Origin: Acetomicrobium hydrogeniformans
GTDB taxonomy: Bacteria; Synergistota; Synergistia; Synergistales; JAFGMB01
DNA length: 64,000 nt
Assembly (NCBI GenBank): GCA_016841745.1
Contig: JAENYO010000009.1
Coordinates: 1-64,000, forward strand
Reading direction: 5' to 3'
Part shown: piece by piece, positions 1-64,000 of the stretch
Position numbering within the stretch: position 1 is the stretch's first letter
Layout: each line of letters starts with the position of its first letter
Notes under the pieces: model-generated
Database searches by the model: none
The model's input: only the letters and a program-made list of their open reading frames with translations
What the model was told of the DNA's origin: nothing
Made by a program: the position numbers and the translations under genes

Positions 1-62
1 TGCCCTGGCTCTGATCATGTCCTCCCTCGCTACTATTCAGTGTGGGACCATCTGTCAGACCA

Positions 63-103
63 GTTTACACATGTATCATGTGTAAACACGGAAAACGTGT
101 TTA
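63..103. promoter_or_regulatory. Two overlapping perfect palindromes, operator-like
   Basis: GTTTACACATG (63-73) is followed after three bases by its exact reverse complement (77-87). The right arm overlaps a second inverted repeat, TAAACACG (83-90) and CGTGTTTA (96-103), with a GAAAA loop. The result is three alternating copies of a GTGTAAAC/CGTGTTTA half-site. This geometry fits binding of a dimeric repressor or activator better than a terminator, because no T-run follows. The regulator and the controlled gene are unknown; pilB is 260 bases downstream. Confidence 0.5.
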
Positions 104-219
104 ATCCCTATTTTGTATATTTGCACCGTGACCCAGTTCTGATCAGGGAGTTATCCTTATCTATTCAACATTCAATATAGTATTATCAACGATAAATTAT
201 CGTCTATCTTTGGATTGCA

Positions 220-228
220 TGGTATAAT
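220..228 (+). promoter_or_regulatory. Possible extended -10 promoter for the pil operon
   Basis: TGGTATAAT matches an extended -10 element (TGnTATAAT). The expected -35 position has no good match, which is tolerated for extended -10 promoters. It would start a leader of about 125 bases before pilB. Confidence 0.4.
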
Positions 229-360
229 TAACTAAATATTACAACGCAACACTCTGCTCTGGCAGATTGAAATATAATTATTTGATGAAGAACCTTTAAA
301 ATGATATAGTTTCCTAAATGTACACGTTTCTGATCAGGGTTCAGTGGAGGCATTCTATCT

Positions 361-2106
361 ATGGAAGACAAGCTACAGGACGACGAAATGGAAGTAGAAC
401 AAAAAACCCTAACCAAGAGTGAAATGAGAATACGTCCAATCCTCATCGGGGATATCCTTACCGAGGCCGGTATTATTACTCCCGAGCAGGTTGCTGATGC
501 CCTTAAAGAGCAGGACAGGACCCATAAGCGTTTAGGGGAGATCCTGATCGAAAGAGAATGGCTTACCGAGAGGCAGCTGGCTGAAGCCCTGAGTGCTCAG
601 CTTCAGCTTCCCATGATATCCCTTGCCAGGTACCGTCCCATGACTGAAGCTCTCAGTGTTGTCCCAATGGCTGTAGCCGAAAGACTTGAGATAGTACCCC
701 TTTCTGTACTTGAAGGCAACCGCCTGAGAGTAGCCATAGCTGAACCTCTCAACCTTCTTACCATCGATGAACTCCGTGTTCTGACAGGTATGGATGTAGA
801 ACTTACCCTTGCGGTTCCTTCCGAGATCAGAAGGGAAATACCAAACTTCTACAAGGTCATGGGTTCTCTCAAAAATGCCATGGTCGAAGTTGTAGATGAG
901 TCCAGCGGTTCCATTGAACTTGACCTTTCCAGGATCCAAAGCGATGCAAGTGCTGATGATGCACCGGTTATACAGCTTGTTAATGGAGTCCTGGAACAGG
1001 CGGCTCTTGAAGGTGCCTCTGATATTCATATAGAACCCTTTGAAAGACTTACCCGTGTCCGTTACCGGGTGGATGGACTCTGTTTCGACTCCCTGGATTT
1101 CCCAGCTAACCTTCATCCGGCTGTATCCTCCAGGATCAAGATAATGGGTAACATGGATATAACTGAAAGAAGAAAACCCCAGGACGGAAGGATTCTGATA
1201 AAAGTTCTTGACCGAAGGATCGATCTTCGAGTTTCTTCCCTTCCAACGATTTACGGGGAGAAGATAGTCCTTCGACTCCTTGACCAGGAAAATGCCATGG
1301 TCGGTCTTGCTAAACTCGGTTTTGATGAAGAAGAAATGAAGATCATCAACAAGGTCATAAACAAGCCCTATGGCATACTCCTTGTTACGGGACCTACCGG
1401 GAGCGGTAAGTCAACATCCCTTTACTCCGTTCTTGAGAGGATCAATGTTCCTGAAGTCAATATCATAACCGTAGAGGACCCGGTAGAATATACCATTCCC
1501 GGCATAAACCAGATCCAGGTTGACGAAAAAGCTGGCCGTTCTTTCAGTGCGGCCCTCCGTTCAATATTAAGGCAGGACCCGGATAAGGTGATGGTAGGAG
1601 AGATCCGGGACTCAGAAACAGCGCAGCTTGCCATACGGGCTGCCCTGACAGGCCATCTTGTTCTTTCCACTCTCCACACAAATGACGCGCCCAGTGCCAT
1701 GGCCAGACTTGTGGATATGAACATAGCCCCGTTCCTTGTCGCTTCTTCCGTTGTATGTGTCCTTGCCCAGAGGCTTGTCCGCAGGCTCTGCCCATACTGT
1801 CGACAGGAGATCCTTCTTTCGCCAAAAGCCTGCAGATCCATAGGTATTCCGGAAGATAGCAGGGTTTTCCGTCCAGTTGGGTGTGATGCCTGCAGAGGTA
1901 CGGGTTACAAAGGGCGGACCGGCCTTTTCGAGATCATGGAAGTGGATGAGCATATACGCAAACTTGTCCTTGACGGTGCTCCGTCAAGCAAATTGAGAGA
2001 AGTTGCTATCGCTAATGGAATGCGCACCCTTCGAGAGGCAGGAATAAGAAAGGTTATCGAAGGGCTTACAAGCCTTGAAGAAGTTATGCAGGCAACCATT
2101 GATTAA
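361..2106 (+). CDS. pilB: Type IV pilus assembly (extension) ATPase PilB
   Basis: Hexameric cytoplasmic ATPase of the GspE/PilB family that powers pilus extension with PilC. The 581-residue protein has an N-terminal MshEN-type domain (about residues 25-150), then the secretion ATPase core. Walker A is GPTGSGKST at 344-352, followed by an Asp box (TVEDPVEY), Walker B (VGEIRD) and a His box (STLHTND). A C-terminal zinc motif is visible as CPYC and CDACRGTG. Length is normal for PilB. The ATG at 361 follows GGAGG at 346-350. It is the first gene of the pilus cluster, 17 bases before pilT. Confidence 0.95.
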   Translation: MEDKLQDDEMEVEQKTLTKSEMRIRPILIGDILTEAGIITPEQVADALKEQDRTHKRLGEILIEREWLTERQLAEALSAQLQLPMISLARYRPMTEALSVVPMAVAERLEIVPLSVLEGNRLRVAIAEPLNLLTIDELRVLTGMDVELTLAVPSEIRREIPNFYKVMGSLKNAMVEVVDESSGSIELDLSRIQSDASADDAPVIQLVNGVLEQAALEGASDIHIEPFERLTRVRYRVDGLCFDSLDFPANLHPAVSSRIKIMGNMDITERRKPQDGRILIKVLDRRIDLRVSSLPTIYGEKIVLRLLDQENAMVGLAKLGFDEEEMKIINKVINKPYGILLVTGPTGSGKSTSLYSVLERINVPEVNIITVEDPVEYTIPGINQIQVDEKAGRSFSAALRSILRQDPDKVMVGEIRDSETAQLAIRAALTGHLVLSTLHTNDAPSAMARLVDMNIAPFLVASSVVCVLAQRLVRRLCPYCRQEILLSPKACRSIGIPEDSRVFRPVGCDACRGTGYKGRTGLFEIMEVDEHIRKLVLDGAPSSKLREVAIANGMRTLREAGIRKVIEGLTSLEEVMQATID

Positions 2107-2123
2107 TAGGAGGAGTGGAATAG

Positions 2124-3212
2124 ATGGCTAATCTGAGTATGCAGGCTCTTCTTGCTGAAGTTGTAAAAAGGAATGCCAGTGACCTTCATTTCAGTGTAGG
2201 AATAACTCCTGCCATGAGGATCGATGGCGAACTCTACAATGTCGGGAATATACCGCCCCTTACCTCTAAAGATGTGGATGACCTTATCAATGCCATTGTC
2301 AGCCCTGAACAGAAGGAAACCCTCAAAGAAAAAAAAGAGCTGGATTTCAGCTTTACCTTTAATTCTTCCGAGGGAGAAAGTGCCCGTTTCAGGGGAAACT
2401 GCTACCATCAGCTGGGTAACCTTGGCGCTGCCCTTCGTATGATCCCCAACAGGGTCAGGTCTACTCGACAACTTCTCCTTCCCACTTTCCTTGATGATAT
2501 TGCTTCCAGGAGAAGGGGCCTCTTCCTGGTAACCGGACCTACCGGTCATGGCAAGAGCACAACTCTTGCAGCCATTGTGCAGCAGATAAATGTCACTCGA
2601 CGGGCCCACGTAATAACCATAGAGGACCCCATTGAATATATGTTTACAAGTGAAAAATGTATCATCCACCAGAGAGAAGTGGGAAGCGACACCAACAGCT
2701 TCTCCGAGGCTCTCAAACGGGCACTGAGGCAGGACCCTGACGTGATTATGATCGGAGAAATGCGTGACCTGGAAACAATTTCAGCAGCTGTTACTGCGGC
2801 TGAAACGGGCCATCTCGTTCTTGCAACACTTCACACACAGGATGCCGCCCAGACCATAGACCGAATAATAGACGTTTTTCCACCCTTCCAGCAGCAGCAG
2901 GTAAGGCAGCAGCTCAGCACCATACTCATTGCCATCTGTTCCCAGCAGCTTGTACCCCTGCCTGGAGGGGGGAGAGTTGTGGCCACTGAGCTTCTCATTG
3001 CCAATTCAGCCGTCCGTAACTGCATACGGGAATCCAAAACCGGTCAGATAAAGAGTCTTCTACAGACCGGATCGGAGTCGATGATGCACTCCATGGACCA
3101 GGACCTTGCCCAGAAGGTTAAAGAACAGAAGTTACCCTATGATCTGGCTATTCAATACGCATATGATCCAAAAGACCTACAAAGGATAGTCTTTGAGTCC
3201 AACATAGCATAG
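2124..3212 (+). CDS. pilT: Type IV pilus retraction ATPase PilT
   Basis: Cytoplasmic ATPase that disassembles the pilus fibre and drives twitching motility. The 362-residue protein has the PilT layout: an N-terminal PAS-like domain, then a RecA-like core with Walker A GPTGHGKST at residues 138-146 (the usual serine after TG is histidine here), TIEDPIEY, the Walker B region MIGEMRD and the histidine box LATLHTQD. It lacks the zinc motif and MshEN domain of PilB, which separates the two paralogues. The ATG at 2124 is preceded by AGGAGTGG. Three ATAGTCC heptamers follow around the stop codon (3209-3232), with no obvious role. Confidence 0.95.
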   Translation: MANLSMQALLAEVVKRNASDLHFSVGITPAMRIDGELYNVGNIPPLTSKDVDDLINAIVSPEQKETLKEKKELDFSFTFNSSEGESARFRGNCYHQLGNLGAALRMIPNRVRSTRQLLLPTFLDDIASRRRGLFLVTGPTGHGKSTTLAAIVQQINVTRRAHVITIEDPIEYMFTSEKCIIHQREVGSDTNSFSEALKRALRQDPDVIMIGEMRDLETISAAVTAAETGHLVLATLHTQDAAQTIDRIIDVFPPFQQQQVRQQLSTILIAICSQQLVPLPGGGRVVATELLIANSAVRNCIRESKTGQIKSLLQTGSESMMHSMDQDLAQKVKEQKLPYDLAIQYAYDPKDLQRIVFESNIA

Positions 3213-3310
3213 TCCATATAGTCCTATAGTCCTTCTTTTCCGGTGTTATGATTTGATTGTACCTGTAGAAAAGAAGAGATGTATTGAAATTAAAGTGGAG
3301 GAACCTCAAT

Positions 3311-4522
3311 ATGAATTTTCAATACAAAGCCAGAACGACAGATGGCGAAGAAACAACAGGTACTTACCAGGCCCAGTCTCAGGGACAGGTAGTAGCGTGG
3401 CTGAGATCTCAGGGTAATGTTCCCATCTCCATCACCCAGCTTGCCGGGGGTGGAGAGGAATCGCTCCTTGACAAAATGCAGAAAATATCGACGGTCAAGC
3501 TTAAGGACAAGGCCATCTTTTTCCGTCAGCTGGCAACGATGATCGCGGCAGGTATAACCCTTGCCGGTTCGCTGCAGATCCTGGCCGGACAGACTAAAAA
3601 TAAACGATTTGCCGATGCCATAAAGCATGTGAAGACCCTTGTGGACAGGGGATTTCCATTCAGTGCGGCCATGAGGACCCGTAAGGAGTTCGATACTCTC
3701 ATGATCTCCATGGTTAGAGCTGGTGAAGAAGGCGGAGTTCTTGACACCACCCTTGACAGGCTGGCGGGATTTCTTGAAAGGCAGGATGCCCTTCGCAAAA
3801 AGATCATCTCGGCCCTGACCTATCCCAGTGTGGTCATGAGCGTCGCAATTTTTGTTCTATACCTTTTGATCACCATTGTTATACCCCGATTCCAGCAGGT
3901 TTACAGCGGCATGGGTATCGTGTTACCCTGGTCAACCAGGATTATGTTCGAGAGTTCCACCTGGCTTCAGGAACACTGGTACATAACTTTACTGGTTGTT
4001 ATTCTTCTTGTTGTTGGTGTAATAGCAATGAACAAAATTGACAGTACCAGGCCTCTGATGGATCGCTTCAAGTTGAGGATCCCCATCGTCGGCATGATTA
4101 TGTACAAGGCAATCATGGCAAGGTCCCTGCGAACTCTGGCCACATTGGTGGAATCCGGAGTTCCCATACTTTCATCGTTGGAGATGACTGCCAATGTGTC
4201 AAATAATTCGGTTGTCAGGACTGGTTTTGAGGATTTGCGGATTGCAGCCAGGAGGGGCCACTCCCTTGGTGCCGCAGCCATGGATATGAAGATATTCCCG
4301 GCTATGGTTGCCCATATGATAACAGTGGGAGAAGAGACTGGTCATCTGGATGAAATGCTCAACAAGGTAGCCGACTGGTTCGAGCTCGAACTCGACGAAA
4401 ACATCAAACGCCTTACATCTATTCTCGAACCTGTTTTGATGCTCTTTGTAGGTGGAGTTGTTGCACTGGTTGTTTTTGCTGTTTTTATGCCTATTGTTGG
4501 TGCCATCCAGGCACTTATGTAG
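3311..4522 (+). CDS. pilC: Type IV pilus inner-membrane platform protein PilC
   Basis: Polytopic inner-membrane protein (GspF/PilC family) that couples PilB/PilT to pilin insertion. The 403-residue protein contains two repeated T2SSF domains (about 65-190 and 270-390), each with the FRQLATMIAAG or MARSLRTLATLVESG type of opening, and membrane helices near 170-195, 215-240 and 375-400. I place the start at ATG 3311, after GGAGG at 3297-3301, and not at the TTG 27 bases upstream, which lies before that ribosome binding site. It sits between pilT and pilA, as in other pilus loci. Confidence 0.93.
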   Translation: MNFQYKARTTDGEETTGTYQAQSQGQVVAWLRSQGNVPISITQLAGGGEESLLDKMQKISTVKLKDKAIFFRQLATMIAAGITLAGSLQILAGQTKNKRFADAIKHVKTLVDRGFPFSAAMRTRKEFDTLMISMVRAGEEGGVLDTTLDRLAGFLERQDALRKKIISALTYPSVVMSVAIFVLYLLITIVIPRFQQVYSGMGIVLPWSTRIMFESSTWLQEHWYITLLVVILLVVGVIAMNKIDSTRPLMDRFKLRIPIVGMIMYKAIMARSLRTLATLVESGVPILSSLEMTANVSNNSVVRTGFEDLRIAARRGHSLGAAAMDMKIFPAMVAHMITVGEETGHLDEMLNKVADWFELELDENIKRLTSILEPVLMLFVGGVVALVVFAVFMPIVGAIQALM

Positions 4523-4642
4523 ACAGAAGTGATGTCTATTAAACAAGGAGGTGATGTTACAAAGAGCGGGTGGAGGGCAAGCAGATATTGTTTCGCAAGG
4601 TAGTCTAATTCAAATTATATTTATATAAGGAGGACTTTAACA

Positions 4643-5086
4643 ATGAAAAGATTTCTGAAGAAAAGAAAGATGCGCGGATTTACCCTGGTCGAACTGCTTA
4701 TCGTCATTATTATCATAGGTATCCTTGCGGGGGCACTTCTCCTTGTGGCTGGTGCCGGTACTGACAAGGCAAATGCAACCAAGATTGTCAGTAATCTAAG
4801 GGGTATGAAAGCAGCCGCCATGATGTCTTACTCTGATTATAATGACTGGACAACCATGACAATAGCAAGTATTGGAGCATACATGGAAAATACTCCGACC
4901 ACTGATTATGTAATCAGTGGTGACTGTGAGGCTATTGGTTACAGTGGTTCTATGGTAAGTACAGCCAATGGTAACGTTAACGAGAAACTGGCTTTGATGG
5001 TTACCCAAGGTGAGATCGCATTATATGATTCTACAGGTGGCAGTTTCGATGCGGGTGATACTGCAGTATATATGATAGTTAGATAA
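4643..5086 (+). CDS. pilA: Type IV pilin, probable major subunit PilA
   Basis: A 147-residue prepilin. A 12-residue basic leader ends in Gly, followed by the class III signal FTLVELLIVIIIIG, with Glu at position 5 of the mature protein. Prepilin peptidase would cut after Gly12 and the hydrophobic helix would form the fibre core. The rest is a short, Ser/Thr/Gly-rich globular domain with one cysteine. A strong AAGGAGG precedes the start, the 120-base leader is AT-rich, and a terminator follows directly, which fits a highly expressed single-gene transcript. No prepilin peptidase gene is in the window. Confidence 0.9.
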   Translation: MKRFLKKRKMRGFTLVELLIVIIIIGILAGALLLVAGAGTDKANATKIVSNLRGMKAAAMMSYSDYNDWTTMTIASIGAYMENTPTTDYVISGDCEAIGYSGSMVSTANGNVNEKLALMVTQGEIALYDSTGGSFDAGDTAVYMIVR

Positions 5087-5119
5087 GGCTGTTCTTTATC
5101 GGATATTCTTGTAACAGGT

Positions 5120-5158
5120 AAAGAAGGGGCTGCCCTTATAAGGCCACCCCTTCTTTAT
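5120..5158 (+). terminator. Rho-independent terminator after pilA
   Basis: AAAGAAGGGG (5120-5129) pairs with CCCCTTCTTT (5147-5156). The stem continues through an internal mismatch to GCC/GGC, and TTTATT follows. Confidence 0.8.
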
Positions 5159-5432
5159 TCCACGTTCGAATAACAGTAACGTTGTATTAAGATGTAACCA
5201 AGGACAGCAGACTCTTCTTCCTACCACGTATAGGGAGGACTGTAAGGGTACCTAAAATGCAGAACCTCGATTACTACTAAAAGATTCCATCTTGCGTGGA
5301 ATATGTTGTTTAATTTACAAATAAACATTCTCTATTTTATCTAGTATGATTCTGAGGGGATCAATTCATAAGAAATATAGATATTCTATTCATTTATAAA
5401 TGAGCATTGAAATAAAGGGGATATATTTTGAA
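5159..5432. other. AT-rich spacer between pilA and the minor pilins
   Basis: Together with the pilA terminator, this makes 346 bases without a gene. It holds a GGGAGG-like sequence near 5231 that has no open frame of useful length behind it. A possible promoter is TTTACA with TTATCT 17 bases on, around 5315-5345. I see no RNA structure I can name. Confidence 0.45.
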
Positions 5433-5849
5433 ATGAATGCTCTAAATAGGCGAACTTCATTAGGTTTTTCATTAGTAGAGACAATAATCGCTCTTATAAT
5501 CTTTTTAATTGCATTGTTGGCGTTGGTACAGATTCCAGCTTTGTACAGTAAACTCATGTCATTGTCTGTGGAGAAGGAAAATGCAACCCTTCATGCTATA
5601 CATGTACTTGATCATATCGAAACCATGGAATATGAAACGATCCGCGAAAGTATTGATCTGACAGACTTTGCCACTAGCCTTGATATCCCAGTTGAATATA
5701 CAATATCGTCCTTAATTGTTGACCCTGACGAACAAAACCCTTCATCAAAAACGATTACCATTACGATCTCTAGCGCGAGTGGGCTTGCCAGAAAAGATGT
5801 TTCTCTCACAAGGGTGGTGAGTCCCTTTGCTGACAAAACGGCAGAGTAA
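5433..5849 (+). CDS. Minor prepilin (PilV/GspI-like)
   Basis: A 138-residue protein with the prepilin signal: an 11-residue leader ending in Gly, then FSLVETIIALIIFLIALLAL, where Glu5 and a long hydrophobic helix are clear. Minor pilins of this type prime fibre assembly or sit at the tip. The start chosen is ATG 5433, which gives a normal leader length; the ATG at 5400 would add eleven residues with a poorer ribosome binding site. The codons are more AT-rich than those of pilB-pilT-pilC. The 3' end overlaps the next pilin gene by 23 bases, so the two are cotranslated. Confidence 0.8.
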   Translation: MNALNRRTSLGFSLVETIIALIIFLIALLALVQIPALYSKLMSLSVEKENATLHAIHVLDHIETMEYETIRESIDLTDFATSLDIPVEYTISSLIVDPDEQNPSSKTITITISSASGLARKDVSLTRVVSPFADKTAE

Positions 5850-6744
5850 CAGAACCTCCAGTTCTTATAAAAAGAGTGAAAGTCCAACGGGGAAGTGCGG
5901 TTTTACCCTGGTTGAACTTTTAATTGTTATTGTTGTTGGCCTTATCATTACTGCCGGTGTTGTTTCCATCCTGTGGGTATATATCTTTGATTTTGAACAG
6001 ACCGATGACATCACCGCTGCCCGCCAGCGGGGCGAGATGGTCCTATCCATCCTGGAGGGTCCCATACTTCATGCCGGGTTGGGTATGCCGAATGAATCCC
6101 CTGATTTTGCCGATTCTTTTAACAATTTTACCGGTGTTTCTGCAATGGATGAACCGATTAGAATAACAGGAACAGACCATGATGAAATCTACATCTGTTT
6201 TTCTATGCCCTCATCAAACGTTATTATTGATTCTGTTGATTTAGCATCAGATCCGTCTCCGGATATTACTATGAACAGTAGCATCGATGGTAATAATATT
6301 GAATATGACTCCACAAATCCTGATTTGAAGGCATGGGTTGTTTTCCCAACAGCCAATGTACCATTTCATGTTTATAGTAATTTTACCAGTCCCAATTTAT
6401 CCCTGGAATCATTTGGAAATGGTTCAGGAATAATTGCCCAGTATGATGAACTTCATTATGTAAGGGCAATCCATGCTTATGTTTCAAATGGTCAGTTCTA
6501 TACACATGACCTGACCATCAGTTCAGCCCAACCTCGTGTTGATGGAGTAGAACAGATCTATTTCCAAAATAATGATGGTGTCCTTTCCGTCTATGTCCTG
6601 ACAAGAGGGAATAAAATCGATGTTGGTCTTGAAACAGACAGGTCGATTCCAGGATGGGATGAGTCCGTATTACCAACAATTGATGCTAACTCCAAAAAAT
6701 ACCGTCTTTCAGTTACAAAAGGCAGCTGGAGAATACGAAACTAG
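5827..6744 (+). CDS. Minor prepilin (PilW-like)
   Basis: A 305-residue protein starting at TTG 5827 inside the previous gene, behind GGGTGGTGAG. A 25-residue basic/polar leader ends KCG, followed by the prepilin motif FTLVELLIVIVVG and a hydrophobic helix to about residue 50. The remainder, rich in Ser, Asp and aromatic residues, is probably a beta-rich head domain. Size and position suggest a PilW-type minor pilin, but sequence outside the signal is not diagnostic. The tail lacks obvious cysteine pairs. Confidence 0.8.
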   Translation: MLTKRQSNRTSSSYKKSESPTGKCGFTLVELLIVIVVGLIITAGVVSILWVYIFDFEQTDDITAARQRGEMVLSILEGPILHAGLGMPNESPDFADSFNNFTGVSAMDEPIRITGTDHDEIYICFSMPSSNVIIDSVDLASDPSPDITMNSSIDGNNIEYDSTNPDLKAWVVFPTANVPFHVYSNFTSPNLSLESFGNGSGIIAQYDELHYVRAIHAYVSNGQFYTHDLTISSAQPRVDGVEQIYFQNNDGVLSVYVLTRGNKIDVGLETDRSIPGWDESVLPTIDANSKKYRLSVTKGSWRIRN

Positions 6745-6794
6745 ATTTTCAATTATCGAAACTTATCTAATACATTAAATATAGAACAAGTTAT

Positions 6795-6823
6795 AATGAG
6801 GTATCATTTAATAGTGCCTCATT
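6795..6823 (+). terminator. Weak terminator-like hairpin after the minor pilins
   Basis: AATGAGG (6795-6801) pairs with CCTCATT (6817-6823) across a 15-base loop, followed by the T-rich TTGTGTTTG. The stem is short, so termination may be partial. Confidence 0.35.
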
Positions 6824-6858
6824 TGTGTTTGTTCCGTGAAATAGGGATAAATTCTCTA

Positions 6859-6888
6859 TTGACTATTCGACAATCTTGTTAAGTTATA
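6859..6888 (+). promoter_or_regulatory. Possible promoter for pilMNO-pilQ
   Basis: TTGACT (6859-6864) is a good -35 box. GTTATA (6883-6888) lies 18 bases on, and TATATT overlaps it at a 20-base spacing. It would give a leader of roughly 115 bases containing the 18-base tandem repeat. Confidence 0.4.
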
Positions 6889-6932
6889 TTAAAATGGAAT
6901 TGTCTTATGTGTTATAACTTTAGAGTATGCTA

Positions 6933-6968
6933 TTCTCAAGTTATGGACAATTCTCAAGTTATGGACAA
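6933..6968. repeat. Two tandem 18-base repeats upstream of pilM
   Basis: TTCTCAAGTTATGGACAA occurs twice head to tail (6933-6950 and 6951-6968) with no mismatch. It lies in the leader just before the pilM ribosome binding site. Confidence 0.85.
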
Positions 6969-7011
6969 TTAAGTATTTGCAGTAGACCAGTTACGAAAGC
7001 GGGGTGATCTG

Positions 7012-7938
7012 TTGTTTGGCAGAAGTAAAGGTCATGCCGGTCTTTGTATAGAAGACCAGGTCATACGTTTCATTGAACTCAGTGGCGAACCTGATAAACT
7101 CTCCCTTGTCAACAAGGTTGAAGTTCCTCTGCCTCCTGATGCGGTAAAACAGGATGCTATTTCAAATGTTCAAGTCTTAGAGGGTGCCCTCTCTTCACTA
7201 AAGACCCGTCTGGGAAACAAAGTACCCTCCAACATTACGGTGGGTATTCCTTCCAGGGATGTTTTTATCCGAATTATTGATATGCCTCGTATGGAAATAG
7301 GAGATGCAAGAAATGCTTTTCGATGGGATTTCGAAAAGCACATACCCTTTTCGGCACTGGATGCGGTCTTTGACGTAGCGGAGATCGATCATCCCCAGAA
7401 TGAAGATCCTGAACAGATGAAGATCCTGGTTGCTGCCTCTAAGAGCAGAACCATTGAAGTACTTTCCGATTCCCTGAGAAGGGTAGGATTGCCTGTTGGT
7501 TCGATCGAACCCATCAACATTGCCATGTTCCGGTCCCTTACAAACCCCATTGCCCCTTTTACAGGTGGTGTTCTTGCCATCTTTGTAGGACAGGAAACTT
7601 CCCAGTTCATTGTCGGCTATCTTGACAACGGTATTATTTACCGGAGTATTCTTGGCGGTTTCAGTCAGCCCACAGAGAAATTCCAGGAACTCCTTGTCAG
7701 GGAATCGAGCTCGACTCTTTCTTTCGTCAGTGCACAGCTCAGGGGAGTAGTTGTGGACAAAATAATTCTTGCTGGAGGACTCAAGGAAAAGGAGGCCTTC
7801 CGGGACTATCTTTCGAGTGAACTGTCCATCCAGGTAGACATCGCGGATCCCTGGAGTCTCTGGGGCATAAAAGGAGCAGGAGATAAACCTTTTGGATGGG
7901 ATGCTGCCATAGGACTCGCAGTGAGGGATCTAAAATGA
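7012..7938 (+). CDS. pilM: Type IV pilus inner-membrane complex ATPase-like protein PilM
   Basis: Cytoplasmic actin-like (FtsA-fold) protein that binds the N-terminus of PilN and links the pilus motor to the alignment complex. The 308-residue protein begins MFGRSKGHAGLCIEDQVIRF, typical of PilM phosphate-1 strands, and carries IVGYLDNG and LAGGLKEKEAF segments of the fold. It starts at TTG 7012 behind GCGGGGTGAT. It overlaps pilN by four bases (ATGA), so the two are translationally coupled. Length is slightly short of the common 350 residues. Confidence 0.88.
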   Translation: MFGRSKGHAGLCIEDQVIRFIELSGEPDKLSLVNKVEVPLPPDAVKQDAISNVQVLEGALSSLKTRLGNKVPSNITVGIPSRDVFIRIIDMPRMEIGDARNAFRWDFEKHIPFSALDAVFDVAEIDHPQNEDPEQMKILVAASKSRTIEVLSDSLRRVGLPVGSIEPINIAMFRSLTNPIAPFTGGVLAIFVGQETSQFIVGYLDNGIIYRSILGGFSQPTEKFQELLVRESSSTLSFVSAQLRGVVVDKIILAGGLKEKEAFRDYLSSELSIQVDIADPWSLWGIKGAGDKPFGWDAAIGLAVRDLK

Positions 7939-8525
7939 ATATAAGGATCGATCTCAGGCCTGACAAACAGGCCAAGCCAAAGGTCAGTGCCATTGGTTTA
8001 TCAAAGTACATTGCGGTCATACTTCTTCTGGTTTTTGTTGGTGTGTCTGGCCTGACCCTCGTTTATGGGGCTTTGAAAGCCCACTACATGAAAGCCGAGA
8101 TCCAGCAGACAGAAAAAACGATAGCCAGATTAACGACCCAGAACACCAGACTCGCAGATGAACTTAAACGTCTTCAGCAACAGGAAAAGGTCTATGTTGA
8201 TGCCCTTAACCTGCTTGAAGATGAACTTCCCACCATAGAATTTCTGAGTATTCTTGAACAAAACCTGCCTTCAGGTGTCTGGTTGAACAGTATCAGCATC
8301 AAAATGGGTTCCGTTTCACTCAAGGGAAATTCTTATGGTGAAAATGATGTGGTTCTTTTCGCTCGAGGCCTCCTGGAATCAGATCTTGTCACCTCGGTCA
8401 GTTTCCCCGATACCAGGAGAGGTAAGGAAAAGGATGGAATACCCATGGTGGATTTCAGTTTCAGCTGCCAGATAAGGGACATCGCCCAGGTCCTTCCAAC
8501 GGGTATTTCGGGGGGTGGTAAATAA
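7935..8525 (+). CDS. pilN: Type IV pilus alignment protein PilN
   Basis: Single-pass inner-membrane protein of 196 residues. It starts MNIRIDLRPDK, which matches the conserved IN(L/D)LP-type PilM-binding tail. A membrane helix follows at about 20-45, then a coiled coil (50-90) and a periplasmic ferredoxin-like domain. The start at ATG 7935 overlaps the pilM stop and has GTGAGGG upstream; the ATG 39 bases earlier would put extra residues before the conserved tail. It pairs with PilO encoded next. Confidence 0.85.
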   Translation: MNIRIDLRPDKQAKPKVSAIGLSKYIAVILLLVFVGVSGLTLVYGALKAHYMKAEIQQTEKTIARLTTQNTRLADELKRLQQQEKVYVDALNLLEDELPTIEFLSILEQNLPSGVWLNSISIKMGSVSLKGNSYGENDVVLFARGLLESDLVTSVSFPDTRRGKEKDGIPMVDFSFSCQIRDIAQVLPTGISGGGK

Positions 8526-9031
8526 TGAGGGGTCCCAGCAAAAAAACCGTCCTGGGTTTTATCCTGATCATTCTTTTTGGACTCATTATTTATGGAGAAT
8601 ATACTTTCAGCCTTAATGTTATTGAATCGAAAAAAAGGCTTGACACCTTAACGAGAAACCAGTTGACCCTTGAACGGTCTGTAGAGGAAAAGACCAAACA
8701 GGTTGCTGTTTTCAAAAAGGCTATTGCCGAACTTGAAAAATATCAGTTGGGAATACCTGAAGATGAAGTGGATTTTTATGATAAGGTGCAGCAGGAAATG
8801 ACAGATAACACTATCCGTTCCAATCGGATCACTGCAGCAAAAGCCGGTGGGGGTAGAAGTGCTGTAGCAATCAACTTCGAGGGTGCCTATTATGATATTC
8901 TTCAAACCCTTGCTGACTGGAGAGGTATGGATGTTGTCGTAAGAGTTTCCGGTCTGAACCTTTCTTCAGGTACAGATGGTCTTTCAAAGGGTAATATCAC
9001 CATTGAATCTGTTCTTAAGGGAGGTGACTAG
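8525..9031 (+). CDS. pilO: Type IV pilus alignment protein PilO-like
   Basis: A 168-residue protein with a cytoplasmic basic tail, one membrane helix (about 10-28), a coiled coil (30-75) and a small periplasmic domain. This architecture and its place directly after pilN (TAATG overlap) identify it as the PilO position. Sequence identity to well-known PilO proteins is not evident by eye, so the symbol rests partly on synteny. Confidence 0.75.
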   Translation: MRGPSKKTVLGFILIILFGLIIYGEYTFSLNVIESKKRLDTLTRNQLTLERSVEEKTKQVAVFKKAIAELEKYQLGIPEDEVDFYDKVQQEMTDNTIRSNRITAAKAGGGRSAVAINFEGAYYDILQTLADWRGMDVVVRVSGLNLSSGTDGLSKGNITIESVLKGGD

Positions 9032-9032
9032 C

Positions 9033-9674
9033 TTGGCTGGAAGTGAAAGTCTCGGAAGTGCATTGTCGGAGATGTGGAGCAACATCCTTTATGGTAGCGG
9101 TACTTACAAGGCGCTTCGGTGGTTCTTTGCTCTTGTTCTTGTTATAGGGATAGTCTGGTCCGGTTTCATGTTCAAGAAGGTTCTGGATTTTTCCAAACCC
9201 ACCCAGATCAAGCTGCCCCCCGCAAAAAATCTTGCGGCTGATGACGCTCGAAGGCTTGAAGGTATAATACAATCCTTCAGAGACGCTGTCCTGGCAAGAA
9301 CTGGCAGTAGTTCCATCGCTATCGCAGCGGCAACAAGTTCAAGAAAACCCTTTATTCCAACCCTTAAACCGGTTGAGGGAATGCTTTCCGGTGGAACAAC
9401 CGCCGATGGGACTCTTCCCGGGGCTATTCCGGATATGCAGGAAATTCTAAAACAGCCGGAAGAGGTTATCCCTCCTTTAATTACGGTGAGGGCTATAATG
9501 ACCCTTGGGCAGCGTACAAATGCTGTTCTTGACATAGAGAACCAGGGAGAAGCTATAGTCGTTAAGACGGGCTATACTTTTGGTGAAGGAATGGGACGGG
9601 TTAAAGTCATTACACCTGATAAAGTAATAATAACCTGGGCGGGAGAAGATATTGAAATTCCCGCCGGGATGTAA
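9033..9674 (+). CDS. Pilus assembly protein in the PilP position
   Basis: A 213-residue protein with one membrane helix at about residues 30-50, a Pro/Gly-rich linker and a C-terminal domain with the run VRAIMTLGQRTNAVLDIENQ. The repetitive beta layout resembles PilP/GspC domains that touch the secretin, but there is no lipobox as in PilP lipoproteins. I choose TTG 9033, which follows GGGAGGTGA at 9020-9027 and sits one base after the pilO stop. Earlier in-frame starts would overlap pilO. It probably bridges PilN/PilO to PilQ. Confidence 0.6.
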   Translation: MAGSESLGSALSEMWSNILYGSGTYKALRWFFALVLVIGIVWSGFMFKKVLDFSKPTQIKLPPAKNLAADDARRLEGIIQSFRDAVLARTGSSSIAIAAATSSRKPFIPTLKPVEGMLSGGTTADGTLPGAIPDMQEILKQPEEVIPPLITVRAIMTLGQRTNAVLDIENQGEAIVVKTGYTFGEGMGRVKVITPDKVIITWAGEDIEIPAGM

Positions 9675-9692
9675 GGAAGGGGTGAGATCCAG

Positions 9693-11426
9693 TTGAAGTT
9701 ATGTAAAAGTTCTGTTCTTAGCCTCACCATCTGCTTGATCTCTTTATTTATATTAAATATTCCTGCAGGAGTCGGTGCCTCCGAGTCTGTTCTTCCGAAT
9801 GACCTGGAAGGCCTCAGTACTCTTCAGGGAGTAGTGTTCCAACAGATAGGTGATTCAAGTGTCCTGATGAATGTGAAGGGGGCTGAAATGCCTGCCCCGA
9901 TAGTGGTAAGCTCAACCAGCACAAGTCTTGTCATTAAGTGGGAGAACTCATATATTCCTTCCATTTCCTGGTCAAGGGGGTACACATCTCCCCTCATTTC
10001 CAAGATTTCTCTTGTCCAGGAGAGCAGTGACCTTGTAATGACCATCACCGTTAACAAAAAGCTGGATCTTGTCAAGGTAACTGGAGAGGCACCGGCAAAC
10101 AGTTTCATGCTTGAACTGCACACAAGTGACCGGGTTGCCAAGGAAGAGCTCCAACTCAGGAAAGATAAGGTTTCGTTAAAACCTTATAGTACAAATGATC
10201 CCTTTTCAAAGAACATTCCGGTGAATCTGGACTTGAGGGATGTGGAGCTCAGGGACGTATTCAGGATGTTCGGGGACATCATAAACATGAATATCATTGC
10301 TGACCCGTCAGTTCCGGATGCTTATGTAACAATGACCCTCAAAGGTGTTCCCCTCAGTGAGGCCTTTGGTTATCTGATGAAGATGTATGATGTTACCTAT
10401 TCAATCATGGGAAGAACTATCATCATAGGAAAGGCTGATAATCTGGGTAAAACCCTTGGCAGGGAAAAGACCATGTCTTACCATATCGGTTATGCCGATC
10501 CGAAGACCGTTGGAGGACTTCTCCAGGGCCTTGCCGGCGTAAACCAGGTTGTGGTAGATGAACGGCTTAGAACTATTTATGTTACAGCCCGGGATGACCA
10601 GTTTATCAAGGTATCCAAGGTGCTCAAGCGTATTGACCATCCCGGTAAACAGGTGATGTTGAAGGCGCGGATCATAGAAGTTACGGATACCGGAAAAAAA
10701 GATCTTGAGAGTATTCTGGCCGGAGTCTACAAAAACTGGTTCCTCAATTACAGTTCCGGCGGTCTTGCTTTTGGTGGTGTTTCAGTAAATAAAGATGGTT
10801 CTGCCGCCTATGATCCTGATAATGACAGGGCTACGAGTCCTGTGAACGTTGATCTTGAAGATATCGCCGAGGGCTCTGTAAAGTTGCTTGATGCCGGTAT
10901 CAACATGCTGGTGACACAGAATAAGGGTAAGGTACTTGCTGATCCCTCTGTAATAACAGTTGACGGTGGAACGGCTACCATCAAACTGGTGGAAAATTAC
11001 AAGTATATCTCTGAGCGGGATGATGCTGGTAATCCGACCTATGATGAAGAACAGGTGGGTCCACAGCTTGAATGCACTCCCACCATAGGCCGGGATGGAA
11101 TTATTACTGTTCAGCTAAGTGTCCAGACAGGAGAAATTATCGGGACTTACAGCGGTTCCCAGGGTGAAGAATTTCCACAGACAAGTACCAGGGAAGTTGA
11201 CACTATGGTTAGGGTAAGACATGGTGAGCCCTTTGTTATCGGAGGACTTGACAAGGAAAGTGACACAACCGAACAGACAAAGTTCCCGATCCTTGGTGAT
11301 ATCCCTATTCTTGGTGAGCTTTTCAAGAATACATCACACACAAACACCAAAACCGAGGTTGCTATCATCGTAATACCATATATCCTTGAAACTCCCGATG
11401 GACCGCTGGAGGAACTTCAGCTATAA
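9693..11426 (+). CDS. pilQ: Type IV pilus secretin PilQ
   Basis: Outer-membrane multimeric channel through which the pilus passes. The 577-residue precursor has a Sec signal peptide (about 1-30, ending GVGA), an AMIN-like N-terminal part (40-150), an STN/N0 domain (about 175-250), an N1 repeat (265-315) and the secretin core (320-570) with VRHGEPFVIGGL, ILGDIPILGELF and a terminal VIIPYILE-like strand. The start is TTG 9693 behind AAGGGGTGAG. Its presence implies an outer membrane. A strong terminator ends the operon. Confidence 0.93.
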   Translation: MKLCKSSVLSLTICLISLFILNIPAGVGASESVLPNDLEGLSTLQGVVFQQIGDSSVLMNVKGAEMPAPIVVSSTSTSLVIKWENSYIPSISWSRGYTSPLISKISLVQESSDLVMTITVNKKLDLVKVTGEAPANSFMLELHTSDRVAKEELQLRKDKVSLKPYSTNDPFSKNIPVNLDLRDVELRDVFRMFGDIINMNIIADPSVPDAYVTMTLKGVPLSEAFGYLMKMYDVTYSIMGRTIIIGKADNLGKTLGREKTMSYHIGYADPKTVGGLLQGLAGVNQVVVDERLRTIYVTARDDQFIKVSKVLKRIDHPGKQVMLKARIIEVTDTGKKDLESILAGVYKNWFLNYSSGGLAFGGVSVNKDGSAAYDPDNDRATSPVNVDLEDIAEGSVKLLDAGINMLVTQNKGKVLADPSVITVDGGTATIKLVENYKYISERDDAGNPTYDEEQVGPQLECTPTIGRDGIITVQLSVQTGEIIGTYSGSQGEEFPQTSTREVDTMVRVRHGEPFVIGGLDKESDTTEQTKFPILGDIPILGELFKNTSHTNTKTEVAIIVIPYILETPDGPLEELQL

Positions 11427-11444
11427 TCTGAGTCTGAATCAGGG

Positions 11445-11481
11445 ATCTGAGAGGAACCTTTGTTCCTCTCAGATTTTTTTT
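11445..11481 (+). terminator. Strong terminator of the pil operon
   Basis: ATCTGAGAGGAAC (11445-11457) and its exact complement (11462-11474) enclose a CTTT loop, followed by eight T residues. Confidence 0.95.
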
Positions 11482-11508
11482 GCACAAAAGAGTGAAATGC
11501 TGTATTCT
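11480..11508 (+). promoter_or_regulatory. Probable promoter of the efp operon
   Basis: TTGCAC (11480-11485) and TATTCT (11503-11508) are separated by 17 bases. The -35 box starts in the T-run of the preceding terminator. The transcript would start about 35 bases before efp. Confidence 0.5.
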
Positions 11509-11549
11509 ACTGATATTAGTATGTTACAAGATCTAGGAGGATGAAATAT

Positions 11550-12122
11550 ATGGCTCTAGTGGTTGATACTTCTGATTTCTATTCTGGCATGAAAATTAAA
11601 TGGCAGGATGCAATCTGGGAGATACTTGATTACCAGCACCACAAAATGGGTAGAGGTGGAGCTGTAATCAAGACCAAACTGAAGAACCTCGATACCGGTT
11701 CAATTATCGAGAATTCCTTCCGTTCAGGTGAAAAGTTTGAAAGGATAATCTTTGACGAAAAAGGTGCTCAGTTTATTTTCCAGGATGGTGATCATTATGT
11801 TTTTATGGATCTGGAAACATATGACCAGATATATATTTCCAATGAAGTCCTGGGTCCGGTAACTAATTATCTGACTGATAACCTGGAAGTTCTGCTTGAA
11901 CTTCATGAAAACAAAGTCGTAGGGGTTGAACTTCCCAAGAATGTGGTTCTCAAAGTGATTGAGACCTCTCCGGCCTTTAAGGGTGACACCGTTTCAGGAG
12001 GGGGTAAACCTGCTACTCTTGAAACGGGCATAACCATAACTGTCCCGGTTTTCGTCAACGTTGGTGACTCCATAGTTGTCGATACAAGAACAGGTCAATA
12101 TCTCGAAAGGTCTAAAAAGTAG
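11550..12122 (+). CDS. efp: Translation elongation factor P
   Basis: EF-P relieves ribosome stalling at polyproline. The 190-residue protein has the three beta-barrel domains and the C-terminal signature region (GDSIVVDTRTGQYLER). The start is ATG 11550 (MALVVDTSDF), nine bases after AGGAGG; the ATG at 11541 abuts that site. The domain I loop that reaches the peptidyl-transfer centre reads HKMGRGGA, with Arg35 where most EF-Ps carry the modified lysine of PGKG. Arginine at this place is known from EF-Ps rhamnosylated by EarP, but no earP is in the window. Confidence 0.95.
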   Translation: MALVVDTSDFYSGMKIKWQDAIWEILDYQHHKMGRGGAVIKTKLKNLDTGSIIENSFRSGEKFERIIFDEKGAQFIFQDGDHYVFMDLETYDQIYISNEVLGPVTNYLTDNLEVLLELHENKVVGVELPKNVVLKVIETSPAFKGDTVSGGGKPATLETGITITVPVFVNVGDSIVVDTRTGQYLERSKK

Positions 12123-12165
12123 TAATTCATATCAATTTGAGTAATAAAAGTCAGGGGTGAAATGT

Positions 12166-12573
12166 ATGGGTGCCTTGGAAAAAATAGCATACCTCAAGGG
12201 ACTTCTTGATGGTCTGGAAATTGCTGATGAAAATCAGAAAAAAGTTTATGCAGCAATGGTGGAAGCTCTTGATTCTCTTGCCCATGAAGTCGCGGAACAG
12301 ACTGAGATGGGAGAAGAACTGAGGGATCTTTATGATGAACTCTCCGATGATCTGGATCAGATTGACGAAGATCTTGAGTCTCTCGAAGATGACTTTTATG
12401 ATGTTATGGGAGAAGAGCCCGAAGAAGAAACGGAATATGACGAAATATATGAATCAGTAGCCTGCCCCAAGTGTGGTCACATTTTTTATTTTGAACCCGG
12501 ATCTTACGAAGAGGGTGAAATGCTTCTGTGTCCAGCCTGTGGGGAGGACTTTGTACAACCAGAAGCTAAATGA
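12166..12573 (+). CDS. CD1247-like protein with C-terminal zinc ribbon
   Basis: A 135-residue protein with a helical, acidic N-terminal domain (YLKGLLDGLEI followed by a long coiled segment, about 5-85) and a C-terminal zinc ribbon with two CPxCG pairs (about 105-130). This matches the CD1247 N-terminal domain family of Clostridia, whose role is unknown. The start is ATG 12166 behind AGGGGTGA; the GTG nine bases earlier falls within that ribosome binding site. It lies between efp and asp23 and is probably cotranscribed with both. Confidence 0.75.
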   Translation: MGALEKIAYLKGLLDGLEIADENQKKVYAAMVEALDSLAHEVAEQTEMGEELRDLYDELSDDLDQIDEDLESLEDDFYDVMGEEPEEETEYDEIYESVACPKCGHIFYFEPGSYEEGEMLLCPACGEDFVQPEAK

Positions 12574-12587
12574 CAGGAGGGTGACAG

Positions 12588-13121
12588 ATGGACGGAATGA
12601 AAGAGCAAATGGAATCCCAGTTTCCGGAAGAAGAAAAGGTCTTTGAAATGGAAGAAGAGATCGTGCAGGAAGAGCCCAAATCCGTTCAGGGCAGCGTTCA
12701 TATCTCCGAAGATGTCATTACGGAGTTGGCGAAACGGTCCCTTGCTACCATCAAGGGTGTACAGGCCGGAAGTCCGGGACTTGCATCGAAACTTGGTCTC
12801 GGAAGAAAAGCCACGGAAGGTGTCAGGATCTCCGTGGATGAGAGTGCTGCCGGCTCAGAGATTACCGTCGATGTCTACGTAATGGTAAAATACGGACTTC
12901 GGATCCCTGACATTGCATGGGATGTTCAGGAGTGCGTAAAGAACCAGCTTGAAGAACTCACAGGTTACCTCGTTAAGGCTGTTAATGTAAACGTACAGGG
13001 TATCTATTTTGCTGAAGATGTTCCTGTGGAGGATGAACCTGTTACTTCCCCGGAAGCACCGGTTGAAGAAGAAAAGGTTGTAGAAACTGGCACTATTGAA
13101 GGCGAAACAGAAGACGTCTAG
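12588..13121 (+). CDS. Asp23/Gls24 family envelope stress protein
   Basis: A 177-residue protein whose central part (about 35-140) is an Asp23/Gls24 domain: it starts with GSVHISEDVITELAKRS, then an acidic-basic alternation and VAVDVYVxVKYG-like strand, here ITVDVYVMVKYG, and the helix PDIAWDVQECVKNQLEELTG. The N- and C-terminal tails are Glu/Val/Pro-rich and probably disordered. Asp23 proteins bind membrane anchors and support envelope homeostasis. The next gene encodes a small membrane protein that could be such an anchor. ATG 12588 follows AGGAGGGTG. Confidence 0.88.
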   Translation: MDGMKEQMESQFPEEEKVFEMEEEIVQEEPKSVQGSVHISEDVITELAKRSLATIKGVQAGSPGLASKLGLGRKATEGVRISVDESAAGSEITVDVYVMVKYGLRIPDIAWDVQECVKNQLEELTGYLVKAVNVNVQGIYFAEDVPVEDEPVTSPEAPVEEEKVVETGTIEGETEDV

Positions 13122-13138
13122 AGGATAATCCTGAGATT

Positions 13139-13170
13139 AAGGTCGGTCTCAGGGAGTATCGGCCTTTTTT
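13139..13170 (+). terminator. Possible weak terminator or attenuator after asp23
   Basis: AAGGTC (13139-13144) can pair with GGCCTT (13161-13166) ahead of a six-T run. A competing stem, CCTGAGA (13130-13136) with TCTCAGG (13147-13153), overlaps it, a layout that could attenuate read-through into the nusB block. Confidence 0.35.
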
Positions 13171-13189
13171 GAATTTGAGGCGGTGCATC

Positions 13190-13666
13190 ATGTATCTGCT
13201 ATGGAAAAGAACAAAAAATGGGAATCTGCTTCTTGGCAAAGAAGGACTCAAGAACTTCATAGCCGGCATGTTGCCTAGTGGTTATGAGTGTGAAGATGTT
13301 GGACTGTCCTCTGATACGGATGAAGTCCTCACTACTTTAACCCTGCCTGATATCCACAGCACCCTTGAAGTAGATCTTATCGAGGAAAAGATCAGCAAAA
13401 TCTTTGAGCCTACAGGGCTTCGCCCCAGGATATCCTGGGGTAAGAGATCCAGCAGGATTCTGCCCTTTCTCCAATTTATCAAAGGGGCTCGCCCCATACT
13501 TACAGGTGTTGTCGTTGCAGGGCTGGTAGCACTGTACCATCTCGGATTTTCTGGAGTCCTGAGTGTTTTCGCATCAGGTTTAGTAGCAGCAAGTCTTGTT
13601 TACCTTCTTTTATGTCCAGACGGTAAAAGAACCTTGAAATCTTTAAAGGAACGTTACTGGAGGTAG
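13190..13666 (+). CDS. Small membrane protein of unknown function
   Basis: A 158-residue protein I do not recognise. Residues 1-95 are soluble and mixed in charge. Two membrane helices follow at about 100-122 and 126-147, then a short basic tail. Start ATG 13190 (MYLLWKR) has GAGGCGGTG upstream. In Firmicutes, asp23 genes are commonly followed by membrane anchors (AmaP, DUF2273) and then nusB; this gene occupies that place, so an Asp23-linked anchor role is a fair guess but not shown by sequence. Confidence 0.65.
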   Translation: MYLLWKRTKNGNLLLGKEGLKNFIAGMLPSGYECEDVGLSSDTDEVLTTLTLPDIHSTLEVDLIEEKISKIFEPTGLRPRISWGKRSSRILPFLQFIKGARPILTGVVVAGLVALYHLGFSGVLSVFASGLVAASLVYLLLCPDGKRTLKSLKERYWR

Positions 13667-13671
13667 CAATA

Positions 13672-14142
13672 TTGTCGAAAAACCTTTTACCCCAAAAAAG
13701 AAGGCGATCACGGGAGATCGCTCTTCAGATGCTTTATGCCCTTGACATAAGAGCGGATCAGTCTCCCGAACAAGCACTGGCTCTCTTTGTGTCAGTGGAT
13801 GAAGATGAAGAGATCTGGAATTATGCTGAAATGCTGGTTAGAGGAGCATGGGGTGAAAGAGAAGCGATCGACAAACTGATTCGTACCTATCTGACAGGTT
13901 GGCGTCCGGAAAGGATGGTTGCAGTGGACAGGGCAGCTTTGAGACTTGCCCTTTACGAAAGCTATATAAAGCCACTTATACCGATCCCCGTTGCAATCTC
14001 TGAAGCTGTGGAGCTTGCAAGGACCTTTGGAACTGAAGAATCTGCGAAATTTGTCAATGGTGTTCTAGGGCGAATTATCCGTGCAGTTTCCGAGGAAGCA
14101 GGACCAGACATTGTCCATACTGAACCAGACTCTGACCGTTGA
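13672..14142 (+). CDS. nusB: Transcription antitermination factor NusB
   Basis: All-helical RNA-binding protein that, with NusE/S10, binds boxA of rRNA operons. The 156-residue protein shows the family marks RRRSREIALQMLYALD near the N-terminus and ESAKFVNGVLGRI near the C-terminus. It begins at TTG 13672, behind GGAGGT at 13659-13664. The 3' end overlaps xseA by about 30 bases. Confidence 0.93.
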   Translation: MSKNLLPQKRRRSREIALQMLYALDIRADQSPEQALALFVSVDEDEEIWNYAEMLVRGAWGEREAIDKLIRTYLTGWRPERMVAVDRAALRLALYESYIKPLIPIPVAISEAVELARTFGTEESAKFVNGVLGRIIRAVSEEAGPDIVHTEPDSDR

Positions 14143-15331
14143 AGAGGTATCTTCCCGGATTCAGGCTCTCATAACAGGAGATTCAGTTCTTCAGTCCCTG
14201 AATGTCAAGGGGGAGATCCTGGAATTCAAGAAACATGGCAGCGGACATGTATACTTCAGTCTCAGCGGGGGAGATGCCCGTCTATCGGGTGTCATGTTCA
14301 GGTCTGATACCCGTAATGTACCTCAATGGCCTAAACAGGGAGATGAAGTTATAGTCCAGGGCAGGATAGCCATATATCCCGCAAGAAGTTCCTATCAGAT
14401 CTATGCCCGAAATATTATACCCATCGGTCTTGGTGCTGCTGCCAGGGCACGGGAAGAAATTCAAAAGAAACTCGCAGAAGAGGGCCTTTTCGACCCACGG
14501 CTGAAAAGGCCCATTCCTTCCTATCCGTCCAGTATCGCGGTAATAACCTCGCCAACCGGTGCTGCTATTCGTGACGTTATCAAGGTTGCTTCCAACAGGT
14601 TTCCCATCTGTTCCATCGTAGTTATTCCAACTCTTGTTCAAGGTCTGGAGGCACCTGCCGAACTGGTAAAGGCCCTCCGTCATACAAACAGCCTCCCGGG
14701 AATAGAAGCGGCTATACTGGCTCGCGGCGGTGGCAGCAGGGATGACCTTAATCCCTTTGACGATGAATTTGTGGTCAGGGCTGTAAGAAATGCAGCAGTT
14801 CCCATAATCACTGGTCTTGGACACCAGATTGATCTTACCCTATGTGATCTTGCAGCAGATGTTTCTGCTCCTACTCCATCGGCAGCAGCTGAGACCCTTT
14901 TTCCTGATAGTACCGAGGTGTCCCGTCTGCTGGGTGATGATCTTTACAGGCTTAGTTCCGGCCTTCTTCATCAGATAGAAACCCGTGGCAACTATCTGGA
15001 CAGACAGTTTCTTTCACTCAGTCATCTTCTGCAGAATTCCGTTCATTTCGAGTCATCTCGCGTATCTGACAGTTCACAGGGCATACTTTCTGTAATGAAA
15101 GAAAAGATCCACAGGGATAATCTGAAGTTATCTGGTCTTGCTTCTTCCCTTAATGCTCTTTCTCCCCTCTCTGTACTTGAAAGGGGCTTCATTTCCTGCC
15201 AATCGATCTTGTCAGATAAAGTCATTGTATCAGTGGCTGAACTTGAGATTAACTCGGTCTATTCGCTTAATTTTCAGGATGGAAATGCTTTGGCTGAAAT
15301 TATAAGTACATCCCCATCTGAAGATCACTGA
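14111..15331 (+). CDS. xseA: Exodeoxyribonuclease VII large subunit
   Basis: Catalytic subunit of the single-strand exonuclease ExoVII. The protein has an N-terminal OB fold (about 1-100; LNVKGEILEFKKHGSGHVYFSL) and the nuclease core with ITSPTGAAIRDV, LARGGGSRDDL (the key Asp) and GHQIDLTLCDLAAD. The coiled-coil region is rather short, giving 406 residues. I prefer TTG 14111 (MSILNQTLTVEE), preceded by AGGA; a GTG at 14081 is an alternative. It overlaps nusB. The small subunit XseB is not encoded next to it, where it usually lies. Confidence 0.9.
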   Translation: MSILNQTLTVEEVSSRIQALITGDSVLQSLNVKGEILEFKKHGSGHVYFSLSGGDARLSGVMFRSDTRNVPQWPKQGDEVIVQGRIAIYPARSSYQIYARNIIPIGLGAAARAREEIQKKLAEEGLFDPRLKRPIPSYPSSIAVITSPTGAAIRDVIKVASNRFPICSIVVIPTLVQGLEAPAELVKALRHTNSLPGIEAAILARGGGSRDDLNPFDDEFVVRAVRNAAVPIITGLGHQIDLTLCDLAADVSAPTPSAAAETLFPDSTEVSRLLGDDLYRLSSGLLHQIETRGNYLDRQFLSLSHLLQNSVHFESSRVSDSSQGILSVMKEKIHRDNLKLSGLASSLNALSPLSVLERGFISCQSILSDKVIVSVAELEINSVYSLNFQDGNALAEIISTSPSEDH

Positions 15332-15357
15332 CAGAAATTCAAGCAGGAGGTCTTTAT

Positions 15358-16368
15358 ATGTTCCCCAAAACCCTGATATGGAATGATGAGAATCTTGCGA
15401 TACTGGATCAGAGGAAAATCCCCTGGGAAGTATCATATTGTATATGTAAAAACTACTCTGAAGTTGCCGATGCTATCGAAAAACTTAAGATAAGAGGCGC
15501 CCCTGCCATAGGTATAGCTGCAGCCTATGGAGTTGCCCTTGCGGCACTTGAAGGGGTCGACAAGATCATTCCTGCCATAGAGCGTCTTTCCCACACCAGA
15601 CCTACTGCGGTAAATCTTTTCTGGAGTCTGAAAAGGATGGAGGTTGCATTTTATGCTTCATTGGAGAAAGACCTTCCCCGGGCACTTCTTAATGAAGCTC
15701 ATCTGATCCTTGATGAAGATATCCGGATCAATAGGGCTATTGGAGAAAAGGGTGCAGAGATCCTACCCGAAACGTGCACTATTCTGACGCACTGCAATGC
15801 AGGAGCCCTTGCCACTGGCGGACATGGAACTGCCCTTGGGATAATAAGGACTGCAAAGGAAATGAAAAAGTCTATCCGGGTCTTTGCCGATGAAACCCGT
15901 CCTGTCCTTCAGGGTGCCCGCCTGACTGTATGGGAGCTTATGCAGGATGGCATCGATGTAACCCTTATCTGTGACAGCATGGCTGGTTCACTGATGAAGG
16001 AAGGAAAGATAGATGCAGTCATAGTGGGTGCAGACCGAGTGACATCAAGAGGTGATGTGGCCAATAAAATTGGCACATATCAGCTTGCCATTCTTTCGCA
16101 ATACCATTCCATCCCATTTTACGTGGCTGCTCCCGTCAGCAGCTTTGACTGGTCTCTAGCGTCAGGAGATGATATTCCAATAGAACGGAGAGAGGCGTCA
16201 GAGGTTCTGTGTCTGGGTGGAGATACATCTCTTCCTGATAACTATGCTGTCTACAATCCTGCCTTTGATGTTACACCTTCTGAACTCATTTCAGCGATCG
16301 TTACGGAGAAGGGGCTTATCATGGCCCCTGTCTCTGTTAATATAGATTCATTCAAAAAGAAACTTTGA
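15358..16368 (+). CDS. mtnA: S-methyl-5-thioribose-1-phosphate isomerase
   Basis: Converts methylthioribose-1-phosphate to methylthioribulose-1-phosphate in the methionine salvage route. The 336-residue protein shows the family motifs KIRGAPAIGIAAAYG, the cysteine in THCNAGALATGG and the acid in VGADRVTSRGDVANKIGTY. Start ATG 15358 follows AGGAGG. It leads a compact cluster with ahcY and an MTA/SAH deaminase. Enzymes for the later steps (mtnB, mtnC and so on) are not in this window. Confidence 0.93.
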   Translation: MFPKTLIWNDENLAILDQRKIPWEVSYCICKNYSEVADAIEKLKIRGAPAIGIAAAYGVALAALEGVDKIIPAIERLSHTRPTAVNLFWSLKRMEVAFYASLEKDLPRALLNEAHLILDEDIRINRAIGEKGAEILPETCTILTHCNAGALATGGHGTALGIIRTAKEMKKSIRVFADETRPVLQGARLTVWELMQDGIDVTLICDSMAGSLMKEGKIDAVIVGADRVTSRGDVANKIGTYQLAILSQYHSIPFYVAAPVSSFDWSLASGDDIPIERREASEVLCLGGDTSLPDNYAVYNPAFDVTPSELISAIVTEKGLIMAPVSVNIDSFKKKL

Positions 16369-16381
16369 AGGATGTGAAAAA

Positions 16382-17626
16382 ATGATTGATTTCAGTATAG
16401 CCGATCCTGGTCTGGCTGGACCCGGGCAAAAAAAGATAGACTGGGCGTGGTCTTATATGCCCGTTCTACAAATTCTCAGGAACAAATATGCTGCTTCAAA
16501 GCCCTTTGATGGATTGACCATGGCTGCATGTCTTCATCTTGAGGCTAAAACAGCCTGTCTCCTCAATACCCTCCGGGATCTGGGTGCTACTGTTTTTGCA
16601 GCAGGTTCAAACCCACTTTCCACCCAGGATGATATCTGTGCCGCCCTGGTTGCCTCAGGAATTCATGTATTCAGTCACCATGGTATGAATAATGACGAAT
16701 ATTCTGATAACCTGAGAAGAGTTCTGAACTATACTCCCAGTCTTATTATCGATGACGGAGCGGATCTTGTGGCAATGATCCATGAAGAAAGAAAGGATCT
16801 TCTCCCAGGGATACTTGGGGGTAATGAAGAGACCACATCCGGTGTTAAAAGGCTCAAAGCTATGGAGAAGGACGGAGTTCTGTCTTTTCCAATGATCTCT
16901 GTAAATGATGCCAAGAGTAAATATCTTTTTGATAACAGATATGGAACTGGACAATCAGTCTGGGATGCCCTTCTCAGGAGTACCAACCTTTTAATTGCCG
17001 GCAAAAAAGTAGTTGTGGCCGGTTATGGGTGGTGTGGCAGAGGTGTTGCAATGAGGGCTGCAGCCCTTGGGGCACACGTGATAATAGTAGAGGTGGACCC
17101 CCACAAGGCTTTTGAAGCTATTATGGATGGATATGAAGTCATGTCAATGACTGATGCTGCTCCAAGGGGAGATATGTTCCTGACTTTGACCGGCAATATC
17201 AAAGTAATAAGGAAAGAACATCTGGAACTCATGAAAGATGGAGTTATTCTTGGGAATGCAGGTCATTTTGACGTTGAAATATGTATTCCCGATTTGGAGG
17301 ATCTTTCTATCAGTAAAATTACCACAAGGGATAATATTGAAACCTACCTTATGAAAAATGGCAGAAGGATTCACCTGATGGCCCAGGGGAGACTTGTTAA
17401 TCTTGCCGCAGGAGATGGGCATCCCGTTGAGATCATGGATCTGAGCTTTGCTACACAGCTTGAATGTGCGATCTTTGTCAAGGATGCTGGCCTCAAGCCA
17501 GGTCTCTATGATGTGCCTCCTGATATCGATGGGTCTGTAATGCGGACCAAACTGAAATCCATGGATATTGAACTTGAAGATCTCACAGAAGAACAGCAGA
17601 AGTACCTCCAAAGCTGGAAAGAATAA
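16382..17626 (+). CDS. ahcY: Adenosylhomocysteinase (possibly S-inosylhomocysteine hydrolase)
   Basis: NAD-dependent hydrolase that splits S-adenosylhomocysteine, or its deaminated form, into homocysteine and nucleoside. The 414-residue protein has the Rossmann motif GYGWCGRGVAMRA in the middle, GNAGHFDVEI, and the C-terminal RLVNLAAGDGHPVEIMDLSF. It is the short form seen in Thermotoga and archaea, without the roughly 40-residue insert of the eukaryote-like form. Its immediate neighbour is an MTA/SAH deaminase, which raises the option that the real substrate is S-inosylhomocysteine, as in Methanocaldococcus. Confidence 0.9.
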   Translation: MIDFSIADPGLAGPGQKKIDWAWSYMPVLQILRNKYAASKPFDGLTMAACLHLEAKTACLLNTLRDLGATVFAAGSNPLSTQDDICAALVASGIHVFSHHGMNNDEYSDNLRRVLNYTPSLIIDDGADLVAMIHEERKDLLPGILGGNEETTSGVKRLKAMEKDGVLSFPMISVNDAKSKYLFDNRYGTGQSVWDALLRSTNLLIAGKKVVVAGYGWCGRGVAMRAAALGAHVIIVEVDPHKAFEAIMDGYEVMSMTDAAPRGDMFLTLTGNIKVIRKEHLELMKDGVILGNAGHFDVEICIPDLEDLSISKITTRDNIETYLMKNGRRIHLMAQGRLVNLAAGDGHPVEIMDLSFATQLECAIFVKDAGLKPGLYDVPPDIDGSVMRTKLKSMDIELEDLTEEQQKYLQSWKE

Positions 17627-17670
17627 AGTTCAGCATTACCACCCTGTATTTTTAGAAGGGAGTATTCTCC

Positions 17671-18960
17671 ATGTCAGTTTTGTTCAAAGATGTACTTGCC
17701 CTTGATGGGTTTATGAATAGTGCTCGACCATGTGATATCCTTGTTAGTGACGGAAAAATCGAACAGATCTGTGAACCTGGAACCTTTTCGGGTCTGACAG
17801 ATGAAACTTTAGAGGGTAGGGGAAGACTTGCTGTACTTCCAGGATTCGTCAACGGACATACCCATGCTGCCATGAGCCTTCTAAGGGGACTTGGTGAAGA
17901 GAAACCCCTCATGGAGTGGCTCAGGGAACAGATATGGCCCGTTGAAGCCAAGCTTACTCCAGAGCATATTTATTGGGGTACCAGGCTGGCCCTTCTGGAA
18001 ATGGCTTCAAAGGGAGTTACATGCTTTGGGGACATGTATTTTGAAATGGATCAGGTAGCCCGGGCTGCAACGGAGATGGGAATGCGCGCTGGTCTCTGCA
18101 GGGGACTTATTGGAGATGACCGGAGTAAACTAGAGGAAAATGCTGCACTTTTCAGTGAATGGAACGGTCGTGACGGTCTTATTTCAATCCAGTTAGGGCC
18201 TCATGCTCCCTATACGGTCTCCCCGGATATGCTGAAAGCAATAACTGCCATGGCTAAAGAAATTGGAGCAGGTGTTCATTTTCACTTTCTTGAGGCGGAG
18301 TGGGAAAAACAATATCTTTCAGATGAATTCGGAATGTCTCCTTACGAATACCTTGAAGAAACAGGTCTTGCTTCAGCGCCATTTCTCATTCTGGCCCACT
18401 GTGTCTGGTTTCCTCTTTCAGAAATGACACCTTTTAAAGACAGGAATATAACCCTTTGCCATAATGTGAAAAGTAATCTCAAGCTGGGCAGTGGCATATT
18501 TCCCCTTGACGAGGCATACCGTCTCGGGATAAATATTTCGCTCGGTTCAGATGGAGCGGCAAGTAACAACCAGCTGGATATCTGGGATGAGATGAAGACA
18601 GCCGCCCTTCTTCATAAAGGTGTCAATAAGGATCCAACACTTGCAAGGGCATCTGATATCCTTCGTATGGCAACCTATGGAGGTGCTAATAGTCTTGGCT
18701 TTCACCAGACCGGTAGAATACTGGAACAGTGGGAGGCCGATCTTGCTATAGTTGATCTGGACCAACCCCACTACGTCGGTGTTGATCCAGATAATCTCTG
18801 CTGTTTCATTGTTTACGCAGGCTCCAGTGCCGATGTAAAATCAACAATGGTGAAAGGCAAATGGATATACAGGGATAATCGATTCTGTCTTGCAGACAGG
18901 GATGAAATAATCCGCCAATCTTTACGTTGCCGGAAAGAACTGGTAGATCAGTCGCTTTAA
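17671..18960 (+). CDS. mtaD: 5-methylthioadenosine/S-adenosylhomocysteine deaminase
   Basis: Amidohydrolase-fold metalloenzyme that deaminates MTA and SAH (and often adenosine) to the inosine analogues. The 429 residues include the metal motif GHTHAAMSLLRG, the substrate-region HFHFLEAE, the histidine of ILAHCVWF and the catalytic LGSDGAASNNQLD. It resembles Thermotoga TM0936, whose SAH/MTA activity is established. ATG 17671 is behind GAAGGGAG. The 44-base gap after ahcY shows no terminator, so the three genes probably form one transcript. Confidence 0.88.
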   Translation: MSVLFKDVLALDGFMNSARPCDILVSDGKIEQICEPGTFSGLTDETLEGRGRLAVLPGFVNGHTHAAMSLLRGLGEEKPLMEWLREQIWPVEAKLTPEHIYWGTRLALLEMASKGVTCFGDMYFEMDQVARAATEMGMRAGLCRGLIGDDRSKLEENAALFSEWNGRDGLISIQLGPHAPYTVSPDMLKAITAMAKEIGAGVHFHFLEAEWEKQYLSDEFGMSPYEYLEETGLASAPFLILAHCVWFPLSEMTPFKDRNITLCHNVKSNLKLGSGIFPLDEAYRLGINISLGSDGAASNNQLDIWDEMKTAALLHKGVNKDPTLARASDILRMATYGGANSLGFHQTGRILEQWEADLAIVDLDQPHYVGVDPDNLCCFIVYAGSSADVKSTMVKGKWIYRDNRFCLADRDEIIRQSLRCRKELVDQSL

Positions 18961-18992
18961 AACATGAATTCTCGCAGGAAGGGGTTCTAATA

Positions 18993-21638
18993 ATGCAGTG
19001 GAGAAGTGGAAAAGAGATCAGGGATCTTTTCATCGATTTCTGGATCTCAAAGGGAAGTAAACATTATCAGAGCTTTTCTCTTGTTCCGGATGATCCTACC
19101 CTGTTGTTTACAATTGCCGGGATGGTCCCATTCAAACAGTATTACCTTGGACTTAAAACTCCGGAGCATACAAGAGCCGCTACATCCCAGAAATGTGTCA
19201 GAACCAATGATATAGAAAATGTGGGTCATACGGCCCGTCATCATACTTTCTTTGAAATGCTTGGCAACTTCGCATGGGGTGATTATTTCAAGAAAGAAGC
19301 AATTACATGGGCCTGGGAATTCCTCACGGAGTATATAGGGCTTGATCCGAACAGGCTGTATGCAACCATATACCAGGATGATGAAGAATCGTTCAGAATA
19401 TGGAATGAAACTATCGGCCTGCCGGAAGAACGAATCTACCGTTTTGGTGAGGATGAAAACTACTGGTTCATGGGTAATACCGGACCCTGCGGCCCATGCT
19501 CTGAAATAATGTATGACCAGGGACCGGAATATTCATGTGGAAAACCGACTTGTGATGTTGGATGTGACTGTGACAGGTATCTGGAAATCTGGAACCTTGT
19601 CTTTACGCAGTATGACAGAATGGAAGATGGAACCCTGGTACCCCTTCCAAAGAAGAACATTGATACTGGTATGGGGCTTGAGCGCCTGACTTCTGTCGTC
19701 CAGAATGTAAGGACAGATTTTGAGACAGACCTGTTCATGCCTATCATCAATGCTGTATGTTCCATGGCCGGGATAGGGTATGGAAAGACCGAAGAGGGAG
19801 ATCTTGCCGTCAGGGTTATTTCGGACCACCTCAGGTCAGTAGCTTTTATGATAGCTGACGGTATTCTTCCAGCTAACGATGGACAGGGATATGTACTGAG
19901 GAGACTCCTGCGAAGGGCAGTACGGTATGGTCGACTGATCGGACTCAGAGATCCCTTCCTAGTTGACATACTTCCCGTGGTAATTGAACTTATGAGTGAT
20001 CCCTATCAGGAACTTGTCAATAACAGGTTGATGGTTGAACAGATAATTTCTGTTGAAGAAAACCGTTTTTCCCATACCCTTGAACAGGGAACAAATCTTA
20101 TAGAGTCTGAAATCGACTTATTGCAGCAAAAGAAAGGTGATGTCCTCTCGGGTTCAATTGCTTTTGAACTGTATGACACTTATGGCTTCCCTCTGGAACT
20201 TACTCGTGAGATTTGCGAAGAAAAGGGACTGAAGGTTGATGAGGAAGGTTTTACCCGACTGATGACAGAACAGAAACAAAGAGCACGGGCTGCAAGTAAG
20301 CACATTCAGACAGAGATGAAGGGTGATATTTATTCGGATCTTCTCACTCGTTTGGGTGCCACTCCCTTTACCGGGTACTTCATGGAGTCTTCTATCACGA
20401 AAATCGCGGTTCTATTAAAGGATGGTCTGGGAGTTGACATCCTCAGATCTGGAGAAGAAGGAGAGGTGTTCCTTCAAACTACTCCCTTTTATGCAGAAAG
20501 GGGAGGCCAGGTCGGGGACAGGGGCAGAATGGCAACTGAAACTGCCAATGCCGTGGTTCTCGATACGGTCTATACCTCAGGCGAGCTGATCTGTCACAGG
20601 GTCAAAGTACAAGAGGGTTCCCTTTCAAAGGATATGGAGATAGAAGCTATTCCGGATCTCCTTCACCGCAGTGCAGTTACCAGAAACCATACAGCCACCC
20701 ATCTCCTCCATGAAGCACTGACCAGGGTCGCAGGAGGACATGCAAGACAGGCTGGTTCCCTTGTTTCCCCGGACTTTCTGCGTTTCGATTTTACTCACTT
20801 TGAATCACTCAAGGATGATCAGATAACTCAGATCGAAGAGATTGTTAACATGGAGATCCTTAAGGACACCAGTATAAATATTCAAGAAATGGATATGGAG
20901 TCAGCTAAAGCTACAGGTGCTAAAGCCCTTTTTGAAGAAAAATATGGAGAAAAGGTCAGAGTGGTAAAAATACATGACTTTTCCTCCGAACTGTGTGGTG
21001 GCATTCATGTAGATTCAACAGGCCAGATAGGGCTATTCAAGATCATTAAAGAAGAAGGAATTGGATCGGGTCTGAGGCGTATAACTGCTGTAACCGGTCT
21101 TGAAAGTCTCAAGCTGCTCCAGTCAACTCTGAAGACCATAAACAATCTTTCCCGGTCTTTGTCTATTGAACCATCAGGATTGATTGAAAAAGTTGAAAAA
21201 ACCCAGAAAGACCTTAAAGAAACCAGAAAAGAATTGGAACTGGCAAAAAAACAGTCCTTGGCTTCAGATATTAACGATCTGGTAGAATCCATTGAACTTC
21301 CAAATGGGATGACCCTTTTTACTGCCTGTCTTCAGGATGTGACCCAGGATATTATGCGTGAAATTGGGGATAGACTTACTGCAGGGAAAAAGGGGACTAT
21401 GGTTGTTCTTGCTTCAAATAATGATAATAACCAGGTTGCCATCATTGCAATGGCGGATAAGGAAGCAGTGGATGCAGGAATTCACGCTGGAAACCTTCTC
21501 AGGGAGATTGCAAGAACGGTGGGCGGCGGGGGCGGGGGAAGACCTAACCTTGCCCAGGCCGGGGGTAAAGAACCTTCCCGGACAAAAGAGGCACTTGGTC
21601 AGGTTTTATCTGTTGTCAAAAAACAGTTGAAGAACTGA
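18993..21638 (+). CDS. alaS: Alanine--tRNA ligase
   Basis: Class II synthetase that charges tRNA-Ala. The 881-residue protein has the catalytic domain (1-250; FTIAGMVPFKQYYLG, TSQKCVRTNDIENVG, MGNTGPCGPCSEI), the tRNA-recognition domain, an editing domain with the zinc ligands HTATHLLHEAL and CGGIH, a coiled-coil linker and a C-terminal DHHA1 domain with GGGGGGRPNLAQAGG. The start is ATG 18993, behind AGGAAGGGG; an upstream in-frame start would overlap mtaD. The stop overlaps the ruvX start (TGATG). Confidence 0.97.
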   Translation: MQWRSGKEIRDLFIDFWISKGSKHYQSFSLVPDDPTLLFTIAGMVPFKQYYLGLKTPEHTRAATSQKCVRTNDIENVGHTARHHTFFEMLGNFAWGDYFKKEAITWAWEFLTEYIGLDPNRLYATIYQDDEESFRIWNETIGLPEERIYRFGEDENYWFMGNTGPCGPCSEIMYDQGPEYSCGKPTCDVGCDCDRYLEIWNLVFTQYDRMEDGTLVPLPKKNIDTGMGLERLTSVVQNVRTDFETDLFMPIINAVCSMAGIGYGKTEEGDLAVRVISDHLRSVAFMIADGILPANDGQGYVLRRLLRRAVRYGRLIGLRDPFLVDILPVVIELMSDPYQELVNNRLMVEQIISVEENRFSHTLEQGTNLIESEIDLLQQKKGDVLSGSIAFELYDTYGFPLELTREICEEKGLKVDEEGFTRLMTEQKQRARAASKHIQTEMKGDIYSDLLTRLGATPFTGYFMESSITKIAVLLKDGLGVDILRSGEEGEVFLQTTPFYAERGGQVGDRGRMATETANAVVLDTVYTSGELICHRVKVQEGSLSKDMEIEAIPDLLHRSAVTRNHTATHLLHEALTRVAGGHARQAGSLVSPDFLRFDFTHFESLKDDQITQIEEIVNMEILKDTSINIQEMDMESAKATGAKALFEEKYGEKVRVVKIHDFSSELCGGIHVDSTGQIGLFKIIKEEGIGSGLRRITAVTGLESLKLLQSTLKTINNLSRSLSIEPSGLIEKVEKTQKDLKETRKELELAKKQSLASDINDLVESIELPNGMTLFTACLQDVTQDIMREIGDRLTAGKKGTMVVLASNNDNNQVAIIAMADKEAVDAGIHAGNLLREIARTVGGGGGGRPNLAQAGGKEPSRTKEALGQVLSVVKKQLKN

Positions 21639-22066
21639 TGGCGACGAGTAGGAGAATCCTCTGCCTTGATATCGGCCATGTTCGTATCGGTGTAGCTGTG
21701 ACCGATCCCCTGGGTATTTTTGCCCAGGGTATCGATGTTATCCCGGCAGACGATCTTTGGCTTGAAAAGCTGGATCGTTTAATAGAAAGATATGAACCTT
21801 CGGTCGTCCTTATGGGTTATCCTGTAAGGACAAATGGACAGATCGGGCCCGAAGCCCAGAATATTCTGGACTGGTCACATGTCCTCGAAGAAAGATATCC
21901 CCAGCTTTCCATCAGGTTATGGGATGAAAGATATAGTACTGTCATTGCAAACAGAACCCTTATTGAGGCAGGTATCCGCAGGGAAAAGCGCAGGTCAAAG
22001 GTGGACAGGATCGCTGCTGCCATAATTCTTCAGGATTACATTGATCATCTTAGGAGAGAGAATTAA
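21638..22066 (+). CDS. ruvX: Holliday junction resolvase-like protein RuvX/YqgF
   Basis: RNase H-fold nuclease implicated in 16S rRNA processing and possibly Holliday junction resolution. The 142-residue protein opens with [17 protein letters not shown] (first catalytic Asp), has [12 protein letters not shown] in the middle, and ends with ERYSTVIA and [15 protein letters not shown]. It is coupled to alaS by a one-base overlap and precedes mutS by two bases. Confidence 0.92.
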
Positions 22067-22068
22067 CG

Positions 22069-24639
22069 TTGAATATTCCTGCCGGTGTAAAGATAACTCC
22101 AATGTTGAAACAATATATGGAATGGAAGCAAAAATATCCGGACTGTCTCCTCTTTTTCCGGATGGGTGATTTCTATGAACTTTTTTTCGAAGACGCAAGA
22201 AGGGCCTCTGAAATCCTGGATATTTCCCTTACAAGCCGTGACCCACAAAAAAGCATTCCCATGGCAGGTGTCCCATACCATGCTGTTAACAGTTATCTGG
22301 CTCGACTTGTAAACTATGGCCTCCGTGTTGCCATATGTGAACAGGTTAGCGAACCGGATGGGAAAAACCTGGTAGAAAGGGAAGTAGTAAGGGTTATTAC
22401 TCCGGGTACATTCCTTTCTGATGATGAACCCTCTGATGCAAGACTTGCATCGATTCTTCCAGTTAAAGAGGGCATAGCCCTGGCATTGCTTTCAGTAGGT
22501 ACCGGAACCCTTGAGGCTGGCATGCTCCAGCTTCAGGATGCAGTTGGAGCCTTGAAAGCCTTTGAGCCCCGGGAGTTTATCATTTTCCCGGGATCTGATA
22601 TTTCTCAAATACTGTCTGAATTCCCGGATGTAACGGTTGTTGAAAGAAATAGAGATGATTTTAATATCATCAGCGGGATAAGGCTTTTATCTCAACTCTG
22701 GGGTGTAACCACATTCAGTGGTTTTGGAATAGAGGATGATGATCCTGCAATAGGCTGTGCCCATGCTGCCATTCTATACCTTCGTGAAACGCAGTTTTCT
22801 GCCGTTAGATATATAAATGGCATAAAACCCCTTCTTCAGACGTCCAGAATGTATCTTGATGTAACGACACAGACTAATCTTGAACTTGTTGGAAAGGAGA
22901 GGCATTCGCTTTATTCCCTCCTTAACCGATGCAGGACGCCAATGGGCAAGAGGGAAATGAAGGACTGGATCCTTCACCCTCTTCTTGACGTTAAGCTGAT
23001 CTCAAGAAGACAGGATGCAGTATCATGTCTTGCTGATGATCCGTCAATACTGGAAAATCTCAGAACTTCATTGTCCGGGTGTCGGGATATGGAGAGAGCT
23101 TTGGCCAGATTGAGTCTTGGAACAGGAACTCCCAGGGACATAGGTGCAATACGGGATACCCTGAAACAGCTCCCCGGAATAGTAAGTTGCTGCAGCAACA
23201 AGAACCTGAATTTCTGGATAAATGAAATGGCTGATCTATCCAACCTCTATCTTGAACTTGAAGAAGCCCTTGTGGATGAACCTCCCAGGAACCTTATTAC
23301 CTCCAGTCCTGTTATCAGGTCCGGTTATGATAATGACCTCGATTACTGGAGAGATCTTTCAACCAATGGCAAGGTCTGGCTCGATAATTTCCTCATCGAA
23401 GAGAAGAGCCGTACTGGGATTCAGAAGCTTAAGGTTGGCTATAACAGGGTTTTTGGATATTATCTGGAGATCTCAAGATCCAACCATGAAAAAATCCCGG
23501 ACAATTACATCAGAAGACAGACCCTTGTAAGTTCAGAAAGATATATAACTTCCGAATTGAAAGAATTTGAAGATAAGATGCTTTTATCAGAGCAGAAGAC
23601 CAGATCCAGAGAAACAGAACTCTACAGGAAACTCATAGAAACTGTCCTTCAGTACAGTCTGGATCTTCAGACTTCAGGGAGAGCCCTTTCTTGCATAGAT
23701 GTCATAGCTTCACTTGCTCAAACGGCTATGGACAGGTCTTATACCAGACCTACCATAACCGAATCTGGAGCTCTTGTAATCAAAGGAGGAAGACATCCTG
23801 TAATTGAACAGGTATTTCCAGAGATACCTTTTGTTCCCAACGATGTCGAACTTTCTTCACCAGAAAGGAATATTGCCATTCTTACTGGTCCAAATATGGC
23901 CGGCAAATCTACTTACCTGAGAATGGGTGCCCTCTTGATAGTAATGGCACAGATGGGTTCCTTCCTTCCCTGTGAAAGTGCGAGTATTCCTTTAACTGAC
24001 AGGATCTTCACTCGTATCGGTGCCCGGGATGAACTGTCAAGGGGTAATAGCACTTTCATGGTTGAAATGGTAGAAACGGCTAATATCCTGCGGAATGTCA
24101 CTGGCCGAAGTCTTGTGGTACTGGATGAAATAGGGCGTGGAACATCTACCTATGATGGAATGAGTATAGCCTGGGCTGTCATCGAATACCTCCATCACCA
24201 CTGCTCTCCTGCACCAAAGGTGCTTTTTGCTACCCACTATCACGAACTGACCTGCCTCGAAGAACGGCTGGATGGAGTTTTTAACCTAAGCATGGCTGTA
24301 AACGAAACCTCAGGGAGGATAACATTCCTTCACCAGGTTATTCAAAAACCTTCGAACCGTTCTTACGGCGTCGAGGTAGCCAGACTCGCCGGCATTCCCA
24401 GACAGGTTATAAACCGTTCCATGGAACTTCTTGACCGTTTTGAATCAAAGGGAAATAATCCTCATGAAGCTATTCGAGCTTCCCGGAAAACATCCCTGCA
24501 ACAGCTGGATCTTTTTTCCGTGGACACCGCTGCTGTCATTGAGGAAATCAACACCCTTGATCTTGACAATACCACCCCATTACAGGCCCTGGAGATCCTT
24601 CACCGATTAAAAGAGAAAAGCAGGGGAGGGGTGGAATAA
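22069..24639 (+). CDS. mutS: DNA mismatch repair protein MutS
   Basis: Mismatch-recognition ATPase of 856 residues. The mismatch-binding domain near the N-terminus has [15 protein letters not shown] with the Phe-x-Glu that inserts at mispairs. Connector, core and clamp domains follow. The ATPase part carries Walker [23 protein letters not shown], Walker [16 protein letters not shown] and FATHYHEL. The start is TTG 22069, with TAGGAGAG upstream. It overlaps mutL at TAATG, so the pair is cotranslated. Confidence 0.97.
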
Positions 24640-26375
24640 TGAAGATCAAGGTGCTCCCTGAAGATCTTGCTTCAAGAATAGCTGCAGGGGAAGTTATAGA
24701 ATGTCCTGCTGCAGTTGTAAAAGAACTTGTCGAGAATTCTATCGATGCTTTCAGTACCATGATAAATGTTACCCTTTTACAGGGTGGCAAGACCCGAATA
24801 GTCGTGGAAGACAATGGCCAGGGTATGGAAAAGGAAGATCTGGAAGTCTCTATCCGACGCCATGCTACGAGCAAAATAGAAAAACTTGAGGATCTTGAGA
24901 ACATTCATACACTTGGTTTCAGAGGTGAAGCCCTTGCAAGTATTTCCGCAGTAAGCCGTCTTGATATCCGCAGCAGGACGGCACATACGGAAAAAGGTTC
25001 TCTTCTCCAGACAGAGGCAGGTTCTGTCATTTCCATAAGTGATGTTAATTGGACTCCCGGAACCCGTATACAGGTTGATGATCTTTTCTATAACCTTCCT
25101 GCCAGAAAAAAGTTCCTTAAAAGCACTGTTGCCGAATTCAGACGGATAAGCCAGCTCTTACGTGCCTTCTGCCTTTCCTCCCCTGAGATTGATTTTCAGC
25201 TTATACATGATGGGAAGAAAACCCTCTCATCCCGGGGAAAAACTAACCGCAAGGATATCCTTGAACTTCTGTGGAGCCATGAACCCGAAATACTCATTAA
25301 CCATCATCAGGCGGGCCTGGTTTCAATAGATTGCTGGATCCAGAAACAGCCGGGAAAAAAGAAACTGATGGTCCAGTCATTTGTAAACAACAGGGTTATC
25401 CAGGACTCGCTGATCAAAGCTGCACTGCATTCTGCCCTTGGAGAGATCTCTGCTAACGTTGCCCTCTTTATAACTGTTCCTCCTGACCACGTGGACGTTA
25501 ATATCCATCCAGCTAAAACTGAAGTCAGATTCAGGTATTCCAGAGAAATATTTGATACTGTACGTCAAGCAGCATCAGAACTGGCCGGCAAAAATTCCGT
25601 AAATCTTATTCCGTGTACCCTTAGTCCCCATTGTTCAGGAAAAGGATTATCGTTCGAATCATTAACCAGGGAAAAGTTTTTTCCAAACAGAACCGATAAT
25701 ACGTCCTTTTTTTCAAGGGTAGCTCAGAACCTTCCTGTCACTAAAATGGAACCCTGTGAAATCTCCGGTACTGGTTACATTGAAAATGATACAACTGCGT
25801 TATATTCAGACGGAGAGGTTACCTGTTACGGACAGCTTGCAATTGGTTACCTTCTGTTTGAAACAGAGGGCTCTCTTTTTCTGATGGATCACCATGCTGC
25901 TCATGAAAGAGTGACCTTTGAAAAGATCCGCAACCGTTCAGGTACAGGTAGATCCAGTGTCCCTCTTACCATTCATCTTGAAATACCGCAACAATTTCAG
26001 GATGATGTCAGGGAGTACATGAAAGACCTTGAAAAGTCAGGGTTTGAGTTTGAGGTCACAGATGAAGGATTGTTCCTCAAGTCTATCCCTCAATGCCTGG
26101 GAGAGCTCGCTGGAAATCCCTTTGAATATTTATCATCCCTTATCATGACCTGGAATGAAGGCTCCAGCCCGGTACTGGACGGTGCAGTATGGTTTAAATG
26201 GACAACCATGGCCTGTAAGGCCTCCGTGAAACTAACTACCAGGCTTACTTCTACAGAGGCCCTTGTTTTGTGGAGGGATCTTATGTTTTGTGAGAATCCC
26301 TTTGCCTGTCCTCACGGCAGACCAACGTTGCTTGAGATCTCCGAAGGCAACCTTTTAAATTATTTCGGGAGGTAG
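24639..26375 (+). CDS. mutL: DNA mismatch repair protein MutL, probable endonuclease type
   Basis: Mismatch repair effector of the GHKL ATPase family, 578 residues. N-terminal motifs are visible: RIAAGEVIECPAAVVKELVENS, DNGQGM, TLGFRGEALASI. The C-terminal domain has MDHHAAHERVTFEKI, matching the endonuclease metal motif with His in place of the common Gln (DQHAxxE), together with ACKAS and CPHGRPT. These residues indicate a nicking MutL, as expected where MutH is absent. The middle linker is Ser/Thr/Phe-rich and variable. Confidence 0.95.
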   Translation: MKIKVLPEDLASRIAAGEVIECPAAVVKELVENSIDAFSTMINVTLLQGGKTRIVVEDNGQGMEKEDLEVSIRRHATSKIEKLEDLENIHTLGFRGEALASISAVSRLDIRSRTAHTEKGSLLQTEAGSVISISDVNWTPGTRIQVDDLFYNLPARKKFLKSTVAEFRRISQLLRAFCLSSPEIDFQLIHDGKKTLSSRGKTNRKDILELLWSHEPEILINHHQAGLVSIDCWIQKQPGKKKLMVQSFVNNRVIQDSLIKAALHSALGEISANVALFITVPPDHVDVNIHPAKTEVRFRYSREIFDTVRQAASELAGKNSVNLIPCTLSPHCSGKGLSFESLTREKFFPNRTDNTSFFSRVAQNLPVTKMEPCEISGTGYIENDTTALYSDGEVTCYGQLAIGYLLFETEGSLFLMDHHAAHERVTFEKIRNRSGTGRSSVPLTIHLEIPQQFQDDVREYMKDLEKSGFEFEVTDEGLFLKSIPQCLGELAGNPFEYLSSLIMTWNEGSSPVLDGAVWFKWTTMACKASVKLTTRLTSTEALVLWRDLMFCENPFACPHGRPTLLEISEGNLLNYFGR

Positions 26376-26383
26376 CTTTAATA

Positions 26384-27343
26384 ATGTTGGAACATAATCT
26401 TTATCCTGCAGTGGCAATTATAGGGCCGACTGCTGTGGGAAAGACCGATCTGAGCATCAGGATAGCTGAAGAACTAAACGCAGAGATCATTTCAGTTGAT
26501 TCCAGACAGGTATATCGATTTCTGGATGTAGGCACTGATAAAGTATCTACAGAAACCAGGAGAAAGATCATACATCACCTGATAGATGTGGCTGACCCGG
26601 ATGAACATTTTACTGTAATGGATTTCGTCAGGATGGCTGATGATGCTGTAAAAAGGATCTTTTCAAGAGACAAGGTCCCTTTGTTTGTAGGGGGAACTCC
26701 CTTTTATTACAAGGCCCTTTTTGAAGGTATCATTTCTCATGATCTTCCTTCAGACCCCGAAATAAGGGATCATTTTGAAATGAAGGCCAGAGAACAGGGT
26801 AGAACCTATCTACACGAACTACTTGAAAATATAGATCCAGCAACAGCCCAAAGACTTCATGTTAACGATCTCAGAAGAGTGATCCGTGCCCTTGAAGTCT
26901 ATCAGATAACGGGTAAAAATCTTTCCTGGTGGTATTCACAGAAGAATACCGCTTCTCCCAAGTATGATTTTCTGTATCTTGGTCTTAACAGACCAAGGGT
27001 GGATCTCTATGAAACTATTTCAAGGAGAGTAAAAGAACAGTTTGCATCAGGCTACGTGGAAGAAGTACAATGGCTTCTGGAAAATGGATTCGGGCAAGAA
27101 TTTCCATCAATGCAGGGTTTTGGTTATAGAGAGATTGTCCAGTACCTGGAAGGAAAGATAACCCTTGATGAAGCAATAGAAGGTGATATCAGGGCGACAA
27201 AAGCCTTTTCCCGGAGACAGATGACCTGGTTTAAGCATTTCCAGCCTTCAATGTGGTATGATACTTCTGTTCTGGATTCCGGCGTTCTTCTCCAGAACCT
27301 TCTGAATGCTTCAAAAGAACACTTTGAGAGGAGTCTGTCCTGA
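26384..27343 (+). CDS. miaA: tRNA dimethylallyltransferase MiaA
   Basis: Adds a dimethylallyl group to A37 of tRNAs that read UNN codons. The 319-residue protein has the P-loop GPTAVGKTD, the motif ISVDSRQVYRFLDVGTDK, VGGTPFYYKALFEG and RRVIRALEVYQITGK, plus FSRRQMTWFK near the C-terminus. It follows mutL by eight bases and ends two bases before ispH. Position after mutSL matches many bacterial genomes. Confidence 0.95.
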   Translation: MLEHNLYPAVAIIGPTAVGKTDLSIRIAEELNAEIISVDSRQVYRFLDVGTDKVSTETRRKIIHHLIDVADPDEHFTVMDFVRMADDAVKRIFSRDKVPLFVGGTPFYYKALFEGIISHDLPSDPEIRDHFEMKAREQGRTYLHELLENIDPATAQRLHVNDLRRVIRALEVYQITGKNLSWWYSQKNTASPKYDFLYLGLNRPRVDLYETISRRVKEQFASGYVEEVQWLLENGFGQEFPSMQGFGYREIVQYLEGKITLDEAIEGDIRATKAFSRRQMTWFKHFQPSMWYDTSVLDSGVLLQNLLNASKEHFERSLS

Positions 27344-27345
27344 AC

Positions 27346-28179
27346 GTGGATGTTATTCTTGCAAATCCCACGGGTTTCTGTTTTGGTGTTAAAAGAGCCA
27401 TACACAGTCTGGAGACGGCACTCAGGGAGCATGGGAGAGTCTATTCTACCGGAAGTCCGATCCATAACCCTCAGGAGGTTTCAAGGCTTGAGAGGGCAGG
27501 GCTGGTCGTTGTTGATTCAGTTGATGAAATCCCTATGGGTTCAGTAGTTTTCATTCGTGCTCATGGGGTTGATTCAAGTACTTATTCTTATCTTAATGAT
27601 AATAACTGCATAATTATTGATGGTACATGTCCCTTTGTCACAAATGCACAGAAAAAAGCACGGGACCTTTCTGCTGAGGGCTATGTGGTTCTTATCTTTG
27701 GAGATCCAGATCACCCGGAAATCAGGGCAATCAAAGGATTTGTCAATGGCGAGTGCCATGTTGTGCGTTCATATGTTGAAGCTGAATGTTATTGTAACAG
27801 AGAAAAGATAGGTATGGTTTCACAGACGACTCAGGAAGAAGAATCCTTTACTGAAGCTGTAACAGTTATGGTCAAATGCGCAAAAGAAGTCAAAGTGTAT
27901 AATACAATATGTAAAGCAACTGTTGAAAGACAGAATGCTATTCGGAAGCTTGCAAGTGAAGTTGATGCCATAATCGTAATCGGAGGACGGAACAGTGCTA
28001 ATACTGCCAGGCTTGTTGACATAGCAGGGTCGCGCGGTGTCGATGTTCTCTGGATTGAACAGGCGGACGAACTTGACCGAACCTGGTTGATCGATAAAGA
28101 ACGTACTGGTATTGCGGCAGGAGCTAGCACACCGGATTGGTTGATAAATGAAGTACAAATTCTTTTAAGCAACTTATAG
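27346..28179 (+). CDS. ispH: 4-hydroxy-3-methylbut-2-enyl diphosphate reductase IspH
   Basis: Last enzyme of the MEP isoprenoid pathway, an Fe-S reductase making IPP and DMAPP. The 277-residue protein has the three conserved cluster cysteines in TGFCFGVKRAI, DGTCPFVTNAQKKA and YNTICKATVERQNA, and IVIGGRNSANTARL and GASTPDWLI later. The start is GTG 27346, with GAGAGGAG upstream inside miaA. The next gene encodes an S1 protein; in several Clostridia these two are fused. Confidence 0.94.
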   Translation: MDVILANPTGFCFGVKRAIHSLETALREHGRVYSTGSPIHNPQEVSRLERAGLVVVDSVDEIPMGSVVFIRAHGVDSSTYSYLNDNNCIIIDGTCPFVTNAQKKARDLSAEGYVVLIFGDPDHPEIRAIKGFVNGECHVVRSYVEAECYCNREKIGMVSQTTQEEESFTEAVTVMVKCAKEVKVYNTICKATVERQNAIRKLASEVDAIIVIGGRNSANTARLVDIAGSRGVDVLWIEQADELDRTWLIDKERTGIAAGASTPDWLINEVQILLSNL

Positions 28180-28202
28180 GTAGTCAAGGGGGCTGGAAAA
28201 GT

Positions 28203-29714
28203 ATGACTGATGAAATGATCAATAACAGTGAAGAAGAAATGCTTGGAGGTGAAACAGTCGATAATCTTGAAAGCATGGAAAGCATGCTTCAGGACTATGA
28301 AGTGGAGGAGATCCACAAAGGGAAAGTCGTCAAGGGTACTATTGTAGAAAGTAATGAAGATGGCTGGCTTGTTGATGTGGGTTACAAGTGTGAAGGATCT
28401 CTACCTGCCCACGAATGGACCCACAGAGTACTGGTGGAGGAATCCAAGAAACCCCAGATCGGTGATGAAGTGGAAGTCCAGGTGATCAATGTTCGCCGTG
28501 GTGAAGAATCACAATTGATCGTAAGCCGTTGGAGATGTGAGTTTGACCGTCGCTGGAATCAGCTTGAGGAACTTGCTTCTGCAGGAGAACCCATTTCCGT
28601 AAGGGGACTGAGAAAAGTCAAGGGAGGACTTATGGTCAATTGCTGTTCACTGGAAGGCTTTGTACCAATCTCCCATCTCGCAGAAGAAGGCAGAGGAGTC
28701 AATCCTGGACGTTTTGTGGATGATGTCTTCGATGTCAAGCTTCTTGAAAAAGACAAAAGAAAAAGAAGACTTGTCCTTTCCAGAAGGGCTCTGCTTGAAG
28801 AAGACCTTTCTTCTCTTAGAGAAAGATTTTATGAATCAACTGCCGAGGGCGATATTCTTGAAGGTACAGTCAGTAGTATCACTTCCTTCGGGTCTTTCGT
28901 TAATCTCGGATGTATTGACGGTCTCATCCACATAAGTGAACTTTCCTGGAAGAGAAACGCTAAACCCAAGGATATCCTTAAAAAGGGAGACCATATAAAG
29001 GTTAAAGTAATAGGTATTGACAAGGAAAACAACAGGATTTCACTTAGTCTCAAGCAGACGCTGCCTGATCCATGGACTGTGGTCAATGAAAACATAAAAG
29101 CAGGAGATCAGCTTGAGGGAATAGTTACCAACGTTACAGACTTCGGAGCCTTTGTCGAGGTCCAGGATGGGATCGAAGGTCTTATTCACATTGGTGATCT
29201 GAGCTGGTCCCGTATCAAGCATCCCAAGGAAGTCCTGAAAAAAGGCGAAAAGGTTGATGTTGTGGTGCTTGAGGTTGATGGTGACAAAAAGCGTATTAGT
29301 CTTGGTTACAAACAACTGCATGATCCATGGAGCGGCATAGAGGATCGTTATGGTAAGGGGTCAGATATCCAGGTAAAGGTCGTGAGGCTTGCGGATTTCG
29401 GCGCATTTGTAGAGATCGAAGAAGGAGTGGAAGGCCTTATCCATATATCCCAGCTGAGCAACCGAAGGGTGGAGACTCCAAAAGATGTACTGGAGGAAGG
29501 GCAGGAAGTTACAGCAAGAGTAATTGAAGTAAATCCTGCTGAGCGAAGAATGAGACTAAGTATAAGTGCCCTTCAGGAACAGGAAGTAAAGAAAAAGAGA
29601 GAGGGAGAACGTAAAAAAAGACATTCTGAAACCGAAAAACATAAAATGGTTACAGTTCAGGAAGATACTTCCATCACAATTGGAGATGTTCTCAAAGATA
29701 TGATGAATCAATAA
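28203..29714 (+). CDS. rpsA: S1 RNA-binding protein, ribosomal protein S1-like
   Basis: A 503-residue protein with five S1 OB-fold domains, at about residues 36-108, 122-190, 208-280, 295-365 and 380-450. The last three carry the standard SFGxFVxL/DFGAFVE and GLIHISELS signatures; the first two are more divergent, as in S1 proteins that use them to dock on the ribosome. The C-terminal 50 residues are Lys/Glu-rich. It probably supports mRNA binding by the 30S subunit. It is downstream of ispH by 23 bases and closed by a terminator. Confidence 0.9.
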   Translation: MTDEMINNSEEEMLGGETVDNLESMESMLQDYEVEEIHKGKVVKGTIVESNEDGWLVDVGYKCEGSLPAHEWTHRVLVEESKKPQIGDEVEVQVINVRRGEESQLIVSRWRCEFDRRWNQLEELASAGEPISVRGLRKVKGGLMVNCCSLEGFVPISHLAEEGRGVNPGRFVDDVFDVKLLEKDKRKRRLVLSRRALLEEDLSSLRERFYESTAEGDILEGTVSSITSFGSFVNLGCIDGLIHISELSWKRNAKPKDILKKGDHIKVKVIGIDKENNRISLSLKQTLPDPWTVVNENIKAGDQLEGIVTNVTDFGAFVEVQDGIEGLIHIGDLSWSRIKHPKEVLKKGEKVDVVVLEVDGDKKRISLGYKQLHDPWSGIEDRYGKGSDIQVKVVRLADFGAFVEIEEGVEGLIHISQLSNRRVETPKDVLEEGQEVTARVIEVNPAERRMRLSISALQEQEVKKKREGERKKRHSETEKHKMVTVQEDTSITIGDVLKDMMNQ

Positions 29715-29721
29715 TGGTTAA

Positions 29722-29758
29722 CCAGGCCGTCCCCTGGGGGATGGCCTGGCCCCTTTTT
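29722..29758 (+). terminator. Strong terminator after the S1 gene
   Basis: CCAGGCCGTCCCC (29722-29734) pairs with GGGGATGGCCTGG (29737-29749), with one G-T pair and a two-base gap at the top, so a few apical pairs would open to make a loop. A run of T residues follows (29754-29758). Confidence 0.92.
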
Positions 29759-29789
29759 ACTATAACCCCCTGGAAGGTGAATGCCACAG

Positions 29790-30281
29790 ATGTCTAAAAC
29801 CGTTATTTGTACCTATCCTGACACAGTACTGCGCAGAGAAACTGCACCCATAACCAGTTTTGGTGAAGAACTCAAATCCATTGTAGAAGAAATGAAAGAG
29901 ATTATGTTTGAGGGAGATGGAGTGGGTCTCGCTGCACCTCAGATAGGACTGTCAATGAAACTTGCAGTAATCTTTTATGAAGGAGCTCATTATACATTGA
30001 TCAACCCTGTTATTCTGGAAGAAAAGGGAGTGCAGGAAGGGGAAGAAGGATGTCTCAGTTTTCCCGGCATTTATGGAAATGTCATCAGACCTGCAAAGAT
30101 CAGGGTTAAATATCTCAAAATGAATGGCGAGGAACAGATTGTCGATGTTGAAGACTTTCTCGCTCGAGTTTTCTGTCACGAAATTGACCATCTTAATGGG
30201 AAATTACTGATCGATCATTTTTCTCCACTGAAAAAGAGTATGGCCAGAAAAAAGATGCTAAGAAAGCGCAGGGATAATTAA
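29790..30281 (+). CDS. def: Peptide deformylase
   Basis: Removes the N-formyl group from nascent proteins. The 163 residues include all three metal motifs: GVGLAAPQIG, EGCLSFPG and CHEIDHLNG. I choose ATG 29790 (MSKTVICTYP), nine bases after AGGTGA; the ATG at 29781 directly abuts that site. It is followed after five bases by fmt, the usual formylation partner. No clear promoter lies between the upstream terminator and this gene. Confidence 0.95.
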   Translation: MSKTVICTYPDTVLRRETAPITSFGEELKSIVEEMKEIMFEGDGVGLAAPQIGLSMKLAVIFYEGAHYTLINPVILEEKGVQEGEEGCLSFPGIYGNVIRPAKIRVKYLKMNGEEQIVDVEDFLARVFCHEIDHLNGKLLIDHFSPLKKSMARKKMLRKRRDN

Positions 30282-30286
30282 AGAAG

Positions 30287-31213
30287 ATGGACAAGATCTG
30301 GTTTGCCGGTTCAGGTCCCTTTGCATCAGAATGTCTCAGGATCATAAGCTCTGTTAACAAACCCCATATCATAATAACAGCTTACCCCAAAAGGGCGGGG
30401 CGCGGGATGAAGCTTAAACCCACACCAGTAGAGAAGCTCTCTCTTTCCCTTGATCTTCCTGTTCACCACACGTCTTCCATGTCCACGGATCCCATGCTTT
30501 TGAAAATGCTTAAGGATACTCCCCCTTTGGCCATTGTGGTAATTGATTTTGGTCAAAAGATACTCACCCCGTTTCTTGACTTTTCAGAATTGGGGTGTCT
30601 TAACATTCATCCATCCCTGCTTCCTGAATACCGGGGCGCTGCACCGGTTCAACGTGCGATCATGAATGGAAGAAAATCCACAGGTGTTACCCTTTTCAGA
30701 CTGACTGAAACAATGGATTCCGGACCTGTCCTTTCACAAGCTTCCCACACCATAGCAAATAATATTACATCTGGAGATCTACTTTCGGACTTGGCTGATA
30801 TGGGATGTGTGTTATTATTAGATGCAATTAACAACTATATTCCGAAAAATACCTGTTTTTTACAACAAGACCATTCTCTTGCAACTTTTGCACCTAAAAT
30901 AAGAAATGAAGAGGCCCGACTTGATGTTATGCAGGATGCGGCTTCCTTTCACAATAAAGTACGTGCAATGAACCCGGAACCTGGAGCATATATTTGTGTA
31001 AGGGGTAAAAGAGTCAAGATATGGCAGACATCAGTCATCCCTCTACAGGGTGAACCAGGTACTATCGTTGATTTTATCGAAGACAGACCAGTTCTCTCAA
31101 CCATTCAGGGTTGCATTGTAATTATCAATGTTCAACCTGAAGGGAAAACCCGAATGGATGCTGCTTCCTGGGCAAGAGGTGCAAGACTGCTAAAAGGAGA
31201 TAATATTTTATGA
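30287..31213 (+). CDS. fmt: Methionyl-tRNA formyltransferase
   Basis: Formylates initiator Met-tRNA with 10-formyl-THF. The 308-residue protein has a Rossmann-like N-terminal domain starting IWFAGSGPFASECL, the catalytic LNIHPSLLPEYRGAAPVQRAI with the conserved Asn and His, and an OB-fold C-terminal domain (about 205-305). It pairs with def and overlaps the next gene by four bases (ATGA). Confidence 0.95.
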   Translation: MDKIWFAGSGPFASECLRIISSVNKPHIIITAYPKRAGRGMKLKPTPVEKLSLSLDLPVHHTSSMSTDPMLLKMLKDTPPLAIVVIDFGQKILTPFLDFSELGCLNIHPSLLPEYRGAAPVQRAIMNGRKSTGVTLFRLTETMDSGPVLSQASHTIANNITSGDLLSDLADMGCVLLLDAINNYIPKNTCFLQQDHSLATFAPKIRNEEARLDVMQDAASFHNKVRAMNPEPGAYICVRGKRVKIWQTSVIPLQGEPGTIVDFIEDRPVLSTIQGCIVIINVQPEGKTRMDAASWARGARLLKGDNIL

Positions 31214-32010
31214 GTTTAGAACTTGATATTTTCAGGGACCTTGTCCAGAAATATGAATGGCCCAGGGCTGTTGCAGTTACTGGAGCCCTTGGTTGCGGTA
31301 AGACTGAATGGGTACTTAATCTGGCTCTGGCATTTAAGACAATAATAGAAAAGGTTACTATCGCAGATGTGGATATAATCAATCCTTATTTCTGCATAAG
31401 ACAGGTTTCTCAAACCCTTGAATCAAAGGGTTATAAAGTTCTGATGGCTCCGGATAAAGCCAGGTGGTCCGATATGCCATTGGTAACTGCCCAGGTGGAT
31501 TGGGCTCTTTCTGAATCTGACAGTCAACTCCTTCTGGACATTGGCGGGGATGCCATCGGTGCACGGGCTTTAAAACAGTATGAAATCCGAATGAAAAAAG
31601 CTGGGTATTTACTTATAATGGTAGTTAATGCATTCCGTCCCCAGACTTCCAGTGTTGCGGGAATAGAGAAAATGATAAAAAAAATGGAAGAGATATGTGA
31701 CCTCAAGGTCGGAGCCCTGATAAGTAATTCCCACCTCATGTCCGAAACAAAGGCCGAAGACATATATCATGGGCTTGATATTGTTAGAAAAGCAGGAACC
31801 GGACTAGGTCTTCCAGTTCTGTATGCTGGAGTATCTCCAACTCTTGTAGATGAACTTAAAATAACCTGGAAGGAAGACATTCCCTTCTGGCCAGTGTCAA
31901 GGTATATGCTGCTCCCATGGGAAAGGGGTGCAATGTGGTCAACGGGGCTACCCCGAAAGAACCATGGAAGTATCATACTCCAACAGCAGGATCCCGGTGA
32001 TCGCTGTTGA
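31210..32010 (+). CDS. P-loop ATP-binding protein linked to 2-oxoacid oxidoreductase genes
   Basis: A 266-residue soluble protein with a Walker A motif GALGCGKTEW at about residues 25-34 and an ADVDIINPYF segment after the next strand, which recalls the deviant SIMIBI/MinD-CobQ class of P-loop proteins. LLLDIGGDAIGARAL resembles their Walker B region. I do not know its function. It overlaps fmt by four bases and precedes the ferredoxin subunit of a 2-oxoacid:ferredoxin oxidoreductase, so a role in assembly or regulation of that complex is possible; this is inferred from position only. Confidence 0.7.
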   Translation: MSLELDIFRDLVQKYEWPRAVAVTGALGCGKTEWVLNLALAFKTIIEKVTIADVDIINPYFCIRQVSQTLESKGYKVLMAPDKARWSDMPLVTAQVDWALSESDSQLLLDIGGDAIGARALKQYEIRMKKAGYLLIMVVNAFRPQTSSVAGIEKMIKKMEEICDLKVGALISNSHLMSETKAEDIYHGLDIVRKAGTGLGLPVLYAGVSPTLVDELKITWKEDIPFWPVSRYMLLPWERGAMWSTGLPRKNHGSIILQQQDPGDRC

Positions 32011-32046
32011 TATAGTAACTACATTGTGAGAGGGGTGTTTATTGTA

Positions 32047-32265
32047 ATGGCAAAGGGACGTATCGAAGTCTCTGAGGATTATTGCAAAAGTTGTGGACTC
32101 TGTGTAGCTGCCTGCCCCGTGAAGGTCCTGCGGATCTCCGACAGGATCAACATGAAGGGACACAGGCCAGTGGAGCAGTACAAGGAAGGTTGTATCGGAT
32201 GCGGTATGTGTGCGATATCGTGCCCTGATGCAGCCATCGAAGTCTACAGGATATCTGAAGAGTAA
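32047..32265 (+). CDS. 2-oxoacid:ferredoxin oxidoreductase, ferredoxin (delta) subunit
   Basis: A 72-residue protein with two 4Fe-4S motifs, CKSCGLCVAACP and CIGCGMCAISCP. It carries electrons between the thiamine diphosphate subunit and ferredoxin. The start is ATG 32047 (MAKGRIEVSED), behind AGAGGGGTG; an earlier GTG at 32026 is less likely. First of four subunit genes in the order delta, alpha, beta, gamma. Confidence 0.93.
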   Translation: MAKGRIEVSEDYCKSCGLCVAACPVKVLRISDRINMKGHRPVEQYKEGCIGCGMCAISCPDAAIEVYRISEE

Positions 32266-32285
32266 TTTGTGGGGGGATTTGACTA

Positions 32286-33341
32286 ATGACTAAAGTTTTA
32301 ATGAAAGGCTCTGAAGCTATTGCTGAAGCTGCTATTCAGGCTGGTTGTACTCATTTCTTTGGTTATCCTATAACACCTCAGAATGAGATACCTGAATATA
32401 TGTCTGCTCATTTACCGGAACATGGGGGTATTTACATTCAGGGTGAAAGCGAAGTTGCCTCAATCAATATGGTTCTTGGTGCAGCTGCTACTGGATGTCA
32501 GGTAATGACATCTTCGTCAAGCCCAGGTATTTCCCTGATGTCAGAGGGAATAAGTTACCTTGCCGGTTCAGAATTACCTTGTGTCATTGTAAATGTAATG
32601 AGGGGTGGCCCAGGACTTGGCGGTATCCTGCCTTCACAGGCAGACTATCTCCAGGCTACAAAGGGCGGCGGAAATGGAGATTATAATCTTATGGTATTTG
32701 CACCAGGAAACCTCCAGGAAGCAGTCGACCTGGTCCAGTCAGCATGGGATTATGCTTTCAAATACAGGAACCCCGTTATGATACTTGCCGATGGTTTTAT
32801 GGGACAGATGATGGAACCTGTTGAGATCAAGGAACACAAGACGGATCGCGGTAATGTTGAAAGTTGGGCCCTGGGTTATTACAAGGAAAGAGGCAACAAG
32901 AGAAGTCTTATCAAGAGCATGAACCTTACTCCCGAACTTCTGGAAGAACATAATATCCATCTTCAGGAAAAATATGCCGCCATGAAAAAAGAGGAAACCA
33001 TGTTCGAACTTGTTAATCTAGACGATGCCGAACTTGTCATAGCGTCTTACGGCACTTCTGCCAGGATCGCAAAAACCGCAATCAGTCATCTCAGGAATGA
33101 AGGGTACAAAGTTGGTATGGTAAGACCCATTACACTTTTCCCCTTCCCATATGAAGCTTTTGACAGAATACCTGCATCTACAAAGCATATTCTGGATATT
33201 GAAATGAATATGGGCCAGATGATAGATGATGTAAAGATCGCAACGGCATGCAAGTACCCTGTCTCATTCTTTGGCCATTGCGGCGGACTTGCCCCCTCGG
33301 TTGAAGAGATTGAGGCAGAATGCAAGAAGATACTTGGTTAG
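32286..33341 (+). CDS. vorB: 2-oxoacid:ferredoxin oxidoreductase, alpha subunit (VorB-type)
   Basis: Part of the complex that oxidatively decarboxylates 2-oxo acids to acyl-CoA with ferredoxin as acceptor. The 351 residues contain the pyrimidine-binding opening GCTHFFGYPITPQNEIPEYM, QGESEVASINMVLGAAATG and SSPGISLMSEG, closest to VorB (2-oxoisovalerate) rather than pyruvate enzymes; substrate choice cannot be read with certainty. In an amino-acid fermenter it would handle the 2-oxo acids from transamination. Confidence 0.9.
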   Translation: MTKVLMKGSEAIAEAAIQAGCTHFFGYPITPQNEIPEYMSAHLPEHGGIYIQGESEVASINMVLGAAATGCQVMTSSSSPGISLMSEGISYLAGSELPCVIVNVMRGGPGLGGILPSQADYLQATKGGGNGDYNLMVFAPGNLQEAVDLVQSAWDYAFKYRNPVMILADGFMGQMMEPVEIKEHKTDRGNVESWALGYYKERGNKRSLIKSMNLTPELLEEHNIHLQEKYAAMKKEETMFELVNLDDAELVIASYGTSARIAKTAISHLRNEGYKVGMVRPITLFPFPYEAFDRIPASTKHILDIEMNMGQMIDDVKIATACKYPVSFFGHCGGLAPSVEEIEAECKKILG

Positions 33342-33357
33342 CAGGGAGGTCATGACT

Positions 33358-34104
33358 ATGTCTGAAACTAAAATCTATTCTAGACCGGAAAGCTGGATGA
33401 AGGAAGTCCACACTCACTATTGTCCAGGCTGTGGTCATGGTATTGCCCACAGGCTTATTTGTGAACTGATAGATGAATTCGGTATTCAGGACAAAACAAT
33501 AAGCATGGCTCCAGTTGGCTGCGCAGCCATGATGTACGACTATATTGATATCGACTATGTAGAAGCACCACATGGACGTGCACCGGCTGTGGCCACTGGA
33601 ATCAAGAGAGTCTACCCCGAGAAGATTGTCTTCACATATCAAGGTGACGGAGACCTGGCTTCAATAGGTATGGCGGAGATTATCCATGCCGCTAATCGCG
33701 GTGAGAATATTACCGTTATTTTTATAAATAACGCCATCTACGGAATGACCGGGGGGCAGATGGCTCCTACTACGCTCATAGGTCAGAAAGCAACTACATG
33801 CCCATTGGGAAGAGATCCCCAACTGGCAGGGTATCCCATAAGAATGTGCGAACTTCTGGCAAGCCTTGAAACTCCTTCCTATATTGAGAGGGTATCTGTT
33901 GCTCGGCCAAAATACACAATAAAGGCAAAGGAAGCGCTTAAAAAGGGTTTTCGGTATCAGATGGACAAGAAGGGTTTTTCTTTCATTGAAGTCCTCTCCA
34001 GTTGTCCAACGAACTGGGGACTTACTCCCATAAAATCCTTCGAATGGCAACTTGAAAACATGGTCCCATATTATCCCCTGGGTATTTTTAAGGATTTCGA
34101 ATAG
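33358..34104 (+). CDS. 2-oxoacid:ferredoxin oxidoreductase, beta (TPP-binding) subunit
   Basis: Binds thiamine diphosphate. The 248-residue protein has HYCPGCGHGIAHRL at the N-terminus, GRAPAVATGIKR, the GDGD...N cofactor motif in QGDGDLASIGMAE and NNAIYGMTGGQMAPTT. Of two nearby in-frame ATGs (33352 and 33358) I take 33358, which is eight bases from AGGGAGGT. It lies between the alpha and gamma subunit genes. Confidence 0.94.
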   Translation: MSETKIYSRPESWMKEVHTHYCPGCGHGIAHRLICELIDEFGIQDKTISMAPVGCAAMMYDYIDIDYVEAPHGRAPAVATGIKRVYPEKIVFTYQGDGDLASIGMAEIIHAANRGENITVIFINNAIYGMTGGQMAPTTLIGQKATTCPLGRDPQLAGYPIRMCELLASLETPSYIERVSVARPKYTIKAKEALKKGFRYQMDKKGFSFIEVLSSCPTNWGLTPIKSFEWQLENMVPYYPLGIFKDFE

Positions 34105-34118
34105 GAGGACTGATCAGA

Positions 34119-34667
34119 ATGGAACACTTTTATAAAAACATGATCGCAGCCGGTTTCGGTGGGCAGGGCGTAATGGTTCTTGGTCAGTTGGTGGCTTATT
34201 CCGGCATAGCCCAGGGGATGCATGTTACCTGGATACCTTCATATGGTCCTGAAATGCGCGGTGGAACTGCAAACTGTGCAGTTGTTGTAAGTGATGAAGA
34301 AATAGGTTCACCCGTTGTTAATACATCCGACATAACCATCGTTATGAACCAACCTTCCCTTACAAAGTTCGAATACTCCGTAAAACCGGGAGGATATCTT
34401 ATATACAACAGCGACCTTGTCACTTATGAAAACCCACGGAATGATGTTACCGTTATTCCAGTTCCTGCGCAATCCATAGCACATGAACTCGGTAGCGATA
34501 AAGTTGCCAATATAGTCGTACTTGGTGCACTTGTAGAGTCTACAGGTATTGTTGACAAGGAAATCTGCATAGAAACAATCAAAGAAAAACTGGGCAAAAG
34601 AAAACCTAAATTCCTTCCTATGAACCTTGAAGCCTTTGCAAAAGGCTTAGAGATTGCGAAGAAATAG
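34119..34667 (+). CDS. 2-oxoacid:ferredoxin oxidoreductase, gamma subunit
   Basis: A 182-residue gamma domain with the family opening AGFGGQGVMVLGQLVAY and SYGPEMRGGTANCAVVVS. It completes the four-subunit enzyme encoded upstream. ATG 34119 follows AGGAGGACTG. A Nudix hydrolase starts ten bases after its stop codon. Confidence 0.94.
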   Translation: MEHFYKNMIAAGFGGQGVMVLGQLVAYSGIAQGMHVTWIPSYGPEMRGGTANCAVVVSDEEIGSPVVNTSDITIVMNQPSLTKFEYSVKPGGYLIYNSDLVTYENPRNDVTVIPVPAQSIAHELGSDKVANIVVLGALVESTGIVDKEICIETIKEKLGKRKPKFLPMNLEAFAKGLEIAKK

Positions 34668-34676
34668 CGTATAACT

Positions 34677-35210
34677 ATGGAAAAGCGAGAAAAGGTTCTT
34701 TCAAGGCACGTTGTTTACAGGGGAAGAATTCTTAACCTCCGGGTCGATAATGTAAGGGTTCCGTCAGGCAAAAGGGCTTACAGGGAGGTTATTGAACATA
34801 ACCCTGCTGTAGGACTTATACCCCTTACAGATGATGGGCAGGTACTCCTTGTAAGCCAGTTCCGTTATGCCATCGACGAAGAAATACTGGAGATTCCTGC
34901 TGGTATTGTTGAAGATGGCGAGGACTTTGAAGCAGCTGCCCTGAGAGAACTTCAGGAAGAAGTAGGGTTTACTGCTTCTGAACTCGCTCATGTAGGAAGT
35001 TTTTATTCTTCACCCGGTTTCAGCACTGAGCTACTGGTTGTCTACCTGGCCTCGGGATTGTCTCCCTCTAAACTTCCGGAAGACGATGATGAATTTATTC
35101 GGACAGTTTCTGTAAAGGTCGGAGACCTTCCAGCTTTTCTTAAGGAAGGAAAAATAAAAGACGCCAAGACTTTTGCTGCCCTTTCCTGGCTCATAAACCA
35201 GGATCTTTAA
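34677..35210 (+). CDS. nudF: ADP-ribose pyrophosphatase (Nudix hydrolase)
   Basis: Hydrolyses ADP-ribose or related sugar nucleotides. The 177-residue protein has the complete Nudix box, GIVEDGEDFEAAALRELQEEVGF in outline (G-5x-E-7x-REL-x-EE-x-GF, about residues 80-102), and the FYSSPGFSTE loop typical of ADP-ribose pyrophosphatases. ATG 34677 has only a weak upstream ribosome site. It is last in the operon, before a terminator. Confidence 0.88.
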   Translation: MEKREKVLSRHVVYRGRILNLRVDNVRVPSGKRAYREVIEHNPAVGLIPLTDDGQVLLVSQFRYAIDEEILEIPAGIVEDGEDFEAAALRELQEEVGFTASELAHVGSFYSSPGFSTELLVVYLASGLSPSKLPEDDDEFIRTVSVKVGDLPAFLKEGKIKDAKTFAALSWLINQDL

Positions 35211-35217
35211 AAAATCT

Positions 35218-35259
35218 AAAAGGGGACAGTATGAATCAAGTATGTGCTGTCCCCTTTTT
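35218..35259 (+). terminator. Terminator after nudF
   Basis: AAAAGGGGACAG (from 35218) pairs with CTGTCCCCTTTT (35247-35258) around a 17-base loop, ending in a T-run. The xerD start codon is only eight bases further on. Confidence 0.88.
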
Positions 35260-35266
35260 CTGAACT

Positions 35267-36163
35267 ATGAACGAACATACATATATTGACGGATTAATTG
35301 ATAACTTCTGTGACTATCTTCTTTTAGAGAGAGGATGCAGTAGTAATACTGTAATCTCTTACAGTTCTGATCTGCAAGGTTACCTTAATTACTGCTATTC
35401 CAAGTCATTACCTCCCCTTCCTGTGAATAACGACAAGCTTTCAGGGTATCTTTCTCTTCTAACTTCCAGGAATCATTCCCCATCTACACAACAGCGTCTC
35501 GTTGCCACTCTGAGATCATGGATTCGTTTCCTGATCCTTGATGGTGTTTCCGATGAAGAAAATACACTGCCACCATTACCGGCTCGCGAAAAGAAACTTC
35601 CCCAGATCCTCAGTGAGGGCGAGATCCAACGAATTCTTGATGCCTGTAATGGTGAGAAATATCTGGATGTCCGTGACAGGGCTATCCTTGAGATATCTTA
35701 TGGTTGCGGTCTCAGGGCAAGCGAGATCTGTAACCTGCGACACAGGGATATGTTTTTTTCATCAGGGACATTACGTGTAAAGGGTAAAGGGGATAAAGAA
35801 AGAATTGTGCCTTTTCTTGGTGAAGTAAGGAAAACATTGCAATTTTACATTGAAAGAACCAGAACAGTATTCTCTGATAAACCCAGCGATGTGTTGTTCC
35901 TTACGAAAAGTGGGAACAGAATGAGAAGAGAAGATCTGTGGAGACTTGTAAGGAAGAGGGGGAAAATAGCTAATATCAGCATCCAGAGGTTACACCCCCA
36001 TGTATTGCGCCATTCCTTTGCCACCCATCTTTTGAGACGGGGCATGGATCTCAGGACACTTCAGGAGATACTTGGTCATTCTTCTATTTCAACCACAGAA
36101 AAATATGTCCACTTTGATCTGGAACTTAGGGATGTATATGACAAAGCCCATCCCAGGGCATAA
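35267..36163 (+). CDS. xerD: Tyrosine recombinase XerC/XerD family
   Basis: Site-specific recombinase, probably for chromosome dimer resolution at dif. The 298-residue protein has an N-terminal SAM-like core-binding domain (1-90) and a catalytic domain with Arg in GLRASEICNL, Lys in KGKGDKERIVP, HVLRHSFATHLL, GHSSISTTEKY and the nucleophilic Tyr. The size is typical of Xer and the gene sits among housekeeping genes, so it is not likely to be a phage integrase. No ribosome binding site precedes ATG 35267, which lies just after a terminator. Confidence 0.9.
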   Translation: MNEHTYIDGLIDNFCDYLLLERGCSSNTVISYSSDLQGYLNYCYSKSLPPLPVNNDKLSGYLSLLTSRNHSPSTQQRLVATLRSWIRFLILDGVSDEENTLPPLPAREKKLPQILSEGEIQRILDACNGEKYLDVRDRAILEISYGCGLRASEICNLRHRDMFFSSGTLRVKGKGDKERIVPFLGEVRKTLQFYIERTRTVFSDKPSDVLFLTKSGNRMRREDLWRLVRKRGKIANISIQRLHPHVLRHSFATHLLRRGMDLRTLQEILGHSSISTTEKYVHFDLELRDVYDKAHPRA

Positions 36164-36186
36164 AATCCATATGTTTGGAGATGTAT

Positions 36187-37014
36187 ATGATAATGAAGGA
36201 TAGGGTCAGTCAAGCAGTGGAGTATTTAATCGAACGGATCCCATCAATACCAGAAACTGGTATCATACTCGGTTCCGGTCTGGGATCACTTGTTGACCAC
36301 ATGGACAGGAAAACTTTCCTGGATTATTCTGCAATTCCACACTGGCCGGTTTCAACTGCTCCTGGTCATGCAGGGAGACTTGTTTATGGTCTTTTTGAAG
36401 ATTTTCCCTTACTTGTTATGCAGGGAAGAGTACACCTTTATGAAGGCTATACAATGGAGGAGATTTCATTTCCCGTGAGAGTTCTTGGACAGCTGGGCCT
36501 GAAAAATCTGCTTATCACAAATGCATCAGGTGGAATTAACCATGGTCTTGATCCAGGAGATCTGGTACTTATTCATGATCATATCAACTTTATGGGACAG
36601 AATCCTCTGGTGGGTGTTAATTCTGAAGAATGGGGACCTCGCTTTTCTGATATGACCTATGCCTATGACAGAGATCTCATGGCACTTACTCTTAAAAGCG
36701 CCTCCAGTAAGGGGCTACTCTTGAAAAAAGGAGTCTATATAGCTTTTTCAGGTCCTTCTTATGAAACTCCGGCTGAAATCAGAATGGCCAGGATTATGGG
36801 GGCGGACGTGGTGGGCATGTCTACTGTCCCTGAAGTTATTGTTGCCAATCACATGGGTATAAGGGTCTGTGCTATCTCATGTGTCGCAAACTATGCTGCA
36901 GGTATGACAACAGCAAAACTTTCAGAAGAAGAAGTCCTCAGTGAAATGTCCAGAGCTTCAGGAGATCTTGTAAAACTGCTGCAGGGATTTCTCAGTCTGC
37001 TCAATCAAGTTTAA
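36187..37014 (+). CDS. Purine nucleoside phosphorylase
   Basis: Trimeric, class I phosphorylase that splits purine nucleosides to base and ribose-1-phosphate. The 275 residues show GSGLGSLVD, the phosphate loop TAPGHAGRL, LITNASGG, and GPSYETPAEIRMARIMGAD with Glu, then CVANYAAGM with Asn. That Glu/Asn pair is associated with 6-oxopurine nucleosides such as inosine and guanosine. ATG 36187 fits the spacing from GGAG; other in-frame starts exist within 12 bases. It might also act on methylthioinosine made by the MtaD-like enzyme, which is inference. Confidence 0.88.
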   Translation: MIMKDRVSQAVEYLIERIPSIPETGIILGSGLGSLVDHMDRKTFLDYSAIPHWPVSTAPGHAGRLVYGLFEDFPLLVMQGRVHLYEGYTMEEISFPVRVLGQLGLKNLLITNASGGINHGLDPGDLVLIHDHINFMGQNPLVGVNSEEWGPRFSDMTYAYDRDLMALTLKSASSKGLLLKKGVYIAFSGPSYETPAEIRMARIMGADVVGMSTVPEVIVANHMGIRVCAISCVANYAAGMTTAKLSEEEVLSEMSRASGDLVKLLQGFLSLLNQV

Positions 37015-37041
37015 GATTTCTTTCAGAAGGGGGATATGAAA

Positions 37042-37596
37042 ATGTCGGAAGCGACAATGGTGGAAAGGTTCCTTGATGTTATTGAAAAAGAGATCCTTCC
37101 TAAAACAGAGAAGGGCATTTCTGAAGGACACAAGATCTTTGGGGCAGCGGTACTCCTCAAGAAAGACCTGTCCCTGGTAATAGCCGGGACGAATCATGAA
37201 GGCCAAAATCCCATGTGGCATGGGGAAGTGTTCACCATTAAACAGTTTTATGAGCTTCAACAGCATCCTATGCCAGAAGAATGTATATTCCTTTCTACTC
37301 ATGAACCCTGTTCAATGTGTCTTTCTGCCCTCGCCTGGTCAGGCTTCAAGAGTGTGTATTTCCTGTTCGGTTATGAAGAGACCCGAGACGACTTTGACAT
37401 TCCAGATGATATCAGGATTCTTAAAGAAATATTCAGATGTTCCAGACCTTCAAGAAAGAGTTCTTACTTCGATATGAAATCTATCCTTGAAATTATCCAT
37501 TTCCTGCCCTTAAAGGAAACATATCTTGATCGTATAAGAATCCTGAAAGAGAAGTATATCCATATGTCTGAAGAATATTTCAGTCAGAAGCTATGA
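37042..37596 (+). CDS. CDA-fold nucleoside deaminase-like protein
   Basis: A 184-residue protein with the zinc motif of cytidine/deoxycytidylate deaminases: WHGEV (H-x-E) at about residue 59 and THEPCSMCLSAL (PCxxC) at about 90. The last 75 residues form an extension I do not recognise, so it is not a plain TadA or guanine deaminase. Substrate is unknown; the neighbours (purine nucleoside phosphorylase, gpt) suggest a nucleobase or nucleoside. ATG 37042 is eight bases from AAGGGGG. Confidence 0.75.
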   Translation: MSEATMVERFLDVIEKEILPKTEKGISEGHKIFGAAVLLKKDLSLVIAGTNHEGQNPMWHGEVFTIKQFYELQQHPMPEECIFLSTHEPCSMCLSALAWSGFKSVYFLFGYEETRDDFDIPDDIRILKEIFRCSRPSRKSSYFDMKSILEIIHFLPLKETYLDRIRILKEKYIHMSEEYFSQKL

Positions 37597-37699
37597 GGTT
37601 AAAAATATAGTGTAGAATGTACTAAAGAGTAAATCTTAATTATACTTAAGGAGATCATAAAGCTTAATGGGGAACCCGAAGTAAAGGAGAGCAGAAACC

Positions 37700-38275
37700 A
37701 TGACAGAATCCCTTGCACAAGATTTTATCTATGCCTTGAAGAACGATACCCTGATGAACATTGTTGCCTGTACTAATACAAAAATATGGGATAAAGATCC
37801 TGCAGCTTCAATCTTTGTTCCAGCGAGAGAAGCATTTCTAGGTCCAATGTTTCTACAGGCAGTTGATTGTTTTCGTATGATCAGTCATCATATCGGCGAA
37901 GAACCTTTATGGATGATCCTTTCTGCCAAGTTCGGTCTCATAAGTCCAGACTGGAATATGCCCGATTACAGTGTTCACTTAAGCTCTTCCCGTTCTTCCA
38001 ACGGGCTTGTAAGCTTTTCTGAAATGGAGGAACAATGGGATGAGAAATCCTTGAGCCGTTATGATACCTTTGCCATTTGGGGTCCTTCCGCCTACTGTAA
38101 AAGAATCAGGGAACTTACTTCTTCCAGATCATCGCATTTTGTCAGGCTCCTTTGTCCTGCAGAGGGTTTAAGAACAGGAAAGGCAGTAGGAGCGCTTAAG
38201 AAGTTTAGAGAAGAAATTCAGCAACAAGTCTGTTCCATCTACGGAAACAGGCTCATGCCCTTGAGACCGGAGTAA
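37700..38275 (+). CDS. DUF6884-like protein
   Basis: A 191-residue protein with the DUF6884 pattern: an opening strand IVACTNTKIWD, VPAREAFLGPMF, and ILSAKFGLISPDWNMPDY. Members of this family occur in phages, plasmids and archaea near nucleic-acid modification or repair genes, but no biochemical role is settled to my knowledge. Here it sits between a deaminase and a SUI1-type factor. The 103-base gap upstream has no terminator that I can see. AAAGGAG precedes ATG 37700. Confidence 0.6.
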   Translation: MTESLAQDFIYALKNDTLMNIVACTNTKIWDKDPAASIFVPAREAFLGPMFLQAVDCFRMISHHIGEEPLWMILSAKFGLISPDWNMPDYSVHLSSSRSSNGLVSFSEMEEQWDEKSLSRYDTFAIWGPSAYCKRIRELTSSRSSHFVRLLCPAEGLRTGKAVGALKKFREEIQQQVCSIYGNRLMPLRPE

Positions 38276-38285
38276 GCGAAGAATA

Positions 38286-38687
38286 ATGAAGAAGAGGAAA
38301 AAGATTGATCCTTTAGATCCTGGAATCCTGCATAATCCCTTTTTAAAAATTTCAGGAGAACTTGGTCTAATTCGAAGTGTTGAAGTTACTCTGGATGATG
38401 ACAGTAACAAAAAGAGTTCACAAATTGATTTTTCAACTACGATAGAAGTCATAGAAAGGGTAATACTTCGAAAAGAGAAAAAAGGTAGAGGTGGAAAAAC
38501 CGTTACCGTGCTTGAAATACGGCCTAGTGACAAAGTGGATTTGTCCGTATTATCAAAAAGGATAAAAAATGCTATTGGCTGTGGTGGAAAAATAGAGGGT
38601 ACTCTTATTGTTCTTCAAGGAGATATTGCTGGTAGGGTAGAAGAATGGTTTAAGTCTCAGGGGGTACCAAGAATTACCAGGGGTTGA
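38286..38687 (+). CDS. SUI1/YciH-type translation initiation factor-like protein
   Basis: A 133-residue protein whose C-terminal two thirds is a SUI1 (eIF1) domain: KEKKGRGGKTVTVLEI, LSKRIKNAIGCGGKIEG and LQGDIAGRVEEWFKSQG match bacterial YciH strongly. The first 50 residues are an unassigned extension. Bacterial YciH can affect start-codon selection fidelity. It ends 80 bases before tRNA-Sec. Confidence 0.85.
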   Translation: MKKRKKIDPLDPGILHNPFLKISGELGLIRSVEVTLDDDSNKKSSQIDFSTTIEVIERVILRKEKKGRGGKTVTVLEIRPSDKVDLSVLSKRIKNAIGCGGKIEGTLIVLQGDIAGRVEEWFKSQGVPRITRG

Positions 38688-38720
38688 ACCTGTTGTTCAC
38701 ATGTATTTTTAGATTCAGGC

Positions 38721-38749
38721 TGGACAAATAGGACACATACCTTTAAAAT
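38721..38749 (+). promoter_or_regulatory. Promoter of the tRNA-Sec gene
   Basis: TGGACA (38721-38726) and TAAAAT (38744-38749) are 17 bases apart. Transcription would start about 12 bases before the mature 5' end of the tRNA. Confidence 0.65.
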
Positions 38750-38767
38750 CTTACTACTTGAAAGTAG

Positions 38768-38866
38768 GGAGGCGAGTGGTAGCTGGTGCTGCCCCCGGGC
38801 TTCAAACCCGGTCGGGAGGTGCTTATGGGTATCTCCGGTGGGTTCGATTCCCACACGCCTCCGCCA
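38768..38866 (+). tRNA. selC: Selenocysteine tRNA (anticodon TCA)
   Basis: The acceptor arm pairs GGAGGCG (38768-38774) with CGCCTCC (38856-38862), followed by G and an encoded CCA (38864-38866). The anticodon arm pairs CCGGG (38795-38799) with CCCGG (38807-38811) around CTTCAAA, giving the UGA-reading anticodon TCA at 38802-38804. A long variable arm (about 38812-38838) and a T arm with GTTCGATTC follow. The 96-base body, long variable arm and TCA anticodon are diagnostic of tRNA-Sec, so UGA is decoded as selenocysteine in this organism. selA, selB and selD are not in the window. Confidence 0.95.
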
Positions 38867-38886
38867 CTAAATAAAGGACATAAAAA

Positions 38887-38914
38887 AAGGGGGGCTTAGC
38901 CCTCCTTCTTTTTA
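38887..38914. terminator. Bidirectional terminator between tRNA-Sec and gpt
   Basis: AAGGGGGGC (38887-38895) and GCCCTCCTT (38899-38907) form a stem with a TTA loop and one G-T pair. T-runs flank both sides when read on each strand, so it can stop both convergent transcripts. Confidence 0.88.
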
Positions 38915-39412
38915 TTCTTGACTGGTTTCAATTATAGGTTTTACATAATCATAGTGATACTCAGCATCCCAGGGAAAGAGTATCCATGTATCCTGACTGA
39001 CCTCAGTGATAAATGTATCAACATAGGGTCGTCCTTCCGGTTTGGCATATACTGTCGCAAAATGAGCATCAGGTAACATCTGCCGTACAACCTGAGCTGT
39101 TTTTCCTGTATCAACAAGGTCGTCGATGATAAGATAGTTTCCAGGTTGAACGGGTCTGGTATTAATATCCTTAAGAACAGATATCTTATCCTGGGACCTG
39201 ACAGTATAGCTTGAAACACATACCGTATCCACAAGATGCACATTAAGTTCTCTGGCAATAATTGCGGCTGGAATAAGTCCTCCTCTGGCGATTCCTATAA
39301 TCCAGTCCCATTGGCCCAGATCCATGAGTCTCCAAGCCAATGCCTTGCAATCACGATGGAGTTGATCCCACGAAATTCTATATGTTCGTATGTATCTTTC
39401 AGAGCCTGACAT
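38912..39412 (-). CDS. gpt: Xanthine-guanine phosphoribosyltransferase
   Basis: Purine salvage enzyme that makes GMP, XMP or IMP from the base and PRPP. The 166-residue protein matches E. coli Gpt along its length: IARGGLIPAAIIAREL, VDTVCVSSY, the PRPP loop LIIDDLVDTGKTA, and KPEGRPYVDTF with QDTWILFPWD. TGAGGTGAAG lies upstream of ATG at 39412. It is convergent with tRNA-Sec and divergent from the BMP transporter, a context consistent with purine uptake and salvage. Confidence 0.93.
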   Translation of the reverse strand: MSGSERYIRTYRISWDQLHRDCKALAWRLMDLGQWDWIIGIARGGLIPAAIIARELNVHLVDTVCVSSYTVRSQDKISVLKDINTRPVQPGNYLIIDDLVDTGKTAQVVRQMLPDAHFATVYAKPEGRPYVDTFITEVSQDTWILFPWDAEYHYDYVKPIIETSQE

Positions 39413-39565
39413 GAAAAGATCTTCACCTCACCAAATCCAGCTGTATTCTTCCTGCTGGGGATAAAACAGGAAGGTAGGTCAAAGTCTATAGCCATTTTCT
39501 ACATATTGCAACAGATATGGCGCCTTACCGCTGGATCATTAACTTTTATGCATACAAGAAGTGGG

Positions 39566-39594
39566 TTCCATTCTAAATTTCAAAAATGTATAAT
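39566..39594 (+). promoter_or_regulatory. Possible promoter of the BMP transporter operon
   Basis: TATAAT (39589-39594) is a perfect -10 box, with a weak TTCCAT -35 box 17 bases upstream. It would give a leader of about 80 bases; I see no purine riboswitch core in it. Confidence 0.4.
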
Positions 39595-39679
39595 ATGGCT
39601 GAAATATGATAAGACATAGAGCTAATTGTTAAGTTAAGTACAGGTTTCAGGTAAAAAATATTATCAGGGAGGGTAAATT

Positions 39680-40762
39680 ATGAAGAAACTGTTGTTATGT
39701 GTACTTTCGGTCATCCTTGTTTTGTCTGCTGGTATGGCTCTGGCAATGACTGCGGTCCCGGAAGATGAGCTTTCTGCCGGTTTTGTCTATGTTGGTCCGG
39801 TAGGAGACGGAGGCTGGACTTTCATGCACGATCAGGGACGTCTCGAAATGCAGGAAATGTACCCGAAAATGAATTCAAGCTTTGTGGAATCCGTCCCAGA
39901 AGGACCTGATTCTACTAGAGTTATGGAAACTTTTGTGAGGAAAGGTTTTAAACTGATATTTGCCACTTCCTTTGGTTACATGGATTTCGTCGAAGAAGTC
40001 GCGCAGAAAAACCCGGATGTTACCTTCATGCATTGTTCCGGTTATAAAAAAACTGACAATGTCGGTGTTTACTTTGGCCGTATGTACCAGGCAAGATACC
40101 TCTCCGGACTGGTTGCAGGAAAGATGACCAGGACTAACATAATTGGTTATGTGGCAGCTCAGCCCATCCCTGAAGTCATAAGGGGTATAAATGCGTTTAC
40201 ACTTGGAGTAAGAAATGTCAATCCGGAGGCAAAGGTCAAGGTCATATGGCTTTTTTCCTGGTTTGATCCCGGGAAGGAAAAAGAAGCTACAAAGGCCTTT
40301 GTAGATGCCGGGGCAGATGTAATTGCCATGCATGCTGATTCCGGGGCCGCTCCTCAGGCAGCTGAAGAAGCTGGTGTTTATGTAGTGGGCTATAATAACG
40401 ATATGAGCCATTATGCGCCCACAAAGCATCTTACGGCTCCGGTTTGGGATTGGGGCATGATATATCAGTATGTTGCAGGACATGTAATAGACGGTACATG
40501 GAAATCAGAAGATATATGGTGGGGACTGAAAGAAGGACTAGTCGGTCTTGCTCCTTTCGGGAAAGATGTTCCCGCTGATACCAAAACACTTGTTGAGACA
40601 GAAAAGAACAAGATAGTTAATGGTGAGTGGGATGTATTTAGCGGGCCTCTTAAAGATCAGAATGGGAAAGTCATGATAGTCGAAGGCACTTCCATGACTG
40701 ACCAGGAAATGCTTTCCATGAACTGGTTCGTAGAAGGGGTTGAAGGAGAAATTCCAAAATAG
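39680..40762 (+). CDS. BMP family ABC transporter substrate-binding protein
   Basis: Periplasmic binding protein of the BMP/PnrA family, which typically binds purine nucleosides. The 360-residue precursor has a Sec signal peptide (about 1-22, ending MALA) without a lipobox cysteine, so it is probably a soluble periplasmic protein rather than a lipoprotein. GFVYVGPVGDGGWTFMHDQG is the opening strand of the fold. The ligand is inferred from the family. A hairpin terminator follows, which may set a higher level of this protein than of the membrane components downstream. Confidence 0.88.
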   Translation: MKKLLLCVLSVILVLSAGMALAMTAVPEDELSAGFVYVGPVGDGGWTFMHDQGRLEMQEMYPKMNSSFVESVPEGPDSTRVMETFVRKGFKLIFATSFGYMDFVEEVAQKNPDVTFMHCSGYKKTDNVGVYFGRMYQARYLSGLVAGKMTRTNIIGYVAAQPIPEVIRGINAFTLGVRNVNPEAKVKVIWLFSWFDPGKEKEATKAFVDAGADVIAMHADSGAAPQAAEEAGVYVVGYNNDMSHYAPTKHLTAPVWDWGMIYQYVAGHVIDGTWKSEDIWWGLKEGLVGLAPFGKDVPADTKTLVETEKNKIVNGEWDVFSGPLKDQNGKVMIVEGTSMTDQEMLSMNWFVEGVEGEIPK

Positions 40763-40797
40763 AGCGACGTCTATGATATGTTATAATTCGTTATCCA

Positions 40798-40829
40798 GGG
40801 CGCGAAATCATTCGCGCCCTTTCTTATTT
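40798..40829 (+). terminator. Hairpin terminator after the binding-protein gene
   Basis: GGGCGCGAA (40798-40806) and TTCGCGCCC (40811-40819) form a perfect stem with an ATCA loop, followed by a broken T-run. It probably allows partial read-through into the ABC genes. Confidence 0.85.
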
Positions 40830-40939
40830 GAAAGAATTGTTATATCCTGAATCTACTTTTTTAAGTGTTCTTTCAATGGAAATTAAATCTTTTCCCCAAT
40901 CTTAACTAGATTAAAAGGTATTTGGTGGAGGGAATGAAT

Positions 40940-42487
40940 GTGAGGATGTCTTCAGATCGGCCCCTTGTAAAGATGCAGAGTATAGTGAAATCATTTTCAG
41001 GATTCAAAGCTAATGATTCGATCAGTTTTGAACTCTTTTCCGGGGAAGTTCATGCTTTGCTCGGAGAAAACGGGGCAGGGAAGACTACCCTGATGAATAT
41101 TCTTTCAGGATTATACATCCCCGATGGAGGCAATCTTTCAGTAAATGATATAGAGCAGGATTTCAGCTCTCCCAGGGATGCTATCCATGCCGGCATAGGG
41201 ATGGTCCATCAGCATTTCATGCTTGTGCCCAGCCAGACCGTCTGGGAAAATATGATACTTGGGCTCTCTGAAGTGCCACAGTTTCTTCCCAAAAAAAAGA
41301 TCCAGTCCCGTATCAGAGAGATTTCTGAGCACTATGGTTTAAGTGTTGATCCCCATGCAAGGATATGGCAACTTTCAATTGGGGAACAGCAGAGAGTTGC
41401 CATATTGAAGATGCTTTTCCGTGATGCAGGAGTATTGATACTTGATGAACCGACAGCTGTACTTACACCTCAGGAAACGGTTAAGCTTTTTCTTACTGTC
41501 AGGCAGATGAAAAGTGAAGGAAAAGGCATTATTTTCATTTCTCACAAGCTTGATGAAGTGATGGACCTGTCTGACAGAGTAACAGTATTAAGGAAAGGCA
41601 AAAACGTGGGTACTGTGAAAACAGGAGAAGTGACGAAAGAAAAACTGGCTGAAATGATGGTTGGAACAAAGGTGAGTTTTTCGGTCAGCAAACAGAAATT
41701 ATCCCCTGGCAGACCCCTTCTCTCCGCTGAAAAGATGAAGGTAATAAATGATAGAGGCTTGTGTGCTGTCAATGATATTTCTTTAGAAATCAAAGAAAAT
41801 GAGATACTTGGTATTGCCGGGATTGCAGGTAATGGACAGACTGAACTTTGTGAAGCACTAGTGGGCCTGAGAAACCTCAAGTCGGGAAGTATCAGACTTG
41901 GAAACAAGATCCTGACAAAGGCCAGTCCAAAGACTTTTATTTCTGCAGGGATCAGATATATTCCAGCTGACAGGAAAGGCACTGGATTGATACCTAACAT
42001 GGATGTTAATGAAAATTCCATCTTAAAAAGATATTGGCAGGTTCCAGTGTCCAGAGGTATAACTATAAACTGGAAAATAGTTTTTGAGTTTGCCAAAACC
42101 ATTGTAGAGAAATTTCATGTTGATACTCCCTCCATGCTGACACCTGTAAGAAATCTTTCAGGGGGGAATCTTCAGAAACTTATGCTTGGTCGAGAACTGA
42201 GTGATACACCAGCTGTTATAGTAGCGGTTCACCCGACATGGGGACTTGATGTGGCAGCCACCAATTTTGTAAGAAAGGTACTTCTGAAAGAACGCGAGAG
42301 AGGGGCAGGGATACTCTTGGTATCTGAAGATCTCGATGAACTACTTTCTTTGAGTGACAGGCTCGCCGTAATACATAAGGGACAATTCATGGGAATCCTG
42401 AATGAACCCTCCGGGGTAAGTGCTGAATCCATTGGCATGATGATGGCTGGCACGAAGTTAGATCCTGAAAATGAGGTTTGTGCATAA
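40940..42487 (+). CDS. ABC transporter ATP-binding protein, nucleoside type
   Basis: Duplicated ATPase (two ABC domains, about 10-245 and 260-505) of the sugar/nucleoside class that works with BMP proteins. Domain 1 has Walker A GENGAGKTT, signature LSIGEQQRV and Walker B LILDEPTAVLTPQE. Domain 2 is degenerate: GIAGNGQTE for Walker A and AVHPTWGLDVAA for Walker B, with signature LSGGNLQK, as usual in this family. I favour GTG 40940, eight bases from GGAGG; ATG 40934 and 40946 are alternatives. It overlaps the next gene at TAATG. Confidence 0.9.
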   Translation: MRMSSDRPLVKMQSIVKSFSGFKANDSISFELFSGEVHALLGENGAGKTTLMNILSGLYIPDGGNLSVNDIEQDFSSPRDAIHAGIGMVHQHFMLVPSQTVWENMILGLSEVPQFLPKKKIQSRIREISEHYGLSVDPHARIWQLSIGEQQRVAILKMLFRDAGVLILDEPTAVLTPQETVKLFLTVRQMKSEGKGIIFISHKLDEVMDLSDRVTVLRKGKNVGTVKTGEVTKEKLAEMMVGTKVSFSVSKQKLSPGRPLLSAEKMKVINDRGLCAVNDISLEIKENEILGIAGIAGNGQTELCEALVGLRNLKSGSIRLGNKILTKASPKTFISAGIRYIPADRKGTGLIPNMDVNENSILKRYWQVPVSRGITINWKIVFEFAKTIVEKFHVDTPSMLTPVRNLSGGNLQKLMLGRELSDTPAVIVAVHPTWGLDVAATNFVRKVLLKERERGAGILLVSEDLDELLSLSDRLAVIHKGQFMGILNEPSGVSAESIGMMMAGTKLDPENEVCA

Positions 42488-43557
42488 TGAGAATGCTTAA
42501 GATAGAGAAACGTCTTAATCTACCACTATGGCTTAATCTTTCCATCCCGTTAGCAGCTGTAACCCTTGCCCTGTTGACAGGAGGCATCTTTCTGGGTTTC
42601 CTTGGAGTGTCACCGCTAAAGGCTTATTCTGAAATGCTAATCTCTTCACTGGGAGATAGTTATGGTATCAGTGAGACCCTGGTAAAAGCGATACCACTGG
42701 CACTGGCATCTATCGGTGTTATGTTATCCTTCAAAATGCTGATCTGGAATATCGGGGCAGAAGGCCAAATCTTTATAGGTGCCCTTGCAACTGCAGCCAT
42801 AGTTAGATATCTCCCTGTAAGTAACCCGGCACTAATGTTCATTCTCATGTTTCTGTCTTCTGCGATTGCTGGAGGATGCTGGGCATCTGTTGCCGGTTTT
42901 CTCAAAGCCAGATGGCAGGTAAATGAAATAATTACCACTCTTATGATGAATTATATTGCCATTCACCTTGTTGATTTCTTCGTATATGGCCCATGGAGAG
43001 ATCCTGCCAGTCTTGGTTTCCCAATGACACCCCCCTTCCCGGATGCGGCAAGACTGATGCAGTTTGGAAACAGCAGAGTCCATCTTGGAATATTTATTGC
43101 CATTATATTTGCTTTTCTTTTCTACTGGCTTATCGGATGGACAAAGTGGGGGTATGAGATCAGGGTAATCGGTGAAAATCCCAGGGCAGCTAACTTCGCT
43201 GGCATAGATTACGTTAAGAATGTTGTTATAGTAATGTTTATTTCCGGTGCTATAGCGGGAATAGCTGGAATGTGCGAAATAGCAGGCCTACAGGGAAGAC
43301 TTCAACATGGGTTTTCCGCCAGTTTTGGTTATACTGCCATAATTGTAGCCTGGCTGGCAAGACTTCATCCTCTTGTCATCCTTTTTGTCTCATTGCTTAT
43401 GGGAGCATTACTGGTGGGGGGAGACTCCCTGCAGATAGTAATGCATCTTCCCCTATCAAGCATCCTTGTGATACAGGGACTTATCCTATTCTTTGTTCTG
43501 GGTGGAGAATTTTTCAGAAGATACAGAATCCAGTTCATTTCAAGGAAGGATGGTTGA
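42487..43557 (+). CDS. ABC transporter permease, nucleoside type (first subunit)
   Basis: A 356-residue polytopic permease of the branched-chain/nucleoside transport family (YufP-like). About eight to ten membrane helices are visible; ISETLVKAIPLALASIGVMLSFK and WNIGAEGQIFIGALATA are typical motifs. ATG 42487 overlaps the stop of the ATPase gene. It heterodimerises with the permease encoded next. Confidence 0.9.
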   Translation: MRMLKIEKRLNLPLWLNLSIPLAAVTLALLTGGIFLGFLGVSPLKAYSEMLISSLGDSYGISETLVKAIPLALASIGVMLSFKMLIWNIGAEGQIFIGALATAAIVRYLPVSNPALMFILMFLSSAIAGGCWASVAGFLKARWQVNEIITTLMMNYIAIHLVDFFVYGPWRDPASLGFPMTPPFPDAARLMQFGNSRVHLGIFIAIIFAFLFYWLIGWTKWGYEIRVIGENPRAANFAGIDYVKNVVIVMFISGAIAGIAGMCEIAGLQGRLQHGFSASFGYTAIIVAWLARLHPLVILFVSLLMGALLVGGDSLQIVMHLPLSSILVIQGLILFFVLGGEFFRRYRIQFISRKDG

Positions 43558-43558
43558 T

Positions 43559-44491
43559 TTGCTGGACATTTTAGTGCCTATCCTTTCCGCTGCCGTTCGC
43601 AGTGGTACCCCTATCCTGTATGCCACCCTCGGTGAGATTCTTACTGAAAAGTCTGGAGTAATGAACCTCGGACTGGAAGGTCTTATGTTGATGGGTGCAT
43701 TTACAGGGTTTTCTGTAACTTTTTCTACGGGAAGTCCCTGGCTTGGTATTCTTGCTGCATTCATTGTAGGGGCTCTTCTAACAACAGTACATGCCTTCCT
43801 CTGCATTACCATGGGAGCAAACCAGGTTGTTAGCGGACTTGCATTGACCATGATCGGCACTGGTGCAAGTTCTCTTCTGGGCAGGAGTTATATTGGTGAA
43901 ACCATAGATGGCCTTGAAAAATTCACAGTTCCCATCCTGGGGAGAATCCCCTTTCTCGGAGATATCCTCTTCAGCCACGATGCTATGGTATACATATCAT
44001 ATATACTCGTTTTCCTTCTCTGGTGGTTCTTTTCAATGACAAGGGAGGGGTTGAATCTCCGAGCGATAGGTGATAGTCCCAGAACGGCGGATTCTGTAGG
44101 TCTGAACGTTAAACGGGTAAGGTATATATATACCCTTATCGGTGGCGGGATCGTTGCTGTAGGGGGAGCCTACATGTCTGTGGCCTATACAAAGATGTGG
44201 GGCGATCTCATGACGGCCGGAAGAGGATGGATAGCCGTTGCTCTCGTTATCTTCGCCATATGGCATCCTTTGAGAGCAGCCTTTGGTGCTTATCTTTTTG
44301 GTGGCGTTGAGGCTTCTCAACTCAGACTTCAGGCTGCAGGTACAACCATCCCAACTCCACTGCTCCTGATGCTTCCCTACGTTCTTACCATAATAGTCCT
44401 TGTCATCATCTCCGTAAGAAAAGGAAAGGGATTGCTTTTTGGGGCTCCTGCTTCCCTGGGACAGCCTTTCTACAGGGAAGAACGGGAATAA
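43559..44491 (+). CDS. ABC transporter permease, nucleoside type (second subunit)
   Basis: A 310-residue polytopic permease (YufQ-like) with the typical start GTPILYATLGEILTEKSGVMNLGLEG and about eight membrane helices. Two starts are possible, ATG 43550 and TTG 43559; AAGGAAGG at 43542-43549 abuts the first and is well spaced for the second, which I prefer. It completes the BMP importer. Confidence 0.9.
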   Translation: MLDILVPILSAAVRSGTPILYATLGEILTEKSGVMNLGLEGLMLMGAFTGFSVTFSTGSPWLGILAAFIVGALLTTVHAFLCITMGANQVVSGLALTMIGTGASSLLGRSYIGETIDGLEKFTVPILGRIPFLGDILFSHDAMVYISYILVFLLWWFFSMTREGLNLRAIGDSPRTADSVGLNVKRVRYIYTLIGGGIVAVGGAYMSVAYTKMWGDLMTAGRGWIAVALVIFAIWHPLRAAFGAYLFGGVEASQLRLQAAGTTIPTPLLLMLPYVLTIIVLVIISVRKGKGLLFGAPASLGQPFYREERE

Positions 44492-44520
44492 AAAACAGGG
44501 GGGTGACTATACCCCCCTGT
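44491..44520 (-). terminator. Terminator of clpB (minus strand)
   Basis: ACAGGGGGGT (44495-44504) and ACCCCCCTGT (44511-44520) form a perfect stem. The T-run exists only on the minus strand, so it serves clpB mainly; it may also slow the convergent permease transcript. Confidence 0.85.
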
Positions 44521-44523
44521 TCA

Positions 44524-47139
44524 TCAGTGGTTCTCAGTTGCAATGTTTATGTGTCCATCTTTAACGTTAACGTAGATGCTTGTCCCTTCGGTTATTTCCC
44601 CCTCTATTATTGCCCTTCCGATCTTGTTTTCAACCTGATGGACCAGCAGTCTTTTAAGGGGTCGAGCACCGAATGCCAGGTCATAACCATCTTTTGCTAT
44701 TAGATCTAAGGCATTGTCATCAACTCGGATGTCCATATTCTGTTCTTCAAGTCTGGATGCCAGTCGGTTTATCAATATTAAAACTATTTGCTTTATTTCA
44801 TCCAGAGTTAGGGGTTTGAATATGACTATATCATCGACCCTGTTAAGAAACTCTGGTCTGAAATACTGTCGCATTTGGGTCATTACCCGTTCTCTGATCT
44901 CCAGTTGGATTACGCCTGAAGCAGAGATCCCTTCAGTAAGATATTCTGATCCTATGTTACTTGTCATTATTACAACAACATTTTTAAAATCCACCGTTCG
45001 TCCATGGTTATCAGTAATCCTCCCATCATCAAGGACCTGAAGTAATATATTAAATACATCATGGTGAGCCTTCTCGATCTCATCGAAAAGGACTACGGAA
45101 AAGGGTTTTCTTCTTACAGCTTCAGTCAATTGCCCGCCCTCTTCGTACCCTATGTATCCAGGAGGAGCACCAATTAATCGTGATACCGAATGTTTTTCCA
45201 TATATTCAGACATATCTATCCTGATTATATTTTCTTCAGAATCGAAGAGAGCTTCTGCAAGAGATCTGGCAAGTTCAGTCTTGCCAACTCCTGTAGGGCC
45301 TAGGAAAATAAAAGACCCTATTGGTCTGTTGGGATCTTTTATCCCTGCTCTTGCTCTGATAACAGCATCTGAAACCAGCTGTACAGCATCGTCCTGTCCA
45401 ATAACTCTCTCATGAAGTATTTTGTCCAGGTTCAGTAGTTTCTGTCTTTCTCCTTCCATAATCCTCGAAACAGGGATCCCAGTCCACTTACTGACAATTT
45501 CAGAGATCTCATTCTCGGTGACATCTTCCCTCAGTAGAGGAGATGTACGTGATCTGTATTTATTCTGTTCATCTTCTGCGCGAAGAAGTTCATCCTGTAA
45601 TCGAGGCATCTCGCCGTGTTGAAGTTCCGCAGCTCGGTTAAGGTCATATTCACGTTCAGCTTTTTCAATACCATGTTTCACAGTTTCTATTTTTTCCCTA
45701 AGTTCACGAACCCTGGATATGATATTTTTCTCATTATCGTAGCTGGCTTTAAGAGTTTCAGCTTCAGCACGGGTATTATGGAGTTCTTTCTGTACCTTTT
45801 TAAGTCTCTCGGTACTGGAACTATCGTTCTCTTTCTTCAGCGCTGCTTCTTCAATTTCAAGCTGCATAACCTTTCTTGTACGTGTATCCAGTTCAGAAGG
45901 CATGGAATCCATTTCAGTTCTGAGCATGGCACATGCTTCATCAATGAGATCGATAGCCTTATCTGGTAGATATCTACTCGTGATATATCTGTTTGACAGG
46001 ATAGCGGCGCTTACTATGGCATTGTCCTTTATTCTGACACCATGATGGATCTGAAAGCGATCTTTAAGACCTCTCAGGATTGAAATGGTATCTTCAACAG
46101 TAGGTTCCTCAACCAGAATAGTCTGGAAACGTCTCTCAAGGGCTGCATCTTTTTCAATATATTCTCTGTATTCATCTAAGGTTGTAGCCCCGATACAGTG
46201 AAGTTCACCTCGAGCAAGCATGGGTTTAAGCATATTTCCTGCGTCAATAGCCCCTTCAGCTTTCCCAGCTCCTACTATGTTGTGTAATTCATCCACAAAC
46301 AGGATTATTTTCCCTTCACTATGTTTGATTTCATCCAGGACTGCCTTGACTCTTTCCTCGAACTCTCCCCTAAACTTGGCTCCTGCAAGCAATGATCCAA
46401 TATCAAGTGCAAATACGGTCTTATTCTTAAGCCCTTCTGGAACATCCCCTCTTACAATCCGTTGCGCCAGACCTTCTGCGATAGCCGTTTTACCTACCCC
46501 TGGTTCCCCGATAAGGACAGGGTTGTTCTTTGTCTTTCTGCTGAGGATTCGGATAACCCTTCTGATCTCTTCATCTCGTCCGATTACAGGATCCAGTTTC
46601 CCTTTCTTGGCAAGATCGACCAGATCCCTTCCATATCGCTCAAGAGCCTCATATATTTTTTCAGGATTGGGACTCTGGACTCTCTGGTTACCCCTGACCT
46701 CAGTAAGAGCTTTAAGGAATAAATCCCTTGTAATACCGGATGACCTTATGAGATGGGCTGTTGAAGAACCGGGATCATCGTCCATAAGAGCAAGAAAAAG
46801 ATGTTCAACGGAAACATATTCGTCTCTCATCCTTGTCGCAATATCATTAGCCTGCAACATGATTCTGGAAATCCTGGGTGAAATAATGATCTTCCCTGGT
46901 TCGACTCCAGGCCCTGAAACCTTAGGTTTTTTATCAAGTTCTCTATGCAGTGACGTTAACAGGTTTTTTTCTGATATGTTCATTCTTTTGACCAGCGAAA
47001 ATATAAGGCCATCTTGCTGCTCAAGAAGGGCTGCTAACAGGTGGATAGAATCAACTTCCTGCTGGCCGTTCCTCATGGCAATATCCTGTGCATCGGAAAT
47101 TGCCTGTTGTGATTTTTGTGTGAATCTGTTTATGTCCAT
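44524..47139 (-). CDS. clpB: ATP-dependent disaggregase ClpB
   Basis: Hexameric AAA+ chaperone that resolubilises protein aggregates with DnaK. The 871-residue protein has the N domain (1-145), NBD1 with GEPGVGKTA, the coiled-coil M domain (about 400-530) that distinguishes ClpB from ClpC/ClpA, and NBD2 with [10 protein letters not shown] choose the ATG ending at 47139 ([10 protein letters not shown]), just after GGAGGT; a farther ATG would add seven residues before that site. A sigma70-like promoter and repeats at 47184-47234 suggest heat-shock repression. Confidence 0.96.
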
Positions 47140-47183
47140 GGGTACCTCCATCCTTACCATAAATTATATCTGGCTAAGCGAAT

Positions 47184-47234
47184 CTGACCATTACTGACAC
47201 TAGACAATTATAATGGTCAGGCCTGGTCAGTCAA
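47184..47234 (-). promoter_or_regulatory. clpB promoter with overlapping operator-like repeats
   Basis: On the minus strand, TTGACT (47234-47229) and TATAAT (47212-47207) are 16 bases apart, a near-consensus promoter about 65 bases upstream of clpB. On the plus strand the same stretch has GGTCAGG-CCT-GGTCAGT (47215-47231), a tandem heptad with three-base spacing like the CtsR box (GGTCAAA-NNN-GGTCAAA), and a perfect inverted repeat CTGACCATTA/TAATGGTCAG (47184-47193 and 47211-47220). A repressor bound here would cover the promoter. There is no CIRCE element. Confidence 0.6.
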
Positions 47235-47360
47235 GTGTAATGTGAAAATCATTTAAAGAAGGAAGGCTTGTTTTAGAATATATCTTTCGAATAATGATAT
47301 TTAAGGATAAAATTACATGCTGAGACTGAATATTGGAATGGGAAGGAATGGTTATCTGAA

Positions 47361-47852
47361 ATGAAAGTATGGGATAAGGATCTGTTCAAAACAAAGTCTC
47401 TTGTAAAGGCAGCTCTTATAGGGAGTGTGTACTGTGTTCTTGTAGTGATATTTGCCCCCATATCCTATGGTCCTGTTCAGATTCGAATAGCAGAGAGCCT
47501 TACTCTTCTGCCATATCTCTGGATCGAAGCAGTTCCTGGATTGTTCATAGGATGTCTTCTGGCAAATATGATTGGCGGATTTGGAATAATTGATGTGGTT
47601 TTCGGGAGTATTGCCACCCTTCTCGCCGCTGTCATAACAAGGAAAATGCCAAATCTGTTTTTAGCTGCTGTACCCCCTGTTATTGTAAATATGGTAATAG
47701 TAGGAGCCTATCTGTCTCTGTTGCTTGATCTTCCTTTCATCCCCACATCCCTTTACATTGCAGTGGGGCAGGCAGGGGCATGTTTTGGTCTGGGAATACC
47801 TTTAATATGGCTGATACAGAAACATTTGGGCAAAAAAACAACAGGCAGATAG
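47361..47852 (+). CDS. queT: QueT family queuosine-precursor transporter
   Basis: Small ECF-type substrate-binding membrane protein, 163 residues, about five to six helices. LVVIFAPISYGPVQIRIAESLTLLPYLW and GLFIGCLLANMIGG are characteristic of the QueT (formerly DUF988) family, thought to import preQ1 or a related queuosine precursor. It would use a shared energising ECF module encoded elsewhere. The leader (47235-47360) holds a weak promoter (TTGTTT/TAATGA) but no preQ1 riboswitch that I can recognise. Its stop codon lies inside a terminator stem. Confidence 0.88.
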   Translation: MKVWDKDLFKTKSLVKAALIGSVYCVLVVIFAPISYGPVQIRIAESLTLLPYLWIEAVPGLFIGCLLANMIGGFGIIDVVFGSIATLLAAVITRKMPNLFLAAVPPVIVNMVIVGAYLSLLLDLPFIPTSLYIAVGQAGACFGLGIPLIWLIQKHLGKKTTGR

Positions 47853-47870
47853 TATCTGCCTGTTGTTTTA
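47836..47870. terminator. Bidirectional terminator overlapping the queT stop codon
   Basis: AAACAACAGGCAGAT (47836-47850) and its exact complement (47854-47868) flank a three-base AGT. T-runs exist on both strands, so it can end queT and the convergent cysS. The 5' arm encodes the last residues of QueT. Confidence 0.9.
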
Positions 47871-47883
47871 GAATGAGGACCTT

Positions 47884-49296
47884 CTAGATCTGTATTTTCC
47901 ACTTGGTACCTTCAGAGGTATCTTCGAGGATTATTCCTCTGTCTGCAAGTTCATCTCTTATCTGATCTGCCCTTGCATAGTTTCTATCTTTTCTAGCCTG
48001 GTTTCTTTCGGAGATCAGCCTTTCTATCTCGCTCGAATCTTCATGTTGTTCATTATCGGTTAAACCCATGATTCCCATTACGTCATCTATCTTTTTAAAA
48101 AATGATTCTATCTTTTCTAGAACATCAAGGGAGAGAACCAGGTTATCCTTGAGATAGTTATTTGCAAGTCTAACAACTTCAAAAACAGAACCCAGTGCTC
48201 CTGCTGTGTTAAAATCATCGTCCATATCTTCAATATAACTGTCGAATAATCTTTCAATAGCCTGAAGCTGCTCGCTGTGCTCTGATGCGCCAAGATCTCT
48301 GTGTGTTCTGGCATGTTGAAGATCTGACCAGCAGTTTAACAGTCGTTCTACAGCAGCCTTGGCCTGTTCAAGAGTTTCTTCCGAAAAGTTGATAGGAGAC
48401 CTGTAATGGGCGCTGAGCATAAAAAGCCTTATGGCAAGAGGAGAGAACTTCAACCGAGCTGCTCTTGCAGTAAGGAAATTACCAAGGGATTTAGACATCT
48501 TTTCCTTGTCTATAAGAAGATATCCATTATGTATCCAATAACGGACGAACTCCTTGCCAGTCGCAGCTTCAGCCTGGGCTATCTCATTTTCATGATGGGG
48601 GAAAGTGAGGTCACAGCCACCCGAATGAATGTCAATAGTTTCTCCAAGGTATTTCATGGACATGGCACTGCATTCAATATGCCAACCGGGTCTTCCCTTT
48701 CCCCATGGACTTTCCCAGGAAGGTTCGCCAGGCTTGTGAGTTTTCCAGAGAGCAAAGTCAAGGGGATTCTTTTTCCTTTCATCAACATTAATCCTTGCCC
48801 CTGATTGCAATTCCTCAATTGTCTGCTTTGACAGTTTGCCATACTCGGGAAAAGTGCTTACCTGGAAATAGACATCTCCTTCAATTTCGTAAGCATGACC
48901 TTTTTCGATCAATGTCATTACCAGGAATATGATATTTTCGATGTGTTCGGTAGCCCGTGGATAGTGAGTCGCCCGTCTTATTCCAAGTGCATCTGCATCT
49001 TCGAAATAATCCTGGATGGTTTTCTCAGCAAGTTCATTCACTGTAATTCCCAGATCGTTGGCCCGGTTTATCATTTTATCGTCAATATCGGTAAAATTCT
49101 GGACAAAATTGACTTCAAGGCCTTTGCTTTCAAGATATCGGCGCAGTACATCAAAAACAATAAAGGGTCTTGAATTCCCTATATGGAAATAATCATAAAC
49201 CGTTGGGCCACAACTGTAAAAACTGACTTTACCGGGAACTATGGGAACGAAGGGTTCTTTTTTTCTGGTAAGATCATTATATAGTTTCAGACTCAT
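47884..49296 (-). CDS. cysS: Cysteine--tRNA ligase
   Basis: Class I synthetase for tRNA-Cys. The 470-residue protein has YSCGPTVYDYFHIGNSRP (HIGH-type motif and a zinc cysteine), the zinc-binding CDLTFPHHENEIAQAEA region, and KEKMSKSLGNF (KMSKS loop). GGAGGTGC lies upstream of its start at 49296. Divergent from uvrC across a 120-base spacer and convergent with queT. It is complete and of usual length. Confidence 0.96.
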   Translation of the reverse strand: MSLKLYNDLTRKKEPFVPIVPGKVSFYSCGPTVYDYFHIGNSRPFIVFDVLRRYLESKGLEVNFVQNFTDIDDKMINRANDLGITVNELAEKTIQDYFEDADALGIRRATHYPRATEHIENIIFLVMTLIEKGHAYEIEGDVYFQVSTFPEYGKLSKQTIEELQSGARINVDERKKNPLDFALWKTHKPGEPSWESPWGKGRPGWHIECSAMSMKYLGETIDIHSGGCDLTFPHHENEIAQAEAATGKEFVRYWIHNGYLLIDKEKMSKSLGNFLTARAARLKFSPLAIRLFMLSAHYRSPINFSEETLEQAKAAVERLLNCWSDLQHARTHRDLGASEHSEQLQAIERLFDSYIEDMDDDFNTAGALGSVFEVVRLANNYLKDNLVLSLDVLEKIESFFKKIDDVMGIMGLTDNEQHEDSSEIERLISERNQARKDRNYARADQIRDELADRGIILEDTSEGTKWKIQI

Positions 49297-49416
49297 GGGA
49301 GCACCTCCTGTAAAAAGTTAATAACGGCTGGTTGTTCTTAAAGACTACAATGCAAATCTAGCGCAGCTTGAAGCTCCCGTCAAATCTTTTTACATCACAA
49401 GGTGGATTGAATTAAT

Positions 49417-50889
49417 TTGTCAGACAGCCTTCAGAAGAAGATAAAAGAGTTTCCGTTAAAACCAGGTGTCTATATAATGCACGATGAAGAAGGAAAAGTA
49501 ATATATGTCGGGAAAGCCAAATTCCTGAAAAAAAGAGTTTCTTCATATTTTCGACACAAGTCTTTTGCTTCCCCAAGATTGCGGCACCTTGTCAATGCAA
49601 TAGAAGACATAACGTTTATTCGAACAGAAAGTGAGGCCGAGGCACTTATCGTTGAAGCCAAATTAATAAAAAGATACAAGCCTTTTTACAATATTGAACT
49701 TAAAATGGGTGATCGATATCCCTTTGTGAAAATAACAGATGAAAGATTCCCCAAAATGGTAATAACAAGACACAGAGAAAAAGATGGGGCCACTTACATT
49801 GGTCCATTTGTGTCTGCGGGGGAAATCAGAAACCTCCTGAGACTGGTACAGAGATATTTCCCACTCAGATCATGTCACAAGGACTTTGATCTTTCTGCCA
49901 ATTGCAGACCCTGTCTTAATTATGAAATAGGACGATGCCTTGGTCCCTGCTGCTCCAAATGCACATATTCAGAATATAGAGAACGAACGGATGATGTTAT
50001 TCTTCTTCTTAAGGGGCAATCGGCGGACCTTATCGAGCGATTGAGAAAACGTATGGAAAGCGCAGCAAGGGCAATGGCTTTCGAGGAAGCAGCACACCAT
50101 CGGGATAGCATAAGGGCTATCTGGAAGATGAACAGAAGAAAGGTTTCTGCAATAATGTCCGTGGATCTTGATATGGATACCTGGCAGATCCTTACTGATT
50201 TGCAGAAAATGCTCGCGCTAAAGACTATCCCATGGAGAATTGACGGTTTTGATATTTCCCACACATCAGGGAAGGAAACTTATGGAGTTGCAGTTGTATT
50301 TGAACAGGGTCTTCCGAACCCCTCCCTATATCGGAGATTCAAGATTCTTGAAACAGAGGGTGTTGATGATTTCAGATCCATACACGAGCTTGTTAAAAGG
50401 AGGTATAATCGTTGCCTGCAGGGAGATGAACCTTTTCCTCAGCTCGTTCTTATTGATGGAGGACCCATACAGTTAAGTTTTGCCCTTGAGGCTTTACATG
50501 AACTCTCAATCAACGATCTTGCTGTCATATCACTTGCAAAAAGAGAGGAAGAGATCTATCTTCCTGGCAAAAAGGATCCCTTGAAACTTCCTGATGACAG
50601 TGAAGTGCTCCGACTTCTCCAAAGAATTCGTAATGAGTCACACCGATTCGCCATCGATACCCATCGTTCCAAAAGGATCAGAAGATTGAGCCGAACGGTT
50701 CTCCTTGAAATACCGGGAGTGGGCAGACATCTCGCTGCATTGCTCCTGTCTGAATTTGGAAGTGTCCGCGATCTGATGACTCAATCGAAAGAAGAATTAA
50801 CCAGAATAAAGGGAATAGGTCCAATTCTCGCTGAAACTATATGGCGTTACCTGAAGGAAGGCGATGATCCGAAAGATGACAAGGAATGA
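49417..50889 (+). CDS. uvrC: Excinuclease ABC subunit C, compact form
   Basis: Dual-incision nuclease of nucleotide excision repair. The 490-residue protein keeps the GIY-YIG domain (about 12-95; KPGVYIM, VIYVGKA), the Cys cluster (about 150-185), the UVR motif (about 205-240), the RNase H-like nuclease with Asp in DGFDISH (279) and LIDGG (347) and His in ESHRFAI, and two C-terminal helix-hairpin-helix motifs. Usual UvrC is about 610 residues; the roughly 120 residues normally found between the UVR motif and FDISH are absent. The start is TTG 49417. It overlaps ribD. Confidence 0.93.
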   Translation: MSDSLQKKIKEFPLKPGVYIMHDEEGKVIYVGKAKFLKKRVSSYFRHKSFASPRLRHLVNAIEDITFIRTESEAEALIVEAKLIKRYKPFYNIELKMGDRYPFVKITDERFPKMVITRHREKDGATYIGPFVSAGEIRNLLRLVQRYFPLRSCHKDFDLSANCRPCLNYEIGRCLGPCCSKCTYSEYRERTDDVILLLKGQSADLIERLRKRMESAARAMAFEEAAHHRDSIRAIWKMNRRKVSAIMSVDLDMDTWQILTDLQKMLALKTIPWRIDGFDISHTSGKETYGVAVVFEQGLPNPSLYRRFKILETEGVDDFRSIHELVKRRYNRCLQGDEPFPQLVLIDGGPIQLSFALEALHELSINDLAVISLAKREEEIYLPGKKDPLKLPDDSEVLRLLQRIRNESHRFAIDTHRSKRIRRLSRTVLLEIPGVGRHLAALLLSEFGSVRDLMTQSKEELTRIKGIGPILAETIWRYLKEGDDPKDDKE

Positions 50890-51973
50890 TGAATATTATA
50901 TGCATCTTGCCATAAGCCTCGCTCTTCGTGGAAGTAAAGACACTTTATCGAATCCCATGGTCGGTTGTGTTCTTGTTAATAATGGATGCGTGGTCGGGAA
51001 AGGCTATCACCATGTTTTTGGTGAGGATCATGCAGAGATAGTAGCCTTGAAAGACGCTGGAACTGATGCAAGAGATTCTACGGCTTATGTGACACTTGAA
51101 CCCTGTTCTCACTATGGCAAGACTCCTCCATGTGCCCCAAGACTTATTGAAGCAGGTATAAATAGAGTAGTGATAGGAAGTCTTGATCCCAATCCTCTTG
51201 TTAATGGAAAGGGCGTTGATATTCTGAGAAAGGGGAAGGTTGAAGTAATTCATGGAATTCTCAAAGATGAATGTGACTGGTTAAACAGGGGTTTCTTCAG
51301 CAGGATAATAGAACATCGACCCTGGATTACATTAAAAGCAGCAACTGGTTTAGACGGTAAGATGTGTCTTTCGAACGGTGAAAGTAAATGGATAACCACT
51401 CCCTGGTCAAGGAGAGCCGCCCACTTGTTACGTTCTGAAAACGACGCAATCATGGTTGGAAAAAAAACGGTTTTGGCGGATGATCCCAGGTTGGATGTCA
51501 GATCAAGCTTTGGTAGATCCCCGCTGAAAGTTATCCTTGATCCCAGACTCGAGATATCTCCAACAGCGAAGGTATTTGAAAATGGTAAAACTCTTGTCTA
51601 TACATTATTGAGAGAGGATAAATTGAGCGGTTGCATGACTGAATATCCTGCAGGAACAGAACTTAGCAATGCAAGTAATGACGGCCAGGGCCTTAATCTG
51701 AAAGAGATTATATTTGATCTCTCAGCCAGGGGTATCAATTATCTACTGCTGGAGGGAGGCCCTACCCTTATTTCTTCATTCCTTAAAGATGGCCTGGTAG
51801 ATGAAATTGTTCTCTTTATCTCTCCCCGAATAATGGGTCAAGGTATAGCAATGGCAGATAAAATAATATTTCAGTGTATGGAAAGTACAATTCCTGTCAG
51901 AAATGTTAGAATAAGTCGAATAGGAAAAGACCTTATGTTGGAAGGAAGGGTCCCATGTTTACAGGACTGGTAG
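50864..51973 (+). CDS. ribD: Bifunctional riboflavin biosynthesis protein RibD
   Basis: Deaminase plus reductase for the second and third steps from GTP to riboflavin. The 369 residues have the N-terminal zinc deaminase with HAEIVALKDAG and PCSHYGKTPPCAPRLIEAG, then a reductase domain (about 150-365) with KAATGLDGKM and LLEGGPTL. ATG 50864 follows AAGGAAGG inside uvrC (26-base overlap); ATG 50876 is an alternative. Because the start lies inside uvrC there is no room for an FMN riboswitch in front of it. Confidence 0.94.
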   Translation: MIRKMTRNDEYYMHLAISLALRGSKDTLSNPMVGCVLVNNGCVVGKGYHHVFGEDHAEIVALKDAGTDARDSTAYVTLEPCSHYGKTPPCAPRLIEAGINRVVIGSLDPNPLVNGKGVDILRKGKVEVIHGILKDECDWLNRGFFSRIIEHRPWITLKAATGLDGKMCLSNGESKWITTPWSRRAAHLLRSENDAIMVGKKTVLADDPRLDVRSSFGRSPLKVILDPRLEISPTAKVFENGKTLVYTLLREDKLSGCMTEYPAGTELSNASNDGQGLNLKEIIFDLSARGINYLLLEGGPTLISSFLKDGLVDEIVLFISPRIMGQGIAMADKIIFQCMESTIPVRNVRISRIGKDLMLEGRVPCLQDW

Positions 51974-52620
51974 AAACTACTGGCAGTGTCATTTCCCTGA
52001 AAAAAAGTCAGGATATTGTTCAAATAAAGATAATGGCTCCGGAGATCTTGAAGGAGCTTTACTATGGACAGTCTATATCAGTTTCAGGAGCCTGTCTGAC
52101 TATAACTGCTCTTGATCATCGGTCTTTTATCGTTGAGATGATACCTGAAACAACTGGTAAAACAACGCTAGGAAGACTTTCCGCCGGAAGTAGGGTTAAC
52201 ATTGAGAGGGCTCTCCAGACTGGATCCAGACTGGATGGCCATCTCGTAACTGGTCATGTTGACGGGATAGGAATAATCCAAAACTTTCAACCCAGAGGGC
52301 GATCTACCGAGATAACTATTTCAGCCGATCCTGCGATCCTTGCACAAATGGTTTCCAAGGGGTCAGTTACCGTGGACGGAATAAGTCTAACCATTATTGA
52401 TGTAAGCGAAACTTTTTTTTCCGTTGGCATTATCCCTGCAACCCTGAAGAATACTACCCTTGGATTTGCTACAATGGGCGATGCGGTTAACATTGAAAGT
52501 GATATACTCGGTAAATATGTCCAGAAGTTTCTTTTTTTAAGGGGAAATGACAATCGCGTTAAAAAGACGGAAGGTCTTACCTGGGATACACTTGCCGGAT
52601 CAGGTTGGACTTCCAGTTAA
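51955..52620 (+). CDS. ribE: Riboflavin synthase, alpha chain
   Basis: Trimeric enzyme that dismutates two 6,7-dimethyl-8-ribityllumazine molecules. The 221-residue protein has two repeated lumazine-binding barrels, each opening [12 protein letters not shown] or its counterpart [13 protein letters not shown], and [10 protein letters not shown]. It overlaps ribD by 19 bases. The last 20 or so residues run beyond the usual end of the domain and look unstructured. Confidence 0.93.
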
Positions 52621-52642
52621 ATATTCGGAGGCGAAAACAAAA

Positions 52643-53887
52643 ATGACATGCGATCATTATGATGAACATCTGAATACGATCGATGAGGCTATAGAAGACA
52701 TTAAAGTTGGGAAAATGGTCATTGTGGTAGATGACCGATGTCGTGAAAACGAGGGTGACCTTGTTATGGCTGCCCAAATGACTACCAGAGAAGATATTAA
52801 TTTCATGACCAAGTATGCGAGAGGTCTTATATGTGTTCCCCTTTCGGAAGAGAGAGCAAAACAGATAGACCTGGAATTAATGGTACTTAACAATACAGAG
52901 AAACTCTGTACAGCTTTTACTGTATCTGTAGATGCCAAAGAGGGAACAACTACTGGAATATCTGCCGAAGAAAGAAGCATTACTGCCAGACTTCTTGCTG
53001 ACCCGGGAGCTGCACCTGAAGATTTTGTTAGACCTGGGCATATGTTTCCTCTTAAGGCAAGGAATGGAGGAGTTCTCAAGAGGGCTGGTCATACGGAAGC
53101 GGCTACGGATCTAATGAAACTTGCTGGCCTTCAGCCTGCTGCAGTTATCTGCGAAATCATGAACGATGATGGATCCATGGCCAGACTGCCGGACCTGATG
53201 GGATTCGCCAGATTTCATGACCTGAAAATAGTAACGATAGAAGATCTGATAGCTTTTCGTTCCTGTCAGGACAAACTTGTAATCAAAGAGGCAACTGTAA
53301 ACCTTCCTACCAATTGTGGTATTTTTATAGCCCATGCTTATAGGGCTATTCTTGAAGATGTTCAGGACAGATTGCATATTGCTCTAGTCAAAGGAGATGT
53401 GCGTGACAAGGATGAAGTCCTTGTCAGGGTACATTCAGAATGCCTTACCGGAGATGTTTTCGGCTCTTTGAGATGTGACTGTGGTCCCCAGCTTCACAAG
53501 GCCATGCAAATGATCGAGAACGAGGGGGAGGGTGTACTGCTTTACATGAGACAGGAAGGCAGGGGTATCGGGCTGCTTGAAAAACTCAAGGCCTACAAAC
53601 TACAGGAAGAGGGCCTTGATACTGTCGAAGCAAATGTAGCTTTGGGACATGAAGATGACCTTCGTGATTACGGTATAGGTGCCCAGATACTTTCCGATCT
53701 GGGAATTAAAACCCTAAAACTGATCACGAACAATCCAAGAAAAATAGTGGGACTACAGGGGTATGGCCTGGAAATAACTGAACGTATTCCTATTGAGATT
53801 GATCCCAATGAATATAATGCCTTTTATCTGCAATCAAAAAAGGAAAAGATGGGGCATTTTTTACATTTGAAAGATATTCTGCACTAA
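52643..53887 (+). CDS. ribBA: Bifunctional DHBP synthase / GTP cyclohydrolase II
   Basis: Fusion of RibB (about 1-205), which makes 3,4-dihydroxy-2-butanone 4-phosphate from ribulose-5-phosphate, and RibA (about 210-405), which opens GTP. RibB marks are [15 protein letters not shown] and RPGHMFPL; RibA has the zinc cysteines in [18 protein letters not shown] and the Arg of RQEGRGIGL. The start is ATG 52643 (MTCDHYDEH), behind CGGAGGCG; earlier in-frame starts lie inside ribE. 414 residues, normal for the fusion. Confidence 0.95.
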
Positions 53888-53915
53888 AATATTCAAATCG
53901 GAAGGAGAATCTGTT

Positions 53916-54392
53916 ATGAAGATCATCCAGGGAAAACTTATAGGGACAGGTTTGAGATTCTGCCTTATCTCTTCTCGTTTTAATGAATTAATCTCATCCC
54001 GGCTTCTTGATGGTGCCAAAGATGCACTTTTCAGACACGGTGTAAGCCCCCAGAATGTCGATTTAGTCTGGGTACCGGGTGCATGGGAAATACCTCTCCT
54101 TGCAAAGGAAATTGCTCTAAAGGGGACTTATGACGGTATCATAGCTGTTGGAGCGGTTATCAGAGGAGATACACCCCATTTTGAATATGTTTCCGCTGAA
54201 ATGTCAAAGGGTATTTCCCAGGTCAGTCTCCAACATAGGGTTCCCATAGGATTTGGAGTCCTTACCTGTGATAATCTTGAGCAGGCTCTCCTCAGAGCTG
54301 GGAGTAAAAGTGGTAACAAAGGTGCTGAAACCGCTGTTGCCGTCCTGGAAATGGCCAATGTCCTGAAAGAGATCCGCACAGAGGAGGCTTGA
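53916..54392 (+). CDS. ribH: 6,7-dimethyl-8-ribityllumazine synthase
   Basis: Condenses the products of RibD and RibB to lumazine. The 158-residue protein shows RFNELISSRLLDGA, VPGAWEIPLLAKEIA, GAVIRGDTPHFEYVS (with the catalytic His region) and FGVLTCDNLEQALLRAG. It follows ribBA after 28 bases, with GGAAGGAG upstream, and precedes serS by three bases. Confidence 0.95.
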   Translation: MKIIQGKLIGTGLRFCLISSRFNELISSRLLDGAKDALFRHGVSPQNVDLVWVPGAWEIPLLAKEIALKGTYDGIIAVGAVIRGDTPHFEYVSAEMSKGISQVSLQHRVPIGFGVLTCDNLEQALLRAGSKSGNKGAETAVAVLEMANVLKEIRTEEA

Positions 54393-55679
<1,287 letters not shown>

Positions 55680-55691
55680 CAATAAGTGTTT

Positions 55692-55740
55692 GTAGATTTT
55701 CCATTTACCTCCTTAAATATCAGGTAAATGGAAAATCTAC
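55692..55740. repeat. Perfect 19-base inverted repeat after serS
   Basis: The arms at 55692-55710 and 55722-55740 are exact complements around an 11-base loop. TTTAATCTT follows, so it can act as a modest terminator for serS. The sequence ACCTCCTT spans the loop boundary (55707-55714) and equals the anti-Shine-Dalgarno sequence of 16S rRNA. It could pair with AAGGAGG at 55819-55825, the ribosome site of the next gene. Confidence 0.8.
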
Positions 55741-55761
55741 TTTAATCTTGGTAGAATAGCG

Positions 55762-55789
55762 TTGTAGATAACATTATGATCCATATAAT
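55762..55789 (+). promoter_or_regulatory. Probable promoter of the glycosyltransferase/V-ATPase operon
   Basis: TTGTAG (55762-55767) and a perfect TATAAT (55784-55789) are 16 bases apart. A start near 55796 gives a leader of about 40 bases. Confidence 0.5.
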
Positions 55790-55834
55790 ATTTATTCGTA
55801 TTCGTAAGAAAGCTTTGAAAGGAGGACCCCTTGC

Positions 55835-57574
55835 GTGCCCTCTCTGAGTATAAATATACACACATTTATCATGGCCCTATGTTCAGGAGTAATATTTTGT
55901 TTTTTTACTCAGCGTTTCTGTAAGAAGATTCTTAATAAAGTTCAATATGATTATTTCCGGGATCTCCTACTTGTTGGTAGTTGGTTCATTCTGGTTTCTT
56001 CTTTCGGAACCAGTGTGCTTCGTATTATTGTAGGCTGTTCTGTGATTTCTCTTGCCCTGGGGATGATCCAGCACATAAATCCGGATCGCAACCTTAGGTG
56101 GATGTACATTTCAGTGGGCTTGCTTTTCTCTCTCCTTGGCCCCCGTATTTCTTTTATAGGACTTCCTGGTGGGGAATATCTATTTCTTTCCCCTCTGTTC
56201 TCTATAATTGTAACTGCACTGTGGATAACAATGTTCCCTTTACTGCTTCAGGAGTTGGACAACGTTCCTGGAATGGTCGGCCATCTTCTGGCTATCACTT
56301 TTCTTCTGGTACTCATAGTAACCCTCGTTTCTGGCCAGGACCTTGGTAATGCATTCATGATGTCCTTTTCTGGTCTGGCTCTGCTTGCACTTTTCTGGAG
56401 CCGACATGGGCATCTTTACAGACAACTTGGAAAACCCCTTTCGTCATTCTGGGGTGTTATTGTTGCGGGCACATCCGTTTTGGGGGTCAGCAAGGGTATA
56501 ACCCTGAGTACTCTGATTGTAATTCCCATCGGGCTTTTTGCCATACCTATTATGGAAACTTCGCTACACTTTGCCAGCCTTGCCCTTTCAGAAAAACCAA
56601 AAGGAGCAATGCTTCTCTATCGAGAGCTTGTAAAAAGAGGTCTTGATCATCCTACTGCCGTACATCTGATAACCCTTATCTGTGCCACTATTGGCTCAAT
56701 TGTCACGGTCTTTCAACTTACAAGTCCGGGAAACGCCATATTATTTTCATTTATAGTTTTTACTTTTTCTTTTGTTTTCTCTCTTCCTGTTCTCAATGCC
56801 ATGTTAGCGAAGGAACATACCTGCAGAAAACCATATTTATGGGGTATCCCTGTAGATAACGTATCCATGAATTATGCAGTATCCAGATTTATTACCAGTG
56901 CGAGGAATGGAACCAGACCTTTCATTGTCGTAACTGTTAATGCATTATCTGCATTTCTTGGAAGGACTCATGAAAAATATCGCGCAATTACAAATCAGGC
57001 TGATCTCTCTTTACCAGATGGGGCAGGTATTCTCTGGGCTATGAAATGTCTTGGAACTCCAGTCCAGGAAAGAGTCACTGGAATAGACTTTCTAGAACAG
57101 GTCTGCAGATCTGCCGCTTCTGAAGACTTTTCAGTTTTCCTTTTGGGCAGCACCGATTCTATCGTAGCGGAAGCAGCCCGATCACTTCAGGCAAAATATC
57201 CCGGACTGACCATATCGGGCTACAGAAACGGATATTTCACAGAAAAGGATACTCCATCTGTAATTGAATCCATTAGGGCATCCGGAGCCAGGATCCTCTT
57301 TGCTGGAATGGGAGTGCCTCTACAGGAAGAATGGATCGCTGAAAATATTTTTAAGATCGGTAATGTTTGTGCTGTCGGGGTTGGGGGAGCTTTTGATGTG
57401 ATTTCCGGTAATATCCGTCGAGCACCTGAGATTTATCAGAAACTCAATCTTGAATGGCTTTACCGACTTCTCCAGGAACCATGGAGACTCAGGAGAGATT
57501 TGAACCTTTTCTTTTTTCTGCTTCAAGTTATCTTCACCAAAATTAATCTATTATTTCAAAAGAAGGTTCGATAA
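55835..57574 (+). CDS. Membrane protein with degenerate MraY/WecA-like domain fused to TagA/CpsF glycosyltransferase
   Basis: A 579-residue two-part protein. Residues 1-330 form about ten membrane helices in the layout of polyprenyl-phosphate sugar-1-phosphate transferases, but the DDxxD, NxxDGxDG and HLHHRL catalytic motifs are not found at the matching places (QHINPD, LDNVPGM and LLYREL stand there). Residues 335-570 are a GT26 (WecG/TagA/CpsF) domain with the residues expected for activity: Thr367, Asp395 in PDGAGILWA and Gln497 in GVPLQEEW, then GGAFDVISGNIRRAP. It probably adds a sugar to a lipid-linked intermediate. GTG 55835 follows AAAGGAGGA. Confidence 0.75.
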   Translation: MPSLSINIHTFIMALCSGVIFCFFTQRFCKKILNKVQYDYFRDLLLVGSWFILVSSFGTSVLRIIVGCSVISLALGMIQHINPDRNLRWMYISVGLLFSLLGPRISFIGLPGGEYLFLSPLFSIIVTALWITMFPLLLQELDNVPGMVGHLLAITFLLVLIVTLVSGQDLGNAFMMSFSGLALLALFWSRHGHLYRQLGKPLSSFWGVIVAGTSVLGVSKGITLSTLIVIPIGLFAIPIMETSLHFASLALSEKPKGAMLLYRELVKRGLDHPTAVHLITLICATIGSIVTVFQLTSPGNAILFSFIVFTFSFVFSLPVLNAMLAKEHTCRKPYLWGIPVDNVSMNYAVSRFITSARNGTRPFIVVTVNALSAFLGRTHEKYRAITNQADLSLPDGAGILWAMKCLGTPVQERVTGIDFLEQVCRSAASEDFSVFLLGSTDSIVAEAARSLQAKYPGLTISGYRNGYFTEKDTPSVIESIRASGARILFAGMGVPLQEEWIAENIFKIGNVCAVGVGGAFDVISGNIRRAPEIYQKLNLEWLYRLLQEPWRLRRDLNLFFFLLQVIFTKINLLFQKKVR

Positions 57575-57576
57575 AA

Positions 57577-58044
57577 GTGAATACGAAGGCGCAAACTCTT
57601 ATGCAGCGAGATCTGACCGCAGTCATGGAGGACGATCTGATCCATGACGCAGTACACATTCTTTACAGTCACAATCTATCTGGAATCCCTGTTATTCGCG
57701 AAGACTGGGTCTTGAAGGGATACCTTTCTGAATCTGATGTTCTTAAGGCAGCCCTTCCAACTTACCTTGAAATTATTGCTCAGAGCTCCTTTCTGAACGA
57801 TGAGGAATACAGCCTGTTGAATCGGTTCAAAACACTGGGAAATGCACGAGTGACCGAGTTTATGAATACGAAACCCATTTATGTTGAACCAGCAACCAGC
57901 CTGATGATAGTAGCAGACCTCATGTTACGCAAAAAGGTCAAGAGACTTCCTGTTGTAGAGAATGGGAAACTTGTAGGCATAATTGACAGGGGTGCTTTCT
58001 GTGAATTCCTGATGGAGGCAGATACCCTGAATGAAAAAGAATGA
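57577..58044 (+). CDS. CBS-domain pair protein
   Basis: A 155-residue protein made almost wholly of two CBS motifs (about 5-60 and 85-150): MQRDLTAVMEDDLIHDAVHIL and LVGIIDRG mark the repeats. Such Bateman modules bind adenine nucleotides and act as energy sensors. The gene starts at GTG 57577 two bases after the glycosyltransferase stop and overlaps the next gene by 14 bases, so it belongs to the V/A-ATPase transcript. A role in sensing ATP for that operon is inferred from position. Confidence 0.8.
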   Translation: MNTKAQTLMQRDLTAVMEDDLIHDAVHILYSHNLSGIPVIREDWVLKGYLSESDVLKAALPTYLEIIAQSSFLNDEEYSLLNRFKTLGNARVTEFMNTKPIYVEPATSLMIVADLMLRKKVKRLPVVENGKLVGIIDRGAFCEFLMEADTLNEKE

Positions 58045-58381
58045 AAACTCTCTGGCTTCATCTGGAAACAATTGGGATATACAGGAAGAACTTGATGATT
58101 TCCGCCAGGAACTGGAAAAAGAGTTCGAGGTTCAAAAGGAAGTACTTCTTCAGGAACTTCATAAAGCTACTCAGCATCTGGATGATCTTTCACTCAAAAC
58201 GATAGAAAAAACATATGATGAATGGAATGAGTATGAGAAACGATTAGAATCAACCCAACTGAATCAGGCAGATCAGATCGAGGCATTCAGATCGTCTCTC
58301 GCTTTAGATAAAGAAAATCAGCCAGATCTGGAGAACCTTGCCGACTGGGTTTTTGATGCTGTAACAAAATTGGAAAAATAA
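58031..58381 (+). CDS. Coiled-coil protein, probable V/A-ATPase peripheral stalk subunit G/H
   Basis: A 116-residue, acidic protein that is mostly one long amphipathic helix (about 15-90) with heptad patterns (ELDDFRQELEKEF onward). It lies just upstream of subunit I in the operon, the usual place of NtpF/AhaH, which pairs with subunit E as the peripheral stalk. The assignment rests on helix content and position, not on a signature motif. Confidence 0.6.
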   Translation: MKKNENSLASSGNNWDIQEELDDFRQELEKEFEVQKEVLLQELHKATQHLDDLSLKTIEKTYDEWNEYEKRLESTQLNQADQIEAFRSSLALDKENQPDLENLADWVFDAVTKLEK

Positions 58382-58394
58382 CGGAGTTGGTTAT

Positions 58395-60305
58395 TTGATA
58401 AAGGAAATGATACGCCTGGCTGTCTGGGGTCTTGTAAATGAAAGATCCGAGGTTATAAACTGTCTTCATGAGCTTGGCGTTTTACACATGGAGAGCCCAC
58501 ATTCAAATGTGTTATCCAATGAACAGATAGATAGCTTGCGCCTGTTGAGGAGCAAGCTTCTTGGTATGTTGGAAGCCCTTGAGTGGGATGACTGGAACAG
58601 ATTAAGCGAAGATCCTGTCCAAAAGGCTCGAATAAGCTTTACCCTTCCACTGGATGATATCATTCATGAGGTGGATAAAAGCCTTGACATGTTTCAGATA
58701 CGGATAAGCAGGATGAGGGAAGAAAACAAGTCCCTGAAAGAACTTCACTTGAAGTTACACCAGACACATGATGTAATCCATCATTTTGAATCATTCCTGA
58801 GTGAAGAAGAATCTAAGGGTATGGTTACATCTCTCTGGTGGATAAATAAACGTACACTTTCCAGATCTTTATCCAATCTTAGAAAGGAAATACGCAGACT
58901 TACACCGGTTAAAGACAGAGAATATCTTTTATATCACAGTTTCCAGGTCAGGGAGAATGAGATCCTCCTTTCTCTTAGTGTTCACCCTGATGTGGTCGAA
59001 GCAATATACACGGTTATGTCAAGTCTTGGGGGGATAAAATGGCACCCTCCGGCAGATTATGAAAGGGATACTGCTCTTTATTCTGTTGAAGCTGTTGAGG
59101 AAGGTCTGATCTGGATACCCAAAAGACTTGAAGAGATAAGTTCGGAACTTGCCCTGGCCCGTGAAGAATGGGGGCCTAAACTTGCAGCATTCTATATTCT
59201 GGCGGATGAAAAACTTGAACAATTGCTGGTAGAAAATTCAACCAGTGAAAAGGGTTCCCTTTTTCTCATTGAAGGGTGGATTCCATCGGACAGTGTTGAT
59301 ATTACAACGAGAACCCTTACTGACGCTTTTGCAGACAGGGTAATCTATCGATGGAGGTATCCTTCATCAGATGAATGGCATGCAGTACCTACCTCTCTAT
59401 ATAATATCCCGGCTTTCAGACCCTTTGAGATATTTCTGAAACTATTACAGGCCCCATCCTACAAGACCATTGACCCTACGGCATTCATTGCCATATTTTT
59501 CCCACTGTTTTCCGGATGTATGGTTGGAGATATCGGATATGGTGTTCTGATACTCATGCTAGGACTATGGTTAAAGAAAAAGAGTGCACAGCAGTTGCTA
59601 TCAGATCTGGGACACGTTCTCCTGGCTGTTGGAGTCTGGAGTAGTATCTGGGGTCTTGCCTTCGGTGAATTCTTTGGTGATCTAGGTCTAAGACTATTCC
59701 ACATGGAACCAATATGGTTGGAGCGGTCTCATGCTGTAATGCCGGTAATGATATTTACCATATCCCTTGGAGCTGCCCATGTTCTTCTTGGTTTACTCCT
59801 TGGTATCTACCACGGAATCAGACGAAAAAAACATCATATCTGGATGGAAAAAACCGGGAACTTTATAATTATACTTGCTCTCTTTGGTTTGCTTGTGATC
59901 TTGAAGGGATGGCTACCTGAAAGTTTCTTTACACTAGCCATATCTGTCCTGATAATTGGATTTCTTATTCTGATGATCGGAGGTGGAATGGGGGGGCTTA
60001 TTGAAGCTATGGGATCCATCGGCAATATCCTGAGTTATGTTCGTATAGCCGCAATTGGCCTTTCTTCAGCGATCCTGGCTGTTGTAGCTTCAAAGTTTGT
60101 AGATGTTTTTGGATTATCTGTCCTTGGGGTTTTCATGGCCCTGGCTATTCACATACTGAATTTTATTCTTGCTTTGGGAGGTTCTGGCCTTCATTCTGCA
60201 AGATTACACTACGTGGAATTTATGGGCAAGTTTTATTCCGGAGCTGGAAAATACTATAAACCATTTTCTAAAAGGAGGGAAATTCGTTGGAAAAGGCGAT
60301 CATAG
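58395..60305 (+). CDS. ntpI: V/A-type ATP synthase subunit I
   Basis: Large membrane subunit (a-subunit counterpart) that carries ions past the c-ring. The 636 residues have an N-terminal cytoplasmic arm (1-330) and about eight membrane helices in the C-terminal half, including FFPLFSGCMVGDIGYGVL and GNILSYVRIAAIGLSSAIL with the essential Arg. The start is TTG 58395, behind GGAG; ATG 58407 is an alternative. It overlaps the K gene by 19 bases. Confidence 0.92.
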   Translation: MIKEMIRLAVWGLVNERSEVINCLHELGVLHMESPHSNVLSNEQIDSLRLLRSKLLGMLEALEWDDWNRLSEDPVQKARISFTLPLDDIIHEVDKSLDMFQIRISRMREENKSLKELHLKLHQTHDVIHHFESFLSEEESKGMVTSLWWINKRTLSRSLSNLRKEIRRLTPVKDREYLLYHSFQVRENEILLSLSVHPDVVEAIYTVMSSLGGIKWHPPADYERDTALYSVEAVEEGLIWIPKRLEEISSELALAREEWGPKLAAFYILADEKLEQLLVENSTSEKGSLFLIEGWIPSDSVDITTRTLTDAFADRVIYRWRYPSSDEWHAVPTSLYNIPAFRPFEIFLKLLQAPSYKTIDPTAFIAIFFPLFSGCMVGDIGYGVLILMLGLWLKKKSAQQLLSDLGHVLLAVGVWSSIWGLAFGEFFGDLGLRLFHMEPIWLERSHAVMPVMIFTISLGAAHVLLGLLLGIYHGIRRKKHHIWMEKTGNFIIILALFGLLVILKGWLPESFFTLAISVLIIGFLILMIGGGMGGLIEAMGSIGNILSYVRIAAIGLSSAILAVVASKFVDVFGLSVLGVFMALAIHILNFILALGGSGLHSARLHYVEFMGKFYSGAGKYYKPFSKRREIRWKRRS

Positions 60306-60505
60306 CTTTAGCTGCGGCATTGGCCGTTGGAATCCCCGCTTTCGCTACAGCATATGCACAAGCTAAAATAGGAAGTGCTGGTGCTGGTACAGTTGCAGAA
60401 AAACCTGAAACTGCAGGCATTATCATAATTCTTGAAGCCATACCGGAAACAATGGTTATTCTCGGTTTTGTTGTTGCCATAATGCTGATTCTCCAGTTTG
60501 CATAA
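60287..60505 (+). CDS. ntpK: V/A-type ATP synthase subunit K (c-ring)
   Basis: Proteolipid of the rotor ring. At 72 residues it is a single two-helix hairpin, as in archaeal A-type rings, not the doubled 16-kDa form of Enterococcus. Helix 2 carries the ion-binding Glu in IPETMVILGFVV, with a Thr next to it, and helix 1 has a Gln in AYAQAKIG; Gln/Glu/Thr together are the pattern of sodium-binding rings. The start is TTG 60287, behind AAAGGAGGG inside the I gene. Confidence 0.92.
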   Translation: MEKAIIALAAALAVGIPAFATAYAQAKIGSAGAGTVAEKPETAGIIIILEAIPETMVILGFVVAIMLILQFA

Positions 60506-60534
60506 GATCTGAATAATTGTGGAGGTTATCTTCA

Positions 60535-61176
60535 GTGGTTGAAGAACAACAGGTTGACTTGGAAAACTTTAAACAGGCTATAAAAAATGATCATTTGCAC
60601 AGACTTGCTGAATTGAAATCCAGTATAGATGATCAACTTGCTGATATTGTTATCTCTAAAAGGATAAAGGTTGAAAAACAGGTCGAACAAATAAGAGCAG
60701 AGCATAGATCGCTGTTACAATCCCGTCTTCAGCGACAGGAACTACATGTACAGCAGCAACTTAGAAACTGTCTCATACAGATCCATGCGGAAAGGATAGC
60801 TCTTGTTGAAGCCAAGCTTAAAGAAAAGATCCTCCTTTTAAGAGAGGATACTGTCAAATATGAAAAAGTTTTGAATAACCTTATAATTGAAGGTCTTCAA
60901 GTAATAGGGAAACCTTCAATGATATATTTATTGAAAAAAGATATTTCACTCGTACATGGATCTTCAGAAATATTGGACGTCAGGGAAAACTTTGGTGATA
61001 TCTGGGGTGGTTCCTTCATCGAAGAATCAGGTTCCGGACAGATGGTTATCGATAATACCTTCAGAACTCGATGGTTAAAAATGCTTCCTCTTTTATCTGA
61101 AAGGCTTACGCATGAAATTGATCAAATTATTGGGCCAACTATTAAAGAGTTCTCCAGAAAATTACGGATATCTTAA
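60535..61176 (+). CDS. ntpE: V/A-type ATP synthase subunit E
   Basis: Peripheral stalk subunit. The 213-residue protein is a long N-terminal helix (about 1-110) rich in Gln, Lys and Glu followed by a compact C-terminal domain, the layout of subunit E. I choose GTG 60535, nine bases from GGAGG; the earlier ATG-less frame start at 60517 lies before that site. It overlaps the C gene by 65 bases. Confidence 0.82.
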   Translation: MVEEQQVDLENFKQAIKNDHLHRLAELKSSIDDQLADIVISKRIKVEKQVEQIRAEHRSLLQSRLQRQELHVQQQLRNCLIQIHAERIALVEAKLKEKILLLREDTVKYEKVLNNLIIEGLQVIGKPSMIYLLKKDISLVHGSSEILDVRENFGDIWGGSFIEESGSGQMVIDNTFRTRWLKMLPLLSERLTHEIDQIIGPTIKEFSRKLRIS

Positions 61177-62179
61177 TGCAACTCTCCGGGCAAGATCTTC
61201 GTCTTTTTTGACAATGAATGATTATGTATCCATATCAAAAGGGAACCTCAGGGATTTTGAACAATTTCTGCTTGATAGCCGCTATGGCATAAGTTACAGG
61301 GAGCAGTTGGCTGTTACACGCCAGGCACTTCTTGGAAGGATTGAAAATGCAATAGCAAATGGAACATGCCTTGAACTTCTTCATATAAAGGAATTGGCCA
61401 AAGGCGAGCCGTTGATCCTCCTGGAAGTCATCTTCGCCCGTGCAGATATTCTGAATTCGAGACTTATCCTTAGAGCCCTATCAACTGGAACCGTTTCAGG
61501 GCCTTCTCCACGGTGGCATTCATACGGATCTCTGAGTGGTTCCTTCTATAACGACCTTTGGGAAGATTCTCCATCTTTAGTTGGGATAATGGAAAGGTGT
61601 CATTCGAAGGGTCATCCATTTGCAGTTGCTCTTGCGGACTCATTGCTTGATCTTCAAAATGGATTCGACCTACGGAAAGCTGAGCGTACAATGCTTCTGG
61701 GAATGCTTGATCAGTTATGGAAAACCCTTAGCCATCTTTCAACTTCCAATTCACAGCTTGTGAGGAATCTTTTAGGCATGACCATTGATACATGGAACAT
61801 TGGGATCTGGCTCAGACAGAGAACAGGTTACCCGGTTTCGGACAGAACTGATCAGCTGTTTATAGAGAAGGGGTTATCGTTTAATCCAGATAGGCTCTCA
61901 CGATCAAAAGCCATGGCTGACCTCGTACATGGTACCCTTTGGCGAACCGCTTTAAGAGGAATAGAAGGGCAAACCCCACAGGATTTCCAGAGAGCTCTCA
62001 ATATTTATATGTGGAAATGGCAGATGAAGCTTTTCAGATCAAACCCCCTTGGAATAGAAGTAGCTATGGGTTATATGGCCAGACAACTAGTAGAATGGGA
62101 AAATCTGAATCTTTTATCTGTAGGATTGGCCATGAATTTACCTCCGAAAGAGCTTATAGCAAGACTTATTCCAGTATAA
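61112..62179 (+). CDS. ntpC: V/A-type ATP synthase subunit C
   Basis: All-helical funnel that links the central stalk to the c-ring (vacuolar d subunit counterpart). The 355 residues begin with a region around YGYLNATLRARSSSFL that matches the usual N-terminus, and include LGMTIDTWNI and LWRTALRG-type helices. The start at ATG 61112, behind GAAAGG, gives about 18 residues more than typical and a long overlap with the E gene; the exact start is uncertain. Confidence 0.85.
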   Translation: MKLIKLLGQLLKSSPENYGYLNATLRARSSSFLTMNDYVSISKGNLRDFEQFLLDSRYGISYREQLAVTRQALLGRIENAIANGTCLELLHIKELAKGEPLILLEVIFARADILNSRLILRALSTGTVSGPSPRWHSYGSLSGSFYNDLWEDSPSLVGIMERCHSKGHPFAVALADSLLDLQNGFDLRKAERTMLLGMLDQLWKTLSHLSTSNSQLVRNLLGMTIDTWNIGIWLRQRTGYPVSDRTDQLFIEKGLSFNPDRLSRSKAMADLVHGTLWRTALRGIEGQTPQDFQRALNIYMWKWQMKLFRSNPLGIEVAMGYMARQLVEWENLNLLSVGLAMNLPPKELIARLIPV

Positions 62180-62202
62180 TTTCAGGTAATGGGTGATTTT
62201 AT

Positions 62203-62469
62203 ATGACTAGTTCAGCAAAAAGAGCTTTGGTTTTAGGGCGTCAGATGTTTGTAGATCTTTGGGCCCTGGAGGGTTTTGAAAAGATTATCTGCGAAGATCC
62301 AGCTGTCTTTTCAACGCTTATGAAAGATATTCTGAATGATGAGACAGGGTTTGTCATTGTAGAAGAAAGCTGGCTCAACGACTTGCCAGATCTGATCAGG
62401 CAAAAACTGGAAAGATTTCAGGATCCGGTAATAATACCATTTCCATCCATAACAAATGACCTGATATGA
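62203..62469 (+). CDS. ntpF: V/A-type ATP synthase subunit F
   Basis: Central stalk subunit, 88 residues, with a Rossmann-like fold. FVIVEESWLNDLPDLIRQKLE and VIIPFPS near the C-terminus match the family. Its N-terminal part is unusually divergent from the common GD-x-D-x-VxGFRLAGV pattern, so the call leans on size, the C-terminal motif and position between C and A. Confidence 0.82.
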   Translation: MTSSAKRALVLGRQMFVDLWALEGFEKIICEDPAVFSTLMKDILNDETGFVIVEESWLNDLPDLIRQKLERFQDPVIIPFPSITNDLI

Positions 62470-62478
62470 GGTGTAAGG

Positions 62479-64000
62479 ATGTCTAACCTAGGTGAAATAA
62501 CCGGAATTTCGGGACCCGTCGTAAAAGCAAAGAGTGATCTGGCCATACGGATGTTTGAAGTAGCACATGTTGGTCGTGATGAGTTGCTCGGGGAAGTGAT
62601 CCGTATTCTGGGCAATAATATTTTCATACAGGTTTATGAAGACACTTCCGGATTATGTACAGGAGAACCTGTATACTTTACAGGCAGTCTTCTCCAACTG
62701 GATCTCGGACCGGGTCTTCTTGGATCTGTCCTTGATGGGATAGGTCGTCCATTAACAAGACTTGGCGAAGAGGGAATCTTTCTCAAGAAGGGATCTCATG
62801 CCAGTCCCCTTGATCCTGATCGAAAATGGCAATTCTTTCCATCAGTTGAAGTCGGATCTTTGGTAGGGCCTGGATCCATTATCGGGAATATGCCTGAAAC
62901 TTCTTTCCTTAACAATAGAATCATGGTTCCGCCAGATGTTTCAAAGGGAACAATCAGGTCAATCGCCTCACCTGGAGAATACACTGTATCAGATGAACTG
63001 TGCGTTCTGGATAACGGTTATGTAATCAAAGCAACTCAAACATGGGAAGTGCGGCAACCCCGACCGGTCATGATGAGACTTCCCTTTGATCAACCACTGA
63101 TTACCGGCCAAAGGGTTCTTGATACGCTGTTTCCTCTTGCTCTTGGAGGAGCAGCAGTTATGCCAGGAGGTTTCGGTACGGGGAAAACAGTTACACAGCA
63201 ATCTCTCGCCAAGTGGTGCAACGCTGACATTATCGTTTATATAGGCTGTGGAGAACGTGGAAACGAAATGACCGAGGTACTGGAGGAATTTCCTGTCCTT
63301 TCAGATCCTTATCATGATGTACCTCTAATGGAAAGAATGATCCTGATTGCAAATACTTCTAATATGCCTGTGGCAGCCCGGGAAGCCAGCATTTATCTTG
63401 GCATGACGATAGCAGAATATTACAGAGATATGGGATATAACGTTGCTATTATGGCAGACTCTACTTCCAGATGGGCTGAAGCTCTGCGTGAAATAGGTGG
63501 CAGGTTAGAAGAAATGCCTGGAGAAGAGGGTTATCCTGCGTATCTGGGAACCAGACTGGCACAGTATTATGAACGGGCAGGTAGAGTAAAGAACATGGGT
63601 GAACCGGTTCGTAACGGTTCTGTTTCAGTCATTAATGCTGTATCTCCAGCTGGAGGAGATTTTTCTGAACCAGTTACACAATCCAGCTTAAGACTATCTG
63701 GAGTTTTCTGGGGACTGGACAAACGATTGGCACAGCAGAGACATTTCCCAGCGATAAACTGGCAACAGAGCTATTCTCTTTTTGAAGACACTCTGGACCA
63801 TTTTTTTTCCTCAAGACTTGGTCCTGAATGGAAGTTCTTGAAATCTTATCTCAAGGATATGCTTGAGCGGGAAAGAATACTGAAAGATCTTGTACAGCTT
63901 GTTGGTAGAGATGGTCTTTCTGAACAAGACAAATGGCTCCTTGAACTAGTGGAGATTCTCAAAGTTGTATATCTACAGCAGAATGCTTTTTCAGATGTGG
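62479..64000 (+). CDS. ntpA: V/A-type ATP synthase catalytic subunit A (partial, runs off the right edge)
   Basis: Catalytic nucleotide-binding subunit. About 507 codons are present and the frame stays open to the end of the window; full length is normally near 590. It starts [18 protein letters not shown] after GTAAGG. The P-loop is GGFGTGKTV (usually GPFGSGKTV), followed by [26 protein letters not shown] and the sequence [10 protein letters not shown]. The non-homologous A-type insert (about 110-190) is present. The B and D subunits probably follow outside the window. Confidence 0.95.

Follow-up and report, generated by a model that had tools for sequence, protein, structure and literature searches.

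The clpB promoter region

The window, that is, the whole 64,000-nt stretch of Acetomicrobium hydrogeniformans DNA analyzed here, carries clpB on the minus strand and, divergent to it, a QueT transporter gene (47361-47852, plus strand). The features of the clpB promoter region are given in Table 1. The start of clpB is probably the ATG at 47139 (MDINRF), located behind GGAGG, as in relatives. A match to this gene at E ≤ 1e-250 was found in 141 of 185 Synergistota genomes.

Table 1 Position and character of the features at the clpB promoter (numbering of the window)
Feature	Position	Strand	Description
Box A, GGTCAGGCCTGGTCA	47215..47229	+	Exact match to GGTCA-N5-GGTCA; CtsR-type direct repeat filling the clpB -35/-10 spacer
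Box B, TGTCAGTAATGGTCA	47199-47185	-	One mismatch; direct repeat that follows the -10 closely and faces box A
-35 hexamer, TTGACT	47234-47229	-	clpB promoter
-10 hexamer, TATAAT	47212-47207	-	clpB promoter; region conserved in the five-genome alignment
Left arm of 10-base inverted repeat, CTGACCATTA	47184-47193	+	Inner half-site of box B and flank
Right arm of 10-base inverted repeat, TAATGGTCAG	47211-47220	+	Inner half-site of box A and flank; two bases shared with the -10
clpB	44524..47160	-	Putative regulated gene; ORF with Clp_N, AAA and ClpB D2-small domains

A preliminary description of this locus had proposed that GGTCAGG-CCT-GGTCAGT, upstream of clpB, keeps the heptad spacing of a CtsR operator, and this was confirmed (47215-47231, plus strand). 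It had also placed a near-consensus promoter between two repeat elements. The promoter, which is directed towards clpB and has a 16-nt spacer between its hexamers, indeed carries 11 of 12 consensus letters, but the boxes do not flank it: the spacer is occupied by box A, and box B comes after the -10. In each box GGTCA is repeated directly with a period of 10 bp. The two boxes are oriented towards each other, with starts separated by 30 bp, and the pair ends 46 nt upstream of the probable start of clpB. A second TATAAT is found between box B and this start (47163-47168, minus strand), for which TGGTCA in box B would be a poor -35.

The reported 10-base inverted repeat is perfect, with its arms 17 bases apart. 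It was rejected as a separate element: the arms are the inner half-sites and flanks of the two facing boxes, and the repeat search joined these boxes into an inverted repeat of 15 nt at 80%.

Only one exact GGTCAN5GGTCA was found in the window (0.1 expected per 64 kb), and at up to one mismatch there were three boxes, compared with 3.8 expected. The one-mismatch count is thus not enriched, so the significance of the boxes rests on their position and recurrence. When the clpB promoters of five genomes were aligned (this genome, G030-G032 and G120), the flanks were seen to have drifted, whereas the box cores (GGTCA) and the region from -35 to -10 were kept. Box A was kept in G030-G032 and showed one change in G120, and box B was kept in all four relatives.

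CtsR in this genome and in the phylum

CtsR had been considered unexpected in a Synergistota-like genome, and a different or new regulator had been suggested; neither view was supported. The genome encodes a full-length CtsR of 160 aa (L001:1243-1722, minus strand; PF05848, E 6.3e-32 in the profile search), with an N-terminal winged helix-turn-helix domain (PF05848; 109.5 bits, cut-off 23.1) and a C-terminal dimerization domain (PF17727; 61.5 bits, cut-off 23.8). The protein matched the CtsR-DNA complex 3h0d with E 1.5e-26, aligned over residues 4-157. Its structure model (pLDDT 90.9) had 3h0d_B as best fold match (TM 0.74), and 6fh4 was also matched. The motif VPSQINYV was invariant in 24 of 24 aligned CtsR rows. 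CtsR was present in 173 of 185 Synergistota genomes, and in 112 of the 115 with a completeness of 90% or more and a contamination of 5% or less. An hrcA gene is also present in this genome.

In this genome, ctsR is followed by clpC after a gap of roughly 360 bp. On the coding strand this gap holds no ORF of at least 60 aa, its three frames being broken by stops, and no mcsA was seen in it. The only clpC found in the genome is the one behind ctsR, and the gap contains no box of its own for clpC.

The tree placed the Synergistota CtsRs (65 rows) on one side of a branch and 20 Firmicutes rows on the other (SH-aLRT 98); it was a quick tree with long branches, and six of the 71 Synergistota proteins were left out (five misread frames and one duplicate). 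This topology is consistent with old vertical descent of the Synergistota CtsR and with loss of the third glycine of the loop, described below, after family f11 had split off.

Glycine loop and McsB

The RGGGGY loop of CtsR (G64-G67) is held to sense temperature (PMC12634643). The CtsR of this genome has RGGHG at residues 63-67 and lacks the Bacillus-type tetraglycine RGGGG, which characterizes the mechanism of control and is no part of the definition of the family models. Among 71 Synergistota CtsRs, RGGHG was the most frequent loop (58), followed by RGGNG (7), RGGGG (4) and RGEHG (2). The RGGGG loop should belong to the four proteins of family f11 (L011-L014), which branches off first among the Synergistota CtsRs in the tree. 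Among Firmicutes CtsR loci, RGGGG was observed in 56 of 56, these being the best-matching loci of one scan and not a survey.

The McsB domain PF00217 turned up in 55 of 185 genomes, but neither in this genome nor in G120. This absence is no proof, because the B. subtilis control was silent for PF00217 and for CtsR as well, although B. subtilis has both according to the literature. Since the search gave no McsB for this genome, CtsR is probably removed without arginine phosphorylation, by analogy with Oenococcus oeni.

Recurrence of the box across the phylum

Upstream regions of up to 300 nt were searched on both strands for GGTCA-Nx-GGTCA, with x from 0 to 12. The samples were ctsR in 71 of 173 genomes, hsp20 in the 30 best of 82, and clpB in 70 of 141 (the 30 best matches plus 40 picked for spread over genera). 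All upstream regions were kept in the main gap scan; an earlier scan omitted those of 100 nt or less (2 of 91).

At x = 5, a box with at least 9 of 10 letters was found upstream of ctsR in 56 of 71 genomes, of clpB in 29 of 70 and of hsp20 in 20 of 30. The 12 other gaps gave 0 to 5 and a reversed half-site gave 0 to 2 in these three sets, so that at this cut-off the scan peaked at gap 5 only. Under a first-order Markov null at the same cut-off, the means were 0.77 (ctsR), 0.67 (clpB) and 0.30 (hsp20), with maxima of 5, 4 and 3, respectively. Lowering the cut-off to at least 8 of 10 letters raised the counts to 69 of 71 for ctsR and 51 of 70 for clpB, but this is weaker evidence because the other gaps then also gave 7 to 41 and 7 to 24, respectively. 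Boxes of at least 9 letters were missing from 41 of 70 clpB and 10 of 30 hsp20 upstream regions.

Facing pairs, with a minus-strand box followed by a plus-strand box 28 to 37 bp downstream, occurred in seven of 71 ctsR, 14 of 70 clpB and 13 of 30 hsp20 upstream regions (null means 0.01 to 0.03). The opposite order was not observed at 28 to 37 bp in any of the three sets; it occurred three times within 60 bp (at 26, 27 and 47 bp). Most promoters of ctsR, of the CbpA-type dnaJ and of the Zn-peptidase gene carried a single direct-repeat box with no facing partner. In addition, 26 exact strict-pattern sites were found in other genomes: nine before clpB, one before ctsR, and the remainder unassigned or inside ORFs.

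Upstream of Firmicutes ctsR genes, boxes of at least 9 letters were found in 28 of 56 cases at gap 5, with 15 at gap 11 and seven at gap 1. Five clostridial ctsR promoters (L262, L267, L269, L271 and L299) have the facing layout too, with a minus-strand box upstream and a plus-strand box 36 to 38 bp downstream; these facing boxes differ from those at clpB in standing at ctsR and in their slightly wider spacing. The layout is therefore not peculiar to Synergistota.

Candidate regulon in this genome

In the whole genome, the exact box was found eight times and the reversed pattern three times. The eight were at clpB, at hsp20, at a Zn_peptidase_2 (yugP-like) gene, around bioY (two), at a dnaJ start, and in coding sequence (two). 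The one-mismatch pattern GGTCARNNNTGGTCA gave 32 matches, compared with 24 for the reversed control; most of these matches are thus due to chance, and the whole-genome count is uninformative. This list added ctsR, hrcA and a CbpA-type dnaJ, as well as the second box of the pair at both clpB and hsp20. The names clpC, groESL, dnaK, dnaJ and CbpA-type were read by eye from translations.

The boxes at clpB, ctsR, hrcA, cbpA and the Zn-peptidase gene lie over the -35/-10 region or over the predicted transcription start. The ctsR gene itself carries an operator-type box, GGTCAGTATTCGTCA, over its -35 (TTGACG). At hrcA (G000:C7:427817-427899, L233), the box lies over the -35 TTGACA with a CIRCE element downstream, and this arrangement makes joint control by CtsR and HrcA likely. 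The box of the CbpA-type dnaJ lies just past TATAAT. This gene was present in 105 of 185 genomes, and among the 30 best-matching relatives a box of at least 9 letters was found in 18, compared with 0 to 1 at other gaps.

The Zn_peptidase_2 gene, followed by DUF6391, has its exact box at L003:1501-1515 and was present in 167 of 183 genomes. Among the 30 best-matching relatives, boxes of at least 9 letters were found in nine (0 to 2 at other gaps) and boxes of at least 8 letters in 27 (1 to 12). Across the phylum (upstream regions of L317-L346), these boxes mostly coincide with the -35 of a promoter that is itself conserved and reads TGACCAATATTG(AC/CT)C ... TAAAAT. The yugP-like membrane peptidase thus seems, from its promoters, to belong to the CtsR regulon. 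One half-site is GAGCA in many relatives, and control there may therefore be weaker or lost.

The preliminary description had proposed looking for the repeat before other heat-shock genes, and it occurs before hsp20, ctsR and hrcA; groESL, which has a perfect CIRCE (G000:C6:55440-55466, L232), showed no CtsR-type box of at least 9 letters in the surrounding 3 kb, and clpC has none of its own. Absence of recurrence and of conservation had been named beforehand as the outcome that would speak against the proposal. The box proved to recur and to be conserved.

Four further candidates were rejected as targets. The two exact boxes flanking bioY (G000:C2:28574-28588 and 29415-29429; L004 and L005) are about 840 bp apart, and neither is at the bioY TATAAT. 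The box at the dnaJ that follows dnaK overlaps the dnaJ start, with no promoter seen by eye; the box in a valS-like gene (named by eye) is inside the coding sequence; and the best box at a second hsp20 of this genome, on C8, has 8 of 10 letters.

Interpretation of the clpB repeat

The boxes, their placement on promoters, their recurrence and the ctsR gene are features of the DNA itself. The clpB repeat is very probably an operator, here a double one, of CtsR, the class III heat-shock repressor. The proposal of a CtsR-box-like operator at a repressed heat-shock promoter is upheld to the extent that the box recurs, correctly spaced and located on core promoters, phylum-wide at ctsR, clpB, hsp20 and the CbpA-type dnaJ, and in this genome at hrcA. 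The published CtsR operator, A/GGTCAAA NAN A/GGTCAAA, lies over the -35/-10 region or the start site (PMC12634643). Several observations count against this reading: the heptads here are GGTCAGG and GGTCAGT rather than GGTCAAA, 41 of 70 clpB and 10 of 30 hsp20 upstream regions carry no box of at least 9 letters, the one-mismatch matches in this genome hardly outnumber the control, the two exact boxes of bioY are left without explanation, and clpC has no box of its own.

From these features we infer CtsR binding, repression, heat induction and an arrangement of dimers. Each direct-repeat box, with its two GGTCA half-sites 10 bp apart, would bind one CtsR dimer. One dimer would sit in the -35/-10 spacer, and the other would cover the expected start of transcription some three helical turns further downstream, facing the first. 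RNA polymerase would be kept off clpB in unstressed cells, until CtsR is inactivated by heat or unfolded protein and clpB is freed. Predicted to be freed together with it are ctsR-clpC, hsp20, the CbpA-type dnaJ and the membrane Zn-peptidase gene, as well as the hrcA-dnaK group, the latter jointly with HrcA.

The 10-base inverted repeat might instead be a palindromic operator for another regulator, possibly a new one, the direct repeat being coincidental. We consider this very unlikely. The inner arms do form a perfect inverted repeat in this genome, and G030 and G032, compared by eye, keep nine symmetric bases with matching changes; but two facing boxes with A/T-rich flanks explain the symmetry, the genome encodes CtsR, and the single boxes that prevail at ctsR, the CbpA-type dnaJ and the Zn-peptidase gene have no facing partner. 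It is extremely unlikely that no regulator is involved and that the boxes arise merely from -35 elements such as TTGACC together with chance. One half-site does coincide with the -35 in the ctsR, hrcA and Zn-peptidase promoters, but no promoter element accounts for the other, at a distance of exactly 10 bp, and box B at clpB and the cbpA box are downstream of the -10. The contrast between gap 5 and the 12 other distances at ctsR, clpB, hsp20 and the CbpA-type dnaJ likewise argues against chance.

Control of clpB by HrcA (through CIRCE) or HspR (through HAIR, consensus CTTGAGT-N7-ACTCAAG), as in other phyla, is equally improbable, even though HrcA is present and the genome has two CIRCE sites. 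These two are at groESL and hrcA, and no CIRCE (TTAGCACTC-N9-GAGTGCTAA) was found in the window at up to three mismatches. HAIR gave six matches in the window at three mismatches (3.8 expected), none of them near clpB.

Comparison with known CtsR systems

The probable CtsR operator at clpB can be compared with the B. subtilis regulon (ctsR-mcsA-mcsB-clpC, clpP and clpE). Both systems have a repressor of the same two-domain family, directly repeated heptads that overlie the core promoter with 3 nt between them, ctsR followed by clpC, and a ctsR that is autoregulated in B. subtilis and carries its own box here. They differ in that McsA and McsB were not found here, in the loop (RGGHG compared with RGGGG), in the targets (here, as predicted, clpB, hsp20, the CbpA-type dnaJ and the Zn-peptidase gene) and in the heptads, which here end in AG and not in AAA. 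Oenococcus oeni and Lactobacillus plantarum run CtsR without McsA and McsB, neither of which was found here, and have a small heat-shock gene and clpB as targets, as proposed here (PMC6305308 and PMC3842655); for L. plantarum, clpB and hsp1 are named (PMC3842655). According to the same two papers, the L. plantarum hrcA operon has a CtsR element beside CIRCE, as here, but expression there did not bear that element out. These lactic acid bacteria differ from the present case in being Firmicutes, across which the glycine-rich domain of CtsR is called highly conserved (PMC6305308).

Among open-licence papers, we found no described CtsR regulon in Synergistota and no link between CtsR and yugP. The accessible part of PMC9318921 gives CtsR-family and HrcA genes and clpB only as putative CodY targets, and "CTSR" in PMC10867827 is an item in a reactor data list, not the repressor. 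Systems of this kind are known, and judging from these papers this member and some of its wiring are new. The finding is real and mostly an ordinary CtsR operator; less ordinary are the loop variant, the failure to find McsB in 130 of 185 genomes, and the peptidase target.

A fuller reading, which we put forward tentatively and hold to be rather doubtful as a whole, would make the Synergistota CtsR an old, vertically inherited branch whose loop was rebuilt after the f11 split, with the third glycine replaced, mostly by histidine. It would be McsB-free in most lineages and control targets of its own (ClpB, Hsp20, the CbpA-type DnaJ, the yugP-like peptidase and, jointly with HrcA, hrcA-dnaK) by way of operators that are either single boxes or facing pairs. 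With histidine in the loop, the threshold temperature would be shifted, or CtsR would gain a second input, for example pH.

The CtsR regulon, usually described as Gram-positive (Firmicutes), is here placed in a Gram-negative phylum, with named targets that can be tested. A Zn_peptidase_2 (yugP-like) membrane peptidase is proposed as one of them. In addition, dozens of CtsRs from the phylum vary naturally in the glycine loop, the supposed thermometer of the repressor, so that the role of this loop could be tested by exchanging it between proteins.

Follow-up and report, generated by a model that had tools for sequence, protein, structure and literature searches.

One gene of Acetomicrobium hydrogeniformans fuses what is best read as a PNPT-fold pseudoenzyme domain to a GT26 transferase, and its product is, on balance, probably an integral-membrane TagA whose membrane half derives from WecA. 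In the window, meaning the whole 64,000-nt stretch of DNA that was analysed, the open reading frame covers exactly positions 55,835-57,574 on the plus strand, as do all features of the gene given below, starts with GTG and encodes 579 aa. The fusion is real, conserved across the phylum Synergistota and apparently undescribed, since a search of open-licence literature returned no earlier description of GT26 joined to a degenerate PNPT. Domain identity, motif loss, the kept TagA residues, phylum-wide conservation and the co-occurrence of pathway genes were computed. If read correctly, this is an unusual case of a conserved PNPT-fold pseudoenzyme.

The C-terminal half (residues 335-570; 56,837-57,544) is a GT26 domain of the TagA/WecG type, delimited by PF03808, alignment with 7mpk and fold search. 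PF03808 matches residues 389-554 with an E of 2.9e-62 (209.8 bits, cut-off 27.4), and the closest solved relatives are the T. italicus TagA/TarA structures 7mpk and 5wb4, which share the domain and its C-terminal appendage at 36-37% identity. Alignment places T367 (56,933-56,935) at TagA Thr37, D395 (57,017-57,019) at the catalytic base Asp65, and, in the appendage that targets TagA to the membrane, R544 and R551 (57,464-57,487) at Arg214 and Arg221 (residues from PMC6493773); all four are invariant across 40 sequences. The sequence-only reading had described this half as active-looking, and the invariant Thr, Asp and Arg equivalents together with the PF03808 match agree. The top NCBIfam match was NF041710, a TarA equivalog of ManNAc specificity, at 175.5 bits, below its cut-off of 350. 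Unlike the fusion, with its attached polytopic membrane domain, T. italicus TagA is soluble, associates peripherally with the membrane and undergoes a dimer-to-monomer switch (PMC6493773).

The N-terminal half (residues 1-333; 55,835-56,833) has the MraY/WecA fold and WecA ancestry. Pfam and NCBIfam matched no family when searched with this half alone (residues 1-338), so the case is built on profiles, structure and divergent orthologues. A model made from its own alignment (pLDDT 89.9, pTM 0.88) retrieved MraY or DPAGT1 at ranks 1-29 of a PDB fold search, all at probability 1.00 and TM of 0.49-0.68, and the next family appeared at a probability of only 0.15. The full-length model, from a 40-sequence alignment (pLDDT 88.8, pTM 0.64, with the arrangement of GT26 over the old groove not fixed), matched TagA, MraY and DPAGT1, in that order. 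A polytopic MraY-like fold is thus present in the models. MraY itself (5ckr, 4j72, 8tlu) resembles the fusion in fold, with TM-scores of 0.58-0.69, but shares only 12-14% identity, and its HHH motif is missing from the fusion.

Profile comparison places the N-terminal half nearer to WecA than to MraY (hhalign scores 46 and 27). Against 18 Synergistales WecA sequences the match was colinear (P 1.3e-5), with 100 block-shuffled WecA profiles averaging 24 and reaching at most 33.7 and reversed profiles scoring 15-19; against the MraY profile it was not significant (reversed control 23). The fusion keeps residues at WecA positions (G76, D142, G146, W188, G199, G207, P238), and differs from WecA in lost motifs, a shorter loop I, the GT26 domain and an extra last membrane helix ahead of it (residues 298-326; 56,726-56,812), placed by secondary structure and hydropathy with a predicted topology. 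The glycosyltransferase 4 family (PF00953), proposed as a check by the sequence-only reading, gave no match in the window protein and weak matches in 2/40 orthologues; among five divergent orthologues from two other Synergistota families (f11 and f12), all translated from DNA, four exceeded the cut-off (34-37 bits vs 27) and the fifth reached 23 bits. The MraY/WecA-like helix layout that had been proposed is therefore upheld by fold search, hhalign and the orthologues alike, and the predicted structure resembles MraY/DPAGT1 alone among confident PDB matches.

Motif loss was scored on a joint alignment of 40 order-level fusion sequences with WecA. The Mg-binding DD pair of loop II, at Q79-H80 in the window protein (56,069-56,074), is replaced by Q/E/R and then R/H/K; a single sequence has Asp at the first position and another one has it at the second, so that none has both, and the second position is R, H or K in 30/40. 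In loop IV (R190-K200; 56,402-56,434), where R190 is invariant and R196 nearly so, the GD whose Asp is equivalent to MraY Asp265 is mostly GE, GR or GK, with Asp in 2/40 and K200 in the window protein. Glu stands at two of the lost Asp positions in 9/40 and 17/40 sequences. The HxHH motif (L260-R263; 56,612-56,623) has become xxYR, its middle His being Tyr (Y262) in 40/40 sequences and in all four f11 fusions, and a shortened loop I lacks the DxPxxRKxH stretch. Loop III, by contrast with these, keeps its Asp: D142 (56,258-56,260), at the position of E. coli Asp156, is present in 40/40 sequences within the order and 5/5 orthologues outside. In E. coli WecA, mutation of Asp90/91, Asp156/159 or His279 leaves little or no function (reviewed in PMC5222938); MraY binds Mg close to Asp265 and uses Asp117 to act on the phosphate of the lipid (PMC5039524). 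The earlier claim that the catalytic Asp and His motifs are gone consequently stands for DD, the loop IV Asp and HxHH and fails for D142, and the loss is common to homologues, within the order and in the divergent ones beyond it. Exchange of acidic for basic residues at the old metal site does not serve as a main argument: loop II fits such a swap in fusions inside and outside the order, but basic residues mark loop IV only within it.

The degenerate half is kept rather than decaying, as judged from its identity level and invariant columns. Over 78 genome pairs, the N-terminal half averaged 35% pairwise identity, below intact WecA (42%) and the GT26 half (47%). Ten N-terminal columns are invariant, nine of which (Y40, D43, D142, G146, R190, W206, Y262, G269, H272) lie in or beside loops predicted to be cytoplasmic on a topology borrowed from MraY. 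A conserved pseudoenzyme is the best reading of this pattern, although D142 and a few acidic residues (Glu/Asp) where the metal once bound may still allow some remaining or modified chemistry.

The fusion gene was found in 143 of 151 order-level relatives and in 101 of the 102 good genomes, in one copy save where it is split across contigs. The nearest named relative, a Synergistaceae MAG, is 51% identical across residues 19-569, and in a single scan of a genome collection the N-terminal half was matched in a Synergistaceae MAG only. This relative and the spread of the gene point to a host within Synergistales. The divergent fusions of f11 and f12 came from a phylum-wide search. Viewed from the other domain, GT26 is present in 59/61 genomes, single copy in 58 of these 59 and fused in all of the 58 save two where the contig ends. 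A second GT26 in genome G039 was rejected as a second fusion, being a stand-alone domain at another sugar-gene locus. Two genomes (G024 and G031, 81-82% completeness) have neither the fusion nor any PF00953 protein, MraY included; these absences are probably assembly gaps, given that CsaB-family and SLH genes are present there. Gene order at window positions 49,417-58,044 is uvrC-ribD-ribE-ribBA-ribH-serS, the fusion, a CBS-pair protein and a V-ATPase I-subunit-like gene; outside the order, at locus L122, serS again adjoins the fusion, which is followed there by genes for an S41/PDZ peptidase and a polysaccharide deacetylase.

A separate, active-looking WecA, the existence of which the sequence-only reading had left to be checked, is encoded in the same genome beside WecB with its motifs intact. 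It is one of three further PF00953 genes, the others being MraY and a third member in a sugar-nucleotide locus. Almost all relatives have exactly two other PF00953 proteins, MraY and WecA, and three of five genomes outside the order have all three, degenerate one included. The intact WecA (DD, GD and HxHH kept) adjoins an RpiB-UPRTase ORF in 20/20 loci and WecB in 15. That neighbour is itself a fusion, an RpiB-type sugar isomerase and a uracil phosphoribosyltransferase in one ORF (PF02502 and PF14681; L110:163-1284).

The mechanism below is inferred as regards catalysis, sugar specificity, binding of lipid by the pseudoenzyme half and the identity of the polymer. The residues of the metal and donor sites would have disappeared from a WecA-type PNPT ancestor ahead of the divergence of the Synergistota families, and the domain would have been kept as a pseudoenzyme since. 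The separate intact WecA would make undecaprenyl-diphosphate-GlcNAc, to which the C-terminal GT26 half would add ManNAc, and the resulting GlcNAc-ManNAc lipid would serve a pyruvylated wall polymer. A C-terminal helix holds TagA and WecG, both peripheral proteins, at the membrane (PMC6493773, PMC12212991); in the fusion, the N-terminal half would fix the transferase permanently at the membrane. In MraY, both ends of the chain are periplasmic (PMC5039524); one helix more than its ten would therefore put GT26 in the cytoplasm, as the substrate demands.

The groove of PNPT enzymes binds polyprenyl phosphate, which makes the old groove a natural candidate for the acceptor lipid, and it most likely would receive the lipid-linked GlcNAc. 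The suggestion of the sequence-only reading that the membrane half serves as a lipid-substrate platform is accordingly a good hypothesis; conservation at the cytoplasmic face fits it, as do anchoring and pairing with WecA. In its fullest form, which we offer tentatively, a single early event in Synergistota converted the PNPT fold into a non-catalytic domain that receives the lipid-linked product of its intact paralogue, and a peripheral transferase thereby became an integral one with a built-in acceptor site.

Part of this evidence could be accommodated by an N-terminal half that is an anchor and binds no lipid substrate, replacing the switch of TagA between soluble dimer and membrane monomer. 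The known GT26 enzymes TagA and WecG act peripherally and depend on contact with the membrane (PMC6493773, PMC12212991), and fusion to a membrane domain would indeed fix the location; a single helix would do for that, however, and here a ten-helix fold carries polar residues invariant in 40/40 sequences at predicted cytoplasmic loops, while the membrane-facing arginines of the GT26 appendage are kept as well. We consider such a bare anchor unlikely. Similarly doubtful, to about the same degree, is that the pseudo-PNPT half heterodimerises with intact WecA and passes what WecA makes straight on to the fused GT26 domain. Nearly all genomes tested encode both proteins, and PNPT enzymes such as MraY homodimerise, MraY having been crystallised and crosslinked as a dimer (PMC5039524), yet the WecA and fusion genes lie on different contigs of their own genome.

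Far less probable than either is that the N-terminal half is still an active phosphotransferase, or a related lipid-phosphate enzyme with altered residues, in a bifunctional protein. The invariant D142 and the frequent Glu at two lost Asp positions are what such an enzyme might keep, but the complete loop II pair occurs in none of the 40 sequences, its second position is mostly basic, the His is always Tyr, loop I is short and without DxPxxRKxH, and an intact WecA is at hand. An integral-membrane TagA with a WecA-derived pseudoenzyme half is the explanation that we retain. Its value would be practical too: how GT26 enzymes find and hold their lipid substrate has been modelled, not resolved, for TagA, and a naturally occurring protein that joins GT26 to a lipid-phosphate-binding fold would provide structural studies with a stable, membrane-bound form.

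The fusion likely begins a pyruvylated polymer, a reading drawn from the co-occurrence of CsaB, SLH and LCP genes, a TRYE motif, the P. alvei pathway and the OmpM/SlpA-like tethers reported in Synergistetes (PMC9388160). One genome holds WecA, WecB, TagA, CsaB, LCP and SLH genes. Its CsaB pyruvyltransferase scores 249 bits against a TIGR03609 cut-off of 213, and among relatives the CsaB Pfam family PF04230 is found in 40/41, SLH in 35/41 (undetected in 5 of 33 good genomes) and an LCP ligase in 19/21. An SLH protein of the window genome (L119:9240-10679; Pfam SLH with a partial porin-family match) carries TRYE, the motif that touches pyruvate in SLH-polymer complexes (PMC10628300). In P. alvei, MnaA, TagA and CsaB jointly make a pyruvylated lipid-linked repeat, CsaB using the lipid-linked product of TagA (PMC6030368). 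The counterparts of its TagO-MnaA-TagA-CsaB system (WecA/TagO, WecB/MnaA, TagA, CsaB) and SLH proteins are all in the genome studied here, with differences in arrangement: recombinant P. alvei TagA works on its own, and one locus there contains tagA, csaB and tagO (PMC6030368), whereas in the window genome TagA is fused and the genes are dispersed, so that the tie to CsaB and SLH is one of co-occurrence. The fusion would in this way point to the first steps in making a wall polymer to which the outer membrane of Synergistota may be tethered.

Other domain combinations were seen around these pathways. One chain of the same genome combines SLH, SPOR and phosphodiester glycosidase (NAGPA) domains (L120:3711-5492). 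In a Clostridia MAG, a WecA with intact motifs and a WecB-like epimerase form a single 750-aa ORF (L005:7912-10161), near which lies a stand-alone TagA gene.
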